DNA of 64,000 nucleotides from Methanosaeta sp. PtaB.Bin039 (GTDB taxonomy: Archaea > Halobacteriota > Methanosarcinia > Methanotrichales > Methanotrichaceae). Numbering within the stretch: position 1 is the first letter of the stretch; the number at the start of each line of letters is the position of its first letter. Below are positions 1 through 64,000 of the stretch, piece by piece. The position numbers were made by a program, and so were the translations under genes. Where the stretch lies: NCBI GenBank assembly GCA_002067795.1, contig MVQI01000051.1, positions 62,001-126,000 of the forward strand, in the 5' to 3' direction. A model generated the notes under the pieces. The model was not told where the DNA came from. It made no database searches and saw nothing but the letters and a program-made list of their open reading frames with translations.

Positions 1-1049
1 CCCTTGACCCTGCCTACTGCCAGTGCCACCTCCTCAATCCACGGGTGGTCCTGGTTCATGCGCATGGGAGGATATCCAGGCAATATCCTCAGATCCAGCT
101 GGATGCCCAGATGGTCCTTGAGAGACTTTATGGTGGACTCCAGTCCCTCCATGGCCTCCTCCATGCTCTCCTCTGGTATGACCCTGCGGTCTCCCCGGAT
201 GACGCAGCGGTCGGGGATTATGTTCTCCTTGATGCCGGCATCGATCATCGTCACATTGAACCTGGGAACCAGACCTTCCAGGCCCAGCGTGCGCACCGAA
301 GAGCTGGCTGGAACGGTGGAGGTTTTGGATTCCACAATTTTCCGATACTCCATCATCCCTTCGAGCACAGGGATCGCCTTCTCTATGGCATTCTCGCCCA
401 GGAAGCTGTATCCGCTGTGGGCAGCCCGTCCCTGCACAACCACCTCCCAGGTGATGGTGCCGTTAGACCCGATAACAACATCGTCTGAGAAGCCATCCAT
501 ACAGAGCATCTTATCTCCACGCACCAGCCCGGAATCGGTCAGGTAGCAAAGACCGGAGTAGCCACCCACCTCCTCATCGGTGGTCAGCAGGACCTGCAAG
601 TTGTACTTGGGCCGGCTGCTCTCAAGCAGCCTCTGAAGTGCGACGATCATGGCAGCTACCGGCCCCTTGGAATCAGCCACACCCCGGCCAAAAGCCCGTC
701 CGTCCCTCACGTCCAGGACGAACGGATCTGAGCTCCATCCCTCCCCTGGAGGCACGACGTCTATATGCGTGTAGATTACCAGCGTCTCCTTTGCACCCAC
801 GTCCAGGGTGGCTATCAGGTTGACCCGCTCCCCCTGAAGACGGGGGTCGTCGCAGCGGGCCAAGAAGACGTCTTCGGGCATCAGGAGCTTCTCGGTCCGA
901 AAGCCCATCTTCCGGAATGTCTCAGCCAGGTAGTCGATGGCCTGATGGTAGTTGTGCCCAGGCGGTGCCTGGGTCCTGAACGATACCAGATCGGCCAAAA
1001 TCCCCAGCAGGTGCCCTTCGTCGATATCCTGGTGAGTCTTTTCGGTCAT
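1..1049 (-). CDS. M20-family metallopeptidase/deacylase (ArgE/DapE/CPG2 type), 3' end cut by window edge
   Basis: Predicted zinc-dependent amidohydrolase that removes an acyl or peptide group from a small cytoplasmic substrate. About 349 codons are visible and the C-terminus lies outside the window. The first metal-binding motif is YTHIDVVPPGEGW at about residues 98-110, followed by GRGVADSKGP and the catalytic/metal segment TTDEEVGG near residue 160. A lid-domain motif with AHSGYSFLGENAIEKA follows. This order matches ArgE/DapE/carboxypeptidase G2 proteins. The substrate cannot be told from sequence: acetylornithine, succinyl-diaminopimelate or a dipeptide are all possible. The ATG at 1047-1049 is chosen because homology to the family begins directly after it. 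No obvious ribosome binding site precedes it. Confidence 0.85.
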   Translation of the reverse strand, partial: MTEKTHQDIDEGHLLGILADLVSFRTQAPPGHNYHQAIDYLAETFRKMGFRTEKLLMPEDVFLARCDDPRLQGERVNLIATLDVGAKETLVIYTHIDVVPPGEGWSSDPFVLDVRDGRAFGRGVADSKGPVAAMIVALQRLLESSRPKYNLQVLLTTDEEVGGYSGLCYLTDSGLVRGDKMLCMDGFSDDVVIGSNGTITWEVVVQGRAAHSGYSFLGENAIEKAIPVLEGMMEYRKIVESKTSTVPASSSVRTLGLEGLVPRFNVTMIDAGIKENIIPDRCVIRGDRRVIPEESMEEAMEGLESTIKSLKDHLGIQLDLRILPGYPPMRMNQDHPWIEEVALAVGRVK

Positions 1050-1231
1050 GGTTTTCAGATAGGAGGGGCAGATCTATAAGAGTTTCCCGGCGAAAAAAGG
1101 CGGGCTGGGCAAGATATGGGCACGTGGCTTTGGCGAAGATAAAAGGAAAGAAAGAGGAGAGAAAAATGGGAGCATTAGATGCAAAAAGGCATCAAGGTCG
1201 CCTGCCCCAGAAATCACATGTGACCGATCTT

Positions 1232-1822
1232 TCAGATCTGAGCAGGGGAGACCATCAGGCTCACGACGAGTATGGTGACCAGGCCGACGACGAGCATCCT
1301 CAGGCCGGAACGCACTGCCTGCTCCTCGCTGATCCTGGCCAGGAATATGCCCAGGAGAAACAGGATCGCCAGGCCGGCTGCCAGTGATATGTAGAAGGCT
1401 GTATCCAGCGACAGTGGCGGGACCAGCAGGAATGGAGATATCAGAACCGCAGCGCAAGCGGCCGGGCTGATGCCATCCACCACGGCTACCACAAGGCTGG
1501 CCAGACGGGAGGCCTCGGCCACCTGAGTGCTCTGCAGATCTATCAGCATGGCCAGCTGCAGCTTCTTTAAGTCCCTCATCCGCTCTGCCCTCTCAGCCAT
1601 GTAAGCGCCGGTCATCCCTGAGATCCCCATGGCCACGCTGCCACCAACGCCTGCCGTGATAACCACCTTGGGGTCCATCACCCCGGAGAGGTGAGCGCCT
1701 ATGACCACGCCCATGATGGTGAGGGTCCCGTCAAACGCGTTCATCACGAACAGCCGGCGTGCTATCTCAACTGCCCCGCTGGCCTTCAGATATCGTTTGA
1801 ACAGATCCAGGTTCTTGATCAT
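1232..1822 (-). CDS. VIT1/CCC1-like (DUF125) membrane protein
   Basis: Integral membrane protein of 196 residues with about five hydrophobic segments. The N-terminal segment carries the glycine-rich stretch NAFDGTLTIMGVVIGA typical of VIT1/CCC1 iron and manganese transporters. A polar helix with MAERAERMRDLKKLQ follows, and three more membrane spans lie near residues 105-130, 140-160 and 172-192. Archaeal members of this group are usually annotated as TIGR00267/DUF125 proteins. Metal transport is inferred from the family, and the substrate is unknown. The gene lies downstream of, and on the same strand as, phosphoglycerate mutase after an 83-base gap, so they may be co-transcribed. Confidence 0.75.
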   Translation of the reverse strand: MIKNLDLFKRYLKASGAVEIARRLFVMNAFDGTLTIMGVVIGAHLSGVMDPKVVITAGVGGSVAMGISGMTGAYMAERAERMRDLKKLQLAMLIDLQSTQVAEASRLASLVVAVVDGISPAACAAVLISPFLLVPPLSLDTAFYISLAAGLAILFLLGIFLARISEEQAVRSGLRMLVVGLVTILVVSLMVSPAQI

Positions 1823-1905
1823 CCCACAGCCTCGGTGAAATACAGGCGCATGTCGCAGAGGTCCTCAGACAAAAGAGCCAGGGAAAGGGAGGTTCCCAGA
1901 CGTCT

Positions 1906-3420
1906 TCATGTCGCTGACTGCGCGATCAGGCTTCTGCCGCTCATCTCCTGCGGCTGATGGAGGCCCATCAGCTCGAGGATGGTCGGGGCTACGTCTGCCA
2001 GGATTCCATCCTCCCTAAGAGATGGACTCCCTGCACCCACCAATATGAAGGGAACGCGATTGGTTGTATGGGCAGTGTGGGCCTGGCCGGTCTCCTCGTC
2101 TGACATCTTCTCGGCATTTCCGTGATCTGCCGTGATGGCGATCGAGCCGCCGCAGCTCTGCACAGCCTCCACCACCCTGCCCAGGCAGGCGTCAACCGTC
2201 TCCACAGCCTTCACCGCTGCCTGGTAGATCCCGGTGTGGCCCACCATGTCGGGGTTGGCATAATTCATGACGATCATGTCGTAAATCCCCATACGTATGC
2301 GCTCTAAGACAGCATCGGTAACCTGATATGCCGACATCTCGGGGAGCAGGTCGTAGGTTGCAACCCTGGGAGACGGTATCAGTACACGGTCCTCCCCAGG
2401 CATCGGCTCCTCGCTGCCGCCGTTGAAGAAGTAAGTCACATGGGCATACTTCTCCGTTTCAGCGATGCGCAGCTGCCTGCGGCCAGCTGAGCTTGCGACC
2501 TCGCCCAGGGTGTTATGCAGGTACTGCACAGGAAAAGCCACAGGGGCATCGATTGCCGAGTCGTACTGAGTCATACATACGTAGCGAACCTGGACCCTAT
2601 GACGGCTGAATTCCGAAAAGTCCGCCTGCACAATGGCCCGGGTTATCTGCCTGGCCCGGTCCGGACGGAAGTTGAAGAATATCACGCTGTCCCCATCTCT
2701 GATCATGCCATCCTGGTCCACCACGGTTGGCCGAAGAAACTCGTCGTTCTCCCCGCGTTCGTACCCTGCCAGAACAGCCTCCCTGGCGCTTCTTGCCCGC
2801 TCTCCCTGACCATCGACGAGGGCGGCATAGGCAAGTGCTGTCCGATCCCACCTCCGGTCCCGGTCCATGGTGTAGTAGCGGCCTGAGACCGTGGCCACCT
2901 GCCCAAGCCCGATCTTCCTGGTCTTCTCCTCAAGCTGGTCCAGATAGGAGAGGGCGCTGCGTGGAGGCACATCCCGCCCATCGAGGATAGAATGGATGTA
3001 GCATCTATTTACACCGACATCCCTGGCGAGGTCGAGCAGCGCCATGAGGTGGCTTATATGGCTGTGGACCCCGCCGTCGGATAGCAGGCCCATGAGGTGG
3101 AGCCGCCCTTCTCCCAGGTCCTTCATGGCCCGGACGAGAACCTGATTCTTGCGCAACTGATCCTGCTCGATGGCCAGGCTTATCCTGGTATAGTCCTGAT
3201 AGACGACCCGCCCGGCACCGAGGTTGAGGTGGCCGACCTCGGAGTTGCCCATCTGTCCTGTGGGCAGGCCTACATCCCGACCCGATGCTCCAAGCGTGGT
3301 ATGGGGACAGGCCGCAATCAATCGGTCCAGGTTGGGCTTCTTGGCACCGGCGATGGCGTTGGCAAAGACCTCATCGCGCAGGCCGAAGCCGTCCATGATC
3401 AGCAGAACCACGGGCTTCAT
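1906..3420 (-). CDS. gpmI: 2,3-bisphosphoglycerate-independent phosphoglycerate mutase
   Basis: Interconverts 3- and 2-phosphoglycerate in glycolysis and gluconeogenesis; in an acetate-using methanogen it would act mainly in gluconeogenesis. The protein starts MKPVVLLIMDGFGLRDE, containing the first metal-binding Asp. It has the catalytic serine motif GQMGNSEVGHLNLGAGR, the HSHISHL segment, the DGRDVPP motif and the C-terminal ITADHGNAEKM metal motif. This is the two-metal alkaline-phosphatase superfamily architecture of the bacterial-type long iPGM (about 510 residues), not the shorter archaeal ApgM type. I chose the internal ATG at 3418-3420 (504 residues), because the 16 residues upstream are not conserved-looking. 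Confidence 0.93.
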   Translation of the reverse strand: MKPVVLLIMDGFGLRDEVFANAIAGAKKPNLDRLIAACPHTTLGASGRDVGLPTGQMGNSEVGHLNLGAGRVVYQDYTRISLAIEQDQLRKNQVLVRAMKDLGEGRLHLMGLLSDGGVHSHISHLMALLDLARDVGVNRCYIHSILDGRDVPPRSALSYLDQLEEKTRKIGLGQVATVSGRYYTMDRDRRWDRTALAYAALVDGQGERARSAREAVLAGYERGENDEFLRPTVVDQDGMIRDGDSVIFFNFRPDRARQITRAIVQADFSEFSRHRVQVRYVCMTQYDSAIDAPVAFPVQYLHNTLGEVASSAGRRQLRIAETEKYAHVTYFFNGGSEEPMPGEDRVLIPSPRVATYDLLPEMSAYQVTDAVLERIRMGIYDMIVMNYANPDMVGHTGIYQAAVKAVETVDACLGRVVEAVQSCGGSIAITADHGNAEKMSDEETGQAHTAHTTNRVPFILVGAGSPSLREDGILADVAPTILELMGLHQPQEMSGRSLIAQSAT

Positions 3421-3464
3421 GCAGGCCCCATAAACAGGTATGGAGATAAAGCCTTCCCGAAATT

Positions 3465-4109
3465 TCACTGGCCCATGAATCCGTGCTCCCCAATGAGGGG
3501 GACGAAGACCACACCCATATGCCTGTCGATCCGGAAGCTTCCGTTCTGCCTCGTAACCAGAAGCAGATCCTGGCTATAGGACCCGACGGGTATCACAAGC
3601 CTGCCGTGAGTGGCCAGCTGCTCTTTCAGCGGCTCAGGAATGGAGGGAGCAGAAGCCGCCACGCTTATCCGGTCATATGGGGCGTGCTGCGGCAGTCCGA
3701 GCGAGCCGTCGCCGACCACAACCGTCACATTTGCCAGACCTGCCCGCGCCAGGTTCACCCTTGCCTGGGCGGCTAGCTCCGGCAGCCTCTCGACGGTATA
3801 GACATGTCCTGCCGGACCTGTCAGATGGGCCATCACCGCGGCATGATAGCCAAATCCAGCCCCGACCTCCAGAACTGTCATCCCCTCGCGAATGTCCAGG
3901 AGATCGCACATTATTGCCACCATATGGGGGGCTGATATAGTCTGGCCGCCGCCAATGGGAAGCGGCCTGTCATCGTAAGCGGCATAGGCCAGATCTTCCG
4001 GCACGAAGAGCTCCCTCGGCACGGAGGCCATGGCATCGACCACACGATCGCTGACCTGGTCTTGAAGGGCTGAGATCAGCTGCTCCCGGTTCAATCCCGT
4101 CTCCCCCAT
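3465..4109 (-). CDS. pcm: Protein-L-isoaspartate O-methyltransferase
   Basis: Repairs age-damaged proteins by methylating L-isoaspartyl residues with S-adenosylmethionine in the cytoplasm. The 214-residue length is normal for the family. The signature region PLPIGGGQTISAPHMVA lies near residue 50 and is followed by the SAM-binding motif VLEVGAGFGYHAAVMA. The later segment GDGSLGLPQHAPYDRI is also diagnostic. The gene overlaps the upstream zinc-protein gene by 19 bases, which suggests a translationally linked pair, and precedes gpmI by 44 bases. Confidence 0.93.
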   Translation of the reverse strand: MGETGLNREQLISALQDQVSDRVVDAMASVPRELFVPEDLAYAAYDDRPLPIGGGQTISAPHMVAIMCDLLDIREGMTVLEVGAGFGYHAAVMAHLTGPAGHVYTVERLPELAAQARVNLARAGLANVTVVVGDGSLGLPQHAPYDRISVAASAPSIPEPLKEQLATHGRLVIPVGSYSQDLLLVTRQNGSFRIDRHMGVVFVPLIGEHGFMGQ

Positions 4110-4651
4110 ATCCTGACGATATCTCTGGCCCGGGCTTGAGAGGGGAAGGTTCCGTCCCGGGACTTGATCTTGACGATCCGGTAGCCTGCTCCCTCCGCCC
4201 GGCCTGATTCTCCGACGGAAAAAATCCGCTCTCCTAAAACCAGCTCCTTGAAGGACTTGGTCTTGCCACGGTGGTAGACAGCGATCTTGACCTCCACCTG
4301 ATCGACAGCCCTGGCCCAGACAGTGGTCACCTCCCGGGCCTCAGCCTCAATCACACGCCTATCCGTCTCCAGAGAGGTTATCTCCGAGATCACCACGTCG
4401 CTTTTGCCGTCGTCCACAACCAGCTCCTGTCCCACATGCAGAAGGTCCCGGCTGGGAAGATCTATGTGGTATGTGCAGGATGTTGCTCCGGTGCTGATTA
4501 TGGCCCGAACGGTTTTTAGCCGGGGCTTCTCCCTGACCACGGGGTGAGTGTCCCCGCACTGCTGGCATCGCACCAGGTTCTTTTGCCCGCCCTTGATCTC
4601 CGAATGCGGCGAAAACTGACCGCAGGATGGGCAGAGCATCTCTTCCGGCAT
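4091..4651 (-). CDS. HVO_0476-family zinc-finger protein
   Basis: Protein of 186 residues with an N-terminal zinc ribbon (CPSCGQFSPHSEI, then RCQQCGDTH; two CxxC pairs) followed by an all-beta region of about 140 residues. This matches the euryarchaeal HVO_0476 family, whose function is not established. The reading frame stays open upstream to 4918, but that extension is AT-rich and low complexity. I therefore start at the ATG at 4649-4651, beginning MPEEMLCPSCGQ. The gene overlaps pcm by 19 bases. A nucleic-acid or ribosome role is possible from the zinc ribbon but unproven. Confidence 0.78.
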   Translation of the reverse strand: MPEEMLCPSCGQFSPHSEIKGGQKNLVRCQQCGDTHPVVREKPRLKTVRAIISTGATSCTYHIDLPSRDLLHVGQELVVDDGKSDVVISEITSLETDRRVIEAEAREVTTVWARAVDQVEVKIAVYHRGKTKSFKELVLGERIFSVGESGRAEGAGYRIVKIKSRDGTFPSQARARDIVRIWGRRD

Positions 4652-5451
4652 GAATTGAATATCTCCTATACCAGATTGGGCGGAAAAGATACTAAAATGT
4701 GACTGTCCGCCGCAGATGCGGAAAAGACAAATGATACAGCTTATAGATCGCCAATAATAAATTAACTTGAGTTGAAAAATAACCGAAACATGGAACAATT
4801 TAAAATATTTATTTTTTGTCTGTAATTTTTTTACGCCGAGGGGATCGACGGCTTTGCGCTCGTTTCTGTCTTGAATGGATCTGAAAATGCCGCGGTGCAA
4901 GAGCCCATAAGCCACCAATTCCAGGGGAGATGCACTGAGATGCCCGATGCCCGCATAGATGCCACGGAATATTTCAGGGATAGCATAATGGGCGGATCAA
5001 AGAAAACTGAGGAAAAATCCGGCCAAAGACCGACCCAGAGATGTCCCGGTAAAACAGTGAGCCAAATGGCCACGGTGCCCCAGCGTGGTCCTCAAAATCA
5101 AAAAAAGCCGGCTGTAAAGGGCACGTGTCAGCTGTGGCAGGGCAGTCTTATAGAAAAAGGAGGCGTTCTATGCGTTGGTGCGACATGCTGACACTAAAAA
5201 AATGTACATGATCGAGCAGGCATGGCGGGCGCTATTTCAGACATGTTCCGTTTATCAGACCTGGCCTGCATGATTTTTTTTCGGGGGCGAAATCCCATCG
5301 AGTCCGTTGGCAGCCCGCGCACATGATGCCGGAAGGCCTTCGATTGGGCTTTCGCGAAGAGGTTGGGGGCTCATTCGTTTTTTTATAAAATATCTTAATT
5401 TAGTAATTATTAGTTTTGATGGAAAACTATTTATCCTTATTACTAAAGTAA
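4652..5451. other. 800-base divergent intergenic region, partly AT-rich, no convincing gene
   Basis: This gap separates the divergently transcribed HVO_0476-like gene and the membrane-protein gene at 5452. Positions about 4690-4840 are strongly AT-rich compared with the surrounding GC-rich DNA. The open frames in it (for example 4871-5191, plus) show no recognisable domain and unlikely composition. A TTTTTCGGGGGCG run near 5274 and a TTCGCGAA palindrome near 5351 are visible. AT-rich promoter elements precede 5452. No tRNA or known riboswitch was recognised. Confidence 0.5.
5381..5435 (+). promoter_or_regulatory. Candidate TATA elements upstream of the 5452 membrane-protein gene
   Basis: Two archaeal TATA-like sequences are visible: TTTTATAAAATATC at 5381-5394 and ACTATTTATCC near 5427-5436. 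The second is about 20-25 bases before the ATG at 5452, which would give a leaderless or nearly leaderless transcript. No Shine-Dalgarno sequence is seen before the ATG, in keeping with that idea. Confidence 0.45.
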
Positions 5452-6141
5452 ATGAATGTGGACCCGAAGGACGCCTTGCAGGAGTACTCCCCGGCAGAGC
5501 TGGGGAGAGCATTGAGCCGGTTTCGACGGACCCTTCAGTCGGCGCACCGAAGCTCCATCGATGTCAAGAACAGCTATGACTTCTACGTTTTGGCCTTTAA
5601 GGAGTTTGCCAAGGAGAACTACTCCGACGCTTTCCTTTACTACGACAGGGCCAAGTACGAATTGACCGGCTCGGTCAACGATGCCAAGCACAACATCCGT
5701 GGACTGCGCATCCACAGCTCACGCACGCTCTCATTCTTCTTCAAGCTGTACGGGCTGTATGCAGTGGTATTCGGCATAGCCGTGGCGGTATTCTTTGGGC
5801 TTCTGATATATTACTACTCAAACGCGACCATGCTGGATGTGCCTCTGTGGAGCTCCTTCTTCGCAGGCCTGGGCTCATCTGCCCAGATACTCACAGGTGC
5901 GGTCGACGACCTGCGCAAAGAGGGCATAGCGGTCCGCTACCGCAGGATCTGGTATATGGCGATTCCGGCGCTCAGCATGATATTCGGATTCATGGCCTAC
6001 CTGATATTCAGCAGCGGGCTTGTGGCTTTCAACGTGAACTCCAAGGAGACCATCTTCTCAACCATGCTGGTCTGCTTCCTTACCGGCTTTATGACCAACT
6101 GGCTGATAGACCAGCTCTCGAAGCTCTCAAAGAACATGTGA
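5452..6141 (+). CDS. Unknown integral membrane protein with alpha-helical cytoplasmic N-terminus
   Basis: I do not recognise this 229-residue protein. Residues 1-90 are polar and helix-rich and contain a TPR-like stretch (FAKENYSDAFLYYDRAKYEL), suggesting a single helical-hairpin repeat. Hydrophobic segments follow at about residues 96-121 and 166-190 and near the C-terminus around 200-220, with a weaker one around 130-148. It therefore probably spans the membrane three or four times. It stands alone between two long intergenic regions, so its neighbours give no hint of function. Coding potential is supported by codon use and GC-rich third positions. Confidence 0.7.
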   Translation: MNVDPKDALQEYSPAELGRALSRFRRTLQSAHRSSIDVKNSYDFYVLAFKEFAKENYSDAFLYYDRAKYELTGSVNDAKHNIRGLRIHSSRTLSFFFKLYGLYAVVFGIAVAVFFGLLIYYYSNATMLDVPLWSSFFAGLGSSAQILTGAVDDLRKEGIAVRYRRIWYMAIPALSMIFGFMAYLIFSSGLVAFNVNSKETIFSTMLVCFLTGFMTNWLIDQLSKLSKNM

Positions 6142-6665
6142 GGCTGCAAGGCGAAAAGCGGATCCGGCCCCGTGTCCCCTGAGATATCCAGACGTCCGGC
6201 CCTCGGTTCCATAGGCCTCCGGCATATTGCGATTCCTGCGTTCACTTCCTCCGAATTCATTTCCGCATCGGTTCCGGGTTCGTTTTCGGCCAGCGTGCCC
6301 TGGGCACCAGGGACAGGCGTCCATCTATCCAAGCGATGTGCACCACCCCCTTAAATCCAAACGCCGGCAAAGCCAAAAAAAAGCATATGAGGCGTCGAAT
6401 CCACGAAAAAAGCCAATTTATGCATGAGGTGAGCAGACGACATTTTCGGTTGTGGCTGATCATTTCCGATATAGACAGTGAAAGGGCACAAAAGGCTGCC
6501 TTTGACTGAGAGCCGCCCTGGCAGGATGGGGATTTGAGGCTGTTGCGGAGGCGATTGATGATGGCTGAGCCTGTCTTGCCAGTGCCCTGGCCAAAATGAT
6601 CGGACACTGGCTTTTCGCCCAGCACAGTACCTGCTCGCTTGCCTTCTCATCCAAGCCTGCGGCCC
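6142..6665. other. 524-base intergenic region, possibly degraded sequence
   Basis: This gap lies between convergent genes: the 5452 membrane protein and the subtilase fragment ending at 6666. Several open frames cross it on both strands, but none has a convincing domain, start or composition. The minus-strand frame near 6600-6699 reads GLDEKASEQ, loosely like the start of dinitrogenase cofactor (NifX-like) proteins, but the similarity does not continue. I see no RNA gene. It may be decayed coding sequence. Confidence 0.4.
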
Positions 6666-9164
6666 CTAGGACCGGAATGTCATGCTTCCGCTTGACCACG
6701 CCTCGTCAATGCGGTCCACCTCCTGCCCTGCCCGGGATATGGAGAGGTCTCGCACGTAAAGGCGGGCGGTTTTGGCGAGCATCGATGCCTTGGCTGGGTT
6801 GAACTCCAGAAGAGCAGTGTGATTGCCCCTCGACAGGTCCAGAGTGCGATCGTAGATTGCCATCTCCACACCATCCTTATCCTGAAGGCTTGCCTTCACC
6901 CTGTAGCTGCCCATATCCAGGACAGAGACTCCGGCCCCAACAACCACCCGGCTGATCACGCCTCCGCTCTCCATGGACAGGTTGACGAATGTGCCGTTGA
7001 AGTAGGCAGCCGGCGGCTGGAAGTCGCCCGGAGCACGGTCGATGGTCATATCTGCCTGGAAGCGTCCTATGAATTCCCCATCCGGATTGAAGAGGACAAG
7101 CTCGCCCAGATGAAGAGGTCCGCAGGCAGCATTTCGCCAGATCTCCTTTCCGCCAGCATCGAGCTCGATTGTGCCGGCGCCTGAGAGGCTGGATGTGTTT
7201 GACAGCCACTTTACCAGCGACCCCCTGCAATCCAGCAGACCGCCCTCCACGCGGTATGAGCCGGGCAGGACGGCATTGACGCTTACCCCCATCTGAATCC
7301 TGTCCAGCAGGCCGTCGCCTCCTAGATCCTGCATCGTTGGCGGATTTATGCCCTCGATTTGGGCACCGGCAATTGTGAACAGAACCGGTATCTGATGGGT
7401 CTGGACAGGCGAGCGGATCTCAAGATAGCCCTGGACATCCTGCAAGGAGCCGCTCCTTGGCACCTGCATGCTCACATTTATCCAGGCGCTCTGACCAGCA
7501 GGCAGGCTGGAAGGCCCGGTGGCGTTTATCCAGGGCCACGGACCCCTGATGCTCCTGGTCACCCCAAGATCGAACGTCTGGGGCCGGCCACCCCTCACAT
7601 CATAGCCCAGCACATGCACTACCCAGCGGCCAGGATTCGGATCGAATACCTCAAGGTTCTCGGAGTTCTTGAATCCCTCGGACTTGGCAGCAAGGTCAGA
7701 GGACGGATCGTAGAGCTTGAGGTCCAGGTCGCTGTACTCCCCAGGCCAGGTCAGCTGAAGTGCCAGACGACTGGTGCCTGCCGGTATCTCTATGGCCCGC
7801 TCCCAGATTCGGCCGTCCTCTATCGAACCCTGCACCATCACACTCGTCGCGTTATCCACCCCTCCGGAGTAGCTGAGGTCGGTCAGGGCGACGCCGCCGT
7901 TGCTCAGCAAGAAGCTGCCGTTTCTGACTTCTCCGGGCAAAATTGCCCCCAGGTTCCAGCTGCCAGGCCTCACCCGGAGAACCGATTGGGTCACCTGCAA
8001 GACGTACTTCTCTGCGTCGGATAGAGCCCGGCCATGCACTGCCAGCAGCCATCTGCCGGAGGACGGATTCTCTATGGATACGAACTCTGCATCCCCATCT
8101 CCAGCGGTGTAGTACTCGCTGGTAGGGGCAAGCAGGAACAGGTCGAGATCGGCTGAGCCTGACCACTCAAGGCTGGCCTCCAGAAGGCGGGAGCCGAGAG
8201 GGACATCCAGATAGAAGTAATGCCACTCAAGCGGACCGATGCTTCCTTGCATCTGACCCAGGCCGTTTTGCTGCACGAACGGCTCAGCCACCTCCACGAC
8301 GACAGGGACTGAGAGGATCTCCTTGCCTGCCTCCGAGATCTGTACGAAACCACGATAAGATCCGGCAGGCGTGGCATTGGGTACGTTCAGAGTCGCCCCG
8401 AAGACCTTCTGCCCGTTGGCCGCAATTGTCGCTGGAAGAGGCATAACTGTCAGCCAGTCGGCCACGTCGCCCTCCGCTGTCACACGCAGATCCTTCCTTT
8501 CCCGGTTGGTGAAGAAGACAAACCTTGAGGTCCAGTCTTCATCCAGAGGAGATAGAGCATATATCTTCTTCTGGGGCCGGTCCGCACCAACCTCAATTCC
8601 AGGGGATACGGATTTTCCTCCGCTCAAGAAAGCCCACCTGCCGGCTGTCCAGCGGTCTGGCACAACACCGCACAGGTCGGGGCCTAAGAGAGACATGGAA
8701 CGTCCGGCGTCCAGCAGCCCCGCACCCTGATAGTAAGGCTCGTACTGCTCACCCAGGCTGTTGTTCAGCTTTCTGGCGCCGCCGGTCAGGGCTGCCTTGA
8801 CCCCGGCAGGAGTCAGGGTGGGATCTCTCTGGAGGAGAAGGGCTGCGACTCCAGCGGCCACCGGCGTGGACAGCGAGGTCCCTGAGGAGCGGGCATAATA
8901 TCTGTCCACATAGTCAGGACCTTCGAGATTCGGAGGTACGGCAGCGACCACATCAACACCTGGGGCTACTGCTTCTGGCTTGATGCGACCGTCCCGGGTG
9001 GGGCCTGAGCCGCTGAAGTCCGCCACATGGCCCAGGCAGTCCGATGCGCCCAGGGTGATCACTTTGACCCCATCACCAGGGGAGTCGATGCATCCGGAGA
9101 ATGCCGCGAGCAGGATAAGAGCTGCGGCCAAAGCGAGCTTAACCGTTGTTTCCTGCTGCAACAC
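6666..9164 (-). pseudogene. C-terminal portion of a split subtilase (S8) with two PPC-like domains
   Basis: This is the downstream part of an extracellular serine protease separated from its N-terminal half by a frameshift near 9140. It carries the catalytic serine motif GTSLSTPVAAGVAALLLQ and the preceding SGSGPTRDGRIKPEAVAPG segment. It lacks the Asp, His and oxyanion Asn, which are on the other fragment. After the protease domain come two beta-sandwich regions like bacterial pre-peptidase C-terminal domains (DLDLFLLAPTSEYY and DLDLKLYDPSSD). Further Ig-like regions extend to the C-terminus. A GTG (9162-9164) or TTG (9159-9161) could restart translation, giving a short polar start, the hydrophobic run LALAAALILLAAFSGC and then IDSPGDGVKV. 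This resembles a lipoprotein signal. Whether this is one broken gene, a sequencing error or two genes is not decided by sequence alone. Confidence 0.75.
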
Positions 9165-9990
9165 AGACCACCACCCCTGCTTCCATTGCGTTGTCCGCTG
9201 CCATGGTGACCGGAGGATTGGTCTCCCCAAGGTTCAGCCCGGCCAGGCTTAAGCTGAGTATCTGGGCGTTGTTGTCCAGCGCCCACTCGATTCCGGCTAT
9301 GATGTCCGAGACCCTTCCGTTCCCATCGCTGGCGATTACCCGGACGTTGAGCAGGCTGGCCATCGGCGCCACGCCACGGTAACGCCCGCCGCTGGCCGCA
9401 CCGGAGCCCGCGATGATCCCGGCGCACATTGTGCCGTGGCCCAGCAGGTCGTCCGTGGTATCCTCGCCTTCTACGAAGTTCTTCTCGCCCACGATCCGCC
9501 CGGCAAGGTCCGGATGGTTCTTGTCTATTCCGGAATCTATGACTGCCACGATCACACCGCTGCCGTTTATCCCCTGCTGCCACAGCCCCGATGCATTGAC
9601 CTGCTGCGACGGACAGACAGGCTCGCCCACCGCCAGGCTCTGATCCGGCTGGGCCACGCTGACCCGGCCATCCAGATGGAGGCTCTCTGCCCACTCCTCT
9701 CCTGCCACCTTTCTGACGGCCTCCGCAGACCCTCGGGCAGACGCGCCATGGATAAGATGGTAACGATGGTCCACAACCGCCCCGTCCTCCTCCAGATCGT
9801 CCTCAGACGGGATGAATCCGGGCTTGAACATCACTATGAACGGTATTTCCTGATCGCCCGAATTCATCTGCTCTAATAGAGGACGGTCGATCCTGGACTC
9901 GGATGTCTCAAACGGCAATAAGCCCAATGGGGCAGAGAAGGCCAGCATGACCAGCCCCAGCAGGGCTGCCAGGAGTAGAATCCTCTTCAT
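9139..9990 (-). pseudogene. N-terminal portion of a split subtilase (S8): signal, propeptide, Asp/His/Asn half
   Basis: This 283-residue frame encodes a signal peptide (MKRILLLAALLGLVMLAFSA) and a propeptide-like inhibitor region (IPFIVMFKPGF). The subtilase catalytic Asp is in VIVAVIDSGIDKNHPDL and the His is in DLLGHGTMCAGIIAG. The oxyanion-hole region VVVCVAAGNNG comes immediately before a TAA stop at 9139-9141. The catalytic Ser lies in the next frame downstream. The start at 9988-9990 is chosen at the signal peptide; the frame extends further upstream with no conserved features. As it stands the product would be an inactive, truncated exported protein. Confidence 0.78.
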
Positions 9991-10234
9991 AATGCCATCC
10001 TGGAGGGCTGCTCCTCCAGCCGAGCTGAAAACGAAAGATCGATCATGGTAAAACGCCTTCTGGAGATTGGCCCTCCTGGCAGGCGACGCGGCCGGCGGAT
10101 GCGGAGGCCTTCGGGCGCTTCCCAGATCCCAAGGTCGGAGCATCCTGACTTCAACATTCTCGTCCGGGGATCATCAGGAGATAATTCTAAATAAACCTGT
10201 GGTCCTCTCTCCCGGAGATGATGGGGCAGGTGTC

Positions 10235-11005
10235 ATGACGGGGATGATGGCGAATTTCCTCTGGCTTAGCCTCACTCTGCTCCTGCTCTCCACCGTGCTT
10301 GGAAAAACGGGATTGGCTGCTGTCGGCTGGTCTCTCTTCGGCGCCTACTGGGCGAGCCAGCCTGCACATTACCTGGCCATAAGCGATCATTTCAATGCCG
10401 CCCTGACCGCAGCAACTGCTCTTCTCTGCCTGTACATATCCTGGCTCATCGCAAGAGGCCGGGCCGGCTGGGGCATGGCCTGGGCCACGCGGGCCTGCGC
10501 CATCTGCGGTATCCTGTACTTTCCATTTGCGGAGATCGAGTCGCTTCAGTCAGAGCTGACCGCCCACACTGCCAACCTGACATTCTTGATGCTTCAGAGC
10601 CTGAACATCCCGGTCGCCCTGGAGGCCGGAAACCTGCTGATCTTAAACGGCCGCGCAGTGGAGATAGTGCTGGCCTGCACAGCCATCGAGAGCATTGCTC
10701 TGTTCGGAGGGGTCATAGTCTCGGTATCTGCTCCTTTCTCGAGAAAGGCGGCAGCTCTCCTGCTGGCAGTGGGCTCCATATATGTGCTGAACCTGGGCAG
10801 AAATGCGTTCGTCCTGCTGGCCTACGGATTGCAGTGGTTCGGCCAGGATAGCTTTTACCTGGCTCACAACGTGATAGCCAAGATAGGCTCCACACTGGCC
10901 CTCCTGCTGATTGCCTACCTGGTCATGATGATACTGCCCGAGCTGCTGACGATGATCGATAGGCTGTTCGTGGAGATCCGCCAGCGTGGAGGCCGATCGA
11001 CTTGA
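10235..11005 (+). CDS. artA: Archaeosortase A
   Basis: Membrane cysteine transpeptidase that processes PGF-CTERM surface proteins and attaches them to a lipid at the cell surface. The 256-residue protein has about seven to eight membrane spans. The catalytic-cysteine segment is LACTAIESIALFGG, followed by the arginine segment LNLGRNAFVLLAYG and the histidine segment FYLAHNVIAKIGS, in the order expected for the exosortase/archaeosortase family. I start at the ATG at 10235, just before the first hydrophobic helix; ATGs at 10244 and 10247 are alternatives. Its stop overlaps the next start by four bases. The neighbours pssD and pssA supply archaetidylethanolamine, which fits the lipid-anchoring role. 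Confidence 0.88.
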   Translation: MTGMMANFLWLSLTLLLLSTVLGKTGLAAVGWSLFGAYWASQPAHYLAISDHFNAALTAATALLCLYISWLIARGRAGWGMAWATRACAICGILYFPFAEIESLQSELTAHTANLTFLMLQSLNIPVALEAGNLLILNGRAVEIVLACTAIESIALFGGVIVSVSAPFSRKAAALLLAVGSIYVLNLGRNAFVLLAYGLQWFGQDSFYLAHNVIAKIGSTLALLLIAYLVMMILPELLTMIDRLFVEIRQRGGRST

Positions 11006-11598
11006 GCCCTGTTCTGCGGCTGGCACGCGGATCCCCAGCCTATGTCGCCATGCCGCTGGCAGCAGCCGCCGTGCTGACTATTTTCGGATCGCTCTGGGCT
11101 GCCGCCCTGTTCCTGCTTATTTCCGTATTCATGCTCTACTTCCACCGTGACCCTGACAGGTCTCCGGCAGGCGAGGGCATGATATCACCTGCCGACGGAA
11201 GGGTGTTGAAGGCCATACCCGGCCATATCTCCATATTCATGAGCTTGCGAGACGTTCACGTCAATCGATCTCCACTGGACGGAGTCGTCAAGAGCCTGCA
11301 ATTCAGGCCGGGTCGGCACCGTCCGGCCTTCTCCTTGACAGACGGAAACGAGCAGAACACGATAGAGATCGAGAGCCAGGACGGAACACTATTGCTGCGC
11401 CAGATTGCCGGAATCCTGGCCAGGACCGTGATCTGCTATGTATCGCCCGGGGATCGCGTTGGGCGCGGCGAGAGGATAGGGATGATCAGGTTCGGATCGC
11501 GGGTTGAGGTCACGGTGCCGCCCGGATACTTGATATCGGTTCGCCCCGGCGACAGGGTGCGAGCCGGCGAGACGGTGATCGCGGTGAACCGGCCATGA
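11002..11598 (+). CDS. asd: Archaetidylserine decarboxylase (phosphatidylserine decarboxylase homologue)
   Basis: Pyruvoyl enzyme that decarboxylates archaetidylserine to archaetidylethanolamine. The protein is the short archaeal/PssD form of 198 residues, with two N-terminal membrane segments. It contains the conserved SPADGRVLKAI segment, the MSLRDVHVNRSPLDG motif and the C-terminal self-cleavage region IRFGSRVEVTVP, where the pyruvoyl group forms at the Gly-Ser bond. Translation most likely begins at TTG 11002, whose last bases overlap the artA stop as TTGA, indicating coupling. Its stop overlaps the start of the next gene as ATGA. Confidence 0.9.
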   Translation: MSPVLRLARGSPAYVAMPLAAAAVLTIFGSLWAAALFLLISVFMLYFHRDPDRSPAGEGMISPADGRVLKAIPGHISIFMSLRDVHVNRSPLDGVVKSLQFRPGRHRPAFSLTDGNEQNTIEIESQDGTLLLRQIAGILARTVICYVSPGDRVGRGERIGMIRFGSRVEVTVPPGYLISVRPGDRVRAGETVIAVNRP

Positions 11599-12251
11599 AG
11601 ATAATCTTCAGCCTCAAGATACCTGACCTGCTGTCAGTGGCCAACTGCCTGTTCGGCTTTGGCGGTGCAGTCTTGGCCCTGTTCGGATGGACAGAAGCGG
11701 CAGTGGTCATGGTCCTCTTGGCTGCGGTCTGCGACGGAGTGGACGGGATGATGGCCCGTCGGTCCAGCCCCAGCGAGATAGGATTTCACCTCGACTCCCT
11801 GGCCGACCTGATATCCTTCGGCCTTGTGCCGGCCCTGATCTCAAGCTCGCATTTCCGGGAGACGTGGCCAGTCTTCTTGGCAGGAGGCGTGTACCTGACG
11901 GCCGGAATGCTGCGTCTTGCCCGGTTCAGCCTCACCTCACACGAACGCAAGGACTTTGAGGGGCTGCCAATCACCGCCGCCGGGGTAACCATTGCATCGG
12001 CAATCCTGCTGGACCAGCCGCATCTCACAGTTCTGATAATGCTTGCTCTCGCAGCCCTCATGGTCAGCACGCTGCCCTATCCCAAGATACGGGACCCGCG
12101 GCTGGCAGCGGTGCTGGGCGGAATAGGCCTGATTGCCGTGGCAGCCATGTGGTGGGAGAAGGACACAATCGCGTTTGGCCTGGTGATATTCTTATCTATG
12201 ATCCCCTACCTGGTAAGCCCGGTGATGTTATGCCGACAGATGGGGAAATAG
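11595..12251 (+). CDS. pssA: Archaetidylserine synthase (CDP-alcohol phosphatidyltransferase)
   Basis: Makes archaetidylserine from CDP-archaeol and serine in the membrane; the upstream decarboxylase converts the product to archaetidylethanolamine. The CDP-alcohol phosphotransferase motif is read as CDGVDGMMARR...EIGFHLDSLADLISFG at about residues 52-81, with all the Asp residues present. The spacing between AR and the following Gly is seven residues, at the short end for the family. Several hydrophobic helices fill the rest of the 218 residues. The gene overlaps its upstream neighbour by four bases and mptD by 22 bases. Confidence 0.9.
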   Translation: MKIIFSLKIPDLLSVANCLFGFGGAVLALFGWTEAAVVMVLLAAVCDGVDGMMARRSSPSEIGFHLDSLADLISFGLVPALISSSHFRETWPVFLAGGVYLTAGMLRLARFSLTSHERKDFEGLPITAAGVTIASAILLDQPHLTVLIMLALAALMVSTLPYPKIRDPRLAAVLGGIGLIAVAAMWWEKDTIAFGLVIFLSMIPYLVSPVMLCRQMGK

Positions 12252-12580
12252 CTGCTTTTGAGGCAGGGATAAAGCTTGGCGCACTGTACCATCAGTTCGT
12301 GGGGACTCCGATATCCTCTAAGACTGCCGGGCTCTTGGAAGACGCCATGCAAAGTGCCATCTCTCTTCAGCCCTATGTGAGCGAGTGCTCTGTTCGCATA
12401 GACCGCGACCAGATCTCCGAAAACATCTTCGGCTACAGCGAGCTGAAAGGCAGCATGATATGGGCCGAGGTCGAGATATCGCGAAGCGGTCTGACTGCCA
12501 GAGCCAGGCTGGAGTACGATGGTGCTGCCAGGTACCCCATGATGCATCTGCTCGAGGTGCAGGCGCACAGCTCGCATTAG
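12230..12580 (+). CDS. mptD: Dihydroneopterin aldolase, archaeal MptD type
   Basis: Cleaves 7,8-dihydroneopterin to 6-hydroxymethyl-dihydropterin and glycolaldehyde in tetrahydromethanopterin biosynthesis. The 116-residue protein begins MPTDGEIAAFEAGIKLGALYHQF, closely matching the archaeal DUF372/MptD family, and has the length of that family. An upstream in-frame start exists at 12149, but the family begins at the ATG at 12230. It overlaps pssA by 22 bases and so appears to be the last gene of the artA operon. A cofactor gene there is probably a transcriptional passenger rather than a functional partner. Confidence 0.82.
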   Translation: MPTDGEIAAFEAGIKLGALYHQFVGTPISSKTAGLLEDAMQSAISLQPYVSECSVRIDRDQISENIFGYSELKGSMIWAEVEISRSGLTARARLEYDGAARYPMMHLLEVQAHSSH

Positions 12581-12625
12581 ATCGCCAGGCTATCCTGATC
12601 CGAAGGCCCAATTTGCCTTCATCCG

Positions 12626-13990
12626 TCACTCCTCCTTCAGAAAGCCAGCCCGATTTCTTCCGCTCAATCTCGAGGCTATCCCGCAGAGCAGCACAACCAT
12701 GGCTGAGCTGCCCATCCCTGCCAGCGGATAGCTCCCTCCAAACAGAAGCGCTGCGCCGCCTCCCACAAGCATCGACAGGATGGCGGCGCGAGAGGACAGG
12801 CCAAGCCTCTGTCTCCAAAATCCGGCAATAACGGGTACCACAAGCCCGCCTGCAAAGACCGTGTAAGCCGTCATGAGGGTCGCGATGATCCCAGGGCTGC
12901 TTATGGCCACTGCCAGAGCTGCAATGCCTGTGGCCAGGACCGATAGCCTGGAGATTGAGATAAGCTCCTCATCAGATGCGTGGGGCCGCATCTGCCGGTA
13001 CAGGTCCATTGAGAGTATGGAGGAGATGGTTATCAGCATCGTATCGGCTGAGGACATGAAAGCTGCCAGCAAAGCAGCAGCCACCAGTCCTCGGGCTGCC
13101 GGGGATAAGAGGTCCATCATCAGGACAGGTATGGACTGCTCCGGGGCGATTTCTGGGTGAAGTGCCCTGGCCCATACGCCCAGCATGGCTATCAAGAACG
13201 CCAGCGGGATCAGAACAACCGCCGCGGTCATAGCGGACCGCCGAGCAGTCTTCGGGTCTTTGGCAGATAGGATGCGGGAGTAGATATCCGGACCGACCAG
13301 ATATGTGGAGCCCACAAGGAAGACCATGCTCAACACTGCGGCAGGTCCCATGGATGGGGAGGTTGGAAACTGGACGGTGTATGCAGGCAAGGCGGCGGAT
13401 TGCCAGGACCTGAAGGCAAGGACTGCTATTCCCAGGACGATTATTGCGAACTGCAGCAGATCGGTTCTGACCACGGAACGCTGCCCTCCGTGCATGGTAT
13501 AGAGGACGAAGACTGCTGTGGAGAGGATCATGAAGAGGGTCTCCTGACCGGAGAAGAGAACTCCCAGGACCTTTCCCGAAGCCACTATCTGGGCTGCGAC
13601 CAGCCCGACCCAGGAGGTCACTATGAGTACTGCTGCCAGGTCTCGGGCAGGCTGGCCGTAGAATGACCCCACCAGATCTGGGAGGGTGAAGTTGGCTTTT
13701 TCCCTGATCCTTGCCGCCAGTAGGATGGAAAGCGCGAGAAGGCCGATGACGCCGGATAGAAGCCACCAGGCACCGGGCAGACCCCGGCTGAAGCCCAGAC
13801 CTGCCATGCCCAGGGTTGAGGAGGCGCCCAAGATCGTGGCGCACAGCGTACCCGTCAGCCAGAACCCTCGGAGTTCTCGTCCCGATAGAACGAAATCCAG
13901 CAGGCTTCTACGACCCCTGCCTGCCCATGCCCCCAGCAGAAGCGTGCAGAGCAGGTAAAGCAGAAGAACGGAGAGCGTCGAGATGTCCAT
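12626..13990 (-). CDS. Sodium:solute symporter (SSS family)
   Basis: Membrane transporter of 454 residues with about 12-13 hydrophobic helices. The N-terminus (MDISTLSVLLLYLLCTLLLG) starts a helix, and the conserved region ATILGASSTLGMAGLGFSRG corresponds to the first unwound helix that binds sodium in LeuT-fold symporters. The later AALLAAFMSSADTMLITISS segment, with its double serine, is the second sodium-site helix. The substrate is unknown: proline, pantothenate, acetate and other organic acids are all transported by this family. Acetate would make sense physiologically but is only a guess. The start at 13990 is chosen over 14074 because the family begins there. Confidence 0.85.
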   Translation of the reverse strand: MDISTLSVLLLYLLCTLLLGAWAGRGRRSLLDFVLSGRELRGFWLTGTLCATILGASSTLGMAGLGFSRGLPGAWWLLSGVIGLLALSILLAARIREKANFTLPDLVGSFYGQPARDLAAVLIVTSWVGLVAAQIVASGKVLGVLFSGQETLFMILSTAVFVLYTMHGGQRSVVRTDLLQFAIIVLGIAVLAFRSWQSAALPAYTVQFPTSPSMGPAAVLSMVFLVGSTYLVGPDIYSRILSAKDPKTARRSAMTAAVVLIPLAFLIAMLGVWARALHPEIAPEQSIPVLMMDLLSPAARGLVAAALLAAFMSSADTMLITISSILSMDLYRQMRPHASDEELISISRLSVLATGIAALAVAISSPGIIATLMTAYTVFAGGLVVPVIAGFWRQRLGLSSRAAILSMLVGGGAALLFGGSYPLAGMGSSAMVVLLCGIASRLSGRNRAGFLKEE

Positions 13991-14171
13991 GGATATTACC
14001 AATCCGCAGCCATCTGTGCCCCTTGCCTGCCAGCTCCACGCCCAGATGCGATGATATGGGTCATTTCTCATCAACTCTTACAAGCGAGCGCATATGCAGG
14101 AGTGTGTAAACCTAAGAATTATTTCAGGTTTACCATTGAGCCGACTTGCAGCGTGACCGAATTGCAGAATC

Positions 14172-14202
14172 TTTATATTCAATAGCGATCATAAATAGGG
14201 CG
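14172..14202 (+). promoter_or_regulatory. TATA box for the 14203 membrane-protein gene
   Basis: TTTATATT at 14172-14179 lies about 27 bases before the ATG at 14203, the usual distance from an archaeal TATA box to the transcription start. There is no Shine-Dalgarno sequence, so a leaderless mRNA beginning at or next to the ATG is likely. This spacing supports the shorter start over the upstream codon at 14146. Confidence 0.55.
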
Positions 14203-14601
14203 ATGGCCGCGTTTCCAAAGGAGAGCTATATCCTCAGGGCTTTCGCCGCCTCGTTCATGGTGGCCCTAGTCATCATGATACTTGCAGGTGGGCTGATACA
14301 CGTCTTCCATTACGGCCTGCCACTGCCGCCGGCTTTTATGCTTGTCCTGGCAGCAGTCTCATTCATCCTCTCCTCGGCGTTCTTCGAGAAGCACGAGGTG
14401 GGATCGATCATAGGCTCGGTGATGGTATCTGTCATTGCAACAGCCATGCTTTGCGCTCTGTCCGGAGGATTCCTGTACTTCGCCACCATAAGCGATCGTC
14501 CCGCCGAGGACCTCGTATCTGCGATGGCCCTGGCCATGATCCTTTCGATGACGCTTCTCAGCTATCTGAAGAGGTCGCTGGCCGAGATAGAGGGCTATTG
14601 A
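14203..14601 (+). CDS. Small four-helix membrane protein of unknown function
   Basis: I do not recognise this 132-residue protein. It has four hydrophobic segments at about residues 13-35, 43-62, 69-92 and 102-122, joined by short loops, with an ending KRSLAEIEGY. There is no cysteine or histidine motif that would hint at catalysis. The start is set by the TATA box 27 bases upstream. The next gene, moaA, begins 98 bases downstream with its own TATA-like element, so this gene is probably transcribed alone. Confidence 0.68.
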   Translation: MAAFPKESYILRAFAASFMVALVIMILAGGLIHVFHYGLPLPPAFMLVLAAVSFILSSAFFEKHEVGSIIGSVMVSVIATAMLCALSGGFLYFATISDRPAEDLVSAMALAMILSMTLLSYLKRSLAEIEGY

Positions 14602-14699
14602 GATCGGGAGGCTTTTTGGCTTTGCGGACAGGGCCCAGGACAAGCGCAGAGCAAAGGCTGCCCAATCCCTAAATACTATCAGGATCTGGCAAACCAGAG

Positions 14700-15635
14700 A
14701 TGACCCCCGTCGATCCTTACGGCCGCAAGCTGACCGGCCTGCGCATGGCCGTAACCCCTCGCTGCAACCTGCGCTGCATCTACTGCCACCACGAGGGCGA
14801 AAGGGGAGACGCAGGTGAGATGGATATCAAGCGTGCCACGGGGATCGTCAGGGCTGCTGCAAGCCTGGGCCTGCGCACACTCAAGATCACAGGCGGCGAG
14901 CCGCTGCTGCGCAGTGATCTGAACCAGATCATCAGCAGCGCCAGATCAGCTGCTCCTTTTGATATCTCGGTCACAACCAACGGCATCCTGCTGGCCGAAA
15001 AGGCAGAGGGTCTGGCGCAGTCCGGCCTGGATAGGGTCAACGTGAGCCTGGACTCGCTCTGCCAGGAGCGGTACCGCAGGATCACCGGGGCGGGCGAGGG
15101 AGACCTGGACCGCGTGCTGGCAGGGATTGACGCCGCCCTGCTGGCGGAGTTGCATCCGGTCAAGCTGAACATGGTGGTGCTGCATGAGAACCAGGCGGAG
15201 ATAGACGAGATGATAGACCTGGCCAGGCGGAAAGGGGCGGTCTTGCAGCTGATAGAGCTGATGGATATCGGCAGGCTCGGGCTTGGTGGGGACCTGGCCC
15301 AGGTGGAGGCGGACCTGGCCAGGCGGGCGGACAGGACGGTCACCCGTGAACTTCACCGCCGCAGAAAATATTTTCTTGATGGAGCGGAGGTGGAGGTCGT
15401 CCGTCCGATGGACAATACCGAGTTCTGCGCCCATTGCAGCCGGCTACGCGTCACCTCGGACGGCAGGCTCAAACCCTGCCTGCTGCGCAGCGACAACCTG
15501 GTGGACGTCGGATGTTCCGATCCGGAGGAGATCCGGCAGGCAATCCTTCGGGCCAATGCCAGGAGGGCCCCTTTCTTTCCGCACCAAGCCGAGGGGACAA
15601 AAGCCAGCTGCCCTGGCCGCAACTGTCGCCTCTAG
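14700..15635 (+). CDS. moaA: GTP 3',8-cyclase (molybdenum cofactor biosynthesis)
   Basis: Radical-SAM enzyme that starts molybdopterin (tungstopterin) synthesis by converting GTP to 3',8-cyclo-7,8-dihydro-GTP. The N-terminal 4Fe-4S motif is TPRCNLRCIYCHHEG at about residues 19-33, and KITGGEPLLR is the SAM-binding GGE motif. The second C-terminal cluster is formed by CAHCSRLRVTSDGRLKPCL and the terminal cysteines (CPGRNC). The 311-residue length is typical for archaea. The cofactor is needed for formylmethanofuran dehydrogenase. A TATA-like CTAAATACT lies about 30 bases upstream. The gene converges on and overlaps thiL by four bases. Confidence 0.93.
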   Translation: MTPVDPYGRKLTGLRMAVTPRCNLRCIYCHHEGERGDAGEMDIKRATGIVRAAASLGLRTLKITGGEPLLRSDLNQIISSARSAAPFDISVTTNGILLAEKAEGLAQSGLDRVNVSLDSLCQERYRRITGAGEGDLDRVLAGIDAALLAELHPVKLNMVVLHENQAEIDEMIDLARRKGAVLQLIELMDIGRLGLGGDLAQVEADLARRADRTVTRELHRRRKYFLDGAEVEVVRPMDNTEFCAHCSRLRVTSDGRLKPCLLRSDNLVDVGCSDPEEIRQAILRANARRAPFFPHQAEGTKASCPGRNCRL

Positions 15636-16564
15636 CCACCAGCCGCCTTCAAGTGCTCAAATCCATGCGGTGGAAGAGGCCTGCGGACGCCTCCCTGACT
15701 GAGCCAGATCCCAGACTCTAACACCCGGCCGATAACGGCGAAAGGTGCGGCCTTCTTTGCATCCGACAGCATATGAGGCCGCACCGTGAACAGAAGCTCG
15801 AAGTCCCCTCCGGCTTCCATGGCCATGAAAAGGGACTGCTGCCAGTCCAGCCCTGCAGGCAGTGGTATCTTCTCAGCGAATACCTCGAAGCCGACGCCTC
15901 CCGCACCAGCCATATCGAAGAGGGAGAGGGCCAGGCCGTCGCTGTTGTCCATCATGGACGAGACCGCCCCTGACCCGGCCAGCGCCCGCCCCAGGGAGAG
16001 CCGCGGCTGTGGCTCAAGCAGCCTGCGAACCATGGGATGGCTTACTTCGCCGCCCTCCTCAAGAATCCGAAGGCCAATGCCGGCTTCGCCCAGGATGCCG
16101 GTCGTGCATAGCAGGTCCCCGGGCCTTGCGCCACGCCGGCGCAATATCAGGCCCTTCTCAACCCTGCCAAGAGCCGTGCCGGCTACGGTCAGCTCCCGGC
16201 AGGAGTCGGTGTCTCCGCCCAGCACGCGTGTGCCGAAAGCCGATGCGCAGTCCGCAAAGCCTGAGAAGAGATGATCGGCAAACTCCAGCTCGGTTTCTGG
16301 CGGAAGTCCCACCGCCAGCAGCAGGCCCAAAGGCTCTGCGCCCATGGCTGCGAGGTCGCTCAGATTGACCGCGACGCTCATCCAGCCGATCTGCCATGCG
16401 GACGCGGCAGGGGGATAGTCAGCCTCGCGGTGAAGCAGATCGGTGCTGGCAACCAGAAACTCGTCGCCCATGTCCAGGACTGCGCAGTCGTCATGCTCAA
16501 TCCCACCCAGGATTGGGGAGATCCGCTCTATCAGCCCGCGCTCCCCCAGGCGGTCAACTCTCAT
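15632..16564 (-). CDS. thiL: Thiamine-monophosphate kinase
   Basis: Phosphorylates thiamine monophosphate to the active cofactor thiamine diphosphate. The 310-residue protein starts MRVDRLGERGLIERI and has the metal-binding IEHDDCAVLDMG, then STDLLHREADYP, the NLSDLAAMGAEPLG motif and LGGDTDSC. The C-terminal part has DNSDGLALSLFDMA and GGDFELLFTV, all typical of ThiL/AIR-synthase-like kinases. Its 3' end overlaps the convergent moaA by four bases. Confidence 0.92.
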   Translation of the reverse strand: MRVDRLGERGLIERISPILGGIEHDDCAVLDMGDEFLVASTDLLHREADYPPAASAWQIGWMSVAVNLSDLAAMGAEPLGLLLAVGLPPETELEFADHLFSGFADCASAFGTRVLGGDTDSCRELTVAGTALGRVEKGLILRRRGARPGDLLCTTGILGEAGIGLRILEEGGEVSHPMVRRLLEPQPRLSLGRALAGSGAVSSMMDNSDGLALSLFDMAGAGGVGFEVFAEKIPLPAGLDWQQSLFMAMEAGGDFELLFTVRPHMLSDAKKAAPFAVIGRVLESGIWLSQGGVRRPLPPHGFEHLKAAGG

Positions 16565-16588
16565 CAGCCGCGCTCCGGTTGGGCCAGG

Positions 16589-16786
16589 CTAGCCATCGGT
16601 TGCAGTGCCGCCCTCGTGCTCCTCTCGGATGGCCCTGGCCATCTGCTCGTCAGCCTCCACCACCAGCGGCCCGATGTACTGGCACTCCTTACAGTGATAG
16701 AGCTTGCCGGTGTAGCCGCCAACCTCATAGTAGAGGTCCGATCCGCCGCAGACCGGACAGACCGTCAGGATACCCGCATGTCCCAT
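16589..16786 (-). CDS. Small zinc-ribbon protein
   Basis: A 65-residue protein with two CxxC pairs (VCPVCGGSDLYYE and YHCKECQYIGPLVVE) that should bind one zinc ion. The family resembles small zinc-ribbon proteins found in many methanogens next to housekeeping genes, and its function is unknown. It lies 16 bases after the next upstream gene (16803) and 24 bases before thiL, all on the minus strand, so the three are likely co-transcribed. Confidence 0.72.
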   Translation of the reverse strand: MGHAGILTVCPVCGGSDLYYEVGGYTGKLYHCKECQYIGPLVVEADEQMARAIREEHEGGTATDG

Positions 16787-16802
16787 GTCGTATCCCTTCG
16801 GC

Positions 16803-17027
16803 CTAGTTCGGGCTGACCCTTACGATGCGGCGACCGCGGCAGTCGTATACCTGATAGGCATCGTAAGCCGCCAGAAGTATAAGGAGCGTGTAGCCCAAGC
16901 CTCCGGTCAGCAGGCATAAGCCCACCACCAGCAGCAGAATACCAAATCCCCTCCACATGCGTCCCGCATAGAACTGCCCCAGGCCGGGAAACAGCAGGGA
17001 CAGAAATGCTGCCGTGATCTTGCCCAT
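16803..17027 (-). CDS. Small two-helix membrane protein (TM2-like)
   Basis: A 74-residue protein with the pattern FLSLLFPGLGQFYAGRMWRG followed by a second hydrophobic helix (LLLVVGLCLLTGGLGYTLLI) and the tail AYDAYQVYD. The PGxGQFY motif and the YDAYxxY ending are characteristic of TM2/DUF5683-type small membrane proteins. The role is unknown. It heads the apparent 17027-15632 operon with the zinc-ribbon protein and thiL. Confidence 0.7.
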   Translation of the reverse strand: MGKITAAFLSLLFPGLGQFYAGRMWRGFGILLLVVGLCLLTGGLGYTLLILLAAYDAYQVYDCRGRRIVRVSPN

Positions 17028-17335
17028 GAAATCTTCTCCACCCCTACCCTGGGTCAGTAAGGCATATATCGCTTTCGAGGATCTGGCTGGTCGTCTGAAA
17101 TGTGCGAAGTCCGTCGAGAATCTAAGGCATCTCGACGCGAAGCGATCCAGGATCTTCTCAGATGTGTGGCCGCGAGAAAGAGGAGTTTGCCGGGCGATTC
17201 AGAGCGTCTTCGGATTTTGCGAAGCTCCCAAGCGCCGAAAAATCCGAGACAAAAAAATCGATGCATGAGTTGGGCAAATTCGCGCCTGCCTCATGCGACG
17301 AGCAAACGCCAAAACCATCCTGGCCTTCGAGACGA
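17028..17335. other. 308-base intergenic region without a convincing gene
   Basis: This gap separates two minus-strand genes. It contains several purine-rich stretches and short repeats such as TCGAGAATCT/TCGAGGATCT near 17076 and 17116, plus CTTCGGATTTTGCGAAG near 17211, which can form a small hairpin. Reading frames crossing it on both strands are short and low in coding character. The promoter of the 17027 gene should lie at its left end (17030-17065). No RNA gene was recognised. Confidence 0.4.
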
Positions 17336-17749
17336 TCAGACGCCCTGGCTCTCACGGGCTCTCTCCACGTAGTGCCACAGGCTCTCCACATCCTTTATCT
17401 CTTTCTGAGTCAGAATGCGCAACCTTCGTCGGGTATCCAGGTCCAGCCGACACCCGGTTGGGCGCAGGTACACCTCCATTATCCTGGCCAGCTCTTCGCC
17501 CTTCCCATCCCAGTCGGTCAGGATCACGATATCCCGGTAACGACGGGCCGACTCCTCCGCCAGCTGCAGCGTGGAATGCCTGGAAGATAGTATGATCGGC
17601 CCCGATATCCCCAACCGGCGCAGCGAGTCCCGGTCCCTGGGCCCTTCCACAATGATTGCGCACCCGCAAGCAGAAGCCTCCTGTAGAGCTGAGATCAGCT
17701 CCTCCAGGGCCTCCAGGTCGTAGATCTTGCGGCGAGAATCCCTGAGCAT
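17336..17749 (-). CDS. Toprim-domain protein (UPF0292-like)
   Basis: A 137-residue stand-alone Toprim protein. The catalytic glutamate is in AIIVEGPRDRDSLRRLG at about residues 31-47, and the acidic pair is in DIVILTDWDGKGEEL near residue 95. These are the core Toprim residues found in DnaG primases, topoisomerases and RNase M5. The short length matches archaeal UPF0292 proteins, whose substrate is unknown; RNase M5-like RNA processing is a possibility. It follows the DUF167 gene by seven bases and is probably co-transcribed with it. Confidence 0.82.
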   Translation of the reverse strand: MLRDSRRKIYDLEALEELISALQEASACGCAIIVEGPRDRDSLRRLGISGPIILSSRHSTLQLAEESARRYRDIVILTDWDGKGEELARIMEVYLRPTGCRLDLDTRRRLRILTQKEIKDVESLWHYVERARESQGV

Positions 17750-17756
17750 CTGGATT

Positions 17757-18080
17757 TCACTCCGGACGTCGCCCTTCTAAGATCCTGCATGCATCCTCTC
17801 TGGAGAGTCCGCGCAGCAGCACCACCTTTCGGCTGCTCTTCAGGCCTCCGATAACCTCGATCGAGGACATCGGCACTCCAAGCACAGCAGCCATCTCCTC
17901 GACCAGCTGATGGTTGGCCCGTCCCCGGATGGCAGGCTCGGTAAGCCTCACCTCAACCGCCTGCCGCCACGGATTGTATCCTGAAGGGATGACTACCCTG
18001 CGAGATGTGGCCGCAACTTCGACCCTGATGGTGGACCCGGCAGGATGGTCCTGCAGCGCGTCAAGCAAGCCTGCAACCAT
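17757..18080 (-). CDS. DUF167/UPF0235 (YggU-like) protein
   Basis: A 107-residue protein with the family features VVIPSGYNPWRQAVEVRLTEPAIRGRANHQLVEEMA and the terminal segment VEVIGGLKSSRKVVLLRGL. YggU-like proteins are widespread and small with no firmly assigned function. The gene starts 154 bases from the divergent purH. A TATA-like GATATATTAA on the plus strand at 18102-18111 (minus: TTAATATATC) sits about 25-30 bases upstream and is a good promoter candidate. Confidence 0.82.
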   Translation of the reverse strand: MVAGLLDALQDHPAGSTIRVEVAATSRRVVIPSGYNPWRQAVEVRLTEPAIRGRANHQLVEEMAAVLGVPMSSIEVIGGLKSSRKVVLLRGLSREDACRILEGRRPE

Positions 18081-18163
18081 GAAGCCATCTTATCTCGCGC
18101 TGGATATATTAAGAAGCTGGAGCGAAGAGCCGGCTTTATCTCCAGGCCGCCGGACGGACATGC

Positions 18164-18230
18164 CTTTTATACCACACCACCATGCTGTAAGGGCAACTTT
18201 GAAATAATCAGAAGTCCTCGAAATCCGAGG
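18164..18230 (+). promoter_or_regulatory. purH promoter and leader with a hairpin over the ribosome binding site
   Basis: A TATA box CTTTTATACC at 18164-18173 lies about 62-71 bases before the purH ATG (18235), implying a leader of about 35-40 bases. In this leader CCTCG (18216-18220) can pair with CGAGG (18226-18230), with the five-base loop AAATC. The right arm contains the GAGG that would act as Shine-Dalgarno, so the hairpin could limit initiation. The stem is short and its biological use is inference. Confidence 0.4.
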
Positions 18231-18234
18231 TTTC

Positions 18235-19593
18235 ATGAAGGTACAGCAAGCTGTAGTCCTGGCCAATGCCTCTGATGGGGCAGATGGCCTGCTGTCGTCG
18301 CTAAAGCGGCTTGGCGTGGATATTACAACCATGTCAGATCCTGCTGAGCATATTCTCGATGATTGGTCAGGTCGCCTTCTCATCTGCGATGATGCCATCC
18401 TATCCACAGATCTGGGAAGATCGCTGGTCAGGAGGGCTGCTGCAGATGGAATCGCCATTGTGGATGACGCGGCGGCTTCCGTCCTCGCCGAACATCTTGG
18501 ATCTTCACCAGAGGTACCCGACGATCTTTTGCGCAGCACGGCAGCTAGGGCCCTATTCGCCTGCGTGAATGCGGACGCTCTGGAGCTCTCAGCACTGCAG
18601 AAGGGCGAAGATGCGCCGCGCTACCTGATCTGCGCCCACGAGAAGGTGCAGGACCTGCGCTATGGCGAGAACTGGCACCAGAAGGCGGCTCTCTACAGCC
18701 GGCCAGGCGGCCTGGGGCTATTCTCAGCATCCAAGCTCAATGGCAAGGAGATGTCGTATAACAACGTGGTCGATGCCGAGGCCACGCTGGAGATGCTGAT
18801 AGACCTCTCCCAGTACGACGGCCGCCGGGCTGAGCGCCCACTGGCAGTGATTGTCAAGCACGCCAACCCATGCGGAGTGGCCTACGGGGCGTCGCTTGAA
18901 GAGGCCTATCGGGGTGCGTTTGCAACCGATCCCAAGTCTGCCTTCGGCGGGGTGATCGGATTCGACCGGCCAGTGGATTTGGCCACAGCCAGGGCTATAG
19001 GGGACAGCTTCGTGGAGGTCTTGCTGGCTCCTGGCTTCGAACCCGAAGCACTCGAGATGCTCGGGCGAAACAAGCCGAACCGCCGCATACTCGACATAGG
19101 AGATATGCTCTCTCAGCAGGACAGGCTATACAGGGGCTGGACCTTCAAAGGGGTCATGGGGGGGCTTCTGCTCCAGGACTTCGACCGCGGGGACTTAAAG
19201 GAGTGGAAGGTTGTGACAAAGAGGGCACCAAGCCCGGAGGAGACCCGCGCGTTGCGCTTCGCCTGGAAGGTCACCAAGTACGTCAAGTCCAACGCCCTCG
19301 TCTACACCACCGCTGACCGTACCATTGGGATCGGCTCCGGGCAGGTCAGCCGTGTTGACGCCGCGAGATTCGGAGCCGAGAAAGCGGAGGAGCACGGCCT
19401 GGATACCAGGGGCACGGTGGCAGCAACCGATTCGTTCTTCCCGTTCCGCGACGGCCTTGACCAGACATATCTGGCAGGAGCCACAGCGGTGATTCACCCC
19501 GGTGGCTCGATCAGGGATGAAGAGGTTATCAGAGCGGCTGATGAGCATGACATGGCCATGGTATTCACAGGAATGCGCCATTTCAGGCATTGA
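18235..19593 (+). CDS. purH: PurH-type AICAR transformylase with an atypical N-terminal domain
   Basis: The C-terminal 315 residues are a full AICAR formyltransferase domain: [28 protein letters not shown], the catalytic [47 protein letters not shown] and the ending [11 protein letters not shown]...FTGMRHFRH. Bacterial PurH has an IMP cyclohydrolase (MGS-like) domain of about 200 residues before this. Here only about 135 residues precede the LRYGEN motif, and they lack the SVSDK, GGT and GRVKTLHPK motifs of cyclohydrolase. I therefore infer that only the formylation step is catalysed and that cyclisation depends on another enzyme such as PurO. The N-terminus may be a decayed or repurposed domain. 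Confidence 0.88.
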
Positions 19594-19603
19594 TGGAAAC
19601 GGC

Positions 19604-21094
19604 ATGAGGGCCAGCAGGGCAGCAGCTGCCATAGCAGTATTAGCCATGCTATTTTTTTCCATGCCTGCATCGTCGGCTGCCACCATCCAGGCTGGGGCAG
19701 ACCTGGCAGGCGCCATTGCCGCCTCGTCTCCTGGTGACACCATAAGGGTCGGCCCAGGCGAGCAGCGCCCATTTGTCGTCGATCGTCCGCTCACCATCCT
19801 GGCAGATGGGGCGAGCGTGAAAGCTGACCTCCAGCAGCCGGCCATATTCATCAGGTCAGGAAACGTCCGCATATCCGGATTCTCCATTCAGGGCGTGCCG
19901 AAGGACAGCCAGTCCAAGTTCAGCTTCTATATGGAGAGGCTTGACGGAGGACGGACGTCAGCTCCAACCGTGCCCCAGTACGGGTCCGGGGCGTCCCAGG
20001 GCGGGATCTTGCGCCTTAACCTTACCAACGCCGGGATAGTTCTGCAGGGTGTGGGAATCGCCCTGGACAACCTCACGATATCAGGAGCTGAGGAGGGCGT
20101 ACTTGCCGAAAACTCGCAGGACCTGCAGATCAGCAACTGCAGCTTCCTAGACAACGATCGTGGCCTTCACATCAAGGGCAGCGCGGCGGTCGCCATCACC
20201 GGCAACCGCTTCTCCGGCAGCAGCAAAGACGGCTTGACTGCCGAGTTCTCACGCCAAATAACGCTAAAGGACAACTCAGCCCTGGACAACAAGAACGCAG
20301 GCCTCTTCCTGAAGAACTGCTCTTTGATCCTGGCCGAGGGAAACCTGGTGTCGGATAACACCTTCGGCCTGGCCCTGTGGAATTGCACCGATGGCGAGGT
20401 CCGCAGGAACCGGGCCCATCACAGCTACTATGGCATACTGCTGGCAAATACCATCAATACAACCGTCCTGGATAACCTGGCCACGGAGAACGCAAGAAGC
20501 GAGATAGTGGCCGGATTTGGAATAGGCATCAGCCTGACCGAGAACAGCAGCCGAAACCTGATACTTCGAAACTCCGCAAGCAAGAACTTCAACGGTCTGG
20601 AGCTGATCAAGGGCTGCCGCTACAACGTCGTCTTCGGAAACAACCTGACTCAGAACACCCACGGCATCAGGGCGGCCGAGAACCACAACAACCTGATCTT
20701 CGGCAACAACTTCGAGGGCAACGTGATCAGCATATACGAGGATGATGCCCACAATTTCTGGAACGCAAGTGCGGGCAACTATTATTCGGATTATGCCGGG
20801 CCGGATGGAAACGGTGACGGTCGAGGAGATCTGCCGTACCTGATCCCCAAGGGCAACACCAACAGCGCCGACCTGGCGCCCCTGATGGAGCCGGACTTCA
20901 ATCCCCTGATAAACACGACCAATCTATGGGCTGAGCTGGCCAGATACGCCACATACGATGCCACGAGCGAAGGCCTTCCGGTGATCCGGGAAGGCAAAGG
21001 GGTCATGATCCAGGCTCCTCGGCCCAAGGGCCCGCCGGTATTCTCTGACGACCCAATGGCCCTGGAAAGGCCGGCTTTCACCCCAGATATCTGA
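19604..21094 (+). CDS. Exported right-handed beta-helix protein (NosD/CASH-domain like)
   Basis: A 496-residue exported protein. A signal peptide ([20 protein letters not shown]) is followed by a [16 protein letters not shown] start typical of parallel beta-helix proteins. Many NosD-type rungs follow, such as [45 protein letters not shown] and FGNNFEGN. The helix closes with [30 protein letters not shown], a common ending in archaeal NosD-like surface proteins. Ligand or carbohydrate binding at the cell surface is likely, but the partner is unknown. The start ATG at 19604 is ten bases after purH and encodes the signal peptide; a longer in-frame start at 19502 overlaps purH and is rejected. 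Confidence 0.8.
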
Positions 21095-21216
21095 AAAATC
21101 CCGATGCTGCAGATGCGAAAAGAAGGGGATAAAAGAGGCAGTCCTCGACCCTGATTTCGTGATAGATGTTCTATTGCGGCCATGCCGGAGGAAATCAGAC
21201 TGCCTGAGGCAGTGTC

Positions 21217-22026
21217 CTAGGTTCCAACCCGGACCGACTCTGCCGCCGCCCGCAAGGTAGCTATGGCCGACAAAGCTGCCAAATAGCTCGTCTTTGGATT
21301 CGACGGCGATGGAACGTTCTCGATCCGAATGGCCATCCTGCCAAACGCACCCTCTGCAAGTATCTCATGGGTGTTGACCCGGGCGTTTGGATCGGCCACT
21401 ACCCGGACTGTCGCGTCAATCCCACTTGCCAGGCTGAGGGACGCTGCCACGTTTACATTGGCCGGAAAGGCCAGGACGGCCTGGGATGCTGGACCCTGAT
21501 AGATCATGGTAGGCTGATGAAGAGATCGCAGATCCAGCCCTCGTTCGAGCACATAAGGAGCGCCCTCCAGACCTGCCGGCGGTTTGGTCGTCGTCAGGGT
21601 AACGCTGGTGAGGCCACCTTCCCGGGCAGATCTTATCCCGTCCAGACCGGCTATGGCCCCGGACGGCAGGAACACCCTGCCACCTCCTCTCCTGGCCAGG
21701 GCAACCAGATCGGAGAACAAAGCCCGGTCCATGAGAGCGCCTACAGACATTATCATGATGTCGCGACCCTGGCTTAGGGCTGCCTCTGCCGCAGATCGAA
21801 CCGCTGCCTGGGAAGCCGCCTCCACCAGGAGATCGCACCTGGAGGCAAGCTCGTCGAAGCCAACCAGCTCCGGCCTGTTTTGAAGACTTGAGATGAGAGC
21901 CTCTGCCCTTGACGGGTCGCTGTCGCTCACAGCAGCCAGCACAGCCGGCAGCCGTCCTATGTCTATCGCCTTGGCGATCTCCCGGCCTATGGCTCCGCAT
22001 CCCAGCAGGCCAACTCTGAGAACCAT
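21217..22026 (-). CDS. nadX: L-aspartate dehydrogenase
   Basis: Oxidises L-aspartate to iminoaspartate, the first step of NAD synthesis in organisms that use NadX instead of aspartate oxidase. The 269-residue protein begins with a Rossmann motif (VGLLGCGAIGREIA). It contains LLVEAASQAAV, IMIMSVGAL, LPSGAIAGLDGI and the conserved ANVNVAASLSLA and VVADPNARVNTHEI segments of the aspartate dehydrogenase domain. It is divergently transcribed from nadC, 40 bases away, which encodes the third enzyme of the same pathway. Confidence 0.92.
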   Translation of the reverse strand: MVLRVGLLGCGAIGREIAKAIDIGRLPAVLAAVSDSDPSRAEALISSLQNRPELVGFDELASRCDLLVEAASQAAVRSAAEAALSQGRDIMIMSVGALMDRALFSDLVALARRGGGRVFLPSGAIAGLDGIRSAREGGLTSVTLTTTKPPAGLEGAPYVLERGLDLRSLHQPTMIYQGPASQAVLAFPANVNVAASLSLASGIDATVRVVADPNARVNTHEILAEGAFGRMAIRIENVPSPSNPKTSYLAALSAIATLRAAAESVRVGT

Positions 22027-22066
22027 CGCAGAATATAAATCAGTAGTAAATCATAACTTTTGCGGT
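22027..22066. promoter_or_regulatory. Short shared divergent promoter of nadX and nadC
   Basis: Only 40 bases separate the two starts. The segment contains GAATATAAATC (22031-22041) and is AT-rich throughout, so TATA elements for both directions must overlap. Such a compact arrangement suggests joint control of the two NAD synthesis genes. No operator repeat was recognised. Confidence 0.5.
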
Positions 22067-22906
22067 ATGCTCCGGTCCGATATCGAGAGGTTTATACAGG
22101 AAGACCTGGGCGAGTGGGATGACGGAGAGATTGTCCCTGCTGTCCAGACCGAAGCCGTGATAATTGCCAGGGAAGAGGGCGTAGTCTGCGGCTTGGAGGA
22201 GGCTGCACTCGTCTTCAAGCTGCTGGGTGCCGAAGCGCAACCGCTCTTCGACGATGGGGAGTTTGTGACCAGAGAGGCTTTGGTGATGTCTGTAAGTGGC
22301 AGCGCCCGGCAGATACTGAGGGCCGAGCGCCTCGCGCTCAACTTCCTGGGCAGGATGAGCGGCATCGCCACGCTGACCAGAAGGTGCGTTCTTTTAGCCC
22401 GGCCAGCCAAGGTTGCCTGCACCCGCAAGACAACTCCCGGATTTCGCCGCTATGAGAAGCGAGCAGTTCTGGCGGGAGGCGGCGATCCCCACCGCTTCAG
22501 CCTCTCAGGAGCAGTCATGATCAAGGATAACCACCTCAAGGTCATGGATCTGGAGGAGGCCATGTCCAGGGCAAGGAGAGAAGCCAGCTTCACAAAGAAG
22601 ATCGAGGTCGAGGTGGAGGATCTGGGCGATATGCTCCGGGCTGCCGAGTTTGGTGCAGATATCATAATGTTCGACAACATGAACCCTGAGGCGATCAAGA
22701 GAGGGGTGGACATGCTGGAGTCGAGGGGGTGGAGGTCCAGGGTCGTCCTGGAGGCCTCAGGCGGCATCGGACCCGAAGACCTGCCGAGGTATGCAGCCAC
22801 AGGAGTGGATGTGATATCCATGGGCTCGCTTACCAGGGATGCCCGGTGGATGGACTTCAGCCTGGAGATGAATGGGAAAGAGTCAAAGGCAGGCATAGAC
22901 TATTAA
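22067..22906 (+). CDS. nadC: Nicotinate-nucleotide pyrophosphorylase (carboxylating)
   Basis: Converts quinolinate and phosphoribosyl pyrophosphate to nicotinate mononucleotide. The 279-residue length is normal. Motifs include FIQEDLGEWD, LNFLGRMSGIATLTRR, the phosphate- and quinolinate-binding ACTRKTTPGFRRYEKRA, VMIKDNHL, EVEVEDLGD and DIIMFDNMNPE, then VVLEASGGIGPEDL and TGVDVISMGSLT. The ATG at 22067 begins MLRSDIERFIQEDLG as in homologues; the upstream open frame runs antisense to nadX. It lies 40 bases from nadX. Confidence 0.94.
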   Translation: MLRSDIERFIQEDLGEWDDGEIVPAVQTEAVIIAREEGVVCGLEEAALVFKLLGAEAQPLFDDGEFVTREALVMSVSGSARQILRAERLALNFLGRMSGIATLTRRCVLLARPAKVACTRKTTPGFRRYEKRAVLAGGGDPHRFSLSGAVMIKDNHLKVMDLEEAMSRARREASFTKKIEVEVEDLGDMLRAAEFGADIIMFDNMNPEAIKRGVDMLESRGWRSRVVLEASGGIGPEDLPRYAATGVDVISMGSLTRDARWMDFSLEMNGKESKAGIDY

Positions 22907-22932
22907 GCAGATGGAGGAATGGTGGTCGGGAA

Positions 22933-24090
22933 ATGCGAGAGATCTATCTGGCTTTGATCATCCTGATCGCGGCTGGGACGATGGGAGCCTGGGCTGCAGA
23001 AGACGATGGCGTGTCCTTCGATGAGTTCTCCATGAACCTGGGCGACCGGGTGGATATAGGGGACCTGCGCCTCGAGCTGGTGGATATCCAGTCTGTGCGT
23101 GACGGCCTGACCGTGATCAGAGTCTCGGAGAAGGCAGGAAAGTTCGACGAGCAGCGCATACTGCTGGTAAACAGCCCGAACAACTTCAAGGGCGGATCTG
23201 AGGATGGCGGCTTGACCGTCACCGTCGTGAACATATTCGATGAGGAGTCGGCCAAGGTGAGGCTGGAGTATCCGAGCTCCATGGGAACTCCCAGAAAGAG
23301 GGCCTCGGAGACGCCGGCTGCCAGTCGTGCTGCTCCCAATCTGATCGTGCAAAAGACCCTGGATAGCCAGAGGGTAAGCGTGGGAGACGAGGTCAAGGTC
23401 AGCATAATCGTGAGGAACATAGGAACCGATACGGCCACCAATCTGCAGATATACGACCAGCCGCCTCTGCCCGAGTTCGCCTATCTGGCAGGTTATCCAC
23501 CCAAACTGAGGAGCGAGCTTGGACCAGGGGAGTCGGACTCATCAGCTTACGTCATGCAGGCAGTGAAAGCCGGCCTGGTCAAGGTGCCATCCATTGAGGT
23601 CCGCTACGCCGATTCGAAGAAGAAGGCCAGGTCGAACAACTCGGAGAGCCTGGAGATAACTATAGATCCGCCTCGCTTGCCGAACCTGGAGGTGTACTTA
23701 AGCCCAACCACCCAGGTCAAGCCAGGAGAGACGGCGAGCCTGAACCTGACACTGCACAACTCCGGACAGGCTGCTGCCACCCGTATCGAGGTCAGGTCGG
23801 AGGTCCGCCCACAGGATATAGTGCTTACTGGCCTTGACCGGTCGTTCTTCGAGATCCTTCCTGGCAAGAGCGAGAGCTATAGCGGGACGGTCCGGGGGGA
23901 AAGAAGCGGAAACTACACAGTGACCGTCGAGATCAGCTATAGCAGTGGCGAGTCAACCAACGTGAAAAGAGTAACGGCAGACGTATTGGTCCTGGAACGA
24001 GAGTATAAATACTTGTATTACTTATTGGTTATTCCAATAGCCATAGTTGTGGGCTGGATCTATAAGAGACACAAGCAATATAAATATTAG
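22933..24090 (+). CDS. Exported, membrane-anchored surface protein with CARDB/COG1361-like beta domains
   Basis: A 385-residue protein with a signal peptide (MREIYLALIILIAAGTMGAWA), a first beta domain to about residue 115 and a Ser/Ala/Arg-rich linker. Two Ig-like domains follow (PNLIVQKTLDSQRVSVGDEV and PNLEVYLSPTTQVKPGETA). A C-terminal membrane helix (YLYYLLVIPIAIVVGWIY) with a basic tail ends the protein. This places most of it outside the cell, anchored by the last helix. The domains resemble CARDB and S-layer-associated COG1361 proteins. No PGF-CTERM is present, so archaeosortase processing is not expected. It follows nadC by 26 bases and precedes cetZ. Confidence 0.75.
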   Translation: MREIYLALIILIAAGTMGAWAAEDDGVSFDEFSMNLGDRVDIGDLRLELVDIQSVRDGLTVIRVSEKAGKFDEQRILLVNSPNNFKGGSEDGGLTVTVVNIFDEESAKVRLEYPSSMGTPRKRASETPAASRAAPNLIVQKTLDSQRVSVGDEVKVSIIVRNIGTDTATNLQIYDQPPLPEFAYLAGYPPKLRSELGPGESDSSAYVMQAVKAGLVKVPSIEVRYADSKKKARSNNSESLEITIDPPRLPNLEVYLSPTTQVKPGETASLNLTLHNSGQAAATRIEVRSEVRPQDIVLTGLDRSFFEILPGKSESYSGTVRGERSGNYTVTVEISYSSGESTNVKRVTADVLVLEREYKYLYYLLVIPIAIVVGWIYKRHKQYKY

Positions 24091-24099
24091 AACCAGGTC

Positions 24100-24109
24100 A
24101 TAATATAAT
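24100..24109 (+). promoter_or_regulatory. TATA box upstream of cetZ
   Basis: ATAATATAAT lies about 100 bases before the cetZ ATG, so the transcript would carry a leader of about 75 bases. A ribosome binding candidate, GAGGTCGAGG, sits at 24190-24199, ten bases before the ATG at 24209. A small open frame starting at 24108 reads into the cetZ start in another phase and is probably not translated. Confidence 0.45.
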
Positions 24110-24208
24110 GGCACAGGTCCTGCAGATCCAGGGAAAAGCCATATCCGATGCTTGGACACGAAAGTGGAAAATAGTGTTCCCCGGTCTTGAGGTCGAGGGT
24201 TTGAGAAG

Positions 24209-25312
24209 ATGCTCAACGTTCTGATGCTTGGCGTAGGCCAGTGCGGAAATCGCATAATGGATGCAGTGAACAAGGAGGCCTTTGGGGGCTCCAAGCTAGC
24301 CAAGTATTACTCCAAACAGAAGTTCCCCAGCCGGGTCGAGACGGTGGCACTGAACACCGCGGTAAACGACCTCAAGGAACTCAAGTTCACAGCTGCCAAA
24401 GATAGGCTCCATGTGCCCAACCTTCATGGTGTGGGAGCCAACCGCAACAAGGGCAAACAGGGATTTTGGGAAAATCAGGATATGATAATGGAGGAGATCG
24501 AGAAGAGAGGCGATTTCGATATCGCTTTCGTCATGACCTCGGTCTCTGGGGGCACTGGATCGTCCTTCTCGCCCCTTCTGATCCACGAGCTTAAGAGCAG
24601 ATATAAGGATATAACCATAGTGCCGATAGCTGTTCTGCCTTTCCGGGAAGAGGGGACCATATACCTGCAGAACTCAGCATTCTGCCTGCGGGAAATGATG
24701 GAGGTAGAGGCAGACGGCATGATACTGGTGGACAACCAGTATCTGAAGAGGTGCAGCGGAGATATTGCCACCGCTTACGATAAGATCAACACCATGGTGG
24801 CTCAGAGGTTGCTCTTCCTGATCGAGTCCCTGGACAGCGAGATGCTTTCCGTGACCGACCTTGGGGACTTCAAGACGGTCATGAGCGGAGGCTTGCGAAT
24901 GGGCACGCTTGGTTTCTACCAGGCTGATAAATCCAACTCATCTGTCAGATCCGCCATAAAGAGCAGCTTGAAGGAGATAGGCCTGCTCTATCCTGCCAAC
25001 GTGGATGCCGGAGAGGCCGGCAGGGCCATGATTGTTATTCAGGCCGGCAGGGAGCACCTGGACGTAGACGAGATCACCAAGGAGATCGAGACGCTTACAG
25101 CCAGTATCGGCCACGTCTTCAAGGGCATAGTGGTAAAGAAGGGAGCACCCAAGGTGCTATCCGTGCTCTCCCTCGAGAGGGTTCCTGGCGTCGTTGAGCT
25201 CTATGAGAAGGCCAAGTGGGCGATCCAGGAGGAGCGGGAGAGGAAGGACCGGGCCAAGAACGAATTGAGCGAGGCCTTCGAGCATATCAACGACCTGGAA
25301 GAGATATACTAA
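24209..25312 (+). CDS. cetZ: CetZ tubulin/FtsZ-superfamily GTPase
   Basis: Cytoskeletal GTPase of the archaeal CetZ group, which controls cell shape in haloarchaea and whose crystal structures include a Methanothrix (Methanosaeta) member. The 367-residue protein starts MLNVLMLGVGQCGNRI, the nucleotide-binding loop T1. The tubulin signature is VMTSVSGGTGSSFSPLL, and later loops include PFREEGT and the T7-like NVDAGEAGRAMIVIQAG. The C-terminal residues form a charged helix (EERERKDRAKNELSEAFEHI). It differs from FtsZ in lacking the GTGAAP-type ending and in the extended loop around residue 75. Confidence 0.92.
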   Translation: MLNVLMLGVGQCGNRIMDAVNKEAFGGSKLAKYYSKQKFPSRVETVALNTAVNDLKELKFTAAKDRLHVPNLHGVGANRNKGKQGFWENQDMIMEEIEKRGDFDIAFVMTSVSGGTGSSFSPLLIHELKSRYKDITIVPIAVLPFREEGTIYLQNSAFCLREMMEVEADGMILVDNQYLKRCSGDIATAYDKINTMVAQRLLFLIESLDSEMLSVTDLGDFKTVMSGGLRMGTLGFYQADKSNSSVRSAIKSSLKEIGLLYPANVDAGEAGRAMIVIQAGREHLDVDEITKEIETLTASIGHVFKGIVVKKGAPKVLSVLSLERVPGVVELYEKAKWAIQEERERKDRAKNELSEAFEHINDLEEIY

Positions 25313-25326
25313 AAAGGATGTATGCT

Positions 25327-25342
25327 TTGGGCGCACGCCCAA
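25327..25342 (+). terminator. Hairpin after cetZ
   Basis: TTGGGC, the loop GCAC and GCCCAA form a perfect six-base-pair stem 15 bases after the cetZ stop codon. No T-run follows, so if it acts in termination or mRNA stability it is not an intrinsic bacterial-type terminator. The role is inferred from position. Confidence 0.4.
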
Positions 25343-25540
25343 TAACCGTAACGTAGCCAAAACCTGTTTAATGGGGTGATATGATATCCCGGGGGCCGGA
25401 TATGCCGCCGACTGTCTGGCCTGATGCAGCTTTGGCCGGTTCCTCTGAAGCGCTTGCGAGGTTGTCCTTTTTTTCGGATAATCCCCATCTCTTTTCCCAG
25501 GCCTCGATCTGGCTGTCCGCTGGTCCAGGCGAGCCTCCCA

Positions 25541-26425
25541 TCAGATTCCTAATCGCCGGTACATCATTGCCTGAATCGGGCTTAAACCCAGTGCCGTGCA
25601 GATAAGGCGCTGTTCAGGCGGACTTGGCTGAGATATCCTGGCGGGAGGGACGGGCTTTCCGTCCCTGGCCAATATCACGCCGCCCTTCATCCTGGCACAG
25701 GCAAAGCCCCCGGCGCTGCCCTCCACCAGGATCGTGCCCCCCCTCATCTCCGCCCCGGTAAAGTCGCCGGTCCTGCCGCGGACCACGATCCGGCCACCTC
25801 TCAGCAGCACGCCCGTGTTCTGGCCACAATCGCCATCGATATCAAGCACGCCGTCCTGCATCAGGATCCCAGCGCTCATGCCGGCATCGCCCATGACCGA
25901 TACCCGGCAGGCGGATGCGCTGCGGGCTGCTATCGTCTCCCTCAGTATCCCATCGGCCAGCATTAGGGTACCCCCTTCCAGTCTGTTTGGGACCAGAAGC
26001 CCGGCAGGCCCCCCCGCCAGCAGATCGGTTATGGAGACGTACTTGCGGTAGCCTGTCAGGTCGCTATCCACCTCAACCACGTTTCCAAGCGGTTCCTGAG
26101 CCTGGCCAGCGAGGTAGATCGCGCCACGGATCATGGATATGCCCAGGCGGGAGCCAGCATCTCCATCCACGATGACGGCCCCTACATCGACCGGGCCGCC
26201 GCTGCCCCCAAACCTCATTAGGTCGACCCCCATGCTGCAGCCCAGACGGCTCCCCACATCTCCATGGATCCTTACCGATTCGCCCCGCCGCAGGGCATCC
26301 ACCATCTCCCGACGGCTATATCCATCTACTTTCTGGTCGGGATTCAGGCGTTTTCCCTGGTGCTGCCAGTAGAAGTCAAATGTAAAATCACAAAGACAAC
26401 TCTCCTTGCTGGACCAGAGCTCCAT
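25541..26425 (-). CDS. FwdC/GltB3-like GxxGxxxG beta-helix protein
   Basis: A 294-residue protein built of repeating GxxGxxxG rungs (GDVGSRLGCSM, GDAGSRLGISM, GDAGMSAGILM, GDCGQNTGVLL, GRTGDFTGAEM, GSAGGFACARM). This is the right-handed beta-helix shared by formylmethanofuran dehydrogenase subunit C and the third domain of glutamate synthase. Such stand-alone archaeal proteins are often misnamed tributyrin esterase. There are no fwd or glt genes beside it, so I cannot say whether it is a subunit or works alone. The ATG at 26425 is chosen; the upstream 36 residues look non-coding. Confidence 0.72.
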   Translation of the reverse strand: MELWSSKESCLCDFTFDFYWQHQGKRLNPDQKVDGYSRREMVDALRRGESVRIHGDVGSRLGCSMGVDLMRFGGSGGPVDVGAVIVDGDAGSRLGISMIRGAIYLAGQAQEPLGNVVEVDSDLTGYRKYVSITDLLAGGPAGLLVPNRLEGGTLMLADGILRETIAARSASACRVSVMGDAGMSAGILMQDGVLDIDGDCGQNTGVLLRGGRIVVRGRTGDFTGAEMRGGTILVEGSAGGFACARMKGGVILARDGKPVPPARISQPSPPEQRLICTALGLSPIQAMMYRRLGI

Positions 26426-26683
26426 CTCTAGAGAGCCTCCGATCTGGCCAGGCCCAGGCGTCCTCTTATCGAAGCGCGATGCCTCAAAGCGGATGCGAAG
26501 CGCATGAGAGGCCTGGCAGCATCGCCTAGGCACGAGAAGAATAGCCTGAGAAAGTGAGCAAACTCAGGAATTGTCAGGGTGAATAGTTTACACAAAATCC
26601 GCTTTTTCCCGCCCGAAAACGGCATCGAAGATCGCAATCCCTGATTAAGCATCTCACACGAGGAGGTGGGGCGTAAGCTGCGA

Positions 26684-27808
26684 TCAGGGAGGCGGCAGCT
26701 GCACCGCGTCCCGCAGGCCGGCATCCCTGCTTGTCACCCCTGTCATCTTCTCTATATAGCTCTTGAGCTTCACGCCGATCAGGGAGATCACTATTGCCAC
26801 TATGGCTGAAAATGCCAGGGTCTGGATCGAGCGCAGGGCCATCTCGGTATTGGACTTGAGGATGAAGTCGCTGGCGCTCCAGAATATCAGGCCGGTTGCA
26901 AAGAGGAAGAACGGCGTGGAATAGGTGCGGGCATCCTTGATGCCCTCCAGGTACATATCCAGGATCTTGCCCATGTTGGCGCAGATGCCGGCCGCCACAT
27001 ACCACCACACGCTGGCGTTGATGAACGTCATAATGAGGGTCAGATAGCCGTACCAGATGGGTCCTTTGTAGCTGTACCATACGCTAAAAGCACCCTGGAT
27101 TGTCGCTATCACCACCAGCATTGCCGCGAGGATGTAGGTGACGAAGGTGATCTTGCCGGCATAGAGGGACCCTTGCAGGGTCTTCTTGGCGTCGTCCATG
27201 AAGTCGTCGAGGCCAAGGCCCCGAAACAGAAGGTATAGTCCGACCGCACCGGTTATGCTGATGAATGCTCCTTGCGGATAGTCGAAGAAGTAGAATATGG
27301 AGAGCATCATCAGGGCAAGCCCTGGCGGGATGAAGATCGTATGGCTGATCTTGGGATCGGTGAAGACCTGCTTCAGCAGGTAGTAGGTGCCCTCAATGCT
27401 GGGATTTTGCTTTACGAGCACCCTTTTAACCCCATCTACCTTCACGCGTGACTGTATGACCGGAAGTATCGCCTCATCTTCAGCTCCGTCGGAGACCACG
27501 ACCACCGCCCCCGGACGCAGGCGGGCGATCAGGTCTTCAAGCTGTTTGGCCAGACGGCTATCCGAGATTAGGCCGACTTTTACGTCACCAGTTATTGAGG
27601 CTATCTCGGCAGATCTGCGCTGGGAGACCAGCTCGTCATAGACCTTGATTCCTCCGAGTATGGTATTGATATCGGAGTCCTCAGGATCGGCTATTCCGAG
27701 ACTCAAAGCAGCATGAAGATTGGCATCCCGGCCTACTACTGGGCTTGCAAGTCCGGCTTTGCGGCCCAGATCATCGTCTCGATCGATGCATAGCACCAGG
27801 ATATCCAT
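26684..27808 (-). CDS. DUF373 family membrane protein
   Basis: A 374-residue archaeal DUF373 protein. The N-terminal cytoplasmic half starts MDILVLCIDRDDDLGRKAG, has the conserved ALSLGIADPEDSDINTI segment and a Rossmann-like VVVVSDGAEDEAILPVI. The C-terminal half has about six membrane helices (for example PPGLALMMLSIFYFF). The function is unknown. Its promoter has a TATA-like CTTTAAGTAG (minus strand, near 27830), about 25 bases before the ATG. An AT-containing gap of 115 bases separates the stop from the FwdC-like gene upstream region. Confidence 0.85.
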   Translation of the reverse strand: MDILVLCIDRDDDLGRKAGLASPVVGRDANLHAALSLGIADPEDSDINTILGGIKVYDELVSQRRSAEIASITGDVKVGLISDSRLAKQLEDLIARLRPGAVVVVSDGAEDEAILPVIQSRVKVDGVKRVLVKQNPSIEGTYYLLKQVFTDPKISHTIFIPPGLALMMLSIFYFFDYPQGAFISITGAVGLYLLFRGLGLDDFMDDAKKTLQGSLYAGKITFVTYILAAMLVVIATIQGAFSVWYSYKGPIWYGYLTLIMTFINASVWWYVAAGICANMGKILDMYLEGIKDARTYSTPFFLFATGLIFWSASDFILKSNTEMALRSIQTLAFSAIVAIVISLIGVKLKSYIEKMTGVTSRDAGLRDAVQLPPP

Positions 27809-28021
27809 GAAGCGGTATTGAACAGGATTCTACTTAAAGCATTCCATGAAGGCGAAATCGGAGGTCCGGACATAACTGGACGATCCCCTGAGAGGGCAAG
27901 CTGCACAAAAAATATAGCATGTAAAGCGAGATCTCGCGTACGGCTGGCCAGCGGCTTAACACTTGAATGAGAGCCCAATCCACCAGGTTTTTATCGTCTT
28001 TCTGACAAAGACAGCTTTTGC

Positions 28022-28492
28022 ATGAGATACGGAATCCTCCTCTTGCTAGCCGTCGTCCTGACGGCCTCGTCCGCCCATGGGCTCTTCGAGTCGCTCAGCC
28101 TGGATTATTACATAGATAGGTACAACACAAATATCGACCAGGCCCCAGTCATCCTCAAGACAATACTGGGAAGCGAGCAGGTGGAGATACGAGTGGCCCT
28201 GGACAACGGCAGCCTGCTGGACCTGGGGATCGAGACCGATATGGGAAGCATCATCTCCGTCTCGTACAGCGGAATTGCTGATCCGAGCATCGCCATTGAA
28301 ACCAGCGAGCAGACAATCGATGAGGTGATCGGCTCACCAGATCCGATTGGGGCTTTTCAGCAGGCCAGGGATAGGGGCGATATAATGATCACAGCGAACA
28401 AAATTCCGGGCAAGATCAAGGTGAGCAGCCTTCTATCCAGCATGGAGGTCTTGCGGTTCTTTTACCAGCGGGTGTTCGCCCTGCCGGCATGA
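28022..28492 (+). CDS. Exported protein of unknown function
   Basis: A 156-residue protein with a clear signal peptide (MRYGILLLLAVVLTASSAHG). The mature part has a mixed alpha/beta pattern and acidic character, with DRYNTNIDQAPVILKTILG and a C-terminal helix KIKVSSLLSSMEVLRFFYQ. The middle resembles SCP2-like or lipid-binding folds by pattern only, and I cannot assign it. A TATA-like TTTTTAT lies near 27988, about 30 bases before the ATG. It stands alone with gaps of about 200 bases on both sides. Confidence 0.65.
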   Translation: MRYGILLLLAVVLTASSAHGLFESLSLDYYIDRYNTNIDQAPVILKTILGSEQVEIRVALDNGSLLDLGIETDMGSIISVSYSGIADPSIAIETSEQTIDEVIGSPDPIGAFQQARDRGDIMITANKIPGKIKVSSLLSSMEVLRFFYQRVFALPA

Positions 28493-28652
28493 AGGAAATG
28501 ATATGCGAGGAGGGCTTACGAACGATTTTCCCGCAGGGCATCCGGGGCAGAAGATGACAGCCTGGCAGAGGTTTCTTTTTTTGCGAGTCCAGATGCTCAT
28601 GATATGAGCATGGCCCATCGAACACTTCCGCGGCAGAACAATAACAAAAGAT

Positions 28653-28686
28653 AGTTATATTGTGGGCACCATGTCATAGTGGGGGA
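28653..28686 (+). promoter_or_regulatory. TATA box and ribosome binding site of the flavodoxin gene
   Basis: AGTTATATT at 28653-28661 is a TATA box about 34 bases before the ATG at 28691. GGGGGAT at 28681-28687 lies just before the ATG and supports this start over the GTG at 28679. Confidence 0.45.
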
Positions 28687-28690
28687 TATT

Positions 28691-29125
28691 ATGCCAAAAT
28701 TAGCCATAATCTACGCCAGCGGCATGGGCAGGACCAAGAAGATGGCCGAGACAATAGCCGAGGGTGCTAAGACTGTGGATGGGGTAGAGGTCCTGTTGAA
28801 GGACGCCTACGACACATCGGCAGAGGACATCAGGGATGCGGATGCCATAATGCTTGGTGGGTCCACGTACAACTACAAGCTGATAAAGGCGATGGACCCT
28901 CTGCTCAAACAGATGAAGGACATGGATCTCAAGGGCAAGGTAGGCATGGCCTTTGGCTCCTGCGGCTGGAGCTGTGAGGGGATCCCAACAATCACCAAGA
29001 GGATGCAGGCCTTTGGGATGAGGGTTATCGAGCCTGGCCTCGAGATATACCAGGTTCCGGATAAGGAAGGGCTGGAAAAGTGCTTCCATGCTGGCCGAAC
29101 CATGGCCGCTGGCATGAAGAACTAG
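28691..29125 (+). CDS. Flavodoxin
   Basis: A 144-residue FMN-binding electron carrier. The phosphate-binding loop is IIYASGMGRTKKMAETIAEGA at about residues 5-25, followed by DADAIMLGGSTYNYKLIKAM and GKVGMAFGSCGWSCEGIPTITKRM, which supply the isoalloxazine-binding loops. It matches the small flavodoxins related to the C-terminal domain of F420H2 oxidase (FprA). No partner oxidase gene is adjacent. The start at 28691 follows a ribosome binding site; the upstream GTG at 28679 adds four residues. Confidence 0.86.
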   Translation: MPKLAIIYASGMGRTKKMAETIAEGAKTVDGVEVLLKDAYDTSAEDIRDADAIMLGGSTYNYKLIKAMDPLLKQMKDMDLKGKVGMAFGSCGWSCEGIPTITKRMQAFGMRVIEPGLEIYQVPDKEGLEKCFHAGRTMAAGMKN

Positions 29126-29274
29126 AGCTTGGAAATCGCATTTGCCCGGGCGATATTTCTCGCCCTCGTCCACAGGGCGAAATCGTCCTCACTAACGGAG
29201 CTGGAGACGGGTGCAAGATCGCCGGGAAAAGCAGTTGATCAGACCTGGATATTGGGGGATCAGCGGCGGATAAT

Positions 29275-30456
29275 ATGCGAAGACACGGATTTGGGACCAG
29301 GTGCGTACACAGCGGAGAGGGCGAAAATCCTTTCGGAGTTCACGCAACTCCCATCTACCAGACGTCTTCTTACGCCTTTTCGGATGCCGAGCAGGCAGAG
29401 GCGGTCTTCTCAGGAAGAGCTCCGGGATATGTCTACGCCCGATCTCCGCCCCATACCCCTACGCATAAGGCGCTTACCGATAAGATGGCAAGCCTTGAGG
29501 GCAGCGAGTCTGCCCTGGCTTTCTCCTCGGGGATGGCAGCACTCGCAGCCGTGGTATTGGGACATATGGGAAACGGCGATCACCTGATCTCCACCGACGT
29601 CATATACGGCGGGACCTACGGCCTGCTTCAAAACGTGCTTCCTCGATACGGCATTGAGGTGAGCTTCGCGGACAGCACCGATCCCGAGGCAGTCAGTGCA
29701 GCCATCAGGGGAAATACCCGCATGATACTCCTGGAGAGCCCGTCAAACCCCATATTAGGGGTGACGGATATCGCCGAGATCGCTGGAATTGCCAGGGATA
29801 ACGGCGCGTTGACCGTTGTTGACAACACATTTGCCTCACCCTGCCTGCAGCGCCCGCTTGAGCTGGGTGCGGATGTGGTTGTGGAGAGCTGCACCAAGTA
29901 TATCGGCGGACACAGCGACCTCTTGGGAGGGATCGCGGCCTGCAAGGCCGAGCTTGTCAAGCCAATACGTCGCCTGGCCGTATCCATGGGCGGAACCATG
30001 GGCACCGCAGAGGCCTGGCTCTGCCTGAGGGGGCTAAAGACTCTGCATCTGCGTATGGAACGCCACTGCTCAAATGCCCTGGCCCTTGCCAGGTTTCTGG
30101 AGGACCACCCATTGGTCGAGAAGGTGATGTATCCGGGACTCAAGAGCCACCCTCAGCACGAGCTGGCAGCCAGGCAGATGGCAGGACCAGGAGGCATGCT
30201 CTCTTTCCAGCTTAGCGGCGGCAGGCAAGCGGTGCGCCGGATGTTCGGCGCCCTGCATCTATGTGCCATCGCAGTGAGCCTGGGAGCGGTGGACACCCTG
30301 ATAGAGCATCCTGCCAGCATGACCCATGCCGTGATGCCAAAACCCTTGAGGTTGAGTCTGGGAATATCCGATGGATTGGTCAGGATATCCGCGGGGATAG
30401 AGGATGCGCTCGACATCCAAGAGGACCTGAGACAGGCATTAAATGCCGTATCATAA
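29275..30456 (+). CDS. PLP-dependent trans-sulfuration enzyme (cystathionine gamma-synthase/lyase or methionine gamma-lyase)
   Basis: Cys/Met-metabolism PLP enzyme of 393 residues. It begins FGTRCVHSGEGENPFGVHATPIYQTSSYAF and has YARSPPHTPTHKALTDKMASLEG, LAFSSGMAALAAV, VDNTFASPCLQRP and the PLP-lysine motif SCTKYIGGHSDLLGG. The C-terminal SLGAVDTLIEHPASMTHA and GLVRISAGIED are diagnostic. The family cannot be split between cystathionine gamma-synthase, gamma-lyase and methionine gamma-lyase from motifs alone. The N-terminal cysteine CVH is common to MetB and MetC types. It is not in an obvious operon. Confidence 0.88.
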   Translation: MRRHGFGTRCVHSGEGENPFGVHATPIYQTSSYAFSDAEQAEAVFSGRAPGYVYARSPPHTPTHKALTDKMASLEGSESALAFSSGMAALAAVVLGHMGNGDHLISTDVIYGGTYGLLQNVLPRYGIEVSFADSTDPEAVSAAIRGNTRMILLESPSNPILGVTDIAEIAGIARDNGALTVVDNTFASPCLQRPLELGADVVVESCTKYIGGHSDLLGGIAACKAELVKPIRRLAVSMGGTMGTAEAWLCLRGLKTLHLRMERHCSNALALARFLEDHPLVEKVMYPGLKSHPQHELAARQMAGPGGMLSFQLSGGRQAVRRMFGALHLCAIAVSLGAVDTLIEHPASMTHAVMPKPLRLSLGISDGLVRISAGIEDALDIQEDLRQALNAVS

Positions 30457-30652
30457 CCAATAAATTTCGATAGATCTGCTGCGATTTGAGTCCCGGTCGA
30501 GAGCATACAGGGCCAAGTTTGCCAATTTTTGCATAATGTCAAATAGTCGTTCTTTATTTTTCCCAGGTGGAGTGAAAATTTCCAGGAAATACAATCTGAG
30601 CCGGCATTTGCCTGCCAAACAGAAGGATTGATATGAAAGCGACCCCAAAATA

Positions 30653-31261
30653 ATGTGGGGGAGAGTCCAGTTGCATATATCTTTGGACGAGCTTTACATC
30701 CAGCCTCTGGGGAGGGTGGATGAGGAGGTACTGGAGTTCCTGCGGGATGGACTGTGCAGGCTGTGCAAAAAAGCCGATGTAAAGCCAGCCAGATCCATGC
30801 CCAGGCGACCATATAATCCGGACCGGGGTCAGTACGATGGTCCGATGATCTTAGAAGAGATGGAGACGGATGGAGGTATCGTGATGGGCGTAACCGAGAT
30901 GGATCTCTACGCCACAGGCCTGACCTTCATCTTCGGCATGGCCTCTCGGAAGAAGACGCTCATATCGCTTCACCGGCTGCGACCTGAGTTCTACCGGGCT
31001 GTGCCCAATATGAAGCTTCTACAGGCCAGGGCAATGAAGGAGGCGATGCATGAGATTGGCCACGGGCTCGGCCTTCGCCATTGCCCCCAGATAAGCTGCG
31101 TCATGCACTTCTCCAACTCCATCGTTGACACCGATCTCAAGGATTGGCGCTACTGCCGGCGCTGCTCGCTCAGCCTGGCCAGGGATGGAATCGACCTGCC
31201 AGCCGAGATGGCAGTCCGGTCACAGAGCATTCGCATCGCTGAGGCTGTGAGACACCGCTAG
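30653..31261 (+). CDS. amzA: Archaemetzincin
   Basis: Zinc metallopeptidase of 202 residues. The catalytic motif HEIGHGLGLRHC (residues about 132-143) and the nearby CVMHFSNSIVDTDLKDWRYCRRC match archaemetzincins, including the family cysteines and the methionine turn. The substrate is unknown in all known members. A CCCCA (30643-30647)/TGGGG (30656-30660) stem has the ATG at 30653 in its loop region. No ribosome binding site is clear, so the transcript may be leaderless or the hairpin regulatory. Confidence 0.9.
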   Translation: MWGRVQLHISLDELYIQPLGRVDEEVLEFLRDGLCRLCKKADVKPARSMPRRPYNPDRGQYDGPMILEEMETDGGIVMGVTEMDLYATGLTFIFGMASRKKTLISLHRLRPEFYRAVPNMKLLQARAMKEAMHEIGHGLGLRHCPQISCVMHFSNSIVDTDLKDWRYCRRCSLSLARDGIDLPAEMAVRSQSIRIAEAVRHR

Positions 31262-31406
31262 CGCAAAGGAGAAGCGAGCAGAAAAGAGCTCGTATCCTTC
31301 GGGCCGCCACCCCACCCGCCGGAAGTTCAATTCCGGTAACTTTTTAACGCGAGACGTTGGCTAAGAGCCCGATCAATGGGCTGCAATCTTGGCAAGCGGG
31401 TGGGCA

Positions 31407-32819
31407 ATGGATCTGGCTTCCGATCTGGCTGATATCGTTGGAGAGCGGCTGTCCTGCTCTTCTGCCGAGCTGTACTGCTATTCCTGTGATGCGTCCCAGG
31501 TCAGGGGCCGGCCGGAGTATGTTGTTCGGCCAAAGGACAGGGATGAGGTATCCAGGATCATGGCCCTGGCCTTCGAAAAGAGGGTGCCGGTAACCCCGCG
31601 AGGGGCTGGCACTGGGCTTGCCGGAGGCGCAGTCCCGCTAAAAGGCGGCATAGTCCTCGACCTGTCGTCAATGGACCGCATACTGGAGATCGATTGCAGC
31701 TGCCGGCAGGTGCTGGTAGAGCCTGGGGTGGTCAGGGACAGGCTTAACCTGGCGCTTCTTCCCAGTGGCCTGTTCTTCCCCCCGGATCCGGGAAGCTCTG
31801 CCATGTGCAGCATAGGCGGGCTTTTGGCCAACAATGGAAGCGGGATGCATTGCGTGAAATACGGCACGACCAGGGATTACGCCCTGGACCTGGAGATCGT
31901 GCTGGCAGACGGAAGCGTGATTCATACCGGCTCCCAGGTGCTCAAGTCCTCTGCAGGTTACGATCTGACCAGGCTCTTCATCGGATCGGAAGGCACGCTC
32001 GGCGTGATAACAGCAGCCAGGCTCAGTGTGGTGCCACTGCCCAAGGCCCGACGTCTGGTACTGGCCGCCTTCAGAAGTCCTGAGGAGGCCGGATTGGCTG
32101 TCAATCGGGTATTGTCCGCAGGGATCGTGCCTGCAGCATGCGAGATCCTCGACAGGACAACGGTTGAGGTCCTGCATCGGTGTGACCCGCATCTGGCCCT
32201 GCCAACAGCAGACCTGATACTCTTCGAGGCCGACGGAGAGCCAACGGCTGTTTTGGACGAGGCGGCAAGGATTGAAGAGGTCTGTCTCCAGTCCGCCATC
32301 TCCATAGACACAGCCTCGGAGGCAGCGGAGATGGAGGAGGTTTGGGCTGCCCGGCGCCTTGTAGGGGCTGCGGTATCCCGTCTCGATCCGAAGAAGACCA
32401 GGATATACGTGGGTGAGGATGTCGGCGTGCCGGTCGGCATGATGCATGTGCTTATCAGAAGGGTGCAGGAGATCTCCGAGGACGCCGGCATACCTGCCAT
32501 GAAGTACGGCCATATTGGGGACGGCAACCTTCACGTGGCCCTATTCGTAGACCTCTCAGACGAGGCGGAGGTGGAAAGGGCAAAGCTCGCCGCTCACCGG
32601 ATCCACCTGGCTGCCCTCGACCTGGGCGGCACGGTCAGCGCTGAGCACGGGGTAGGCAGAGCCAGATCCAGCTACATGAGGCTGCAATGGGGAGGGGCAC
32701 TGGATGTGATGAGGGCGATAAAGAGGGCCCTTGACCCCCGGGGGATCCTGAATCCCGGAAAGCTGGATCTGGGGTCCGGCACAGACTGTGACACAGCAGA
32801 TGCCGGGGCAGGGCTATGA
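31407..32819 (+). CDS. FAD-linked oxidase, GlcD/D-lactate dehydrogenase-like
   Basis: FAD-dependent alpha-hydroxyacid dehydrogenase of 470 residues in the glycolate oxidase subunit D / D-lactate dehydrogenase group. The FAD-binding (PCMH) segment has VPVTPRGAGTGLAGGAVPLKGG, SSAMCSIGGLLANNGSG and SAGYDLTRLFIGSEGTLGVIT. The C-terminal domain has KYGHIGDGNLHVALFVDL and TVSAEHGVGRARSSYM. The gene overlaps the following Fe-S gene by four bases, giving the two-subunit arrangement of D-lactate or glycolate dehydrogenases. The start at 31407 (ATG) is preferred over a TTG at 31389. Confidence 0.88.
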   Translation: MDLASDLADIVGERLSCSSAELYCYSCDASQVRGRPEYVVRPKDRDEVSRIMALAFEKRVPVTPRGAGTGLAGGAVPLKGGIVLDLSSMDRILEIDCSCRQVLVEPGVVRDRLNLALLPSGLFFPPDPGSSAMCSIGGLLANNGSGMHCVKYGTTRDYALDLEIVLADGSVIHTGSQVLKSSAGYDLTRLFIGSEGTLGVITAARLSVVPLPKARRLVLAAFRSPEEAGLAVNRVLSAGIVPAACEILDRTTVEVLHRCDPHLALPTADLILFEADGEPTAVLDEAARIEEVCLQSAISIDTASEAAEMEEVWAARRLVGAAVSRLDPKKTRIYVGEDVGVPVGMMHVLIRRVQEISEDAGIPAMKYGHIGDGNLHVALFVDLSDEAEVERAKLAAHRIHLAALDLGGTVSAEHGVGRARSSYMRLQWGGALDVMRAIKRALDPRGILNPGKLDLGSGTDCDTADAGAGL

Positions 32820-33865
32820 TCGATCCCCGAGCCGTCAGCGGCTGCGTGCGCTGTGGGACCTGCCGCTCGGTCTGTCCGGTATTCCAGGAGACGGGGTGGG
32901 AGTCCTCGGGGGCCAGGGGAAAGATGCTGGTCCTAAAGAGCATGACCGAGGGGGCAAATCTCGACTCGGGGTGCAGGGACAGCCTGGGAACATGCACAAC
33001 CTGCGCTTTATGCACCCAGATCTGCCCGGCCGCAGTCAGGCCCACAGGCCTTATCGAAGAAGGTCGCAGAGATCTCGTCTTAGCCAATGTCACCCGCCAG
33101 GAGCATCGCAGGCTGAACAGGAACCTGCTGAGATATGGCAATACATTTGGAGATGGACGCGACCGCCTTGGCTGGCTTGGGGAGGAGAAGGAGATGCTGC
33201 CAAAGTCAGCCGACTTTGTGTACTTCGCAGGCTGCGTCAACTCCTACCGTTACCCCGAGACTGCTAAAAAGACGTTTCAGATCCTGAGCAGGTTCTCGGT
33301 GACGGCGATGCCAAAGGAGATGTGCTGCGGCTCGCCATTGCTCCGTACCGGTTTTGACGCCGGCTTCCTCAGGGAGGCAAATCTGGAGCAGATGGAGGCC
33401 ATGGGTGCCAGGGCGATAATTACCGGATGCGCCGGCTGCTACACTGCGCTTAAGGGCTACGGAGGGCTTGAGGTCTACAGCGTGCCGGAGTTCCTGAACC
33501 AACGCCTTGAGGAGCTGGATATTCAGCCGCTGGACCTTACCGTCTGCTACCACGATCCCTGCCACCTCGGCCGGCACCAGGGGGTCTACGATCCGCCCCG
33601 CCGGATATTAGAGGCCATCTGCAGCCTGGTGGAGATGAAGGCGTCCCGAGAGAAGGCCCGCTGCTGTGGTGGAGGCGGCGGAGTCAGGGCTGCTTACCCA
33701 GAGCTATCACAAAAGATCGCCCGACGCCGCTTGTTGGATGTTCCAGCGGAGGCAGATGCCATAGTCACTGCCTGCCCCTTGTGCGTCCGCAACCTTCGGG
33801 ATGCCGGGGGAAACGCGATAGACTTGATCGACCTTGTGTCCAGGGCCCTGCCTCCCAGCCTCTGA
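32816..33865 (+). CDS. Fe-S oxidoreductase with CCG domains (GlcF/HdrD-like)
   Basis: Electron-transfer subunit of 349 residues partnering the upstream FAD protein. It has two N-terminal 4Fe-4S motifs (CVRCGTCRSVCPV and CTTCALCTQICPA). Two cysteine-rich CCG domains follow (VYFAGCVNSYRYPET...EMCCGSP, and CYHDPCHLGRHQGVYD...KARCCGGGGGVRA...CPLC). This is the GlcF/HdrD architecture. Together with the flavoprotein it could oxidise D-lactate or glycolate and pass electrons to a quinone-like carrier or methanophenazine. The substrate and acceptor are unknown. Start codon overlap indicates translational coupling. Confidence 0.88.
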   Translation: MIDPRAVSGCVRCGTCRSVCPVFQETGWESSGARGKMLVLKSMTEGANLDSGCRDSLGTCTTCALCTQICPAAVRPTGLIEEGRRDLVLANVTRQEHRRLNRNLLRYGNTFGDGRDRLGWLGEEKEMLPKSADFVYFAGCVNSYRYPETAKKTFQILSRFSVTAMPKEMCCGSPLLRTGFDAGFLREANLEQMEAMGARAIITGCAGCYTALKGYGGLEVYSVPEFLNQRLEELDIQPLDLTVCYHDPCHLGRHQGVYDPPRRILEAICSLVEMKASREKARCCGGGGGVRAAYPELSQKIARRRLLDVPAEADAIVTACPLCVRNLRDAGGNAIDLIDLVSRALPPSL

Positions 33866-33933
33866 TTGGACAGCAGGCGGCCTGCAGATAGCCCAAGGGT
33901 ATAGGCTTGACTTCTGCCAGCCAGGGACGCTGA

Positions 33934-35511
33934 TCACTTCATCCCACGGGAGCGCAGAGCTCTGTCGAATATCCCGGTGTCAAGCCCAGGCACGCCGCAT
34001 GTGGTGCAGCCCTTCTCACGGGCCTGCCGTCCCTTCTTTGCAGCTGGCCGAGGTGGCGGGCCTTCAACAGGCATTGTGAGGACCGTCCCGTCCCTCGGAT
34101 GATATACCCGGATCCGATGATTATTGGTATCTGCCAGGTAGAGACTGCCGTCCAGAAACGCGAGTCCTCCCGGCTCCCGCAGCTCTGCCATTTCAGCAGC
34201 TCCGTCTATTCGGCCCGGGCTGCCGCTGCCGGCCACCGTCTCGACGACCCTGGCCAGGAGGTCCGCCCTTTTTATTCGGTGGTTGTAGGTGTCGGCGATA
34301 TAGACCGCCCCGTCCTGGCAGCAAATCCCGAGAGGATGCTGGAGCCTTGCTTTGGCGAAAGGCCCGTCCAGGTCGCCGAAGTCGAAGAGACCGGTTCCTA
34401 TTAGGGTGGATACCTCATCCCCCTTGCAGACGCGCAGAGCCGATGCCTCGCTGTCAACGAAGTACAGGGACTGCCCATCGCTGCAAATGCCGGATGGCTG
34501 GGCAAGCTGGGCGGCGGCCAGAGGACCGTCAACGAGCCCCTCCCTGCCAGACCCGGCCCACGGCTCTGTCGCCAGGCTGCGGCGGTCCAGCCTCCAGATC
34601 TGGTGGGTCCCTGCCATGGCAATGTACAGGTATTCGCCAAGAACTGTCAGGTCCCAGGGGGAGCTTAATGCCTGCTGAAGCCCTGGGCCGCCGGCCTGGC
34701 CGGCATGACCCTGCAGGCCTGTGCCGGCCACCGTCTCGACCCTGCCGGAGGAGAGGTCGGCCCGGCGGATCAGGTGGTTCTCTGTATCAGCAATCCACAG
34801 GTGATCCCCATCTAAGGCCAGACCCTGGGGGCGGAAGAAGGTCGCTTCTGCAAAGGGCCCGTCGCCTCTGCCCTGCCTGCCTGATCCGATCACTTCCAGA
34901 ACTGCACCCTCCGTGCTGAGCGCCAGGATGCGGTGGTGGTTTGAGTCGGATACGAAGAGCCTGCGGCTGCCTGGATCTGCCACAACCTTTCCTGGAAACG
35001 ACAGGAAAGATCCGGAGGCTGCATCGGCGTTCTTCAGAGGAGAAAATGCCAGCCTCTCTGCACGAAGCAGGCCTCGCCGCTCGTACTCCTGAATAAGGCC
35101 TGGAAGAAGCGGGTCCAGCCTCTCGAATATGCCCTCACCGGAGGCGGACCCGATCACCTGGCCGTCTGGCGCAATCAAGATGAAGGACGGCCAGGCAGAG
35201 ACACCGTACTGCTTCCATATGAGGAACTGGTTGTCGACGACCACTGGGTGCTCAAGGTCGTAGCGCAGTATCGCCTCCCTGATGTTCTCGACCTTCTGCT
35301 CGTTTGGGAACTTGGCGGAGTGAACTCCAATGACCACCAGCTCAGGGTACTTCTCCTCAAGTCTTTTCAGGTCTGGGATGACGTGCATGCAGTTGATGCA
35401 GCAGTAGGTCCAGAAGTCCAGAAGCACGAACTTGCCCCTCAGGTCGGCGATTAAGATGGGGCCGTCGGTGTTAAGCCAGGGAAGGCCGGGCGGGAAGTCG
35501 GGAGCGAGCAT
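33934..35511 (-). CDS. Thioredoxin-like plus NHL-repeat protein (NHLRC2-like)
   Basis: A 525-residue protein. Residues about 1-140 form a thioredoxin fold with FVLLDFWTYCCINCMHVIPDL as the redox site (CxxC read as CINC). The next 350 residues carry NHL beta-propeller repeats such as LWIADTENHLIRRADL, LYFVDSEASALRV and VYIADTYNHRIKRADL. The C-terminus ends with CTTC and a GFDRAL-like tail. This Trx-NHL order is that of bacterial and eukaryotic NHLRC2. No signal peptide is visible, so a cytoplasmic location is likely. It is unusual in archaea and may reflect transfer from bacteria. Confidence 0.85.
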   Translation of the reverse strand: MLAPDFPPGLPWLNTDGPILIADLRGKFVLLDFWTYCCINCMHVIPDLKRLEEKYPELVVIGVHSAKFPNEQKVENIREAILRYDLEHPVVVDNQFLIWKQYGVSAWPSFILIAPDGQVIGSASGEGIFERLDPLLPGLIQEYERRGLLRAERLAFSPLKNADAASGSFLSFPGKVVADPGSRRLFVSDSNHHRILALSTEGAVLEVIGSGRQGRGDGPFAEATFFRPQGLALDGDHLWIADTENHLIRRADLSSGRVETVAGTGLQGHAGQAGGPGLQQALSSPWDLTVLGEYLYIAMAGTHQIWRLDRRSLATEPWAGSGREGLVDGPLAAAQLAQPSGICSDGQSLYFVDSEASALRVCKGDEVSTLIGTGLFDFGDLDGPFAKARLQHPLGICCQDGAVYIADTYNHRIKRADLLARVVETVAGSGSPGRIDGAAEMAELREPGGLAFLDGSLYLADTNNHRIRVYHPRDGTVLTMPVEGPPPRPAAKKGRQAREKGCTTCGVPGLDTGIFDRALRSRGMK

Positions 35512-35687
35512 GGATATCTATCAGGCTGCCCGGTATTTATTCGTTGGCTGGAGGAGGAAGTTGGCAAATACGATTAGACATTGATAAGAAACCTGATTGT
35601 GGCGGCCTTGTGAAGTATGGATGTTGAGGACTGCCTGGCAGTGCGGCCATTGCCGATCTTAATTTGCTTTGCCTCGATTTATGCATT
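35512..35687. other. Intergenic spacer between NHLRC2-like and VWA-TPR genes
   Basis: These 176 bases are moderately AT-rich. They should contain the promoter of the thioredoxin-NHL gene (minus strand, start 35511); AATAAATACCG at about 35529-35541 (minus reading CGGTATTTATT) is a good TATA candidate just upstream of the start. No RNA gene or hairpin was recognised. Confidence 0.4.
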
Positions 35688-38102
35688 TCAAATCTTGCCC
35701 AGCAGATCGCTTGAAACATATATGACCCGTCTTGTACCATTGCCTATTTTGCCTCCCGATTCAGCCGCTGCCATCGCCAATTCCAGCTCCCGAGCTCTTG
35801 AAAAGGCAGCCTCGGCTTCAGCGGTCCTGCCTAGGGACTTTAGAGCCATGCCCTTGTTGTTCCAGGCCCTGGCATACTCAGGATCGATACGGATAGCCTC
35901 ATCGTAAGCCAAAATAGCCTCGTCGTACCTGCCAAGATCTGCGAGGGCTATTCCTTTGCTATTCCAGGCCAGGGCGTACCCTGGATCGAGGCGGATGGCC
36001 TCGTCGTGAGCCAAAATAGCCTCGGAGTATCTGCCCTGCATCCCGAGAGAGACGCCCTTGTTATTCCAGGCAAGGGCATAAGTGGGATCGAGACGGATGG
36101 CCTCGTCGTAAGCCAGGACAGCCTCGGGGTACTTGCCCTGCATCCCGAGAGAGACGCCCTTGTTATTCCAGGCAAGGGCAAACCCGGGATCGAGACGGAT
36201 GGCCTCGTCGTAAGCCAGGACAGCCTCGGAGTATCTGCCCAGATCTGCAAGAGCCAGGCCTTTGTTATTCCAGGCAAGGGCAAACCCGGGATCGAAGCGG
36301 ATCGCCTCATCGTAAGCCTGGGCGGCCTCGGTGTGCTTGCCCTGGTCTTCAAGAGCGACTCCTCTGTCAAACCAATACATGGCGAGGATCGAATCTGACT
36401 GCGCTGCTGATTGAGAGACGGATTTTACGGTCCTGTAGATGACTCTGCCTTCATTTGAACGAATGGCAGGCGACACCTCAGGACCTGCAACGATTATCTC
36501 AAAGCCGGTCGATCTCAATTCGTCCATCTCTTTTGGACCCGCATGTTTTCCATCCCTGACACCTGCCGAGATATTGTGTGATCCTATGTCTGCCTCAGAT
36601 GTGATCCACACCCAGGTGTTATTCTCAGACCAGTCCCGAACGACCTCTCCGTCCAGCAGAAACCTGTACATCAGAGCGTCTCCATCAGCATCCTTCGCCG
36701 TGGCAGTCCAGGTTATCGCAGCCCCAGCCACCTGGGGGCTTGCCCTGTCAGGCGCCAGAGAGGTGATCGCAGGCAGGCTATTCGTCTGGAAGATCCGGAA
36801 GATGACCATCCTTCGATCATCCATCCCATCCAGAGAAGCGTGATTTTTGTCGACCACCCTGACCTCGATCTGGTGATCGGCAGACCCAGAACCCGTCGTG
36901 TTCCACGTCCAGCGGTTCTCAGCAGTCCAGCCGGCTGCCGGCTCGCCGTTGATAAAGAACCTGTAAAGGATCTGATCGCCCTCGGGATCTTCTGCCTCAG
37001 CTGTCCAGGTCACGGTCGAGCCAGCCGCCTGGGGGCTCGTCTTATCTGACGTCAGGGCGGTGATCACAGGCGGCTCGTTCGGAGCAGACGCGATAGCCGG
37101 CGCCGTGTAGGTCTTGGATGATTCGCCTCTGGCGCACTTTGAAGCGTTCACGGTGACTGTCACCGTCCTGATGCCAGGAGTCGTCGTAGATGGCGATGTG
37201 TACTCGACAACGTATGCTCCTGTTATGACCTCCTCCAGCTGATCGAGTATCACAGAGAAGTCGGCGGATCCCATGTCGATCCAAAGCCCGCCTGAACTCT
37301 CGGCCAGGTCCCTCATGTCCGCGTAAAGCGGCAAATCCTCTTGCGGTATCTCAGGCAGGGCGGCGCCACCACGGAAATCCGGCGAGACAGCTACGAGCAG
37401 GACGGCTCCGTCAACCAGGTCCTGCCTGACGTCGTCCTCATGATGCTCTGAGCCAGACCAGCCGTCGCCTCGCTGCATCGACGGCTCGTCGGTTATCACT
37501 ACTATGATCTTCTTGGCGTCCTGCCTAAACCCAAAAGACAGCGCGTGAGCGACGCCGCCGAGCGAATCTTCCGGGCGTCTGAAAAATCCGCCAGATGCAC
37601 GGAGCCGGCCTACCTCTCGTCTGAAGGCGTCTGCGTCGTCGGTCCATCTAACCCTTGTGGATATGTCGGTTCTGAATGTGATAAGAGCATACCTGGCGTC
37701 GATACCGCTGGACCTGATCCTGTTGGTCAGGTCGTCAACCTTGGACTGAAGCGCAGATATCTTGCCTGCCATTGTGCTCGTCTCGTCGAAGACCACCGCC
37801 AGGTCGAGCTTCTGGCCTGAGGAGCGGCCAGTGAAGGTGAGATCATCTATTGGGACCTCGGTTGCGTCTTCTCTGACCGTCAGATCGCCCCGATCAAGGC
37901 CGCCACCAGCGGTGCAGGACGCATCAACTATGATGTTGACCCTGATGCCCGGAAACGCGGTTGTGTCTATCCCGAGCACGTTGATAGAGGTATATTCTGA
38001 AGTCGAATTATCTGCGAGTGCAGGTTGGGCCACAGAGCACCCGAATAGATTTGCAGCTAACAAAAGAGTAATTACAATGGATTTTGGCACGATCTTTAAC
38101 AT
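35688..38102 (-). CDS. Exported VWA-domain protein with two beta-sandwich domains and C-terminal TPR repeats
   Basis: An 804-residue protein, probably surface-exposed. It starts with a lipoprotein-like signal (VITLLLAANLFGCSVAQP). A VWA domain (VVFDETSTMAGKIS holds the metal-binding DxTxS pattern, later VVITDEPSM) covers about residues 100-270. Two repeated beta-sandwich domains at about 345-540 start with ITALTSDKTSPQAAGSTV and ITSLAPDRASPQVAGAAI. The C-terminus has about six TPR units of 34 residues with the consensus AWNNKGLALADLGRYSEA. The protein probably binds partners through TPR and VWA at the outer cell face. Its partner is unknown. Confidence 0.78.
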   Translation of the reverse strand: MLKIVPKSIVITLLLAANLFGCSVAQPALADNSTSEYTSINVLGIDTTAFPGIRVNIIVDASCTAGGGLDRGDLTVREDATEVPIDDLTFTGRSSGQKLDLAVVFDETSTMAGKISALQSKVDDLTNRIRSSGIDARYALITFRTDISTRVRWTDDADAFRREVGRLRASGGFFRRPEDSLGGVAHALSFGFRQDAKKIIVVITDEPSMQRGDGWSGSEHHEDDVRQDLVDGAVLLVAVSPDFRGGAALPEIPQEDLPLYADMRDLAESSGGLWIDMGSADFSVILDQLEEVITGAYVVEYTSPSTTTPGIRTVTVTVNASKCARGESSKTYTAPAIASAPNEPPVITALTSDKTSPQAAGSTVTWTAEAEDPEGDQILYRFFINGEPAAGWTAENRWTWNTTGSGSADHQIEVRVVDKNHASLDGMDDRRMVIFRIFQTNSLPAITSLAPDRASPQVAGAAITWTATAKDADGDALMYRFLLDGEVVRDWSENNTWVWITSEADIGSHNISAGVRDGKHAGPKEMDELRSTGFEIIVAGPEVSPAIRSNEGRVIYRTVKSVSQSAAQSDSILAMYWFDRGVALEDQGKHTEAAQAYDEAIRFDPGFALAWNNKGLALADLGRYSEAVLAYDEAIRLDPGFALAWNNKGVSLGMQGKYPEAVLAYDEAIRLDPTYALAWNNKGVSLGMQGRYSEAILAHDEAIRLDPGYALAWNSKGIALADLGRYDEAILAYDEAIRIDPEYARAWNNKGMALKSLGRTAEAEAAFSRARELELAMAAAESGGKIGNGTRRVIYVSSDLLGKI
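35855..36365 (-). repeat. Near-identical 102-base TPR-coding tandem repeats
   Basis: Units of 102 bases (34 codons) repeat in tandem. The same text, such as GGATCGAGACGGATGGCCTC followed by GTCGTAAGCCAGGACAGCCT, recurs at 102-base spacing around 36078 and 36180. The repeats lie inside the VWA-TPR gene. Such near-identity between adjacent repeats suggests recent expansion or gene conversion and could vary in copy number between strains. Confidence 0.7.
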
Positions 38103-38169
38103 ACAATCCCACTACCCAACCCTTGACGTTCCATTGGTTTAAAGACTCCAATAAATAAAATTGTTGGGG

Positions 38170-39459
38170 CTAGACCGCATAGCCCATCTCCTCGGCCTTC
38201 TTTAGTGCCAGCTGCGCCTCAGCGCCCCGGCCCATCCTCTCGAGTAGCCGGCCTTTATCGACATACAGCTCAGGGAAGAACGGATCGGTCTCAATCGCTT
38301 TATCGTAAGATGCCAGGGCATCCTCATACCTTCCAAGCTCTGCAAGCGTGTCGGCCCTGCCCTTAAAGCCCATATAATGCTCAGGCGCAAGCCTTGCAGC
38401 CATATCGTAGGCCTCGATGGCTTCCATTGATCTGTTCAGGGCACGAAGGGCATCGCCTTTGGCAATCCAGGTGAAAGTATCATTGGCATTGATGCCGATC
38501 CCTGAATCTATCAGGTCGAGCGCATTCTGATAGGCGCTCCGGGACTCCTCCATCTTGCCCAAGCCGCCCAGCGCCCGACCGATGCCAACCCAGAAGTTGG
38601 CCTGCTTCGGATCGATATCCGAAGCATTACGGTAAGCCTGCAAAGCCTCGTCATATCGACCAAGATTGTAGAGGGCCTCTGCTCTGCTCTCCCAGGCGCC
38701 TGAGCTTTCGGAATCGATCTGAAGGACAACTTCGCATGCCTGCAGAGACTGATTGTATCTGCCTATTTTAGCTGAGAGAAAGCCAATCATTTTTACGGCT
38801 GATGCGTCATTCTGATCGATCGTGGATATGATCTCATAAGCCCCGATAGCATCCTCAAACTTGCCCTGTTCGGCCAGATTATAGGCCTTAGAATGCAGGA
38901 CCACCAGCAGCTCTTGGAGAGTCACTTCTATGCCCTCAAGGGCCTCGTCGAAGACCACAAGCGCCTCCTCCTCCCGGCCCAGCTCCCTGAGAACGGCTGC
39001 TCTGGTTGTAAGAACGTCCTTATTACCTGGGTCGATCTCAAGTGACCTGTTGAGGCATTCGAGGCTCTCTTCATACCTGTCAGCCGAAAACAGACTTGAG
39101 CCCTTGCCAGACCAGGCAAGGGCATCGTTTGGGTCCAGCTCGATTGCCCGGTCGTAGGCCTGAATGGACCGGTTGTATAATCCCTTGTCTCTGGCACGAG
39201 CAGCCAATGCACCAAGTGCTACACCCTTGTTTATCCAGGCTCTTGAATTCTCTGGATCAAGCTCTATGGCCCGATCGTAAGCTGCAATAGCCTCCTCAAA
39301 GGACTTGTTGGTCAGCAGATCGTCTCCCTTCTCCGTCCAATAATCTGCAGACTCTTGCTGAGCAAGGGCAGATGTGGATAGGATACACAAGATTGCCAAA
39401 GATATGCAAATCGTTGATTTGATGAGAGACATATTGCTATTCAAATTAGATTTATGCAC
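38170..39459 (-). CDS. Exported tetratricopeptide-repeat protein
   Basis: A 429-residue protein with a signal peptide (SLIKSTICISLAILCILSTSALA) and about nine to ten TPR units such as AWINKGVALGALAARARDKG, AWSGKGSSLFSADRYEES and AWESRAEALYNLGRYDEA. It should act as a protein-binding scaffold outside the cell. The start is GTG at 39457-39459, because AAGGTGATT (matching the 3' end of archaeal 16S rRNA) lies about six bases upstream. An ATG ten codons downstream lacks this. It sits 67 bases before the VWA-TPR gene on the same strand, and the two probably form an operon and share partners. Confidence 0.8.
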   Translation of the reverse strand: MHKSNLNSNMSLIKSTICISLAILCILSTSALAQQESADYWTEKGDDLLTNKSFEEAIAAYDRAIELDPENSRAWINKGVALGALAARARDKGLYNRSIQAYDRAIELDPNDALAWSGKGSSLFSADRYEESLECLNRSLEIDPGNKDVLTTRAAVLRELGREEEALVVFDEALEGIEVTLQELLVVLHSKAYNLAEQGKFEDAIGAYEIISTIDQNDASAVKMIGFLSAKIGRYNQSLQACEVVLQIDSESSGAWESRAEALYNLGRYDEALQAYRNASDIDPKQANFWVGIGRALGGLGKMEESRSAYQNALDLIDSGIGINANDTFTWIAKGDALRALNRSMEAIEAYDMAARLAPEHYMGFKGRADTLAELGRYEDALASYDKAIETDPFFPELYVDKGRLLERMGRGAEAQLALKKAEEMGYAV

Positions 39460-39766
39460 TAAGAATCACCTTAATTTGTGATATAATAGTACATATAAAG
39501 ACTTATTGTATTATGAGATCGATTAGTGTGTCGTGATAAGTATTCGACATGCTTTCAAGAGGTGAAATAGAAATATTCCAACTAGCCATTCTTGATATCT
39601 GGACCTCTCTGCCTCAGCAACCAGGCCGCCAAAGAGGCCATGAGGGCAGGGACGTACTCTGCCTCAGGCGGCAGGCGGAATCAGAGATGCCTGTGGAGCT
39701 GTTCTTGATATGTCGCATCATTTTATAAATTCAATTGTGCAGAACTGATATAAGTTCACCGCAAGT
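39460..39766. other. 307-base intergenic region with AT-rich and repeat-like segments
   Basis: Immediately upstream of the TPR gene is AT-rich DNA (39480-39545), with ATATAATAGTACATATAA at about 39481-39498 as probable promoter. Further right, CTCTGCCTCAG occurs near 39605 and again near 39657, and TCTGCCTCAGGC recurs near 40268 in another gap. TTTATAAATT near 39722 is another TATA-like run. No gene was found. Confidence 0.4.
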
Positions 39767-40213
39767 TCATCCTTTCTCCCCGTGAACCTCGCAGGTGCCC
39801 TCCTGGCAGGACCGGCAGATATCCCTCTCCTCGTCCAGCTCCCGCGTGGCTGTGGCCAGCACGCTGGCGTTGACCAGGTTTCCTGCCAGAAATATGGTGG
39901 CTGCGATCGCCTCGTCCGGGACGCCCAGCCGCCTGGCAACCCGGATGTGCATCTCCAGGCAATGGCTGCAGCGAAGAGCCGCGCTTACAGCGATTGAGAT
40001 GAGCTCGATGGTGTTCATGTCCAGCGATTTGCAGCTTCGCAGTATAGCGTTGTTGTGCAGCATCTTGGTGATGAAAAGCTCCGGGTTGTCCTTCATGAAC
40101 TGGAATATGTAAGGTACCTCCCCGTAAGCGCTCTCTATCGCTTTCATCATCTCCTCGGCCGCGCTCTCAGCACCGCTCTCCACGATTCTTTGCAGATCGT
40201 CCTCAAACGCCAT
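39767..40213 (-). CDS. Carboxymuconolactone decarboxylase-family protein (AhpD-like)
   Basis: A 148-residue protein of the CMD/AhpD fold. The redox/catalytic motif is AALRCSHCLEMHIRVARRLG (CxxC with His three residues after the second Cys), and NNAILRSCKSLDMNTIELI precedes it. The C-terminal ICRSCQEGTCEVH adds a second cysteine cluster. Such proteins act as peroxidase-like or redox partners, but the substrate is unknown. GGTGATT lies about four bases before ATG 40211-40213, so I start there rather than at the TTG at 40219. It is on the same strand as the marker-protein operon, 135 bases after its last gene. Confidence 0.85.
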   Translation of the reverse strand: MAFEDDLQRIVESGAESAAEEMMKAIESAYGEVPYIFQFMKDNPELFITKMLHNNAILRSCKSLDMNTIELISIAVSAALRCSHCLEMHIRVARRLGVPDEAIAATIFLAGNLVNASVLATATRELDEERDICRSCQEGTCEVHGEKG

Positions 40214-40348
40214 CGGCAATCACCATTTCAGGGACTGAGATGTGAGATCTGGCCCTTTGCCGGAGGTCTGCCTCAGGCCTGCGGACAAAAAGCCCAAAAG
40301 ACCGCAGGGAAGGCCATATTAAATGGCCCGCCCATGGCTTTTTCCCGG

Positions 40349-41272
40349 TCAGATCACAAACCCGGTCTCCGACTCGGGCTTTATCCTAACCAGTATATAT
40401 CTCTTCATCCGGGACGGCCTGATCGTCGCAATATCGCCAAGCCTCATCCCCTCGTCGAAGGTCACGTCAGACACTGCCTGATGAAACTCGTCATAGGGCA
40501 GCTTTATGCGGCAGCCGTTGAGGTTCAATGCGATTGGAAGCGGGGAAAAGGACGACTGCACCTCAGGCACCTGCTCCCGCACCGCGTCCATAACCCGCGG
40601 AGGCGACGTTGTCAGGGGATCCTTCTCTATGTCCCGGCGCGCCCGGTCCAGCGCCCTGCCAACAGCTGCAACTATCCGATCCAGGTTGGCCAGCTCGTTT
40701 GCCTTCTTGGATCGATGAGAGATCCGGCCCACCGATGAGACGTACTCGAATGCGTAAGGCATCTTCTCCTTTGGTATCTCCGGGCCGCCGGTGACCACCA
40801 CAGGCACGTTGATATTGCGGTATAGTGGGCCTTTTTCCACGATGCACTGCACGAAATTGCCGAACATGAAGACGCAGGCGTCGTGCTCGTTCACAAGATC
40901 GGTCTCGTACTCGTTGATCTGGGCGATCTCCCTGCCAACGCCCCGGGCCAGCCCCACCATATTGCTCTTGGCCCCATGCCGACGAAGGTACTCTGCCACA
41001 TCGCAGGCTGAATGTGGCAGGTGGTGTATGGCAAGGGTCGGGGTGACCACCGCAACCTCTGTGCCTGCCAGAGGTGCCCTCACAAGCTCACCGCGCAGCT
41101 CCTTGGCAAGTGCTGCCATAATAGGCATATCGTCGGAGGGGATGAGCAAAAGCAGTATGACCTCGCTTTGGGTCACGTTCTTCTGCAGGAGGTAGCCGCC
41201 AAGGTCTTCCACCAGTTCCATGATCAGGTCGTGCTTATAGACGCCGCCAGTGTACATCACAGGATCAAGCAT
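40349..41272 (-). CDS. mmp7: Methanogenesis marker protein 7 (MCR activation component)
   Basis: A 307-residue protein matching methanogenesis marker 7 (TIGR03274). It begins MLDPVMYTGGVYKHDLIMEL and has IHHLPHSACDVAEYLRRHG, HDACVFMFGNFVQCIVEKGPLYR and VVVTGGPEIPKEKM. Cysteines in these segments are candidates for the iron-sulfur ligands. Mmp7 is part of the ATP-dependent complex that reduces inactive Ni(II) MCR, with component A2, Mmp3, Mmp17 and McrC. It is the last gene of the operon and overlaps mmp17 by eight bases. Activity in this organism is inferred from the family. Confidence 0.92.
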   Translation of the reverse strand: MLDPVMYTGGVYKHDLIMELVEDLGGYLLQKNVTQSEVILLLLIPSDDMPIMAALAKELRGELVRAPLAGTEVAVVTPTLAIHHLPHSACDVAEYLRRHGAKSNMVGLARGVGREIAQINEYETDLVNEHDACVFMFGNFVQCIVEKGPLYRNINVPVVVTGGPEIPKEKMPYAFEYVSSVGRISHRSKKANELANLDRIVAAVGRALDRARRDIEKDPLTTSPPRVMDAVREQVPEVQSSFSPLPIALNLNGCRIKLPYDEFHQAVSDVTFDEGMRLGDIATIRPSRMKRYILVRIKPESETGFVI

Positions 41273-41834
41273 TCATCATCCCCCGGATCTTCTCCCTGAC
41301 CTCCGCAATCATCTCTGACGTCAGGGTCTCCTCTGCGGCGATGAAGAAGAACGAGTCCTCCTTCATCTCGTTCATGCGGTTGCGAAAGCCCTCCGGAGCG
41401 ATCCTGATCAGGGCATCGGTCAGATCCTGCCGAAACTCCCGGTCCAGGTCAGCCACCGGGATATCGGCCGGACTGTCCTTTGAGATCACGGTCAGTATAT
41501 CCCGGTCCGGCTGCTCCACATTGTCCCTGCCGTATCTCTCCCAGAGCACCCTTACCAGATCTGCCAGGTGCTCCTCGTCGTTCACCTTGATCTGAAAGCC
41601 ATCCCCGGCGGCCGCCACATCACCAATGTCCCGCACGAGCAGAGGCGGCAGCGCCCCACGGAAAAGCCCGAAGACGGCGAAATAGGGTTTGCTGATGTCA
41701 GCGTAAACATACAGCCTGCCGATCGACCTGACCAGCCCCAGGTCCTGGAGGATGTCCAGGAGTATCTCACGATACTTCTTCTCCCCGTACTCCTCCCCCG
41801 GGGCTTCCACCTTGAAGACCTCTAGGGGGTCCAT
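41265..41834 (-). CDS. mmp17: Methanogenesis marker protein 17 (MCR activation component)
   Basis: A 189-residue protein (TIGR03291 family). Segments include KYREILLDILQDLGLVRSIG, RLYVYADISKPYFAVFGLF and LVRVLWERYGRDNVEQPDR. Mmp17 is a component of the MCR activation complex. It has no cysteine, so it would serve as a structural or interaction subunit rather than a cluster carrier. It starts one base after the mmp15 stop and overlaps mmp7 by eight bases. Confidence 0.92.
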   Translation of the reverse strand: MDPLEVFKVEAPGEEYGEKKYREILLDILQDLGLVRSIGRLYVYADISKPYFAVFGLFRGALPPLLVRDIGDVAAAGDGFQIKVNDEEHLADLVRVLWERYGRDNVEQPDRDILTVISKDSPADIPVADLDREFRQDLTDALIRIAPEGFRNRMNEMKEDSFFFIAAEETLTSEMIAEVREKIRGMMNA

Positions 41835-41835
41835 C

Positions 41836-43062
41836 TCACCCCTCCAGCAGTCCCGATACCAGCAGGGCCGCGCCCACTGCCCCTATGTACTGGGCGTATC
41901 TGGGAACTATCACCGGCAGTCCCAGCAGGTTCTCCATCGCCTTGGGCAGTCCTTCGATCAGAGATGTGCCGCCCACCATTATCACCGGCTGCTTGACCTC
42001 CACCTCTTGCAGCTGCTGCTCAAAGACCTGCTCGGCAACGCTGTGGCACGCGGCCATGGCCACGTCCTCCGGCCGGGAACCCTTGGACAGGCTGTTGACC
42101 AGGCTCTGCGTCCCGAATACAATGCAGTAGCTGTTCATGGTCACGTTCTCGTGGAAGCCCTTGAGGGCAAGCTTGCCAAGCTCGGTGATGTTGACTCCGA
42201 GCCGCCTGGCGGTCAGCTCCAAAAACCTGCCCGAGGCTCCGGCACAGATCCCGCCCATGGTGAAGCCCCCGGGGATTCCGTCCTGAACCGAGATCGCCTT
42301 GTTGTCCATGCCGCCGATGTCTATAACCGTGGCAGCCCCTCTCTGGGCATCGGCCAGGAAGACAGCGCCCTTGGAGTTGACGGTTATCTCCTCCTGCATC
42401 AGCCTGGCGTTGACGTGCTTGCCCACCAGGAACCGGCCATACCCGGTGGTGCCGATGCCCTCCAGCTCCTCCCGCTTGACCTTGGCCTCGGTCAATGCCG
42501 CCTCGAGGGCCGCGTCAGCGCTCTTCAGAACCTCAGTGGTGGGCACCCAACCGGTCCCTATGATCTCGTTGTCCCTCATTATCACCGCCTTGGTGGTGGT
42601 GGACCCGGAGTCGATTCCGGCGGTAAGGCCCGTCTGTTTCTCGCGGGCTAAAAGGCCCTTCATCTTGGCGGTGGTGACAAGGGCCTCCATCCTCGTCAGC
42701 AATGTGTCGGACGTGGTCCGCTCCGTAAACGAGTAGGTCAGAACCGGTAGGCGGCTGTGAGAATGGATGAACCGCCGCACCTCGCCGCGCACGATTGCCC
42801 CTTCGGCACAACGGAAGCATGTGCATACGAAGACGGCGTCTGCCAGATCGGGATTTTCGACAAGGCGCGTGGCCCTGGCCATGGCAAGGTTCAGGTCACC
42901 GCTGGGAACCTCGATGCCGAAGCGGCTCTCCACATTGAGGACGTCGTCTAGTGCCACCTCGGGGAAGATCAGCCTGGCTCCAACCGCCTCAGCCGCCTTC
43001 TCCAGCTCTCTTTGAACCCCGCTGTACTCGGCGCCGCACGATAGCTGGGCGATCCTGATCAT
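41836..43062 (-). CDS. mmp15: Methanogenesis marker protein 15 (BadF/BcrA-type ATPase)
   Basis: A 408-residue protein (TIGR03286). The C-terminal half is an ASKHA ATPase like the activator of 2-hydroxyglutaryl-CoA dehydratase. It has [17 protein letters not shown] as phosphate loop 1, [12 protein letters not shown] as a second, and [20 protein letters not shown] with the cysteine that binds the intersubunit 4Fe-4S cluster. The N-terminal half has [17 protein letters not shown]. By analogy it may use ATP hydrolysis to drive low-potential electrons for MCR activation. It overlaps mmp5 by four bases. Confidence 0.93.
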
Positions 43063-43496
43063 CTCAATCCCTCCAGGAATGTCCTGATATCATGGACAAA
43101 CCTCCTGGCCTCTGCGTCGCTTGTGGGATACTTCAGCTCGATCTGGGGTATCCCTTTGACCTTTATCAGAAGCCTGGCAAGCTCATTGGTGCGTGCGCAT
43201 CCTGTGCAGCCAACGAGACAGTTCCCGTCCTTGACAACCAGGGCCGCCTCGGCCTCGTCTATCATCGGCCCGATCATGGACATCCGGCCACGGATTCCCG
43301 ACGGCACGTCCACCGCCGCATACCTGAGGCCCTTCTTGGGATCCTCTGGAGTGATGTTCAGTGGGGGAGACTCCAGGCTGGGGGTATTGACCTTCTTGCG
43401 GATCTCGCCGGACATAACCAGGGGCGTGTGGCCCATCCGCTCCACCATGTCTGCCAGGATGGTGCTGGTGGGGGGAAAAACAATCACTTTAACCAT
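43059..43496 (-). CDS. mmp5: Methanogenesis marker protein 5
   Basis: A 145-residue protein (TIGR03271). It begins [22 protein letters not shown] and has [22 protein letters not shown] and [19 protein letters not shown]. The CLVGCTGC motif is a likely metal or iron-sulfur site. Members occur only in methanogens and are used as genome markers; the biochemical role is unknown. It overlaps mmp15 by four bases and follows mmp6 by nine. Confidence 0.9.
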
Positions 43497-43505
43497 GGAT
43501 CTTCC

Positions 43506-43931
43506 TCAGGAAAACTCGTCTTTGATGAACTCGATCAGCTTCTCGGTCGAAATCGGAGCCTTTTGCGGGGCAGCCTCCGGGACACTCTCGCCTCGCTCCT
43601 CGCAGGCCAGGGCCCGGGAGACGAGAGGCATGGCCTTGGACTCGCACTCCATCATGAAGTAGCCCGGACGGGGCCCCCCTCCCCTTCTGCTCCTGCATCG
43701 GCGAGGGTCGCCGGGCGGAAAGCCCCGACTTTTTATGAATATGCCGTGGGGATCCATGGCCCGGACCTCCTTTATCAGGGAATCCACCACATCCTCCTCT
43801 CCATCCACCATCACCCCAAAGCAGGTCTCCTTAACCCTGACATCCTTGCCAGATCCGTAAATCTTCATCGCAACGTCTGAGGGCAGGATGTTCGACTCCG
43901 GGGAGGTGATTATGTACTTGGTGATCCTCAT
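43506..43931 (-). CDS. mmp6: Methanogenesis marker protein 6
   Basis: A 141-residue protein (TIGR03272). It begins MRITKYIITSPESNILPSDVAM and contains VKETCFGVMVDGEEDVVDSL, IKSRGFPPGDPRRCRSRRGGG and RPGYFMMECESKAMPLV. Members are restricted to methanogens. Its role in MCR activation is inferred from genome context. It overlaps mmp3 by four bases. Confidence 0.9.
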   Translation of the reverse strand: MRITKYIITSPESNILPSDVAMKIYGSGKDVRVKETCFGVMVDGEEDVVDSLIKEVRAMDPHGIFIKSRGFPPGDPRRCRSRRGGGPRPGYFMMECESKAMPLVSRALACEERGESVPEAAPQKAPISTEKLIEFIKDEFS

Positions 43932-45457
43932 TGCCTCACCTCCAGGACGTAGACCATCTCCCCTTCTTTGACGTCTTTGAGCTTATCGAGGTCCAGGACC
44001 TTTCCTATGATATTGGTACCCTCGAACTTCTCGCCGGAGGGGCCGTACCGCCTGTCGTCCACGAACTTCACCCCTAAAAGCCCGGTCTTCTTGGCGACCT
44101 GGTTCGTAAGACCCAGGCTGCCTGCCGGCACGGGGCCTGTTGGCTTGTTCTCCGGCAGCAGCTCTTTGTACCGAACCGCGTCGACCACCGGCTTGAAGAG
44201 CACGGTGTTCTCATATACGAAGAAGACCGGAAGCGGTCCGACTGGCCTCTCTTTTAGGCCCACAACATGCCTGAAGTAGTCAAGGCTCTTGGGGGCCAGG
44301 TCGTCGTATAGCTGGATGGCCACCAATCTGGACGAAGGGATGGCTTTCAATGTGACCTTCTTCTCTTTCAGGACCTGCATGGTGGTTATCGGGCTCTGTT
44401 CGACGACCACGGCGTCCTCGCCGCTGTAGCCGTCCACACTGCATTCGATGCCACGCCGGTCAGCCATCTCGATCGCCTGTTGCAGCGGCATGCTCATGGC
44501 CATGAACCGCTCAGGACGGACAGAGACTGCGAGACGGTGCCCGGCCTGGGCAAGCTTCACCAGCTCCATGCCGGAGGTCACCTTGCCTACCACGGAGTGC
44601 CCTGGATTTGACGTGCGGTCGGCCTTGTAGATGAATATGTCACCCAAACCCCGGCCAGCTGCCCGAATGGTCACGGATCCGTCCACCCTGGGCTCACGGT
44701 GCTCGAAGGTTATAGGCTCTCCGTGAAGGACATGTGAGCTGATATACGAGCTGGAGACTGCACTTACTGTGAAATAACCGTCCCTTGCCGCGCCATGCAG
44801 GAACTCCGATCCATTGGGGGCATCTCCTATGAGATCTACGACGAACCTGGTGTACACCTCCATGCCCTCGGTCATGGGCGTTGAGAGGTCATCGGTCACG
44901 AGATTATGGGTCAGATCCTCCCACTCCACTATCGGCTCGATGCCCAGGAGGCGGTCATCTGCCTCCAGCCTGTCAAGCGTGCTTTTTCCGCCAACCACCC
45001 TGGCAAATACGCCCCTGCTGGAGCTTGGAACTCCATATGCCCCGGAATGCCTCTTTTTTACGAATATGATCTGGGTCCTATCAGGCTCAAAGCCGCTTGC
45101 TCCAAGAGCAACCTCCCAGCGGTTGTACTCATGGGCATCCTTATCCGGGGATATGGTGGAGGGGAAGTTGCCCCAGGCTATGGCACTTGAGTTGCTCCAG
45201 CGAGACCCAAGCTCGCCTATTCGTGAGACGCATTCGTGCCAGACATCCTGCATCTCTGACTCCACAAGCTCTATGCGCAGCTTTCCTTTGGTTGTCTTGA
45301 GCCAGTAGGAGTTGGTCTGGCGGGCTTTCTCGCCACGTCCCTTGATGATCCCGATCACGGTCTTAGGCAGCATCTTGGAGCCCGCAGCCCGGAGGGCGTC
45401 ATCAAGGTCGGAGCCTTCCGGAAGCAAGACATCCAAACCATCGACAGTAACCTTCAT
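43928..45457 (-). CDS. mmp3: Methanogenesis marker protein 3 (UPF0288, MCR activation component)
   Basis: A 509-residue protein (TIGR03268/UPF0288). The N-terminus (MKVTVDGLDVLLPEGSDLDD) looks like a ubiquitin/ThiS-type beta-grasp. Later parts resemble cyclophilin folds (FLHGAARDGYFTVSAVSSS, and DRTSNPGHSVVGKVTSGMEL). Mmp3 is part of the MCR activation complex with A2, Mmp7 and Mmp17. It directly abuts atwA with no gap and overlaps mmp6 by four bases. Cyclophilin resemblance is my reading of the sequence; catalytic residues are not conserved. Confidence 0.92.
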   Translation of the reverse strand: MKVTVDGLDVLLPEGSDLDDALRAAGSKMLPKTVIGIIKGRGEKARQTNSYWLKTTKGKLRIELVESEMQDVWHECVSRIGELGSRWSNSSAIAWGNFPSTISPDKDAHEYNRWEVALGASGFEPDRTQIIFVKKRHSGAYGVPSSSRGVFARVVGGKSTLDRLEADDRLLGIEPIVEWEDLTHNLVTDDLSTPMTEGMEVYTRFVVDLIGDAPNGSEFLHGAARDGYFTVSAVSSSYISSHVLHGEPITFEHREPRVDGSVTIRAAGRGLGDIFIYKADRTSNPGHSVVGKVTSGMELVKLAQAGHRLAVSVRPERFMAMSMPLQQAIEMADRRGIECSVDGYSGEDAVVVEQSPITTMQVLKEKKVTLKAIPSSRLVAIQLYDDLAPKSLDYFRHVVGLKERPVGPLPVFFVYENTVLFKPVVDAVRYKELLPENKPTGPVPAGSLGLTNQVAKKTGLLGVKFVDDRRYGPSGEKFEGTNIIGKVLDLDKLKDVKEGEMVYVLEVRQ

Positions 45458-47077
45458 TCAACTCCCCATCATGAGCTTCTCTTCCTCTTCGGTGAGTTTA
45501 ACCAGTATGTCCGCAGGAGTTCCTATGCTGATGACCTGGCCATTTCTCATGAGCATGGCCCGATCGCAGACGTTCTGAACGAAATCCATGTCGTGACTGA
45601 CGATGACAAAGGTCTCCCCAAGCTCCTCCCTGGCATTAAGAATAGACTTGCTGACATCGATCTTGGTTATGGGGTCCATGGTTCCGGTCGGCTCGTCCAG
45701 CACAACGATCCTTGGCTCCTTGATGAGGACCTGAGCCATGGCCACACGGTGACGCTCCCCTTCGCTGAGCTCCTCAGGCAGTTTGTCGAGGATGGACTCG
45801 GCCTCCTCCTCCAGAAATCCTGTGGTGGTGAGGGTGTGGATGGCCTTTCGCTCCCCCAGCTCGAAGGGAAGGGAGAGCCCAATTGACTCGGTGAGATTCT
45901 CTATTACCGAGCGGTAAGGGTAGAGTGTGTATTCCTGGTGCAGAAGGCCTATGTACTTGGTTGCCCTGCCGCGCCCCTCCGGGCCCAGCAGGTTCATGTC
46001 CACCCACTCGTCGCCCACTCTCACCCAGGCATTGCCCGAGGTCGGGGTTATCAGGCCGCTTATGATCTTGGAGAGCGTCGTCTTGCCACCGCCGCTAACC
46101 CCCACAATCCCGAATATCTCGCCTTCACGGATCTCAAAGGACACGTTGTCCACTGCCTTTACAACGCCACGGTCGATGCTGATGTAGCGCTTGGAGAGGT
46201 CCTTTACCCGTATCATGGGCTCGCCCAGCTCCACCGTCTCCCGCTTGCTCATCTCGCCTGCCATGGTTATGAACTGGTCGGCAACAGCTCTGGGATCGCC
46301 AATCGCCTTGATCTCACCATGGTCCAGGAGGATGGCCCGGTCCGCCATATCTACCATCACGTCCTGCCAGTGGCTCGTGATAACCATGGTCATGCGGAAG
46401 TCCCGCACCGCCCGAAGGATGGATTCGTGAACCAGAGATGCAGTTGCCGGATCCAGTGTGCCTGACGGCTCATCTGCCAAGAGCAGCATGGGTGACTTGG
46501 CCAGCTGTCGGGCCAGGACCACCCTCTGCTTCTCCCCGCCGGACAGCTCCCTGGCCACGTGCATCATCCGATGAGAGAGGTTGACCTCGTCCAGCAGATC
46601 TGCTGCCTTATGAACGCTGATGCTTTCTCCGGCGTCCTCGACCGCCCTCATTACATTTACGATGACCCTCTCGTCACCGTAGAGGGCGAAGGTCCTCTGC
46701 AGCATTATGGCAATCCTCTTAGCGACGTCCCGGCGCAGCGTTTCGTTGACGTTCAGAGCCACGAAGTCGGCAGAGTCTGCCTTCAGCTCCCCTCCACACC
46801 TGCATCTCTTTCCGACGAAGCTTGGCGGCTCAACGTGGCCGCAGCCGACGCATCTGGCTATGTGGTACACCACGCTTCCGCTGATATCAGGAAATACCTC
46901 AGTGCCTCGCAGGACATGCATCAGAACGCTCTTTCCAGCTCCACTTCGCCCCAAGATGCCCAACGACTCGCCTTCATCTATGGACAGGTTGATATTTCGG
47001 AGGACTTCGTTATCCCCAAAACGAACTGTAAGATCCTTTATCTCGATAAAAGGTGCCAAATTATCATCCATCCTCAT
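45458..47077 (-). CDS. atwA: Methyl-coenzyme M reductase activation component A2 (double ABC ATPase)
   Basis: A 539-residue soluble ATPase needed to activate MCR, the enzyme that makes methane. Two ABC cassettes are visible: [17 protein letters not shown] with signature [16 protein letters not shown] and [13 protein letters not shown], and [17 protein letters not shown] with [15 protein letters not shown] and [13 protein letters not shown]. Between the first Walker A and signature is a zinc-binding insert [20 protein letters not shown], specific to A2-type proteins. It is the first gene of the 47077-40349 operon. An ATG two codons inside (47071) is an alternative start. Confidence 0.95.
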
Positions 47078-47255
47078 GAGTTCTCATCGATAAGATCCAC
47101 AATCCACCCAGATGAATGATGATACTTAAGTTTAACCGATAACATCTGTTAATGATCGAAGCGCTGCATCTCGAAGATCGTGCCGATCCTGGTGGATTTC
47201 GCCCCGTCCTTCTCTGAATGGAGAGGGAATTTCAATATAGAAATGGAGAGGTCGG

Positions 47256-47444
47256 TCAGTGATGACCTTTTCCCCCAGTTCCGGCCTTGACCATGAGGAA
47301 ATCCTTGTCAAGATAGGCCTGATGGGCCAGGTCCAGGCATTCATGGCAAATGTGAAACATCGTATCCTTGAGGCCATGAATCGTAGCTTGCTTGGCCTTC
47401 ACCGGGAAGGTCTCTTTCTCTACCCCACAGAGTTGGCACTTCAT
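47256..47444 (-). CDS. Small zinc-ribbon protein
   Basis: A 62-residue protein with two CxxC pairs, MKCQLCGVEKETFPVKAKQAT and FHICHECLDLAHQAYLDK. It should bind one zinc ion. It lies six bases after ubiX on the same strand and 178 bases before atwA, so it probably ends the cyclophilin-NapH-UbiX transcript. Function unknown. Confidence 0.65.
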   Translation of the reverse strand: MKCQLCGVEKETFPVKAKQATIHGLKDTMFHICHECLDLAHQAYLDKDFLMVKAGTGGKGHH

Positions 47445-47450
47445 CCAAAG

Positions 47451-48068
47451 TCACCTGCTTCGGTCTTTATCCGAATCGTTATAAGTTTTTCCCATGCCGG
47501 CCGGGCCACCCCATCTACGGTAGATCTCCTGCTTTACACCAAGAAGGTCAAGAGCCCTTCCGGCCACGGTATCGACCAGATCCTCTACGCTATGCGGCCG
47601 ACCGTAGAAGGCAGGGCACGCGGGCATTATCACCCCGCCAGCCTCTGCCACCTGGACCATGTTTCTCAGATGGATCAGGTTAAGCGGGGCTTCCCTGGTC
47701 ACCAGGACCAGCCGGCGATGCTCTTTCAGGCAGACGTCGGCAGCCCGTGTGATTAGTGTGTCGGAGAAGCCCGAGGCAATCCCCGCAAGGGTCCTCATGC
47801 TGCAGGGGGCCACAACCATACCCTGGACCCGGTAAGACCCGCTGGCAAAGGGAGCCGTGAAATCCTCAGGATTGTAAGAGCGGAAGGCCAGAGCCTCAAC
47901 CTCGTCGGGGCGCCAGTCGGTCTCCACGGATAGGATCTCCCTGGCAGACCTGGTCATGATCAGATGAGTCTTAGAGCGCCCGGAAAGCTCCTGTAAGATG
48001 CGAATCCCGTACTGGATTCCCGAGGCTCCGCTAAGTCCCACCACAATCTCAGGAGTGCCTGACGACAT
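47451..48068 (-). CDS. ubiX: Flavin prenyltransferase (UbiX)
   Basis: Makes prenylated FMN, the cofactor of UbiD-type decarboxylases, from FMN and dimethylallyl phosphate. The 205-residue protein has VVGLSGASGIQYGIRILQEL, TRSAREIL, the MVVAPCSMRTLAGIASGFSD motif, RAADVCLKEHRRLVLVTREAPLN and IMPACPAFYGRP, all diagnostic. The start at 48068 (MSSGTPEIVV) is chosen because the 58 residues upstream are antisense-like and overlap the ferredoxin gene. No ubiD lies nearby, so its partner must be elsewhere. In archaea menaquinone-like or mevalonate-route UbiD partners occur. Confidence 0.92.
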   Translation of the reverse strand: MSSGTPEIVVGLSGASGIQYGIRILQELSGRSKTHLIMTRSAREILSVETDWRPDEVEALAFRSYNPEDFTAPFASGSYRVQGMVVAPCSMRTLAGIASGFSDTLITRAADVCLKEHRRLVLVTREAPLNLIHLRNMVQVAEAGGVIMPACPAFYGRPHSVEDLVDTVAGRALDLLGVKQEIYRRWGGPAGMGKTYNDSDKDRSR

Positions 48069-48109
48069 CTCGCCATGAGGGGCTGACTCAGGTTTTCCAG
48101 CCGGGCGGG

Positions 48110-48718
48110 TCAGAACTGGAGGGCCCCCTTGGGACAGGCCTCCACACAGCGGCCGCACTTCAGGCAATCCGGCTGATCGACGATCCGGTTTACCTCCAGC
48201 TGCATGGGGCATACCTTCAGGCATTTTCCGCAATCGATACACACCGCCTTGTCCAGTTTTAACTTATATTTGCCGTAACCCAGAAGGCGGCCTGCTGTGC
48301 CCATGGGACATATATTGCACCAGGCCCGGGGAGAGATCGCAGTCCCCAGAAGAAGAGAGGCCGCCATGTTCATTGTGCACATGGTCACGAAGACCATGCC
48401 GATCTGATCGACCAGACCACCGATCGTCAGCAACCGGTACATCATAAAGCCCATCATCAGGACAAAAATAGGCACCCTCAATGCCATGCTGCTAAGAACC
48501 GGCGGCAAAGGACGGCCTCTGGTGATCCGGCTCACAAAGAAGTCGTTGAAGCTTCCCCACGGGCAGAGGTTGCCGCAGAACCACCGTCCCCTGAAGGGAG
48601 ACGAGATCAGGATCGCCAGGAATACCACAGGCACCAGGTATCCCAGCCTGGGATACCATATGCCCCCCACACAGGCTATGAGAGCCAGCACGCCCAGGTA
48701 AGGAGTCACTTTGAGCAT
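48110..48718 (-). CDS. NapH-like membrane 4Fe-4S ferredoxin protein
   Basis: A 202-residue membrane iron-sulfur protein. Hydrophobic segments surround the two periplasm-facing CxxxCP motifs RWFCGNLCPWGSFND and AWCNICPMGTAGRL. Two C-terminal 4Fe-4S motifs (CIDCGKCLKVCPM and CLKCGRCVEACPKG) follow in the cytoplasm. This is the NapH/MauN/RnfB-like arrangement that passes electrons across or along the membrane. GGAGG lies seven bases before ATG 48718, so I prefer this start to 48742. It lies between cyclophilin (34 bases away) and ubiX (41 bases). Confidence 0.85.
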   Translation of the reverse strand: MLKVTPYLGVLALIACVGGIWYPRLGYLVPVVFLAILISSPFRGRWFCGNLCPWGSFNDFFVSRITRGRPLPPVLSSMALRVPIFVLMMGFMMYRLLTIGGLVDQIGMVFVTMCTMNMAASLLLGTAISPRAWCNICPMGTAGRLLGYGKYKLKLDKAVCIDCGKCLKVCPMQLEVNRIVDQPDCLKCGRCVEACPKGALQF

Positions 48719-48752
48719 CTTGCCGCCTCCTGCAAGCCCCATAACCGCGTCT

Positions 48753-49232
48753 TCAGATCACCCGGGCCGAGAGTATGCGCACCATCTGCAAAGGCCGGTC
48801 CCCAGCCCCGGTCCGGACCTGACCAATGCGATCCACCACGTCCATCCCCTCGACCACACGGCCAAAGACCGGATGCATCTTATCCAGATAGTTGTTGTCT
48901 ACCAGGTTTATGAAAAACTGGCTGCCCCCTGTATTTGGGCCTGCATTGGCCATTGAGAGCGTTCCCCGATCGTTGCGGTTATGGTCGGTGAACTCGTCGG
49001 TGATGGTATATCCAGGGCCGCCCCTGCCAGTCCCCGTGGGGTCCCCGCCCTGAATCATGAAGCCGTCGATCACCCGGTGAAATATCACCCCATCGTAGAA
49101 GCCCTTCTCGACCAGGGTCCTGAAGTTGCCTGCCGTAACCGGCATATCTCCGGCCAGCTCTATCACCAAGTCACCTAACGTGGTCTTCATCATGACCCGA
49201 CCGCCCTGGAGCGGACTCTTATCCTCGCTCAT
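48753..49232 (-). CDS. Peptidyl-prolyl cis-trans isomerase (cyclophilin)
   Basis: A 159-residue cytoplasmic cyclophilin that speeds proline isomerisation in folding proteins. It contains NFRTLVEKGFYDGVIFHRVIDGFMIQGGDPTGTGRGGPG, the NAGPNTGGSQFFINLVDNNYLDKMHPVFGRVVEGMDVVD core, with the catalytic Arg in FHRV. The short N-terminus before MKTTLGDLVIEL is a candidate start problem: ATG at 49193 (MMKTTL) is an alternative. A TATA box near 49250-49260 (minus: TATTTTATC) precedes the first start by about 25 bases, favouring 49232. Confidence 0.9.
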   Translation of the reverse strand: MSEDKSPLQGGRVMMKTTLGDLVIELAGDMPVTAGNFRTLVEKGFYDGVIFHRVIDGFMIQGGDPTGTGRGGPGYTITDEFTDHNRNDRGTLSMANAGPNTGGSQFFINLVDNNYLDKMHPVFGRVVEGMDVVDRIGQVRTGAGDRPLQMVRILSARVI

Positions 49233-49381
49233 CGCCTTAAACTAAGGGATGATAAAATATCAAACTGCCGGTGCCTGCCCAGGCTGCAGGCAGTTCATGA
49301 TCAAATGTATTATATACCAGTTCGACAGCTTTAATGCCGCCGGTTAGAAGCTAATCGGCCAGAGAAGGTAAGTGAGCAAGT
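49233..49381. promoter_or_regulatory. Divergent promoter region of cyclophilin and the CxxC protein
   Basis: GATAAAATAT at 49250-49259 serves the minus-strand cyclophilin. TATTATATACC at 49308-49318 is a strong TATA box for the plus-strand gene at 49382, giving a leader of about 40 bases. AAGGTAAGTGAG (49365-49376) is its likely ribosome binding site. A GCCTGCC...GGCAGGC-like inverted stretch (CCTGCCCAGGCTGCAGG near 49273) lies between. Confidence 0.5.
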
Positions 49382-49555
49382 ATGGAAGAGAGCAGAGGCA
49401 GGGCCGGCTTTGAGAGGGCCCCAAGAGAGATGCATGATGCAGTGTGTTCCGATTGCGGAAATCAGACCCAGGTCCCCTTCAAGCCAGACGGAGTAAGACC
49501 GGTTTACTGCAGGGATTGCTATCAAAAGCACAGACCACCCAGAACTCCCAGATAA
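49382..49555 (+). CDS. Small CxxC-x17-CxxC zinc-ribbon protein
   Basis: A 57-residue protein reading from ATG 49382 to TAA 49553-49555. It contains AVCSDCGNQTQVPFKPDG followed by RPVYCRDCYQKH, that is CxxC, 17 residues, CxxC, matching a small widespread zinc-ribbon family (CxxC-x17-CxxC). The N-terminus is basic and disordered. A TATA box and ribosome binding site lie upstream at normal distances. The function is unknown, and nucleic-acid binding is plausible from the family. The gene is easily missed because of its length. Confidence 0.72.
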   Translation: MEESRGRAGFERAPREMHDAVCSDCGNQTQVPFKPDGVRPVYCRDCYQKHRPPRTPR

Positions 49556-49718
49556 GACCTTTCTGTCCATGCCAGCCCTGTCTGGATAGGACCGACCAAC
49601 TCTTTTTGAAATCCATGTGAATTTATTTTCCAATCATAAGCCCGGTCAGGCAGGGTGGCTCCTCAGGCACTTCCATAAGGAGATTTGCAGTATGAGGCGC
49701 TGTGGATCAATCCCCAGG

Positions 49719-50489
49719 TCAGGGCTCCAGCTCGATGCCCACCGGGCAGTGATCCGAGCCCATGACATCGCTTCTGATGAAGGCCCGGCTGATCTTTGGC
49801 GCCAGGTCTTCTGATACGAAGAAGTAATCGATCCGCCAGCCCACGTTTCTCTCCCTGGCCTTGCTCTTTAGGTCCCACCAGCTGTAATGGCCGGGCTGCT
49901 GGTTGAACAGGCGGAAGGTATCGAGGTAGCCGTGCTCCACAAGACTATCCATCCAGGCCCGTTCAACAGGCAGAAATCCTGATATCCTCTCGTTTTGCCG
50001 TGGGCGGGCCAGATCTATCTCCTTGTGCGCGGTGTTTAAGTCCCCGCAAATGACTATGCTTCGGCCGGCCTGCCTTTGGCTGTCCACGTGCTTGAGGAAG
50101 CGCTCGTAGAACTCAAGCTTGTATCTCAGCCGCTCGGGCGAGGCTTTTCCATTTGGGAAATATACGTTGTAGAGCAGGAATCTGCCGTAGTCAGCCACTA
50201 TTGCCCGCCCCTCGTCATCCAGCCCTTCAACGCCGAGCCCTGTCCGGACCGACGATGGGGCCTGGCGGCTGAAGAGGCCCACCCCAGCATAGCCCTTCTT
50301 GGGCCCTGGGGAGAATATGCAGTGGTATCCGGGAACTGAGCGCAGCTCACTGGGGATCTGCTCAGTACAGGCCTTTGTCTCCTGGATGCCCAGGATATCA
50401 GGACCTTCATCCGCCAGCCACTTCAGAAGGCCCTTCCTGTGGACTGAGCGAATTCCGTTGACGTTCCACGATAAGAGTACCAGCCCCAC
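49719..50489 (-). CDS. xth: Exodeoxyribonuclease III / AP endonuclease
   Basis: DNA repair enzyme that cuts at abasic sites and removes blocked 3' ends. The 256-residue protein has [10 protein letters not shown], the metal-binding glutamate in [43 protein letters not shown] and the C-terminal [11 protein letters not shown] with catalytic His. It matches ExoA/Nape-type archaeal and bacterial AP endonucleases in length and order. It is transcribed alone. Confidence 0.93.
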
Positions 50490-50578
50490 CTCAGATCACC
50501 ATCTTATCCTGTCATCAACCTAAAGCCTCATCAATCCGCCGACCATATAGCCGAATATATCGCCCTCATTTGGCAGGC

Positions 50579-50809
50579 TCAGGACGGACGCTTGCCCTTC
50601 TTGCCCTCCTTTCGGTTCTGCTTTTGGCTGTTCTTGCCTTGCATGCGAACCTGGGCCGCTTTCTGTTCAGCCAGAGCCCTCTGATAGGATTTCCAGCCCG
50701 GACACCAGCCTGTATGCCAGCGCCAGAGACTGGCCACCACTGAGTAGGGATGCTTCTCGGTGTACTTTCTGATCTTGCAGCTCTCGCATCTGCTGTTAAT
50801 CTCGGTCAT
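50579..50809 (-). CDS. Small conserved Cys/Trp-rich protein
   Basis: A 76-residue protein starting MTEINSRCESCKIRKYTEKHP and containing SLWRWHTGWCPGWKSYQRAL, with a very basic C-terminal tail rich in Lys, Arg and Gln. CxxC and the later single Cys may bind metal. The AACCCGATCG...GGTTTTTTAACC region upstream gives a TATA-like TTTTTTAACC (minus strand) near 50832-50842, about 25 bases before the ATG. A longer in-frame start at 50962 is not supported. It may be a methanogen-specific protein; I cannot assign a role. Confidence 0.6.
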   Translation of the reverse strand: MTEINSRCESCKIRKYTEKHPYSVVASLWRWHTGWCPGWKSYQRALAEQKAAQVRMQGKNSQKQNRKEGKKGKRPS

Positions 50810-51131
50810 CCCGGTCAGAGTGGACGATCGGGTTAAAAAACCTAACCCGAGGGCGGCTGCAGTCATGCTGCTCTTCCCCGCCCCAAACGAAGAAAGCAAG
50901 CGATGCGGCGACATTTGGGATCGGATGCGTGGAGGGGTGGCTCGGAAGGGAAATGAAACCACGAACCATTTTCGCAGACATGTCGCTCGATTGGGATCTC
51001 AGCCATCCCCGAGATGCCCACTGCGAGTGGATGACCTGAAATTCGAGCGTGAGAACTGCTGGAATTAAACGCCCTGAAGATCCAGCGAAACATCCCGCAT
51101 CAAGAAGAAATGGTCGCTGGCCTGCAATTTT
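50810..51131. other. 322-base intergenic region
   Basis: The left end holds the promoter of the small protein ending at 50579. GGGTT (50830-50834) and AACCC (50844-50848) form a small inverted repeat overlapping its TATA. The rest (50880-51130) contains no convincing gene or RNA. Short frames on both strands lack start signals and domain content. Confidence 0.4.
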
Positions 51132-51974
51132 TCAGAGATCGCCCCTGTAGAAGGCCAGCTTGCGGGCGAAGGGCATAAAGACCTCAAGCAGGCTGTGCTG
51201 CTCATCGGCGTCGAGCGGCTGGAACTGACGGCCCATCTGGGCCAGGAATCGCACCTCTTCCGCACTGGAGCAGCCCACCGTTATCTGGCTTACCTGGGAG
51301 AGAGCGTAGCGGATCAGCTTCTCCGGGGTGACCCCAGCTGGACGATTGATGAAATGCCCGCCGCCAAGGACCTTCATGCCTATTGCCGCCAGGCCCTTGT
51401 CCTCTGCCGCCCCCATCGTGCTATCCAGAAATCCGCCAAGTACGCCCTCAACCGGATTTACCGGAAGCAGAACCGCGTCCACGTCCCAGCGATTTATGGC
51501 TTGGGTCAGCACCTCCGGATCGTGATGGCCTGTTACCCCGATATGGCGAACCCGGCCGCTTGACCTGGCTTCCAGGAAAGCCTCCAATGCGCCCCCAGGA
51601 GCTTCCACGTCCCGCAGCTCCTGAACTGTGCGCAGGTCGTGGATCTGCCACAGGTCGAGGTATTCCAGGCCGGTATTGGACAGGGTCGTCTCCAGATCGG
51701 CCAGTGCCCCTTTTCGGCTACGGAAGGCTGATTTGCTTGCCTGAAAGAAGCTATTGCGCATCTTCTTCCATCCTGCCCAAAAAGATCCGTAGTACCCTTC
51801 GGAACCAGCATAGGCCCGCGCCGAGTCGAAGTAGGTGATCCCCTGAAAGGCCGCCTCCTCAATCACCCTCTGGGCAGCTTCTCCCTCTCCGAAGGTGCGC
51901 AAGATGCCTTCACCACCCAGCCCCACCCTGGATACCGATCGTCCAGTCCTGCCAAACGCCACATCCATGCTCAT
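51132..51974 (-). CDS. Aldo/keto reductase
   Basis: A 280-residue NAD(P)H-dependent oxidoreductase. It begins MDVAFGRTGRSVSRVGLGGEG and has ITYFDSARAYAGSEGYYGSFW with the catalytic Asp and Tyr, LEYLDLWQIHDL and IGVTGHHDPEVLTQAI with the following His, and the C-terminal QITVGCSSAEEVRFLAQMG. The lysine of the tetrad should be in the FFQASKSAFRSRKG stretch. The substrate is unknown. It has its own promoter region on the minus strand with ATATGATTTATC near 51976-51990. Confidence 0.86.
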   Translation of the reverse strand: MSMDVAFGRTGRSVSRVGLGGEGILRTFGEGEAAQRVIEEAAFQGITYFDSARAYAGSEGYYGSFWAGWKKMRNSFFQASKSAFRSRKGALADLETTLSNTGLEYLDLWQIHDLRTVQELRDVEAPGGALEAFLEARSSGRVRHIGVTGHHDPEVLTQAINRWDVDAVLLPVNPVEGVLGGFLDSTMGAAEDKGLAAIGMKVLGGGHFINRPAGVTPEKLIRYALSQVSQITVGCSSAEEVRFLAQMGRQFQPLDADEQHSLLEVFMPFARKLAFYRGDL

Positions 51975-52226
51975 GATAAATCATATGATATGATGTCACC
52001 ATCGCCTATAAGGCATCCGGCCGTATGTCGGCGAATCTGCGCGGCGGAAAAACAACGCCATTCGAGATGCTCTCGAAGATCGATCGATATGCCGAGATGG
52101 TGGCAGGCGTCCAAATGGATCTCCCGATGTACGGCATAGGCCTGCCCAGAGTATGTGAGCAGGGCGATTTTTTTGCACCTCCCGGCAATGGATTGAATGT
52201 GGGAATAAAAGGCGTTGTTATAAAGT

Positions 52227-52298
52227 AGCCCGGCCAGGATTCGAACCTAGGTGAGGAGGTCCAGAGCCTCCCGTGATTGACCGCTACACTACCGGGCT
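52227..52298 (-). tRNA. tRNA-Gln (CUG anticodon)
   Basis: The 72-base minus-strand sequence folds as a tRNA. The acceptor stem is AGCCCGG/CCGGGCT (3' arm at 52227-52233, 5' arm at 52292-52298). The anticodon stem is GGAGG/CCTCC with loop CTCTGGA, so the anticodon is CUG, and the T arm carries TTCGAAT. A TATA-like GGATAATAAA lies 30-39 bases upstream (52328-52337 on the plus strand). No CCA is encoded. No intron is visible. Confidence 0.9.
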
Positions 52299-52327
52299 TC
52301 GGCAAGAACCCTGCTATGCACAGGGGG

Positions 52328-52337
52328 TTTATTATCC
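52328..52337 (-). promoter_or_regulatory. TATA box of the tRNA-Gln gene
   Basis: On the minus strand GGATAATAAA lies about 30-39 bases before the tRNA 5' end, in agreement with archaeal tRNA promoters. Confidence 0.5.
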
Positions 52338-52357
52338 TATCGATCGGGCAGGAAAGG

Positions 52358-52993
52358 CTAGAGGGAGGACCTGCACTCCAGAATCACGGTGCGGGGCGGT
52401 CCCAGGCTGTCCCGGGTCACGTTAAGAGATGGCAGGGGCCCCTCGACCTTCCGACCTTTCAGGAAGGACCCGACAGGCTCAAGCTCGAAGCTCAGCTGGC
52501 CAGTCAGATAGTGCATGGGAACCACCACAGCGGGTTTGAGCTGATCCGCGACAGCCGCTGCAGCCTTTGCGTCAAGGGTATAGATTCCTCCAACCGGAAG
52601 AAACAGCAGGTCCACCGGCCCGATCTCCGCCAGCTGATCGGGGGTGAGAAGGTGGCCAAGGTCGCCCAGGTGACAGAGGCGAACGCCCTCCAGCTCGAAG
52701 CAAAAGGCGGTATTGGGCCCGCGCATGGCTCCATGATGCTGGTCATGCCAGGTGGCCACGCCACGAAAGCGCACGCCAGATGCCAGATGTTCTCCTACTG
52801 CCCTCACCACAACAGGCGAACCCTGGATCGCCCCGATGTTGCTGTGGTCGTCGTGGTCATGGCTGATCAAGACCATGTCGGCCTGAAGTGGCGGCAGCCT
52901 GTAGCCGACGCTCTCATCAGGCGGATCCGTGACAAGGGCCTTATCCCCCCATCTTATGAGAAAGCAGGAATGGCCCAGCCAGATTATCTCCAT
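52358..52993 (-). CDS. Metal-dependent hydrolase of the beta-lactamase fold (UPF0173-like)
   Basis: A 211-residue MBL-fold protein with the motif VLISHDHDDHSN (two-metal HxHxDH), WHDQHHGAMRGPN, and CHLGDLGHLLTPDQ with later VVVPMHYLTGQ, like the UPF0173/YtkL family. The substrate is unknown. The ATG at 52993 is chosen over a TTG at 53002. It is separated from the tRNA by 59 bases on the same strand. Confidence 0.85.
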   Translation of the reverse strand: MEIIWLGHSCFLIRWGDKALVTDPPDESVGYRLPPLQADMVLISHDHDDHSNIGAIQGSPVVVRAVGEHLASGVRFRGVATWHDQHHGAMRGPNTAFCFELEGVRLCHLGDLGHLLTPDQLAEIGPVDLLFLPVGGIYTLDAKAAAAVADQLKPAVVVPMHYLTGQLSFELEPVGSFLKGRKVEGPLPSLNVTRDSLGPPRTVILECRSSL

Positions 52994-53156
52994 GATACCC
53001 AATTTAACGGTCGGAGCTGAGAAGAGATATAACCATCGATTTTGTCTTTGAGGTTACGCACAGGGCTAAGAGAAATGATGGTGGAGATCTCGGCCGAGCC
53101 CGACAGTAATGGATCTCCCAGACGAGATCTCCGCAACCGAGATAAAGCCGCCATCT

Positions 53157-54179
53157 TCACCCGATTCTGGCGTCCACCACGCCATGGATCACGCCCGGGG
53201 AGTATTTCTTGACCCGGATCGCTGCCTGGATCTCAGCCTCTCGGCCTTGAGCCCTGGCCGCGCCCATGACATCTCTGATCATGTCATCGGGAAAGCGCCA
53301 CGAAGGAACAGTCTGGTGGTAATGGAGCGTTCCGCCAGGCCGAAGAGCGCCTATCCCATAGCGCAGATATCGATCCGTTATCCCTACCATTCCCATCACC
53401 GCCCGATCTGCCCACCCCTCCTCCACCACCAAAGCACAGTCTCCGGGCACCGGCTCGACAATATGACCCACCCGGTTCAAGGCTATGTTCTCACGCAGGT
53501 AGCGGAAGGCAAGAGGATTCAGCTCTATGGCACGAACCTTCTTCGGCCTTGAGCAGACAGCCATTGGAAGCGAGAAGTAACCTATGCCTGCGAACATATC
53601 CACCACATTCTCCCCTCTGCCAAGCGTACTCATTCTCGTGCGTTCCCTCAGGTTGCCTGGGGAGAACATTATCCTGAGTGGATCGAGCTTGAATATGACC
53701 CCGTTTTCCCTGTGCACGGTCTCGCAGCAGTCCCCTGCGATCACTTCCCGCTGCGGCTGCCTGAATTGGCCTTCTACGCCGCTGTCTGCCAGGACCGCCT
53801 GGCAGCGGGGGTAAGCCTCGAGGAGAGCCTGACCGATCATGTGGCGGCATGAATGAAGAGATGGGTGAATCTTGACCACAATCACCTGGCCCAGGATGAA
53901 CCAGCCTCTAGGAAGAAGCTCTATCAGGCCGGGACTAAGCCTGCCCTCCAGCAGCTCCGCCAGCGAAGGCAGCTGGCGAAACGGTATCGCGCCCTCCTGT
54001 TTCACGGTCTGAAGGCCAGGCACCTCTTGAAGGACGGGTATCTCGATATTCTCGCCGGTCCGTCGCACCCTCCTCCGCCCGTCCAGGAGGCCAAGACAGC
54101 GGACAAGCGACAGGGCCTCGTCCCCACGCCACTTCTCCACCACAACGGCAAGATCAGTCTTTGGTGAAGCTCTGCTCAA
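53157..54179 (-). CDS. taw2: tRNA wybutosine-synthesizing enzyme TYW2/Taw2
   Basis: SAM-dependent aminocarboxypropyl transferase acting at position 37 of tRNA-Phe in wyosine synthesis. The 340-residue protein has the SAM motif VVDMFAGIGYFSLPMA, the ELNPLAFRYLRENIALN segment, ADRAVMGMVG, TLHYHQTV and the ending KKYSPGVIHGVVDARI, close to archaeal Taw2. The related methyltransferase Trm5 is an alternative, but the HYHQTV and KKYSPGV motifs favour Taw2. It overlaps the next upstream gene by 26 bases. Confidence 0.82.
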   Translation of the reverse strand: MSRASPKTDLAVVVEKWRGDEALSLVRCLGLLDGRRRVRRTGENIEIPVLQEVPGLQTVKQEGAIPFRQLPSLAELLEGRLSPGLIELLPRGWFILGQVIVVKIHPSLHSCRHMIGQALLEAYPRCQAVLADSGVEGQFRQPQREVIAGDCCETVHRENGVIFKLDPLRIMFSPGNLRERTRMSTLGRGENVVDMFAGIGYFSLPMAVCSRPKKVRAIELNPLAFRYLRENIALNRVGHIVEPVPGDCALVVEEGWADRAVMGMVGITDRYLRYGIGALRPGGTLHYHQTVPSWRFPDDMIRDVMGAARAQGREAEIQAAIRVKKYSPGVIHGVVDARIG

Positions 54180-55554
54180 AGTTCGTCCTCTGGTTGGTGA
54201 CGTTGAAACGGAGAACCATCATGCCCTCCCGTCGGGTCACCTCGTAATTGGGATCGTGCACAAGCAGTGTGGAATCGTATCCTTTCGGCACGCCGAGATG
54301 GAGGACTACCGGGATGCGGTCCAGATCCTCACGCAAGTAGATCCTGATGCTGGAATCCCCGCTGGAAGACAAGCTGACGGTTGTTCCATCCGACTGGTTG
54401 ATGGTCACAACACCGCCTCTCGCACTTATTGACCGATCCAGTCCGTGCGGGAGCATTAGTTCAAGCTCTGACTCCAGACCCTTGGGATTGCTCATCTCCA
54501 GGGCCAGGAAGTCCGAGGTGATGTTTCCGGCCGTCAGGTTGGATATGTAGGTGGTATAATGGATGTACTCGGCCTGGACAGGCGAAAACGGCAGGATTCC
54601 AGGCACCATCAGGGCGCCGACAGCGAGGAGAAGCAGGATCCCCAAGGCAGCGAGTATGATATTCCAGGGAGGGCCTCGCCTGACTGGAGAGGCCGCGGAC
54701 GGAGCAGGCCCAACTGGGGGTCTGGGCGGGATCGATGAAGGCGGCTCGGCCTTCTCTGGCTGCCCTCCCTCGTCGGACGCCTTCCTCCCGGTCAGCGGTA
54801 ATTTTGCGTCGCTCAGATCGACAAAAGCGGCTTCTTCACGCTGGACAGCCGCCTCGGACTCGGCTTGAGCCTCCACGCCGCCTTCCGGGGGCTGCGGAAC
54901 TATGGAAACGGTTCCTGAGACGACCGCCCCTTCTGGCCCGGCCTTTTCAGCCTGGCCCACTTCTGGCTGAATGACCGATGGCTCAGGCCGCTGCTGCTGA
55001 GCAGGCGAGACCTCCTGCACAACCTCATCCTTCTCCTGGTCAAGATCGGTCGGAGAGGGTGAGATCACTTCTGGCTGAATGTCCAGTTCGCCCTGCTGCA
55101 AATCCTCACCGGCCGGCTGCTGCCCGGCGGGCAGGCCCGACAGCGGCACCTTTCTTCGGGACGGAAGCTCCACAGATCCCGCCGCAAAGTCGAAGCTGAG
55201 ATCGGTGTAGAGGCCTGATGAGTCGTGGAAGGTGCTGGCCCGTGGTACAAGATACGATACCCCGGAGATCTTGACCTCCTCGAAGAAATCGGTGTTCTTC
55301 ATGAGCCTGTCCTTGAAGGCGTATACTGCACCGCTCTCCATCTTTGACTCGATCTCGCTCAAGCTTGGGAAGCGGTCCTCGGATGCTGCCAGCTCGGAGG
55401 TAGCCTTGGCATAGGCCTCGAAGAACACCCTGCTCATACGGTTGAGCCTATTGGTATACCTCCTGTCGAATAGGAAGGAGAAGCATTCTCCGCGCAGCTC
55501 CAGGCCTGTCTGGCCCTCTTGCTCCCGCCTCCACCCCGAGAAGGAAACGTCCAT
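54154..55554 (-). CDS. One-pass membrane protein with Pro/Glu/Gln-rich linker, unknown function
   Basis: A 466-residue protein I do not recognise. Residues about 1-130 are a folded, mixed domain (GECFSFLFDRRYTNRLNRMSR; KMESGAVYAFKDRLMKN). Residues about 150-300 are a low-complexity linker rich in Pro, Glu, Gln and Ala. A single membrane helix (IILAALGILLLLAVGALMVPG) follows near residue 310. The last 140 residues form an extracellular beta-rich domain. The topology suggests a sensor or scaffold crossing the membrane. The start at 55554 has GGGAG a few bases upstream; a longer start at 55656 is less likely. It overlaps taw2 by 26 bases. Confidence 0.7.
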   Translation of the reverse strand: MDVSFSGWRREQEGQTGLELRGECFSFLFDRRYTNRLNRMSRVFFEAYAKATSELAASEDRFPSLSEIESKMESGAVYAFKDRLMKNTDFFEEVKISGVSYLVPRASTFHDSSGLYTDLSFDFAAGSVELPSRRKVPLSGLPAGQQPAGEDLQQGELDIQPEVISPSPTDLDQEKDEVVQEVSPAQQQRPEPSVIQPEVGQAEKAGPEGAVVSGTVSIVPQPPEGGVEAQAESEAAVQREEAAFVDLSDAKLPLTGRKASDEGGQPEKAEPPSSIPPRPPVGPAPSAASPVRRGPPWNIILAALGILLLLAVGALMVPGILPFSPVQAEYIHYTTYISNLTAGNITSDFLALEMSNPKGLESELELMLPHGLDRSISARGGVVTINQSDGTTVSLSSSGDSSIRIYLREDLDRIPVVLHLGVPKGYDSTLLVHDPNYEVTRREGMMVLRFNVTNQRTNFEQSFTKD

Positions 55555-55725
55555 TGGGTTCTCTCCCTGTACCGTCCACGATAAGTATTTTTTGCAGGAC
55601 GCGGCCTGCAACTGCCCATATACCGGAGGGACCGGACCCAGATATCGTCGAGCCATTGCGGGAGGGTCATATCAACCTCGTATGAGAGGTACCTTTAAAT
55701 TCAAACCGTGGGGAGGTAGGATTTG

Positions 55726-56109
55726 ATGAGACAAGTGGGAATGCTGAGCGCGCTCCTGCTCCTGGGAGTGGGAATCGCCGTGGGCATCGCATCCGCGGAG
55801 GTTGCGTTCGATCAGCATCTTGACAGGAGCGAAGTGGCAGCAGGCGAACCAGCCACGGTAATGGTGACAATGATAAACCTGGGCGTCAACTCATCCCAGG
55901 TTATGGTCACGCCCCTGGTGTCACCCGGCCTGAGCTATATCCCCCTGGGATCCCTGGCCACCGAGGTATATCCTGGCAGCCAGTCGGTCATAGCCTACCA
56001 GATCATGGCCAGCCAGAGCGGCGCATATCAGGTGGTATCACAGATATCCTATACGGACGAGGGGTATGCCAACCAGGCGAACCTGGTCAACGTGCTGAAC
56101 GTGCTGTAG
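55726..56109 (+). CDS. Small exported CARDB/DUF11-like protein
   Basis: A 127-residue protein with a signal peptide (MLSALLLLGVGIAVGIASA) and a single Ig-like domain starting VAFDQHLDRSEVAAGEPATVMV. That is the usual opening of CARDB-type beta-sandwich domains. GGGAGGTAGG lies about six bases before the ATG at 55726, which supports this start. It is divergent from the membrane-protein gene. The size and fold suggest a secreted partner of other surface proteins. Confidence 0.68.
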   Translation: MRQVGMLSALLLLGVGIAVGIASAEVAFDQHLDRSEVAAGEPATVMVTMINLGVNSSQVMVTPLVSPGLSYIPLGSLATEVYPGSQSVIAYQIMASQSGAYQVVSQISYTDEGYANQANLVNVLNVL

Positions 56110-56489
56110 CAGGTATGCCGATTACCCGACGCTGGAATAAGACAAGCGGAGATGCTTTTTAACCATGCCTCCGCGCATTAATAATTTTGTTAGTAATTAA
56201 ATTCTGATACCGGCTAGATTCTGATACCGCCCTGGCACTGAAAAGCGCCAGCGTATCATGCGAAATATATAAAAATTATCATAATGTATTATGATATATT
56301 ATATATTATGAGGTAGTATATTATTATAGTGTAGTATATTATTATTATTATTATTATTATTATTATGATGTAATATATTATTATGATATTATATATTATT
56401 ATGTAGTATATTATTATGTGTTACATATTATGACATATTATGACATATTATGATAAAATGCTCCGATTGATTCAAAATGGGCAAAGGGA
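56110..56489. other. 380-base convergent intergenic region holding an AT-rich repeat block
   Basis: This gap separates the convergent small exported protein and pyrE. It contains a direct repeat of ATTCTGATACCG at about 56201 and 56218. The segment 56270-56458 is almost pure A and T and is listed separately. There is no open frame of interest and no RNA gene. Confidence 0.6.
56273..56458. repeat. AT-rich microsatellite and minisatellite block
   Basis: A stretch of about 185 bases, almost only A and T, in a GC-rich genome. It contains nine tandem ATT units at 56338-56364. The unit GTAGTATATTATTAT occurs three times (near 56313, 56331 and 56404) and ACATATTATG occurs three times near 56423-56451. 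No palindrome-based transposon or CRISPR structure is seen. Confidence 0.75.
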
Positions 56490-57041
56490 TCAGACACCCA
56501 ATCCCAGATCCGCCCTCGTGAAGATGGACTGCAGATGATACCCTGCGGCGGCTATTGCCTCCTGGCCACCCTCCTGGCGATCGAGTATTGCCAGAACCTG
56601 CACAGGCTGATAGCCAGCTTCCGCTATCCTCTCCACAGACCTGAGAAGGGAGCCCCCGGAGGTCACCACGTCGTCCACGACAGCCACCTTGGTTCCGGCT
56701 GCGATGACGGGGCCCTCTATGTAGCTCATGGTCCCGTGCTTCTTCGGCTCTTTTCTGACAATCAGGGCTGACATCTCCCGCCCCTGCTGGTGGGACAGGA
56801 CCGCTATTGACGATACCAGTGGATCTGCTCCCAGAGTCATGCCCCCAACCGCACCAACCTCAGGACGTATCATGCCAAGCAGGATCTTGCCTGCAAGATA
56901 AGCGCCCTCAGAGCTGAGAATCACCCTCTTTGAGTCCACATAGTAATTGCTCTTGCGACCTGAGCTAAGCCTGACATCCCGCAGCTCAAGCGCGCGAGTC
57001 TTCAATAGATGGAGCAGACGCTCCCGGTCGTTTTGACTCAT
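56490..57041 (-). CDS. pyrE: Orotate phosphoribosyltransferase
   Basis: Makes orotidine 5'-phosphate from orotate and PRPP in pyrimidine synthesis. The 183-residue protein has LSSGRKSNYYVDSKRVIL, GGMTLGADPLVSSIAVLS, RKEPKKHGTMSYIEGP and the PRPP-binding VAVVDDVVTSGGSLL. The start at 57041 (MSQNDRERLL) is preferred; a TTG at 57077 adds 12 residues. It lies just upstream of the AT-rich repeat block. Confidence 0.92.
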   Translation of the reverse strand: MSQNDRERLLHLLKTRALELRDVRLSSGRKSNYYVDSKRVILSSEGAYLAGKILLGMIRPEVGAVGGMTLGADPLVSSIAVLSHQQGREMSALIVRKEPKKHGTMSYIEGPVIAAGTKVAVVDDVVTSGGSLLRSVERIAEAGYQPVQVLAILDRQEGGQEAIAAAGYHLQSIFTRADLGLGV

Positions 57042-57124
57042 CTCTCCTCTCTTGGATCCAGACGATCCGCCTTTCAAGTGGTTGGGGTGTTGAGATATAA
57101 TGCTTTGCCGAAAAATAGCGTCCG

Positions 57125-57916
57125 TTAGCGGCCGGTTCTGGGAAGCCTGGGCCTGCGTCGTGGTGCACGGTCCTGGGCAGCCAGTATGTGGCCGACCGTG
57201 CCCAGGCTGGTCCCATCCAGCAGGTAGATACTGGAGTTCCCAAGATCGATCATACGCATGATAGGCCCTCGCTCCTCGTCTTTACCGGCGTTTAGCAGAT
57301 ACCCACCGCAGAGTGGGTTGAAAGCAGGAAGCACGAGAATGCTGCCCGCGGTGATGCCGCCGTCCTCTCCTTGAAACGAGGGGCTGATCCTTCCCAAAAG
57401 CCAGACAGGCTCGCTTGCCCCGTGACCCAGGGGATCTAACAGGCGAACTGCCGGGTGAATGTGAGCTGCCACCAGATGTGAGGCCCGCAGGACATCTGGA
57501 CTGGGCCAGGTGTGACCGTGAAAGTAGCCCACACCGTCTAAGACCATCCCGGTTGGGGGATGGACGATGGCATCGGAAGCTATGTCCGAAAGCCCGACGT
57601 CGTGGTTGCCCATCACCACATCCACACGCACCTGCTCGGTGAGCCGGGCCAAGAAGGCCGGGATCTCCCGGCGTTCCTGCCAGCTGGTATATGGCACGCC
57701 CTGCTTCAGGTCGCCCACAACGACCAGCCGATCTGCGCCGACCTCTTCGACCAAGTCGAGCATGCGGTCGAGCAGGAGGCCGGTCTGGCTGGGTATGGTG
57801 ATCCCGCCCCGCAGCAGCTCATGCTCCAGGCCCAGATGCAGGTCTGCAACCACCAGGACCTGCAAACTGCCACGGGCTAGCAGGGCAGATGCACCCACAA
57901 CCGGGATTAGATCCAT
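57125..57916 (-). CDS. Metallophosphoesterase
   Basis: A 263-residue calcineurin-like phosphoesterase of the MJ0037/archaeal type. Metal-binding motifs are VVADLHLGLEHEL, VVGDLKQGVP, VVMGNHDVGL, YFHGHTWP and AHIHP, followed by a distal RISPSFQGEDGG region. Related proteins are annotated as DNA-repair or ligase-associated phosphoesterases, but the substrate is not known. The C-terminus is basic (RAPRRRPRLPRTGR). It starts 40 bases after the nucleoside deoxyribosyltransferase gene on the same strand. Confidence 0.86.
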   Translation of the reverse strand: MDLIPVVGASALLARGSLQVLVVADLHLGLEHELLRGGITIPSQTGLLLDRMLDLVEEVGADRLVVVGDLKQGVPYTSWQERREIPAFLARLTEQVRVDVVMGNHDVGLSDIASDAIVHPPTGMVLDGVGYFHGHTWPSPDVLRASHLVAAHIHPAVRLLDPLGHGASEPVWLLGRISPSFQGEDGGITAGSILVLPAFNPLCGGYLLNAGKDEERGPIMRMIDLGNSSIYLLDGTSLGTVGHILAAQDRAPRRRPRLPRTGR

Positions 57917-57955
57917 GATAGAGGATCTTTGGTCCCTGGCCTTAAATGCCGCCCC

Positions 57956-58408
57956 TCAGTCTCGCCCCTGTTCTTTCAGTTCCGTCCTGACAGCCTGCAC
58001 CAGTTCCTCCACCGACCTTACCATGGATTTGCAGGATTGCTCGACCATTGCATTGATCAGGGAGGTCCCGGTCTCTCCTGCCCGGCGCAGGTCGGTCCGG
58101 ATCCCGATTACAGTTACCCCCAGACCTCGACAGAATCCCACCTCCCATGCAGTACCGTCGTCCACCTGGGCACCGTCCAGTATGGCGACCAGAAGATCGC
58201 AGCTGCACAGAGCCGCGCAATTGGCCTGGAATATATCCTCCTTGGACCTGGCTGGCATATCGCCCGGCCAGAAGATCGTCCTGCCCAATCCCTCTTCCAG
58301 GGACCGCCTGACCTGGCGGCACCAGTCCTGCTCCCCTTTGGAGAAGAGAGGGCCGGCCAGGTAAATTCGGGGTCCAGGGCTGCGCCGGTCGATCTGCTGG
58401 CTATCCAT
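57956..58408 (-). CDS. Nucleoside 2-deoxyribosyltransferase
   Basis: A 150-residue enzyme that exchanges or hydrolyses the base of deoxynucleosides or nucleotides. It begins RIYLAGPLFSKGEQDWCRQ, has IFQANCAALCSCDLLVAILDG and the catalytic Glu in DGTAWEVGFCRGLG. Archaeal members also act as hydrolases on modified nucleotides. It overlaps lysS by eight bases, so the two are likely co-translated. Confidence 0.88.
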   Translation of the reverse strand: MDSQQIDRRSPGPRIYLAGPLFSKGEQDWCRQVRRSLEEGLGRTIFWPGDMPARSKEDIFQANCAALCSCDLLVAILDGAQVDDGTAWEVGFCRGLGVTVIGIRTDLRRAGETGTSLINAMVEQSCKSMVRSVEELVQAVRTELKEQGRD

Positions 58409-59903
58409 GGGCCTCTGCTGCAGCCTGGTGGAGCCTATCTATCATGAAGGATCGCTCGAGGCTCGCCAGGAACCATCCTGCCTTGGGTCCCTGGCGGTCG
58501 CCAAGGAATGCCAGGTATATTGCCTGGAAGAATTTCTTGGAGTCCATTCCCAGCTCCTGGGCCACATCGTAGACCAGGTCGTGGATCTCCTGAGCGCCCT
58601 TATCGCCTATGCGGTCTGCCAAAATACGAAGCCCCTTCTTCTCATCGGGGGTGAGGTTGTTGACTTCTGAGGGAAGCGAGTCGCGAAGCTCGAACTTTAC
58701 GTAGGCCGGGGCATAGCGATCGAGCCAGGTGCGCACGTTTGAGGCCCTGCCGATTATCTCCTCCTGGCGGTCGGTTGTGTATCCGCTCCTCTTCAGAACC
58801 TTTAAGAGCAGCTCGTCATCGCCTCTCGCGATCTGCACCGCTGTGACCATGTGGCGGAATGGGATCTCAAATGGCTGGTCCTGGCCGATTGAAGAGAGCT
58901 GCAAAGCCCGCTGATCCCCTTTTCTCTGGTCATATTCATCCACCAGCGAGAGCAGCGGCAGACCCGGATCGAACTCGATATGCTTCTCCGGCTTGTTGCG
59001 GATGATCAGGTAGCGCAGGACTTCCGGAGGCACGACGTCCAGCATCTCGTTTATGGTGACAACAAGCCCGGTGGAGCTGTGCATGGCGCCTTTGCCCTTG
59101 AGGTGGATCCATTCATAAACAACCGGGAAGGGGGCAGGATAGCCGTAGACCTCCTCGCTGATCCGCTTGCCTGTGTCGTAAGAGCCGCCGGATGTGGCGT
59201 GGTCTTTTCCGAACGGCTCGAGCGTCACCTTGAATATTGGCCAGCGAGCCGGCCAGTCCACCCTCCACACCAGCTTGCCACCGCCCTTCATGCTGACCGA
59301 CCCGCTGGAACCGCACTGGCAGACGTAATCGACCGTCTCGCAGTCCAGATCGTGGCCGGTGACCTTGGTTGTGTTCATGCGCCCGCAGTCTGGACAGATG
59401 GCGTTAAACGGGCTCCAGTCAGAAGCCAGGTCCCGCCCGGACACCTCCTTCAAGATGCGCACGATATCGTCCCGCCGCTGAAACGCCGTCTTTATGGCGG
59501 GAAGATAATGCCCCCGTCTGTAGAGCTGGTCGGCGCGGTAAACCTCCGGATCGATGCCAAGGCGCTTTAGAGAGTGAAGGAAAGGCTGCAGGAAATGCTC
59601 TGCATAGCTCTCGCAGCACCCCTTGGGGCACGGAATATCGGAGAGCGGTTTTCCCACGTGCTCGTTGAAGCTCTCGTCGAGGAATGGATACAACCGGCGC
59701 AGGCGGTCGAAGTTATCGGCGATGTAGATCAGCCGGGCCTCCCCGCCCCTGTCGATCAGGGCGCGGTACACTGCCTCAGCGGTCATCACCTCGCGCATGT
59801 TGCCGATATGGACCGGGCCGGACGGGGTGATCCCGGTGGCCAGGGTCTGGGGCCCTTGGGCGGCCAGCTTATCTGCTATGACGTCTGCCCAGTGGATGAT
59901 CAT
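58401..59903 (-). CDS. lysS: Lysyl-tRNA synthetase, class I
   Basis: A 500-residue class I synthetase that charges tRNA-Lys; most archaea and some bacteria use this form instead of class II. The HIGH-type motif is GPVHIGNMREV (residues about 30-40) and the KMSKS-type motif is KGKGAMHSS near residue 270. Zinc-ribbon segments CPKGCCE and CPDCGRMN with CQCGSSG are present. The C-terminal helical domain follows. The start ATG at 59903 matches family proteins. Confidence 0.95.
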   Translation of the reverse strand: MIIHWADVIADKLAAQGPQTLATGITPSGPVHIGNMREVMTAEAVYRALIDRGGEARLIYIADNFDRLRRLYPFLDESFNEHVGKPLSDIPCPKGCCESYAEHFLQPFLHSLKRLGIDPEVYRADQLYRRGHYLPAIKTAFQRRDDIVRILKEVSGRDLASDWSPFNAICPDCGRMNTTKVTGHDLDCETVDYVCQCGSSGSVSMKGGGKLVWRVDWPARWPIFKVTLEPFGKDHATSGGSYDTGKRISEEVYGYPAPFPVVYEWIHLKGKGAMHSSTGLVVTINEMLDVVPPEVLRYLIIRNKPEKHIEFDPGLPLLSLVDEYDQRKGDQRALQLSSIGQDQPFEIPFRHMVTAVQIARGDDELLLKVLKRSGYTTDRQEEIIGRASNVRTWLDRYAPAYVKFELRDSLPSEVNNLTPDEKKGLRILADRIGDKGAQEIHDLVYDVAQELGMDSKKFFQAIYLAFLGDRQGPKAGWFLASLERSFMIDRLHQAAAEAHG

Positions 59904-60011
59904 GGCGGATAGGGGCAGGGCAGATCGGTATTAAGTCTTACGGTGCCCATCGATGCCGAACGGTTCTCAATGAGCCCGAGATCAGCCCCTTTATGCAGGA
60001 CTTTTTAAGCC

Positions 60012-60467
60012 ATGAGCAAGAGAGGCCGCAATATGGACCGCCCCTCTCTGGACCAATACTTCATGGAGATAGCAGCAGTGGTCTCCAAGAGGTCCACTTG
60101 CCTGCGAAACCAGGTGGGGGCTCTATTCGTAAAGGAGAACCGAATACTCTCAACAGGATACAACGGAGCTCCGACGGGGCTGCCCCATTGCGACAGCGTG
60201 GGGTGTCTGAGGGAGAGGGTGGCAAGCGGAACCAGGCACGAGCTGTGCCGGGCGGTCCATGCAGAGCAAAACGCGATAATCCAGGCAGCCATCCACGGGG
60301 TGAGCATCGAGGGGGCCACGCTTTACTGCACTCATCAGCCCTGCATCCTCTGCGCCAAGATGATGATAAACGGCAGGGTCAGAAAGGTGGTCTACCGGCA
60401 GAGCTACCCCGACCAGGATGCCCTCAAGTTCCTGGAGCTTGCAGGCATTGAGGTCGTCCGGCTCTAG
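60012..60467 (+). CDS. Deoxycytidylate (dCMP) deaminase
   Basis: A 151-residue zinc enzyme that makes dUMP from dCMP for thymidylate synthesis. Zinc site motifs are AVHAEQNAIIQAA and THQPCILCAKMMI, with CLRNQVGALFVKENRILSTGYNGAPTG before them and the extra CDSVGC ligands of the ComE/dCMP deaminase group. The ATG at 60012 is used; a TATA-like CTTTATGC lies about 20 bases upstream. Cytidine or tRNA deaminases are less likely because of the HEL/GAP motifs. Confidence 0.88.
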   Translation: MSKRGRNMDRPSLDQYFMEIAAVVSKRSTCLRNQVGALFVKENRILSTGYNGAPTGLPHCDSVGCLRERVASGTRHELCRAVHAEQNAIIQAAIHGVSIEGATLYCTHQPCILCAKMMINGRVRKVVYRQSYPDQDALKFLELAGIEVVRL

Positions 60468-60547
60468 CGATCCGCAGACGATGGAAGGAAATGACCTTCC
60501 CCAGTGCTTAGGAAAAGCTTTACTATCGGACCGGCCAAGCCCGACCC

Positions 60548-61834
60548 ATGTTCGGGAAGAAGGACCACCTCACGGTGGAGAGGGGCCGCCTGCATATCTC
60601 CGGGGCGGACACCGTGGCCCTGGCCCAGGAGTTCGGTACCCCTCTGTACGTCACATCGGAGGAGCGGCTGCGCCAGAACTTCCGTGCCTACGATGCATTT
60701 TCAAGTGCGGATAAGTACTTCGCCGTCAAGGCCAACGGCAACCTGGCGCTGCTCCGGATTTTAGCCCAGGAAGGAGCGGGCGCCGATGTCTTCTCTGCAG
60801 GCGAGCTCTACCTGGCCTCCCTGGCTGGGATACCAAGGGATAAGATCCTCTTCAACGGCAACTCCAAGCGGGAGAGCGAGCTTGTCATGGCTGCTGCCTC
60901 GGGCGTCCGGGTCTCGGTGGACTCGCCAGAAGAGCTGGAAACCCTGGCCCGGGCAGCACAAAGCCTGGACAGGACGGTCGAGGTCCTCTTCCGCGTCAAT
61001 CCCGACATAAACGTCCAGACCCACCCCAAGATAGCCACAGGCCTGCGCACATCCAAGTTCGGGATCCCCCATTCCCAGGTTGTGGACGTCTACAGGCAGG
61101 CCATGGCCAGCTCCCATATCCTGCCGGTGGGCCTGCACTGCCATATAGGGTCGCAGATCCTCGACGTGTCCAGCTTTGTCGAGGCTGCCGGCCGCATGAT
61201 GGACCTGGCGGCGGCGGTGACCTCGGCCGATGGGAGCGTCGAGATGATCGACCTTGGTGGAGGCCTCGGCATCCAGTATGACCCGCAGGCCCAGCCTGCC
61301 CCATCCCCCGCCGACCTGGCAGCCGGCGTTCTGCCCGTGATCAGGCAGCGCAGTGCCCAGATCGGCATATCGCCACGCCTGGTACTGGAGCCAGGTCGGA
61401 GCATCGTGGCGGACAGCACGATCCTCCTCACCAGGGTGAACACGGTCAAGGACGCCCACGTAACGTTTGTGGGGCTTGACGCCGGTTTCAACGTTCTGGC
61501 AAGGCCGATGCTATACGACTCTTACCACCATATAGTGGCCTGCGACCGGGCAGACCAGCCAGCTGCCGGGAGCTATACCGTCGTGGGACCTATCTGCGAG
61601 AGCGGCGACGTGCTGGCCAGGGACCGGCTGCTTCCGCCGGTCCAGCGCGGAGACGTGCTGGCCTTCCTGGACGCCGGAGCTTATGGATTCTCCATGTCAT
61701 CCCAGTACAACGGGCAGGGAAGACCTGCGGAGGTTCTGGTCGCCAAGGACGGCGGCGCAGAGCTGATCCGTCGGGCAGAGGGCCCGTCCGACCTGATGGC
61801 AGGCCAGATGATCCCGTCCCGCCTGCTGTACTGA
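60548..61834 (+). CDS. lysA: Diaminopimelate decarboxylase
   Basis: PLP enzyme that makes L-lysine from meso-diaminopimelate. The 428-residue protein has the PLP lysine in YFAVKANGNLALL, HCHIGSQILD, EMIDLGGGLGIQY, LVLEPGRSIVA and GPICESGDVLARDR, as well as the substrate-binding MSSQYNGQGRPAEVLV. It is on the opposite strand from lysS, the lysine charging enzyme, 80 bases after dCMP deaminase. An inverted-repeat-rich spacer follows. Confidence 0.95.
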   Translation: MFGKKDHLTVERGRLHISGADTVALAQEFGTPLYVTSEERLRQNFRAYDAFSSADKYFAVKANGNLALLRILAQEGAGADVFSAGELYLASLAGIPRDKILFNGNSKRESELVMAAASGVRVSVDSPEELETLARAAQSLDRTVEVLFRVNPDINVQTHPKIATGLRTSKFGIPHSQVVDVYRQAMASSHILPVGLHCHIGSQILDVSSFVEAAGRMMDLAAAVTSADGSVEMIDLGGGLGIQYDPQAQPAPSPADLAAGVLPVIRQRSAQIGISPRLVLEPGRSIVADSTILLTRVNTVKDAHVTFVGLDAGFNVLARPMLYDSYHHIVACDRADQPAAGSYTVVGPICESGDVLARDRLLPPVQRGDVLAFLDAGAYGFSMSSQYNGQGRPAEVLVAKDGGAELIRRAEGPSDLMAGQMIPSRLLY

Positions 61835-62252
61835 CGCATCCGATCCGAGACCTGGAATGCCATCTCGGACCGAGATGTCCTGGAAAACGCCTCCTGGACT
61901 CGGCACAAGATGCCTGTTCCAGGAGGCCGCCAAAAAAAAGATCACCCGAGACTATTGATCTTGGGGCGCCCCAGATCACTTTCGCCCTGCGCGCCCATCC
62001 TTCTTCTCATATCTTTGCCACCCAGGACATGAACGGCCACTTGGTCCCGACCCATCTTCCCATCCTTCCCTAAAACGGAAAAGGGGAGGAGGCCGACAGC
62101 CTATCATGCAGCTGGAGCTGACAACAGCCTGCAAGCAGGTGCAAACGCCCGGCCATTAGATAGTTATACGTATTTAATTAGATTATTAATTTGATCTACT
62201 GATACTGATTTTATGGGAAATGCTTTTAATGTTATACACACTACTTCTGCCT
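61835..62252. other. 418-base spacer with three palindromes after lysA
   Basis: The first 145 bases contain three perfect inverted repeats: CATCTCGG-A-CCGAGATG at 61861-61877, GCCTCCTGGA/TCCAGGAGGC at 61889-61898 and 61918-61927, and TGGGGCGCCCCA at 61962-61973 inside a longer GATCTtGGGGCGCCCCaGATC. A further CCTGCaaGCAGG hairpin is near 62130. The right end (62158-62215) is AT-rich with TATA-like elements. Nothing else is recognised. Confidence 0.5.
61889..61927. terminator. Strong inverted repeat after lysA
   Basis: Ten-base arms GCCTCCTGGA and TCCAGGAGGC, 19-base loop, followed by CCGCC and eight A residues. Read from the minus strand it would end with a T-run, and from the plus strand it follows the lysA stop by 55 bases. 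It may stop transcription or protect RNA ends in either direction. Archaeal terminators are usually T-rich without hairpins, so the role is inference. Confidence 0.45.
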
Positions 62253-62450
62253 ATGAGGCAGATCCGAAAGCTTTGGGCAGGCCGGGCCGCCTACGAACCT
62301 TCAGCCCCGGAAACTCCAACACCTTTCCGCCACCGTGAGCTTGAGGCGGCCAAGGAGATATTGGGGGAAGTGTTCGGAGCCAGCCGGCCAGAGGTGGATG
62401 AGATGATCGCCCAGCGGCTGGATGGTGTGGAGGCGGCAGAGGCTCTGTGA
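62253..62450 (+). CDS. Small hypothetical protein
   Basis: A 65-residue frame starting MRQIRKLWAGRAAYEPSAP and ending in an acidic helical part ELEAAKEILGEVFGASRPEV...EAAEAL. The helical C-terminal 40 residues look protein-like and composition fits the local genes. An in-frame ATG at 62220 would add 11 hydrophobic residues. I do not recognise the family; it may be a short regulatory or non-functional frame. Confidence 0.4.
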   Translation: MRQIRKLWAGRAAYEPSAPETPTPFRHRELEAAKEILGEVFGASRPEVDEMIAQRLDGVEAAEAL

Positions 62451-62718
62451 AGAGCCGGCCAAAACCCCCGCAGAATCATGATAGAAAAATAACTTAAAGT
62501 GGCTTTTAAAAACCTTCGTGAAGAAGCCAGTGTAGCGGCTGTAGCCATCGGAAATTGTGGGATTTTCGGCTGGACTGGCGAGGCATGCCTGGCCGCCGCG
62601 GCGGCTGGCGACCTGATCGCTATCCGAGGCACTGCCCATCCCCCTGCCAAGTCCACCCTTGAAACATTTCTCCTGCAAGCCACAAAACTTGAAATCCCAG
62701 TGGCGCGAATGTTGTATC

Positions 62719-63333
62719 ATGATCGTAGGGATATCCGGCAGCCCGCGCCAGAAGGCCACCGAGCATGTCCTGACCGTGGCCATGGAGATGCTGCAGGAGA
62801 GAGGATTCTCCACCCAGATCTTCACCGTGAGGGGTAAGAAGATCTCGTTTTGCCGCCATTGCGATTACTGCCTCGAGAACAAGCAGTGCGTGATCAAGGA
62901 CGATATGTACCAGCTTTACCCCCTGCTGAAGGAGGCCGAAGGATTCGTACTGGCAACTCCGGTCTACAACGGTGCGGTCAGCGCCCAGACCAAAGCGGTT
63001 ATGGATCGATGCCGTGCCCTTCTGGCCGCAGATTTCGATTCGTTCCGGGGAAAGGTCGGAATGGGTATAGCGGTTGGGGGGGACCGAGCAGGCGGCCAGG
63101 AGCTGGCCCTGCAACAGATAATCGCATTTTATGTGCTCAATGGCGCAATCCCGGTAGGGGGCGGGGCGTTCGGAGCGAACCTCGGCGCGACCTTCTGGTC
63201 AAAGGACACTTTGGAAGGGGTCAAGGAGGACCAGGAAGGATTCCGCTCCCTCAGAAAGACTGTCCGGCGCTTCTCCGACCAGCTGAAAAGCAGGGGGGCC
63301 TCCGGTCCCAGCCGGCTGGCAGGAGAGGAGTGA
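62719..63333 (+). CDS. Iron-sulfur flavoprotein (Isf type)
   Basis: A 204-residue FMN and 4Fe-4S protein of the archaeal Isf family, which passes electrons from ferredoxin in methanogens. It begins MIVGISGSPRQKATEHVLTV (FMN loop) and has the compact cysteine motif FCRHCDYCLENKQC (C-x2-C-x2-C-x5-C). It also has FVLATPVYNGAVSAQTKAVMDR and GGDRAGGQELALQQI. The start ATG at 62719 is selected; the region upstream is open but not conserved. It is followed after 227 bases by AfpA, another flavoprotein of the archaeal electron chain. Confidence 0.88.
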   Translation: MIVGISGSPRQKATEHVLTVAMEMLQERGFSTQIFTVRGKKISFCRHCDYCLENKQCVIKDDMYQLYPLLKEAEGFVLATPVYNGAVSAQTKAVMDRCRALLAADFDSFRGKVGMGIAVGGDRAGGQELALQQIIAFYVLNGAIPVGGGAFGANLGATFWSKDTLEGVKEDQEGFRSLRKTVRRFSDQLKSRGASGPSRLAGEE

Positions 63334-63560
63334 GATTGTGCAGAGAATAACCACCGGCAAACGCACCCGGCCGCAATGACACAAACGGGCGTTTGAGAGC
63401 TGTGCCTGAATTTGGAGAAAGAAGCAACTCGGATGGAGGCCGGGATCGCGGCCTTATGTGGACGCAGGCGCGCGATCCCTGAGATCGTTTCGGATATATC
63501 GAGTCTATGGTGGGATGGACTTTGATCGAGAAAGGGTCATCAGACAGGAGGAGCTCCGGC

Positions 63561-64000
63561 ATGAAGAAGAGGGTAGCCTGGGGGATTACCGGCAGCGGAG
63601 ACCGTATTTTGCAGACAGTGGAGGAGATGATCAGGATCAAGGAGGCATACGGTGACAGCCTGGACATCCGGGTATACATCTCGAAGGCCGGGGACCAGGT
63701 GGTGAAGTATTACAGGCTGTTCAATGACCTGGAGGCCAACTTCGACAAGATATGGGTGGAAGTGAACGCCAATGCCCCATTCCTGGCTGGCCAGCTCCAG
63801 GTTGGAAAGTTCGAGTTCCTGCTGATAGCTCCGGGAACCTCGAATACTGTGGCCAAGATCGCTCTGCGGCTGGCAGATACCCTGCTGACCAACGCCGCCA
63901 TCATGGCGCAGAAAGCCTACGTGCCACTTTATATCATGCCTTCTGACTTCCAGGAAGGAACCACGATCACAAGGCTTCCAGACGGCCGGGACCTGAGGCT
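63561..64000 (+). CDS. afpA: Archaeoflavoprotein AfpA, 3' end cut by window edge
   Basis: The visible 146 codons encode a flavin-binding protein of the AfpA family (TIGR02699): MKKRVAWGITGSGDRILQTV, EEMIRIKEAYGDSLDIRVYISKAG, FEFLLIAPGTSNTVAKIALRLADTLLTNAAIM and YVPLYIMPSDFQEGT. The fold belongs to the flavoprotein (UbiX/HFCD) superfamily. In Archaeoglobus the homologue accepts electrons from ferredoxin and is encoded near an iron-sulfur flavoprotein, the same pairing as here. AGGAGGAG lies about seven bases before the ATG at 63561. Confidence 0.88.
   Translation, partial: MKKRVAWGITGSGDRILQTVEEMIRIKEAYGDSLDIRVYISKAGDQVVKYYRLFNDLEANFDKIWVEVNANAPFLAGQLQVGKFEFLLIAPGTSNTVAKIALRLADTLLTNAAIMAQKAYVPLYIMPSDFQEGTTITRLPDGRDLR

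Follow-up and report, generated by a model that had tools for sequence, protein, structure and literature searches.

A subtilase divided between two overlapping genes in Methanotrichaceae, with a second chain that is likely an exported lipoprotein

On contig MVQI01000051.1 of Methanosaeta sp. PtaB.Bin039, the reading frame of an S8 subtilase ends between the oxyanion Asn and the catalytic Ser, and the remainder of the protease continues in another frame. Is this a damaged gene, or are the two parts of the active site made as separate proteins? We address this question for a 64,000-nucleotide stretch of the contig (the window, to which all positions refer) by comparing the locus with its counterparts in related genomes. 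We consider it likely that the locus encodes a naturally split subtilase of two chains, the second of which would be an exported lipoprotein, so that one catalytic domain would be formed outside the membrane.

The split feature occupies positions 6666-9990 on the minus strand. A preliminary description of the sequence had given 9059-9230, a range that spans the junction but not the feature itself. The N-half gene runs from the ATG at 9990 to the TAA at 9141-9139 (283 residues) and contains a signal peptide and a propeptide-like region, followed by the catalytic Asp (9537-9535), the catalytic His (9438-9436) and the oxyanion Asn (9150-9148). As had been described, the frame reaches VAAGNNG and then stops at once. 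The C-half gene (9164-6666, 832 residues counted from the proposed GTG start at 9164) overlaps it by 26 nt. This frame, also correctly recognised before, is open to 6666 and contains a lipoprotein-like signal, the subdomain with the catalytic Ser (8876-8874), and PPC and other beta-rich domains, the best PPC match (PF04151) lying at 8031-8222. The two frames are related by +1; on the window alone this corresponds to one extra base (or two missing), and not to the single missing base near 9140 that had been proposed.

Each half passes the cut-off of the Pfam family PF00082 separately. The match spans profile positions 1-154 for the N half (E 5.9e-29) and 164-288 of 288 for the C half (E 1.7e-19), i.e., the whole domain is covered but over two proteins. 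On 3afg, the closest relative of solved structure, the alignment of the N half ends at residue 282 and that of the C half starts at residue 296, placing the break in the short loop that follows the oxyanion Asn. The catalytic residues D39, H72, N168 and S259 (P0002 numbering) are unchanged in 33 aligned rows. A search of positions 6000-11000 of the window against Rfam gave no match.

Modelling the read-through catalytic domain as one chain (AlphaFold, 337 residues, 33 rows) gives a pTM of 0.89, with pLDDT above 90 in most of the domain. An earlier model of the full read-through protein from 29 rows had a poor catalytic domain and was set aside. Using Foldseek, the top hit of the one-chain model is Tk-SP (E 3.9e-30, 38% identity), and subtilisins are found at target TM-scores of about 0.85-0.90, so this model has the subtilisin fold. 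Residues 174-186, which make up most of the hydrophobic run inserted at the break, have pLDDT below 50. Since this insert is poorly defined within a confident domain, the break loop is dispensable in the model, which fits with two chains completing one S8 fold.

The split is not confined to one genome. The C half has a match in 53 of 60 relatives of the window's genome, and the junction was read base by base in 31 loci, out of 50 Methanotrichaceae genomes. Ten of these loci, from five lineages, are split at the identical point: the window's genome (G000), G006, six species of genus g6, G009, and contig C202 of G061. The other 21 have one uninterrupted frame. In genus g6 both halves are under purifying selection: over 15 pairs each, dN/dS is 0.09-0.19 in the N half, and in the C half it is 0.10-0.15. 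G061 is a bin of 66% completeness that has a split copy (L077, on C202) and a fused copy (L157, on C217) on different short contigs, which may reflect a mixed bin or two gene copies.

In the window, the C frame contains GTG (9164-9162) and TTG (9161-9159), followed by QQETTVK and LALAAALILLAAFSGC, with its Cys codon at 9092-9090, and then IDSPGDGVKVITLGASD. The two possible start codons and the sequences that follow them had been pointed out earlier and are confirmed. The GTG lies within the VCV codons of the N half and owes its presence to the use of TGT for the Cys of VCV. It is found in the C-half frame at a constant offset (-23 from the N-half stop) in all ten split Methanotrichaceae loci. 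The codon is TGT in 10/10 split and 4/21 unsplit loci, rows that are related and hence not independent, a caution that holds for the SD-like sequence as well; counted over entire split genes, TGT is the less used of the two Cys codons in 10/10. An SD-like AGGGG (9178-9174) is located 9 nt upstream of the GTG in the window, and the split loci have AGGGG, AGGAG or CGGAG at this distance. The 16S 3' end, GGATCACCTCCT, was read in G016 and G160 and was not found in the window's own genome. The SD-like site is not unique to split genes, since pairing energies overlap (split loci, -7.2 to -11.3 kcal/mol; unsplit loci, -3.1 to -11.3 kcal/mol) and some unsplit loci are equally strong, e.g., L036 at -11.3 kcal/mol.

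The distance from the N-half stop to the Cys of the C-half signal is 43, 49, 52 or 70 nt in the split Methanotrichaceae, always in a single phase, so the C frame appears to be read from upstream of the stop. A start solely downstream of the stop was rejected: ATG or TTG codons exist there in several loci, but none is usable in L008, where the GTG is the sole usable start. The constant phase, the conserved GTG and L008 together favour an upstream start, and in the window the C half probably begins within the N-half gene, at GTG 9164. Different lineages may use different starts, as L077 also carries a TTG, accompanied by an AGGAG site, 13 nt past the beginning of the N-half stop. A synonymous-site test of the overlap in genus g6 is weak, with 5 of 110 nine-codon windows conserved at least as strongly as the last nine codons.

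What follows this start resembles a lipoprotein signal. In the window, KLALAAALILLAAFSGC (9140-9090) consists of a hydrophobic core with the lipobox-like ending FSGC, where the Cys is at 9092-9090. Judged by pattern matching alone, with a PROSITE-type pattern, a lipobox is present in 9/10 split loci, including the window, and in 0/21 unsplit loci; the exception among the split loci is L015, which ends in IWGC. The n-region of the window's signal, with a GTG start, one Lys and one Glu only, counts against a lipoprotein signal. To our knowledge, lipoprotein processing in methanogens is unproven. Taken together, the distribution of the lipobox and the conserved GTG with its SD-like site argue for the separately translated lipoprotein that the preliminary description had offered as one of two options.

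A second family provides further sequence support for separate translation. A class-level search of 199 genomes, 60 of which matched at 1e-60, identified two split genomes from another family, f7. Among the genomes around those two, 7/99 have a C-half match at 1e-25 and four of these are split (G160, G164, G199 and G202, i.e., 4 of the 17 f7 genomes). Here, the N half ends in AAGNSG or AAGNSE with the stop TGA, while the C half has its own ATG, 8 nt downstream of the first base of the N-half stop codon and preceded by an SD-like site (GGTGATC or a close form) that pairs with the 16S end from G160. The f7 C half begins with MGANKLVMIGLLAVMLILTSGC or (M)PTNKLVLIGLLMVMLMVSGC, and its signals end in the lipobox sequences LTSGC or MVSGC. 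The distance from the stop to SPGD is 2 mod 3 in f7 and 1 mod 3 in Methanotrichaceae; thus the relative frame of the halves differs between the families, which is not expected from a shared frameshift signal. In a phylum-wide sample of 392 genomes, 25 match the start region of the f7 C half. The matches in 14 Methanotrichaceae begin at query residues 2-12, inside the signal, and those in the other 11 genomes begin at residues 18-21, around the Cys at residue 20.

We suggest that such a split protease could work as follows. The product of the N-half gene would be exported and would bring the Asp, the His and the oxyanion Asn. Translation of the overlapping C-half gene would be separate, in the window probably from GTG 9164, and the hydrophobic start of the C-half precursor would act as a signal peptide ending in the lipobox. 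After processing, the C half would be a membrane-anchored chain carrying the catalytic Ser and the PPC-like domains. As the active-site residues are divided and the second chain looks lipid-anchored, assembly would take place outside the cell; the two chains would meet there and complete one S8 fold, the break being located in a loop just past the oxyanion Asn that the fold would not need.

The unsplit relatives also bear on how this arrangement arose. The preliminary description had noted hydrophobic residues in place of a short loop, and the comparison with intact homologues agrees: the segment is kept in all 21 unsplit Methanotrichaceae loci, while an alignment of 18 other S8 proteins of the same phylum has no hydrophobic insert at that loop. 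The mean Kyte-Doolittle value of the best 14 residues is 1.44-2.68 in unsplit and 2.25-2.82 in split loci. At the lipobox position, the eight unsplit loci of genus g9 have Cys (5/8) or Gly (3/8), and the remaining unsplit genera have Leu. From these sequences, the segment in the unsplit genes is best read as a fossil signal peptide that would have been trapped by fusion.

In the tree of the joined N and C alignment, the split Methanotrichaceae group together as a single clade (99/99). Rooted with f7, the N-half tree requires one change between the split and fused states. The C-half tree and the joined tree each require two, a number that fits a fused and a split ancestor alike. From the sequences we favour a split ancestral state, in which the uninterrupted Methanotrichaceae genes would be later fusions. 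The opposite order, which we find rather unlikely, is that the fused gene came first, with a hydrophobic loop that was initially a membrane-touching segment, and that it was split later and twice, once in f7 and once in Methanotrichaceae. It agrees with the unsplit genus g9 being first-branching within Methanotrichaceae in the C-half and concatenated trees and with the rpoA1 tree, where g9 and g5 branch first. However, it requires two independent breaks at one site, each of them yielding a signal peptide. Moreover, the AU test does not reject a single unsplit clade (p 0.194 and 0.161), for which one fusion is enough, and the N-half tree has the unsplit rows as one such clade (93/89). This question concerns only the ancestral state and does not compete with two chains being made today. 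G009 (genus g10) is nearer to the unsplit genera in the rpoA1 tree, in conflict with the protease trees, which points to gene transfer or weak resolution.

The main rival to two chains being made today is programmed +1 ribosomal frameshifting at the stop (GGT-TAA), the product of which would be a single full-length subtilase that, like the unsplit relatives, has the hydrophobic segment inside its chain. The phase between the frames is constant in all ten split Methanotrichaceae loci, and the read-through product aligns with the unsplit proteins with no problem of length; the constant GTG offset, the TGT codon and the single stop-to-Cys phase are compatible with frameshifting as well. However, a conserved slip site and context are not seen, as both the stop (TAA, TGA or TAG) and the Gly codon before it (GGT or GGA) vary among the split loci. 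By established pairing rules, the Gly tRNA on GGT would not be expected to re-pair with GTT. The different phase in f7, with its own ATG and SD-like site, and the restriction of the lipobox pattern to split forms also speak against it. We therefore regard frameshifting as improbable.

It is much less probable still that a frameshift broke the protease and left both pieces as pseudogenes. The stop does lie inside the catalytic domain, and the gene has been lost in a related genus, where G004 retains a 46-residue C-half remnant beside archaeosortase A (contig C152, L213:4776-4913), a case of real decay. Against this, both halves are intact, the catalytic residues are kept, and we reject a pseudogene on the basis of the purifying selection in g6 and the recurrence of one break position in five lineages. 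An error of sequencing or assembly, conceivable for a single-base phase change in an assembly of 82 contigs, has a negligible chance of being correct and is rejected, as the identical break is found in nine other loci from different assemblies, among them the single-contig genome G016 of 1,879,471 bases. The error or simple frameshift considered in the preliminary description is thus not upheld by a split that is conserved across genera and families with both halves under purifying selection. It had also held that one uninterrupted frame in other strains would indicate an error; such frames exist in the 21 unsplit loci, but these belong to other genera and have the hydrophobic segment too, and therefore they indicate gene fusion or fission.

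The genes next to the split protease are also conserved. On the plus strand, archaeosortase A (TIGR04125; 10250-11005) is the divergent neighbour, outside the protease itself, followed by genes resembling phosphatidylserine/archaetidylserine decarboxylase and archaetidylserine synthase (11002-12251). The protease stands head-to-head with archaeosortase A and both archaetidylserine genes in 19/19 Methanotrichaceae loci with enough flank; 20 loci were fetched, with L077 too short and L070 ending within archaeosortase A. Together with a DHNA-family gene, these genes form a run (10250-12580 in the window) that is conserved in Methanotrichaceae and divergent from the protease wherever both were read. 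On the other side, adjoining the protease, a gene for a conserved membrane-protein-like product (5452-6141, plus strand) has 42-77% identity in relatives and matches nothing in Pfam or NCBIfam. In the f7 contigs that were read, the surroundings of the protease gene lack archaeosortase A, which three of the four split f7 genomes encode elsewhere. Two genomes of genus g5 have archaeosortase A and lack the protease. A PGF-CTERM tail, as found in substrates of archaeosortase A, was detected in neither half in the window using Pfam and NCBIfam.

In Haloferax, an archaeosortase acts with PssA and PssD to anchor surface proteins to lipid (PMC12186497). Because the neighbourhood is conserved, it suggests that the protease has a role in surface-protein maturation of acetate-using methanogens. 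A more far-reaching proposal, for and against which we see the chances as evenly balanced, is that a lipoprotein carries the Ser and a separate exported chain contributes the remaining active-site residues, so that proteolysis would be switched on only at the outer face of the membrane, and that in Methanotrichaceae this would be linked with surface anchoring by the archaeosortase A system. The fused relatives would then keep a signal peptide inside the catalytic domain and might still be cut into two chains.

If the two-chain reading is correct, two gene products, each exported by a signal of its own, would share the triad of this serine protease. It would provide a natural model of how an enzyme can be assembled once its parts have been exported and of how a protease can be held inactive within the cell, and split-protease tools could use it as a template as it stands. 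The fused relatives would clearly exemplify a signal peptide caught inside a folded domain, which would make gene fission or fusion across a membrane directly testable.

A literature search, with most subscription journals outside its reach, found no description of a split or two-gene subtilase. Tk-SP of Thermococcus kodakaraensis (3afg, 9ues) is the closest solved relative of both halves by sequence and of the modelled domain by structure. It shares the proregion, the order Asp, His, Asn and Ser, and a PPC-like beta domain. However, Tk-SP is one uninterrupted chain without a hydrophobic segment or lipobox at the break, and 13 residues separate the stretches matched by the two halves. Compared with the S8 subtilases that carry a PPC domain (PF00082 and PF04151), the domains are the same, while the catalytic domain is here spread over two genes and divided just after the oxyanion Asn. 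The RNA polymerase B subunit of methanogens is also a divided enzyme whose parts are encoded by adjacent genes. The likeness is that of one ancestral chain and two neighbouring genes; in the subtilase, however, both parts are predicted to be exported and would have to meet outside the membrane. Finally, archaeal lipobox proteins of Haloferax (PMC2945643, PMC12186497) likewise have a hydrophobic signal that leads into a lipobox, e.g., LAGC, whereas the lipobox predicted here is located at a position that in relatives is inside the catalytic domain.
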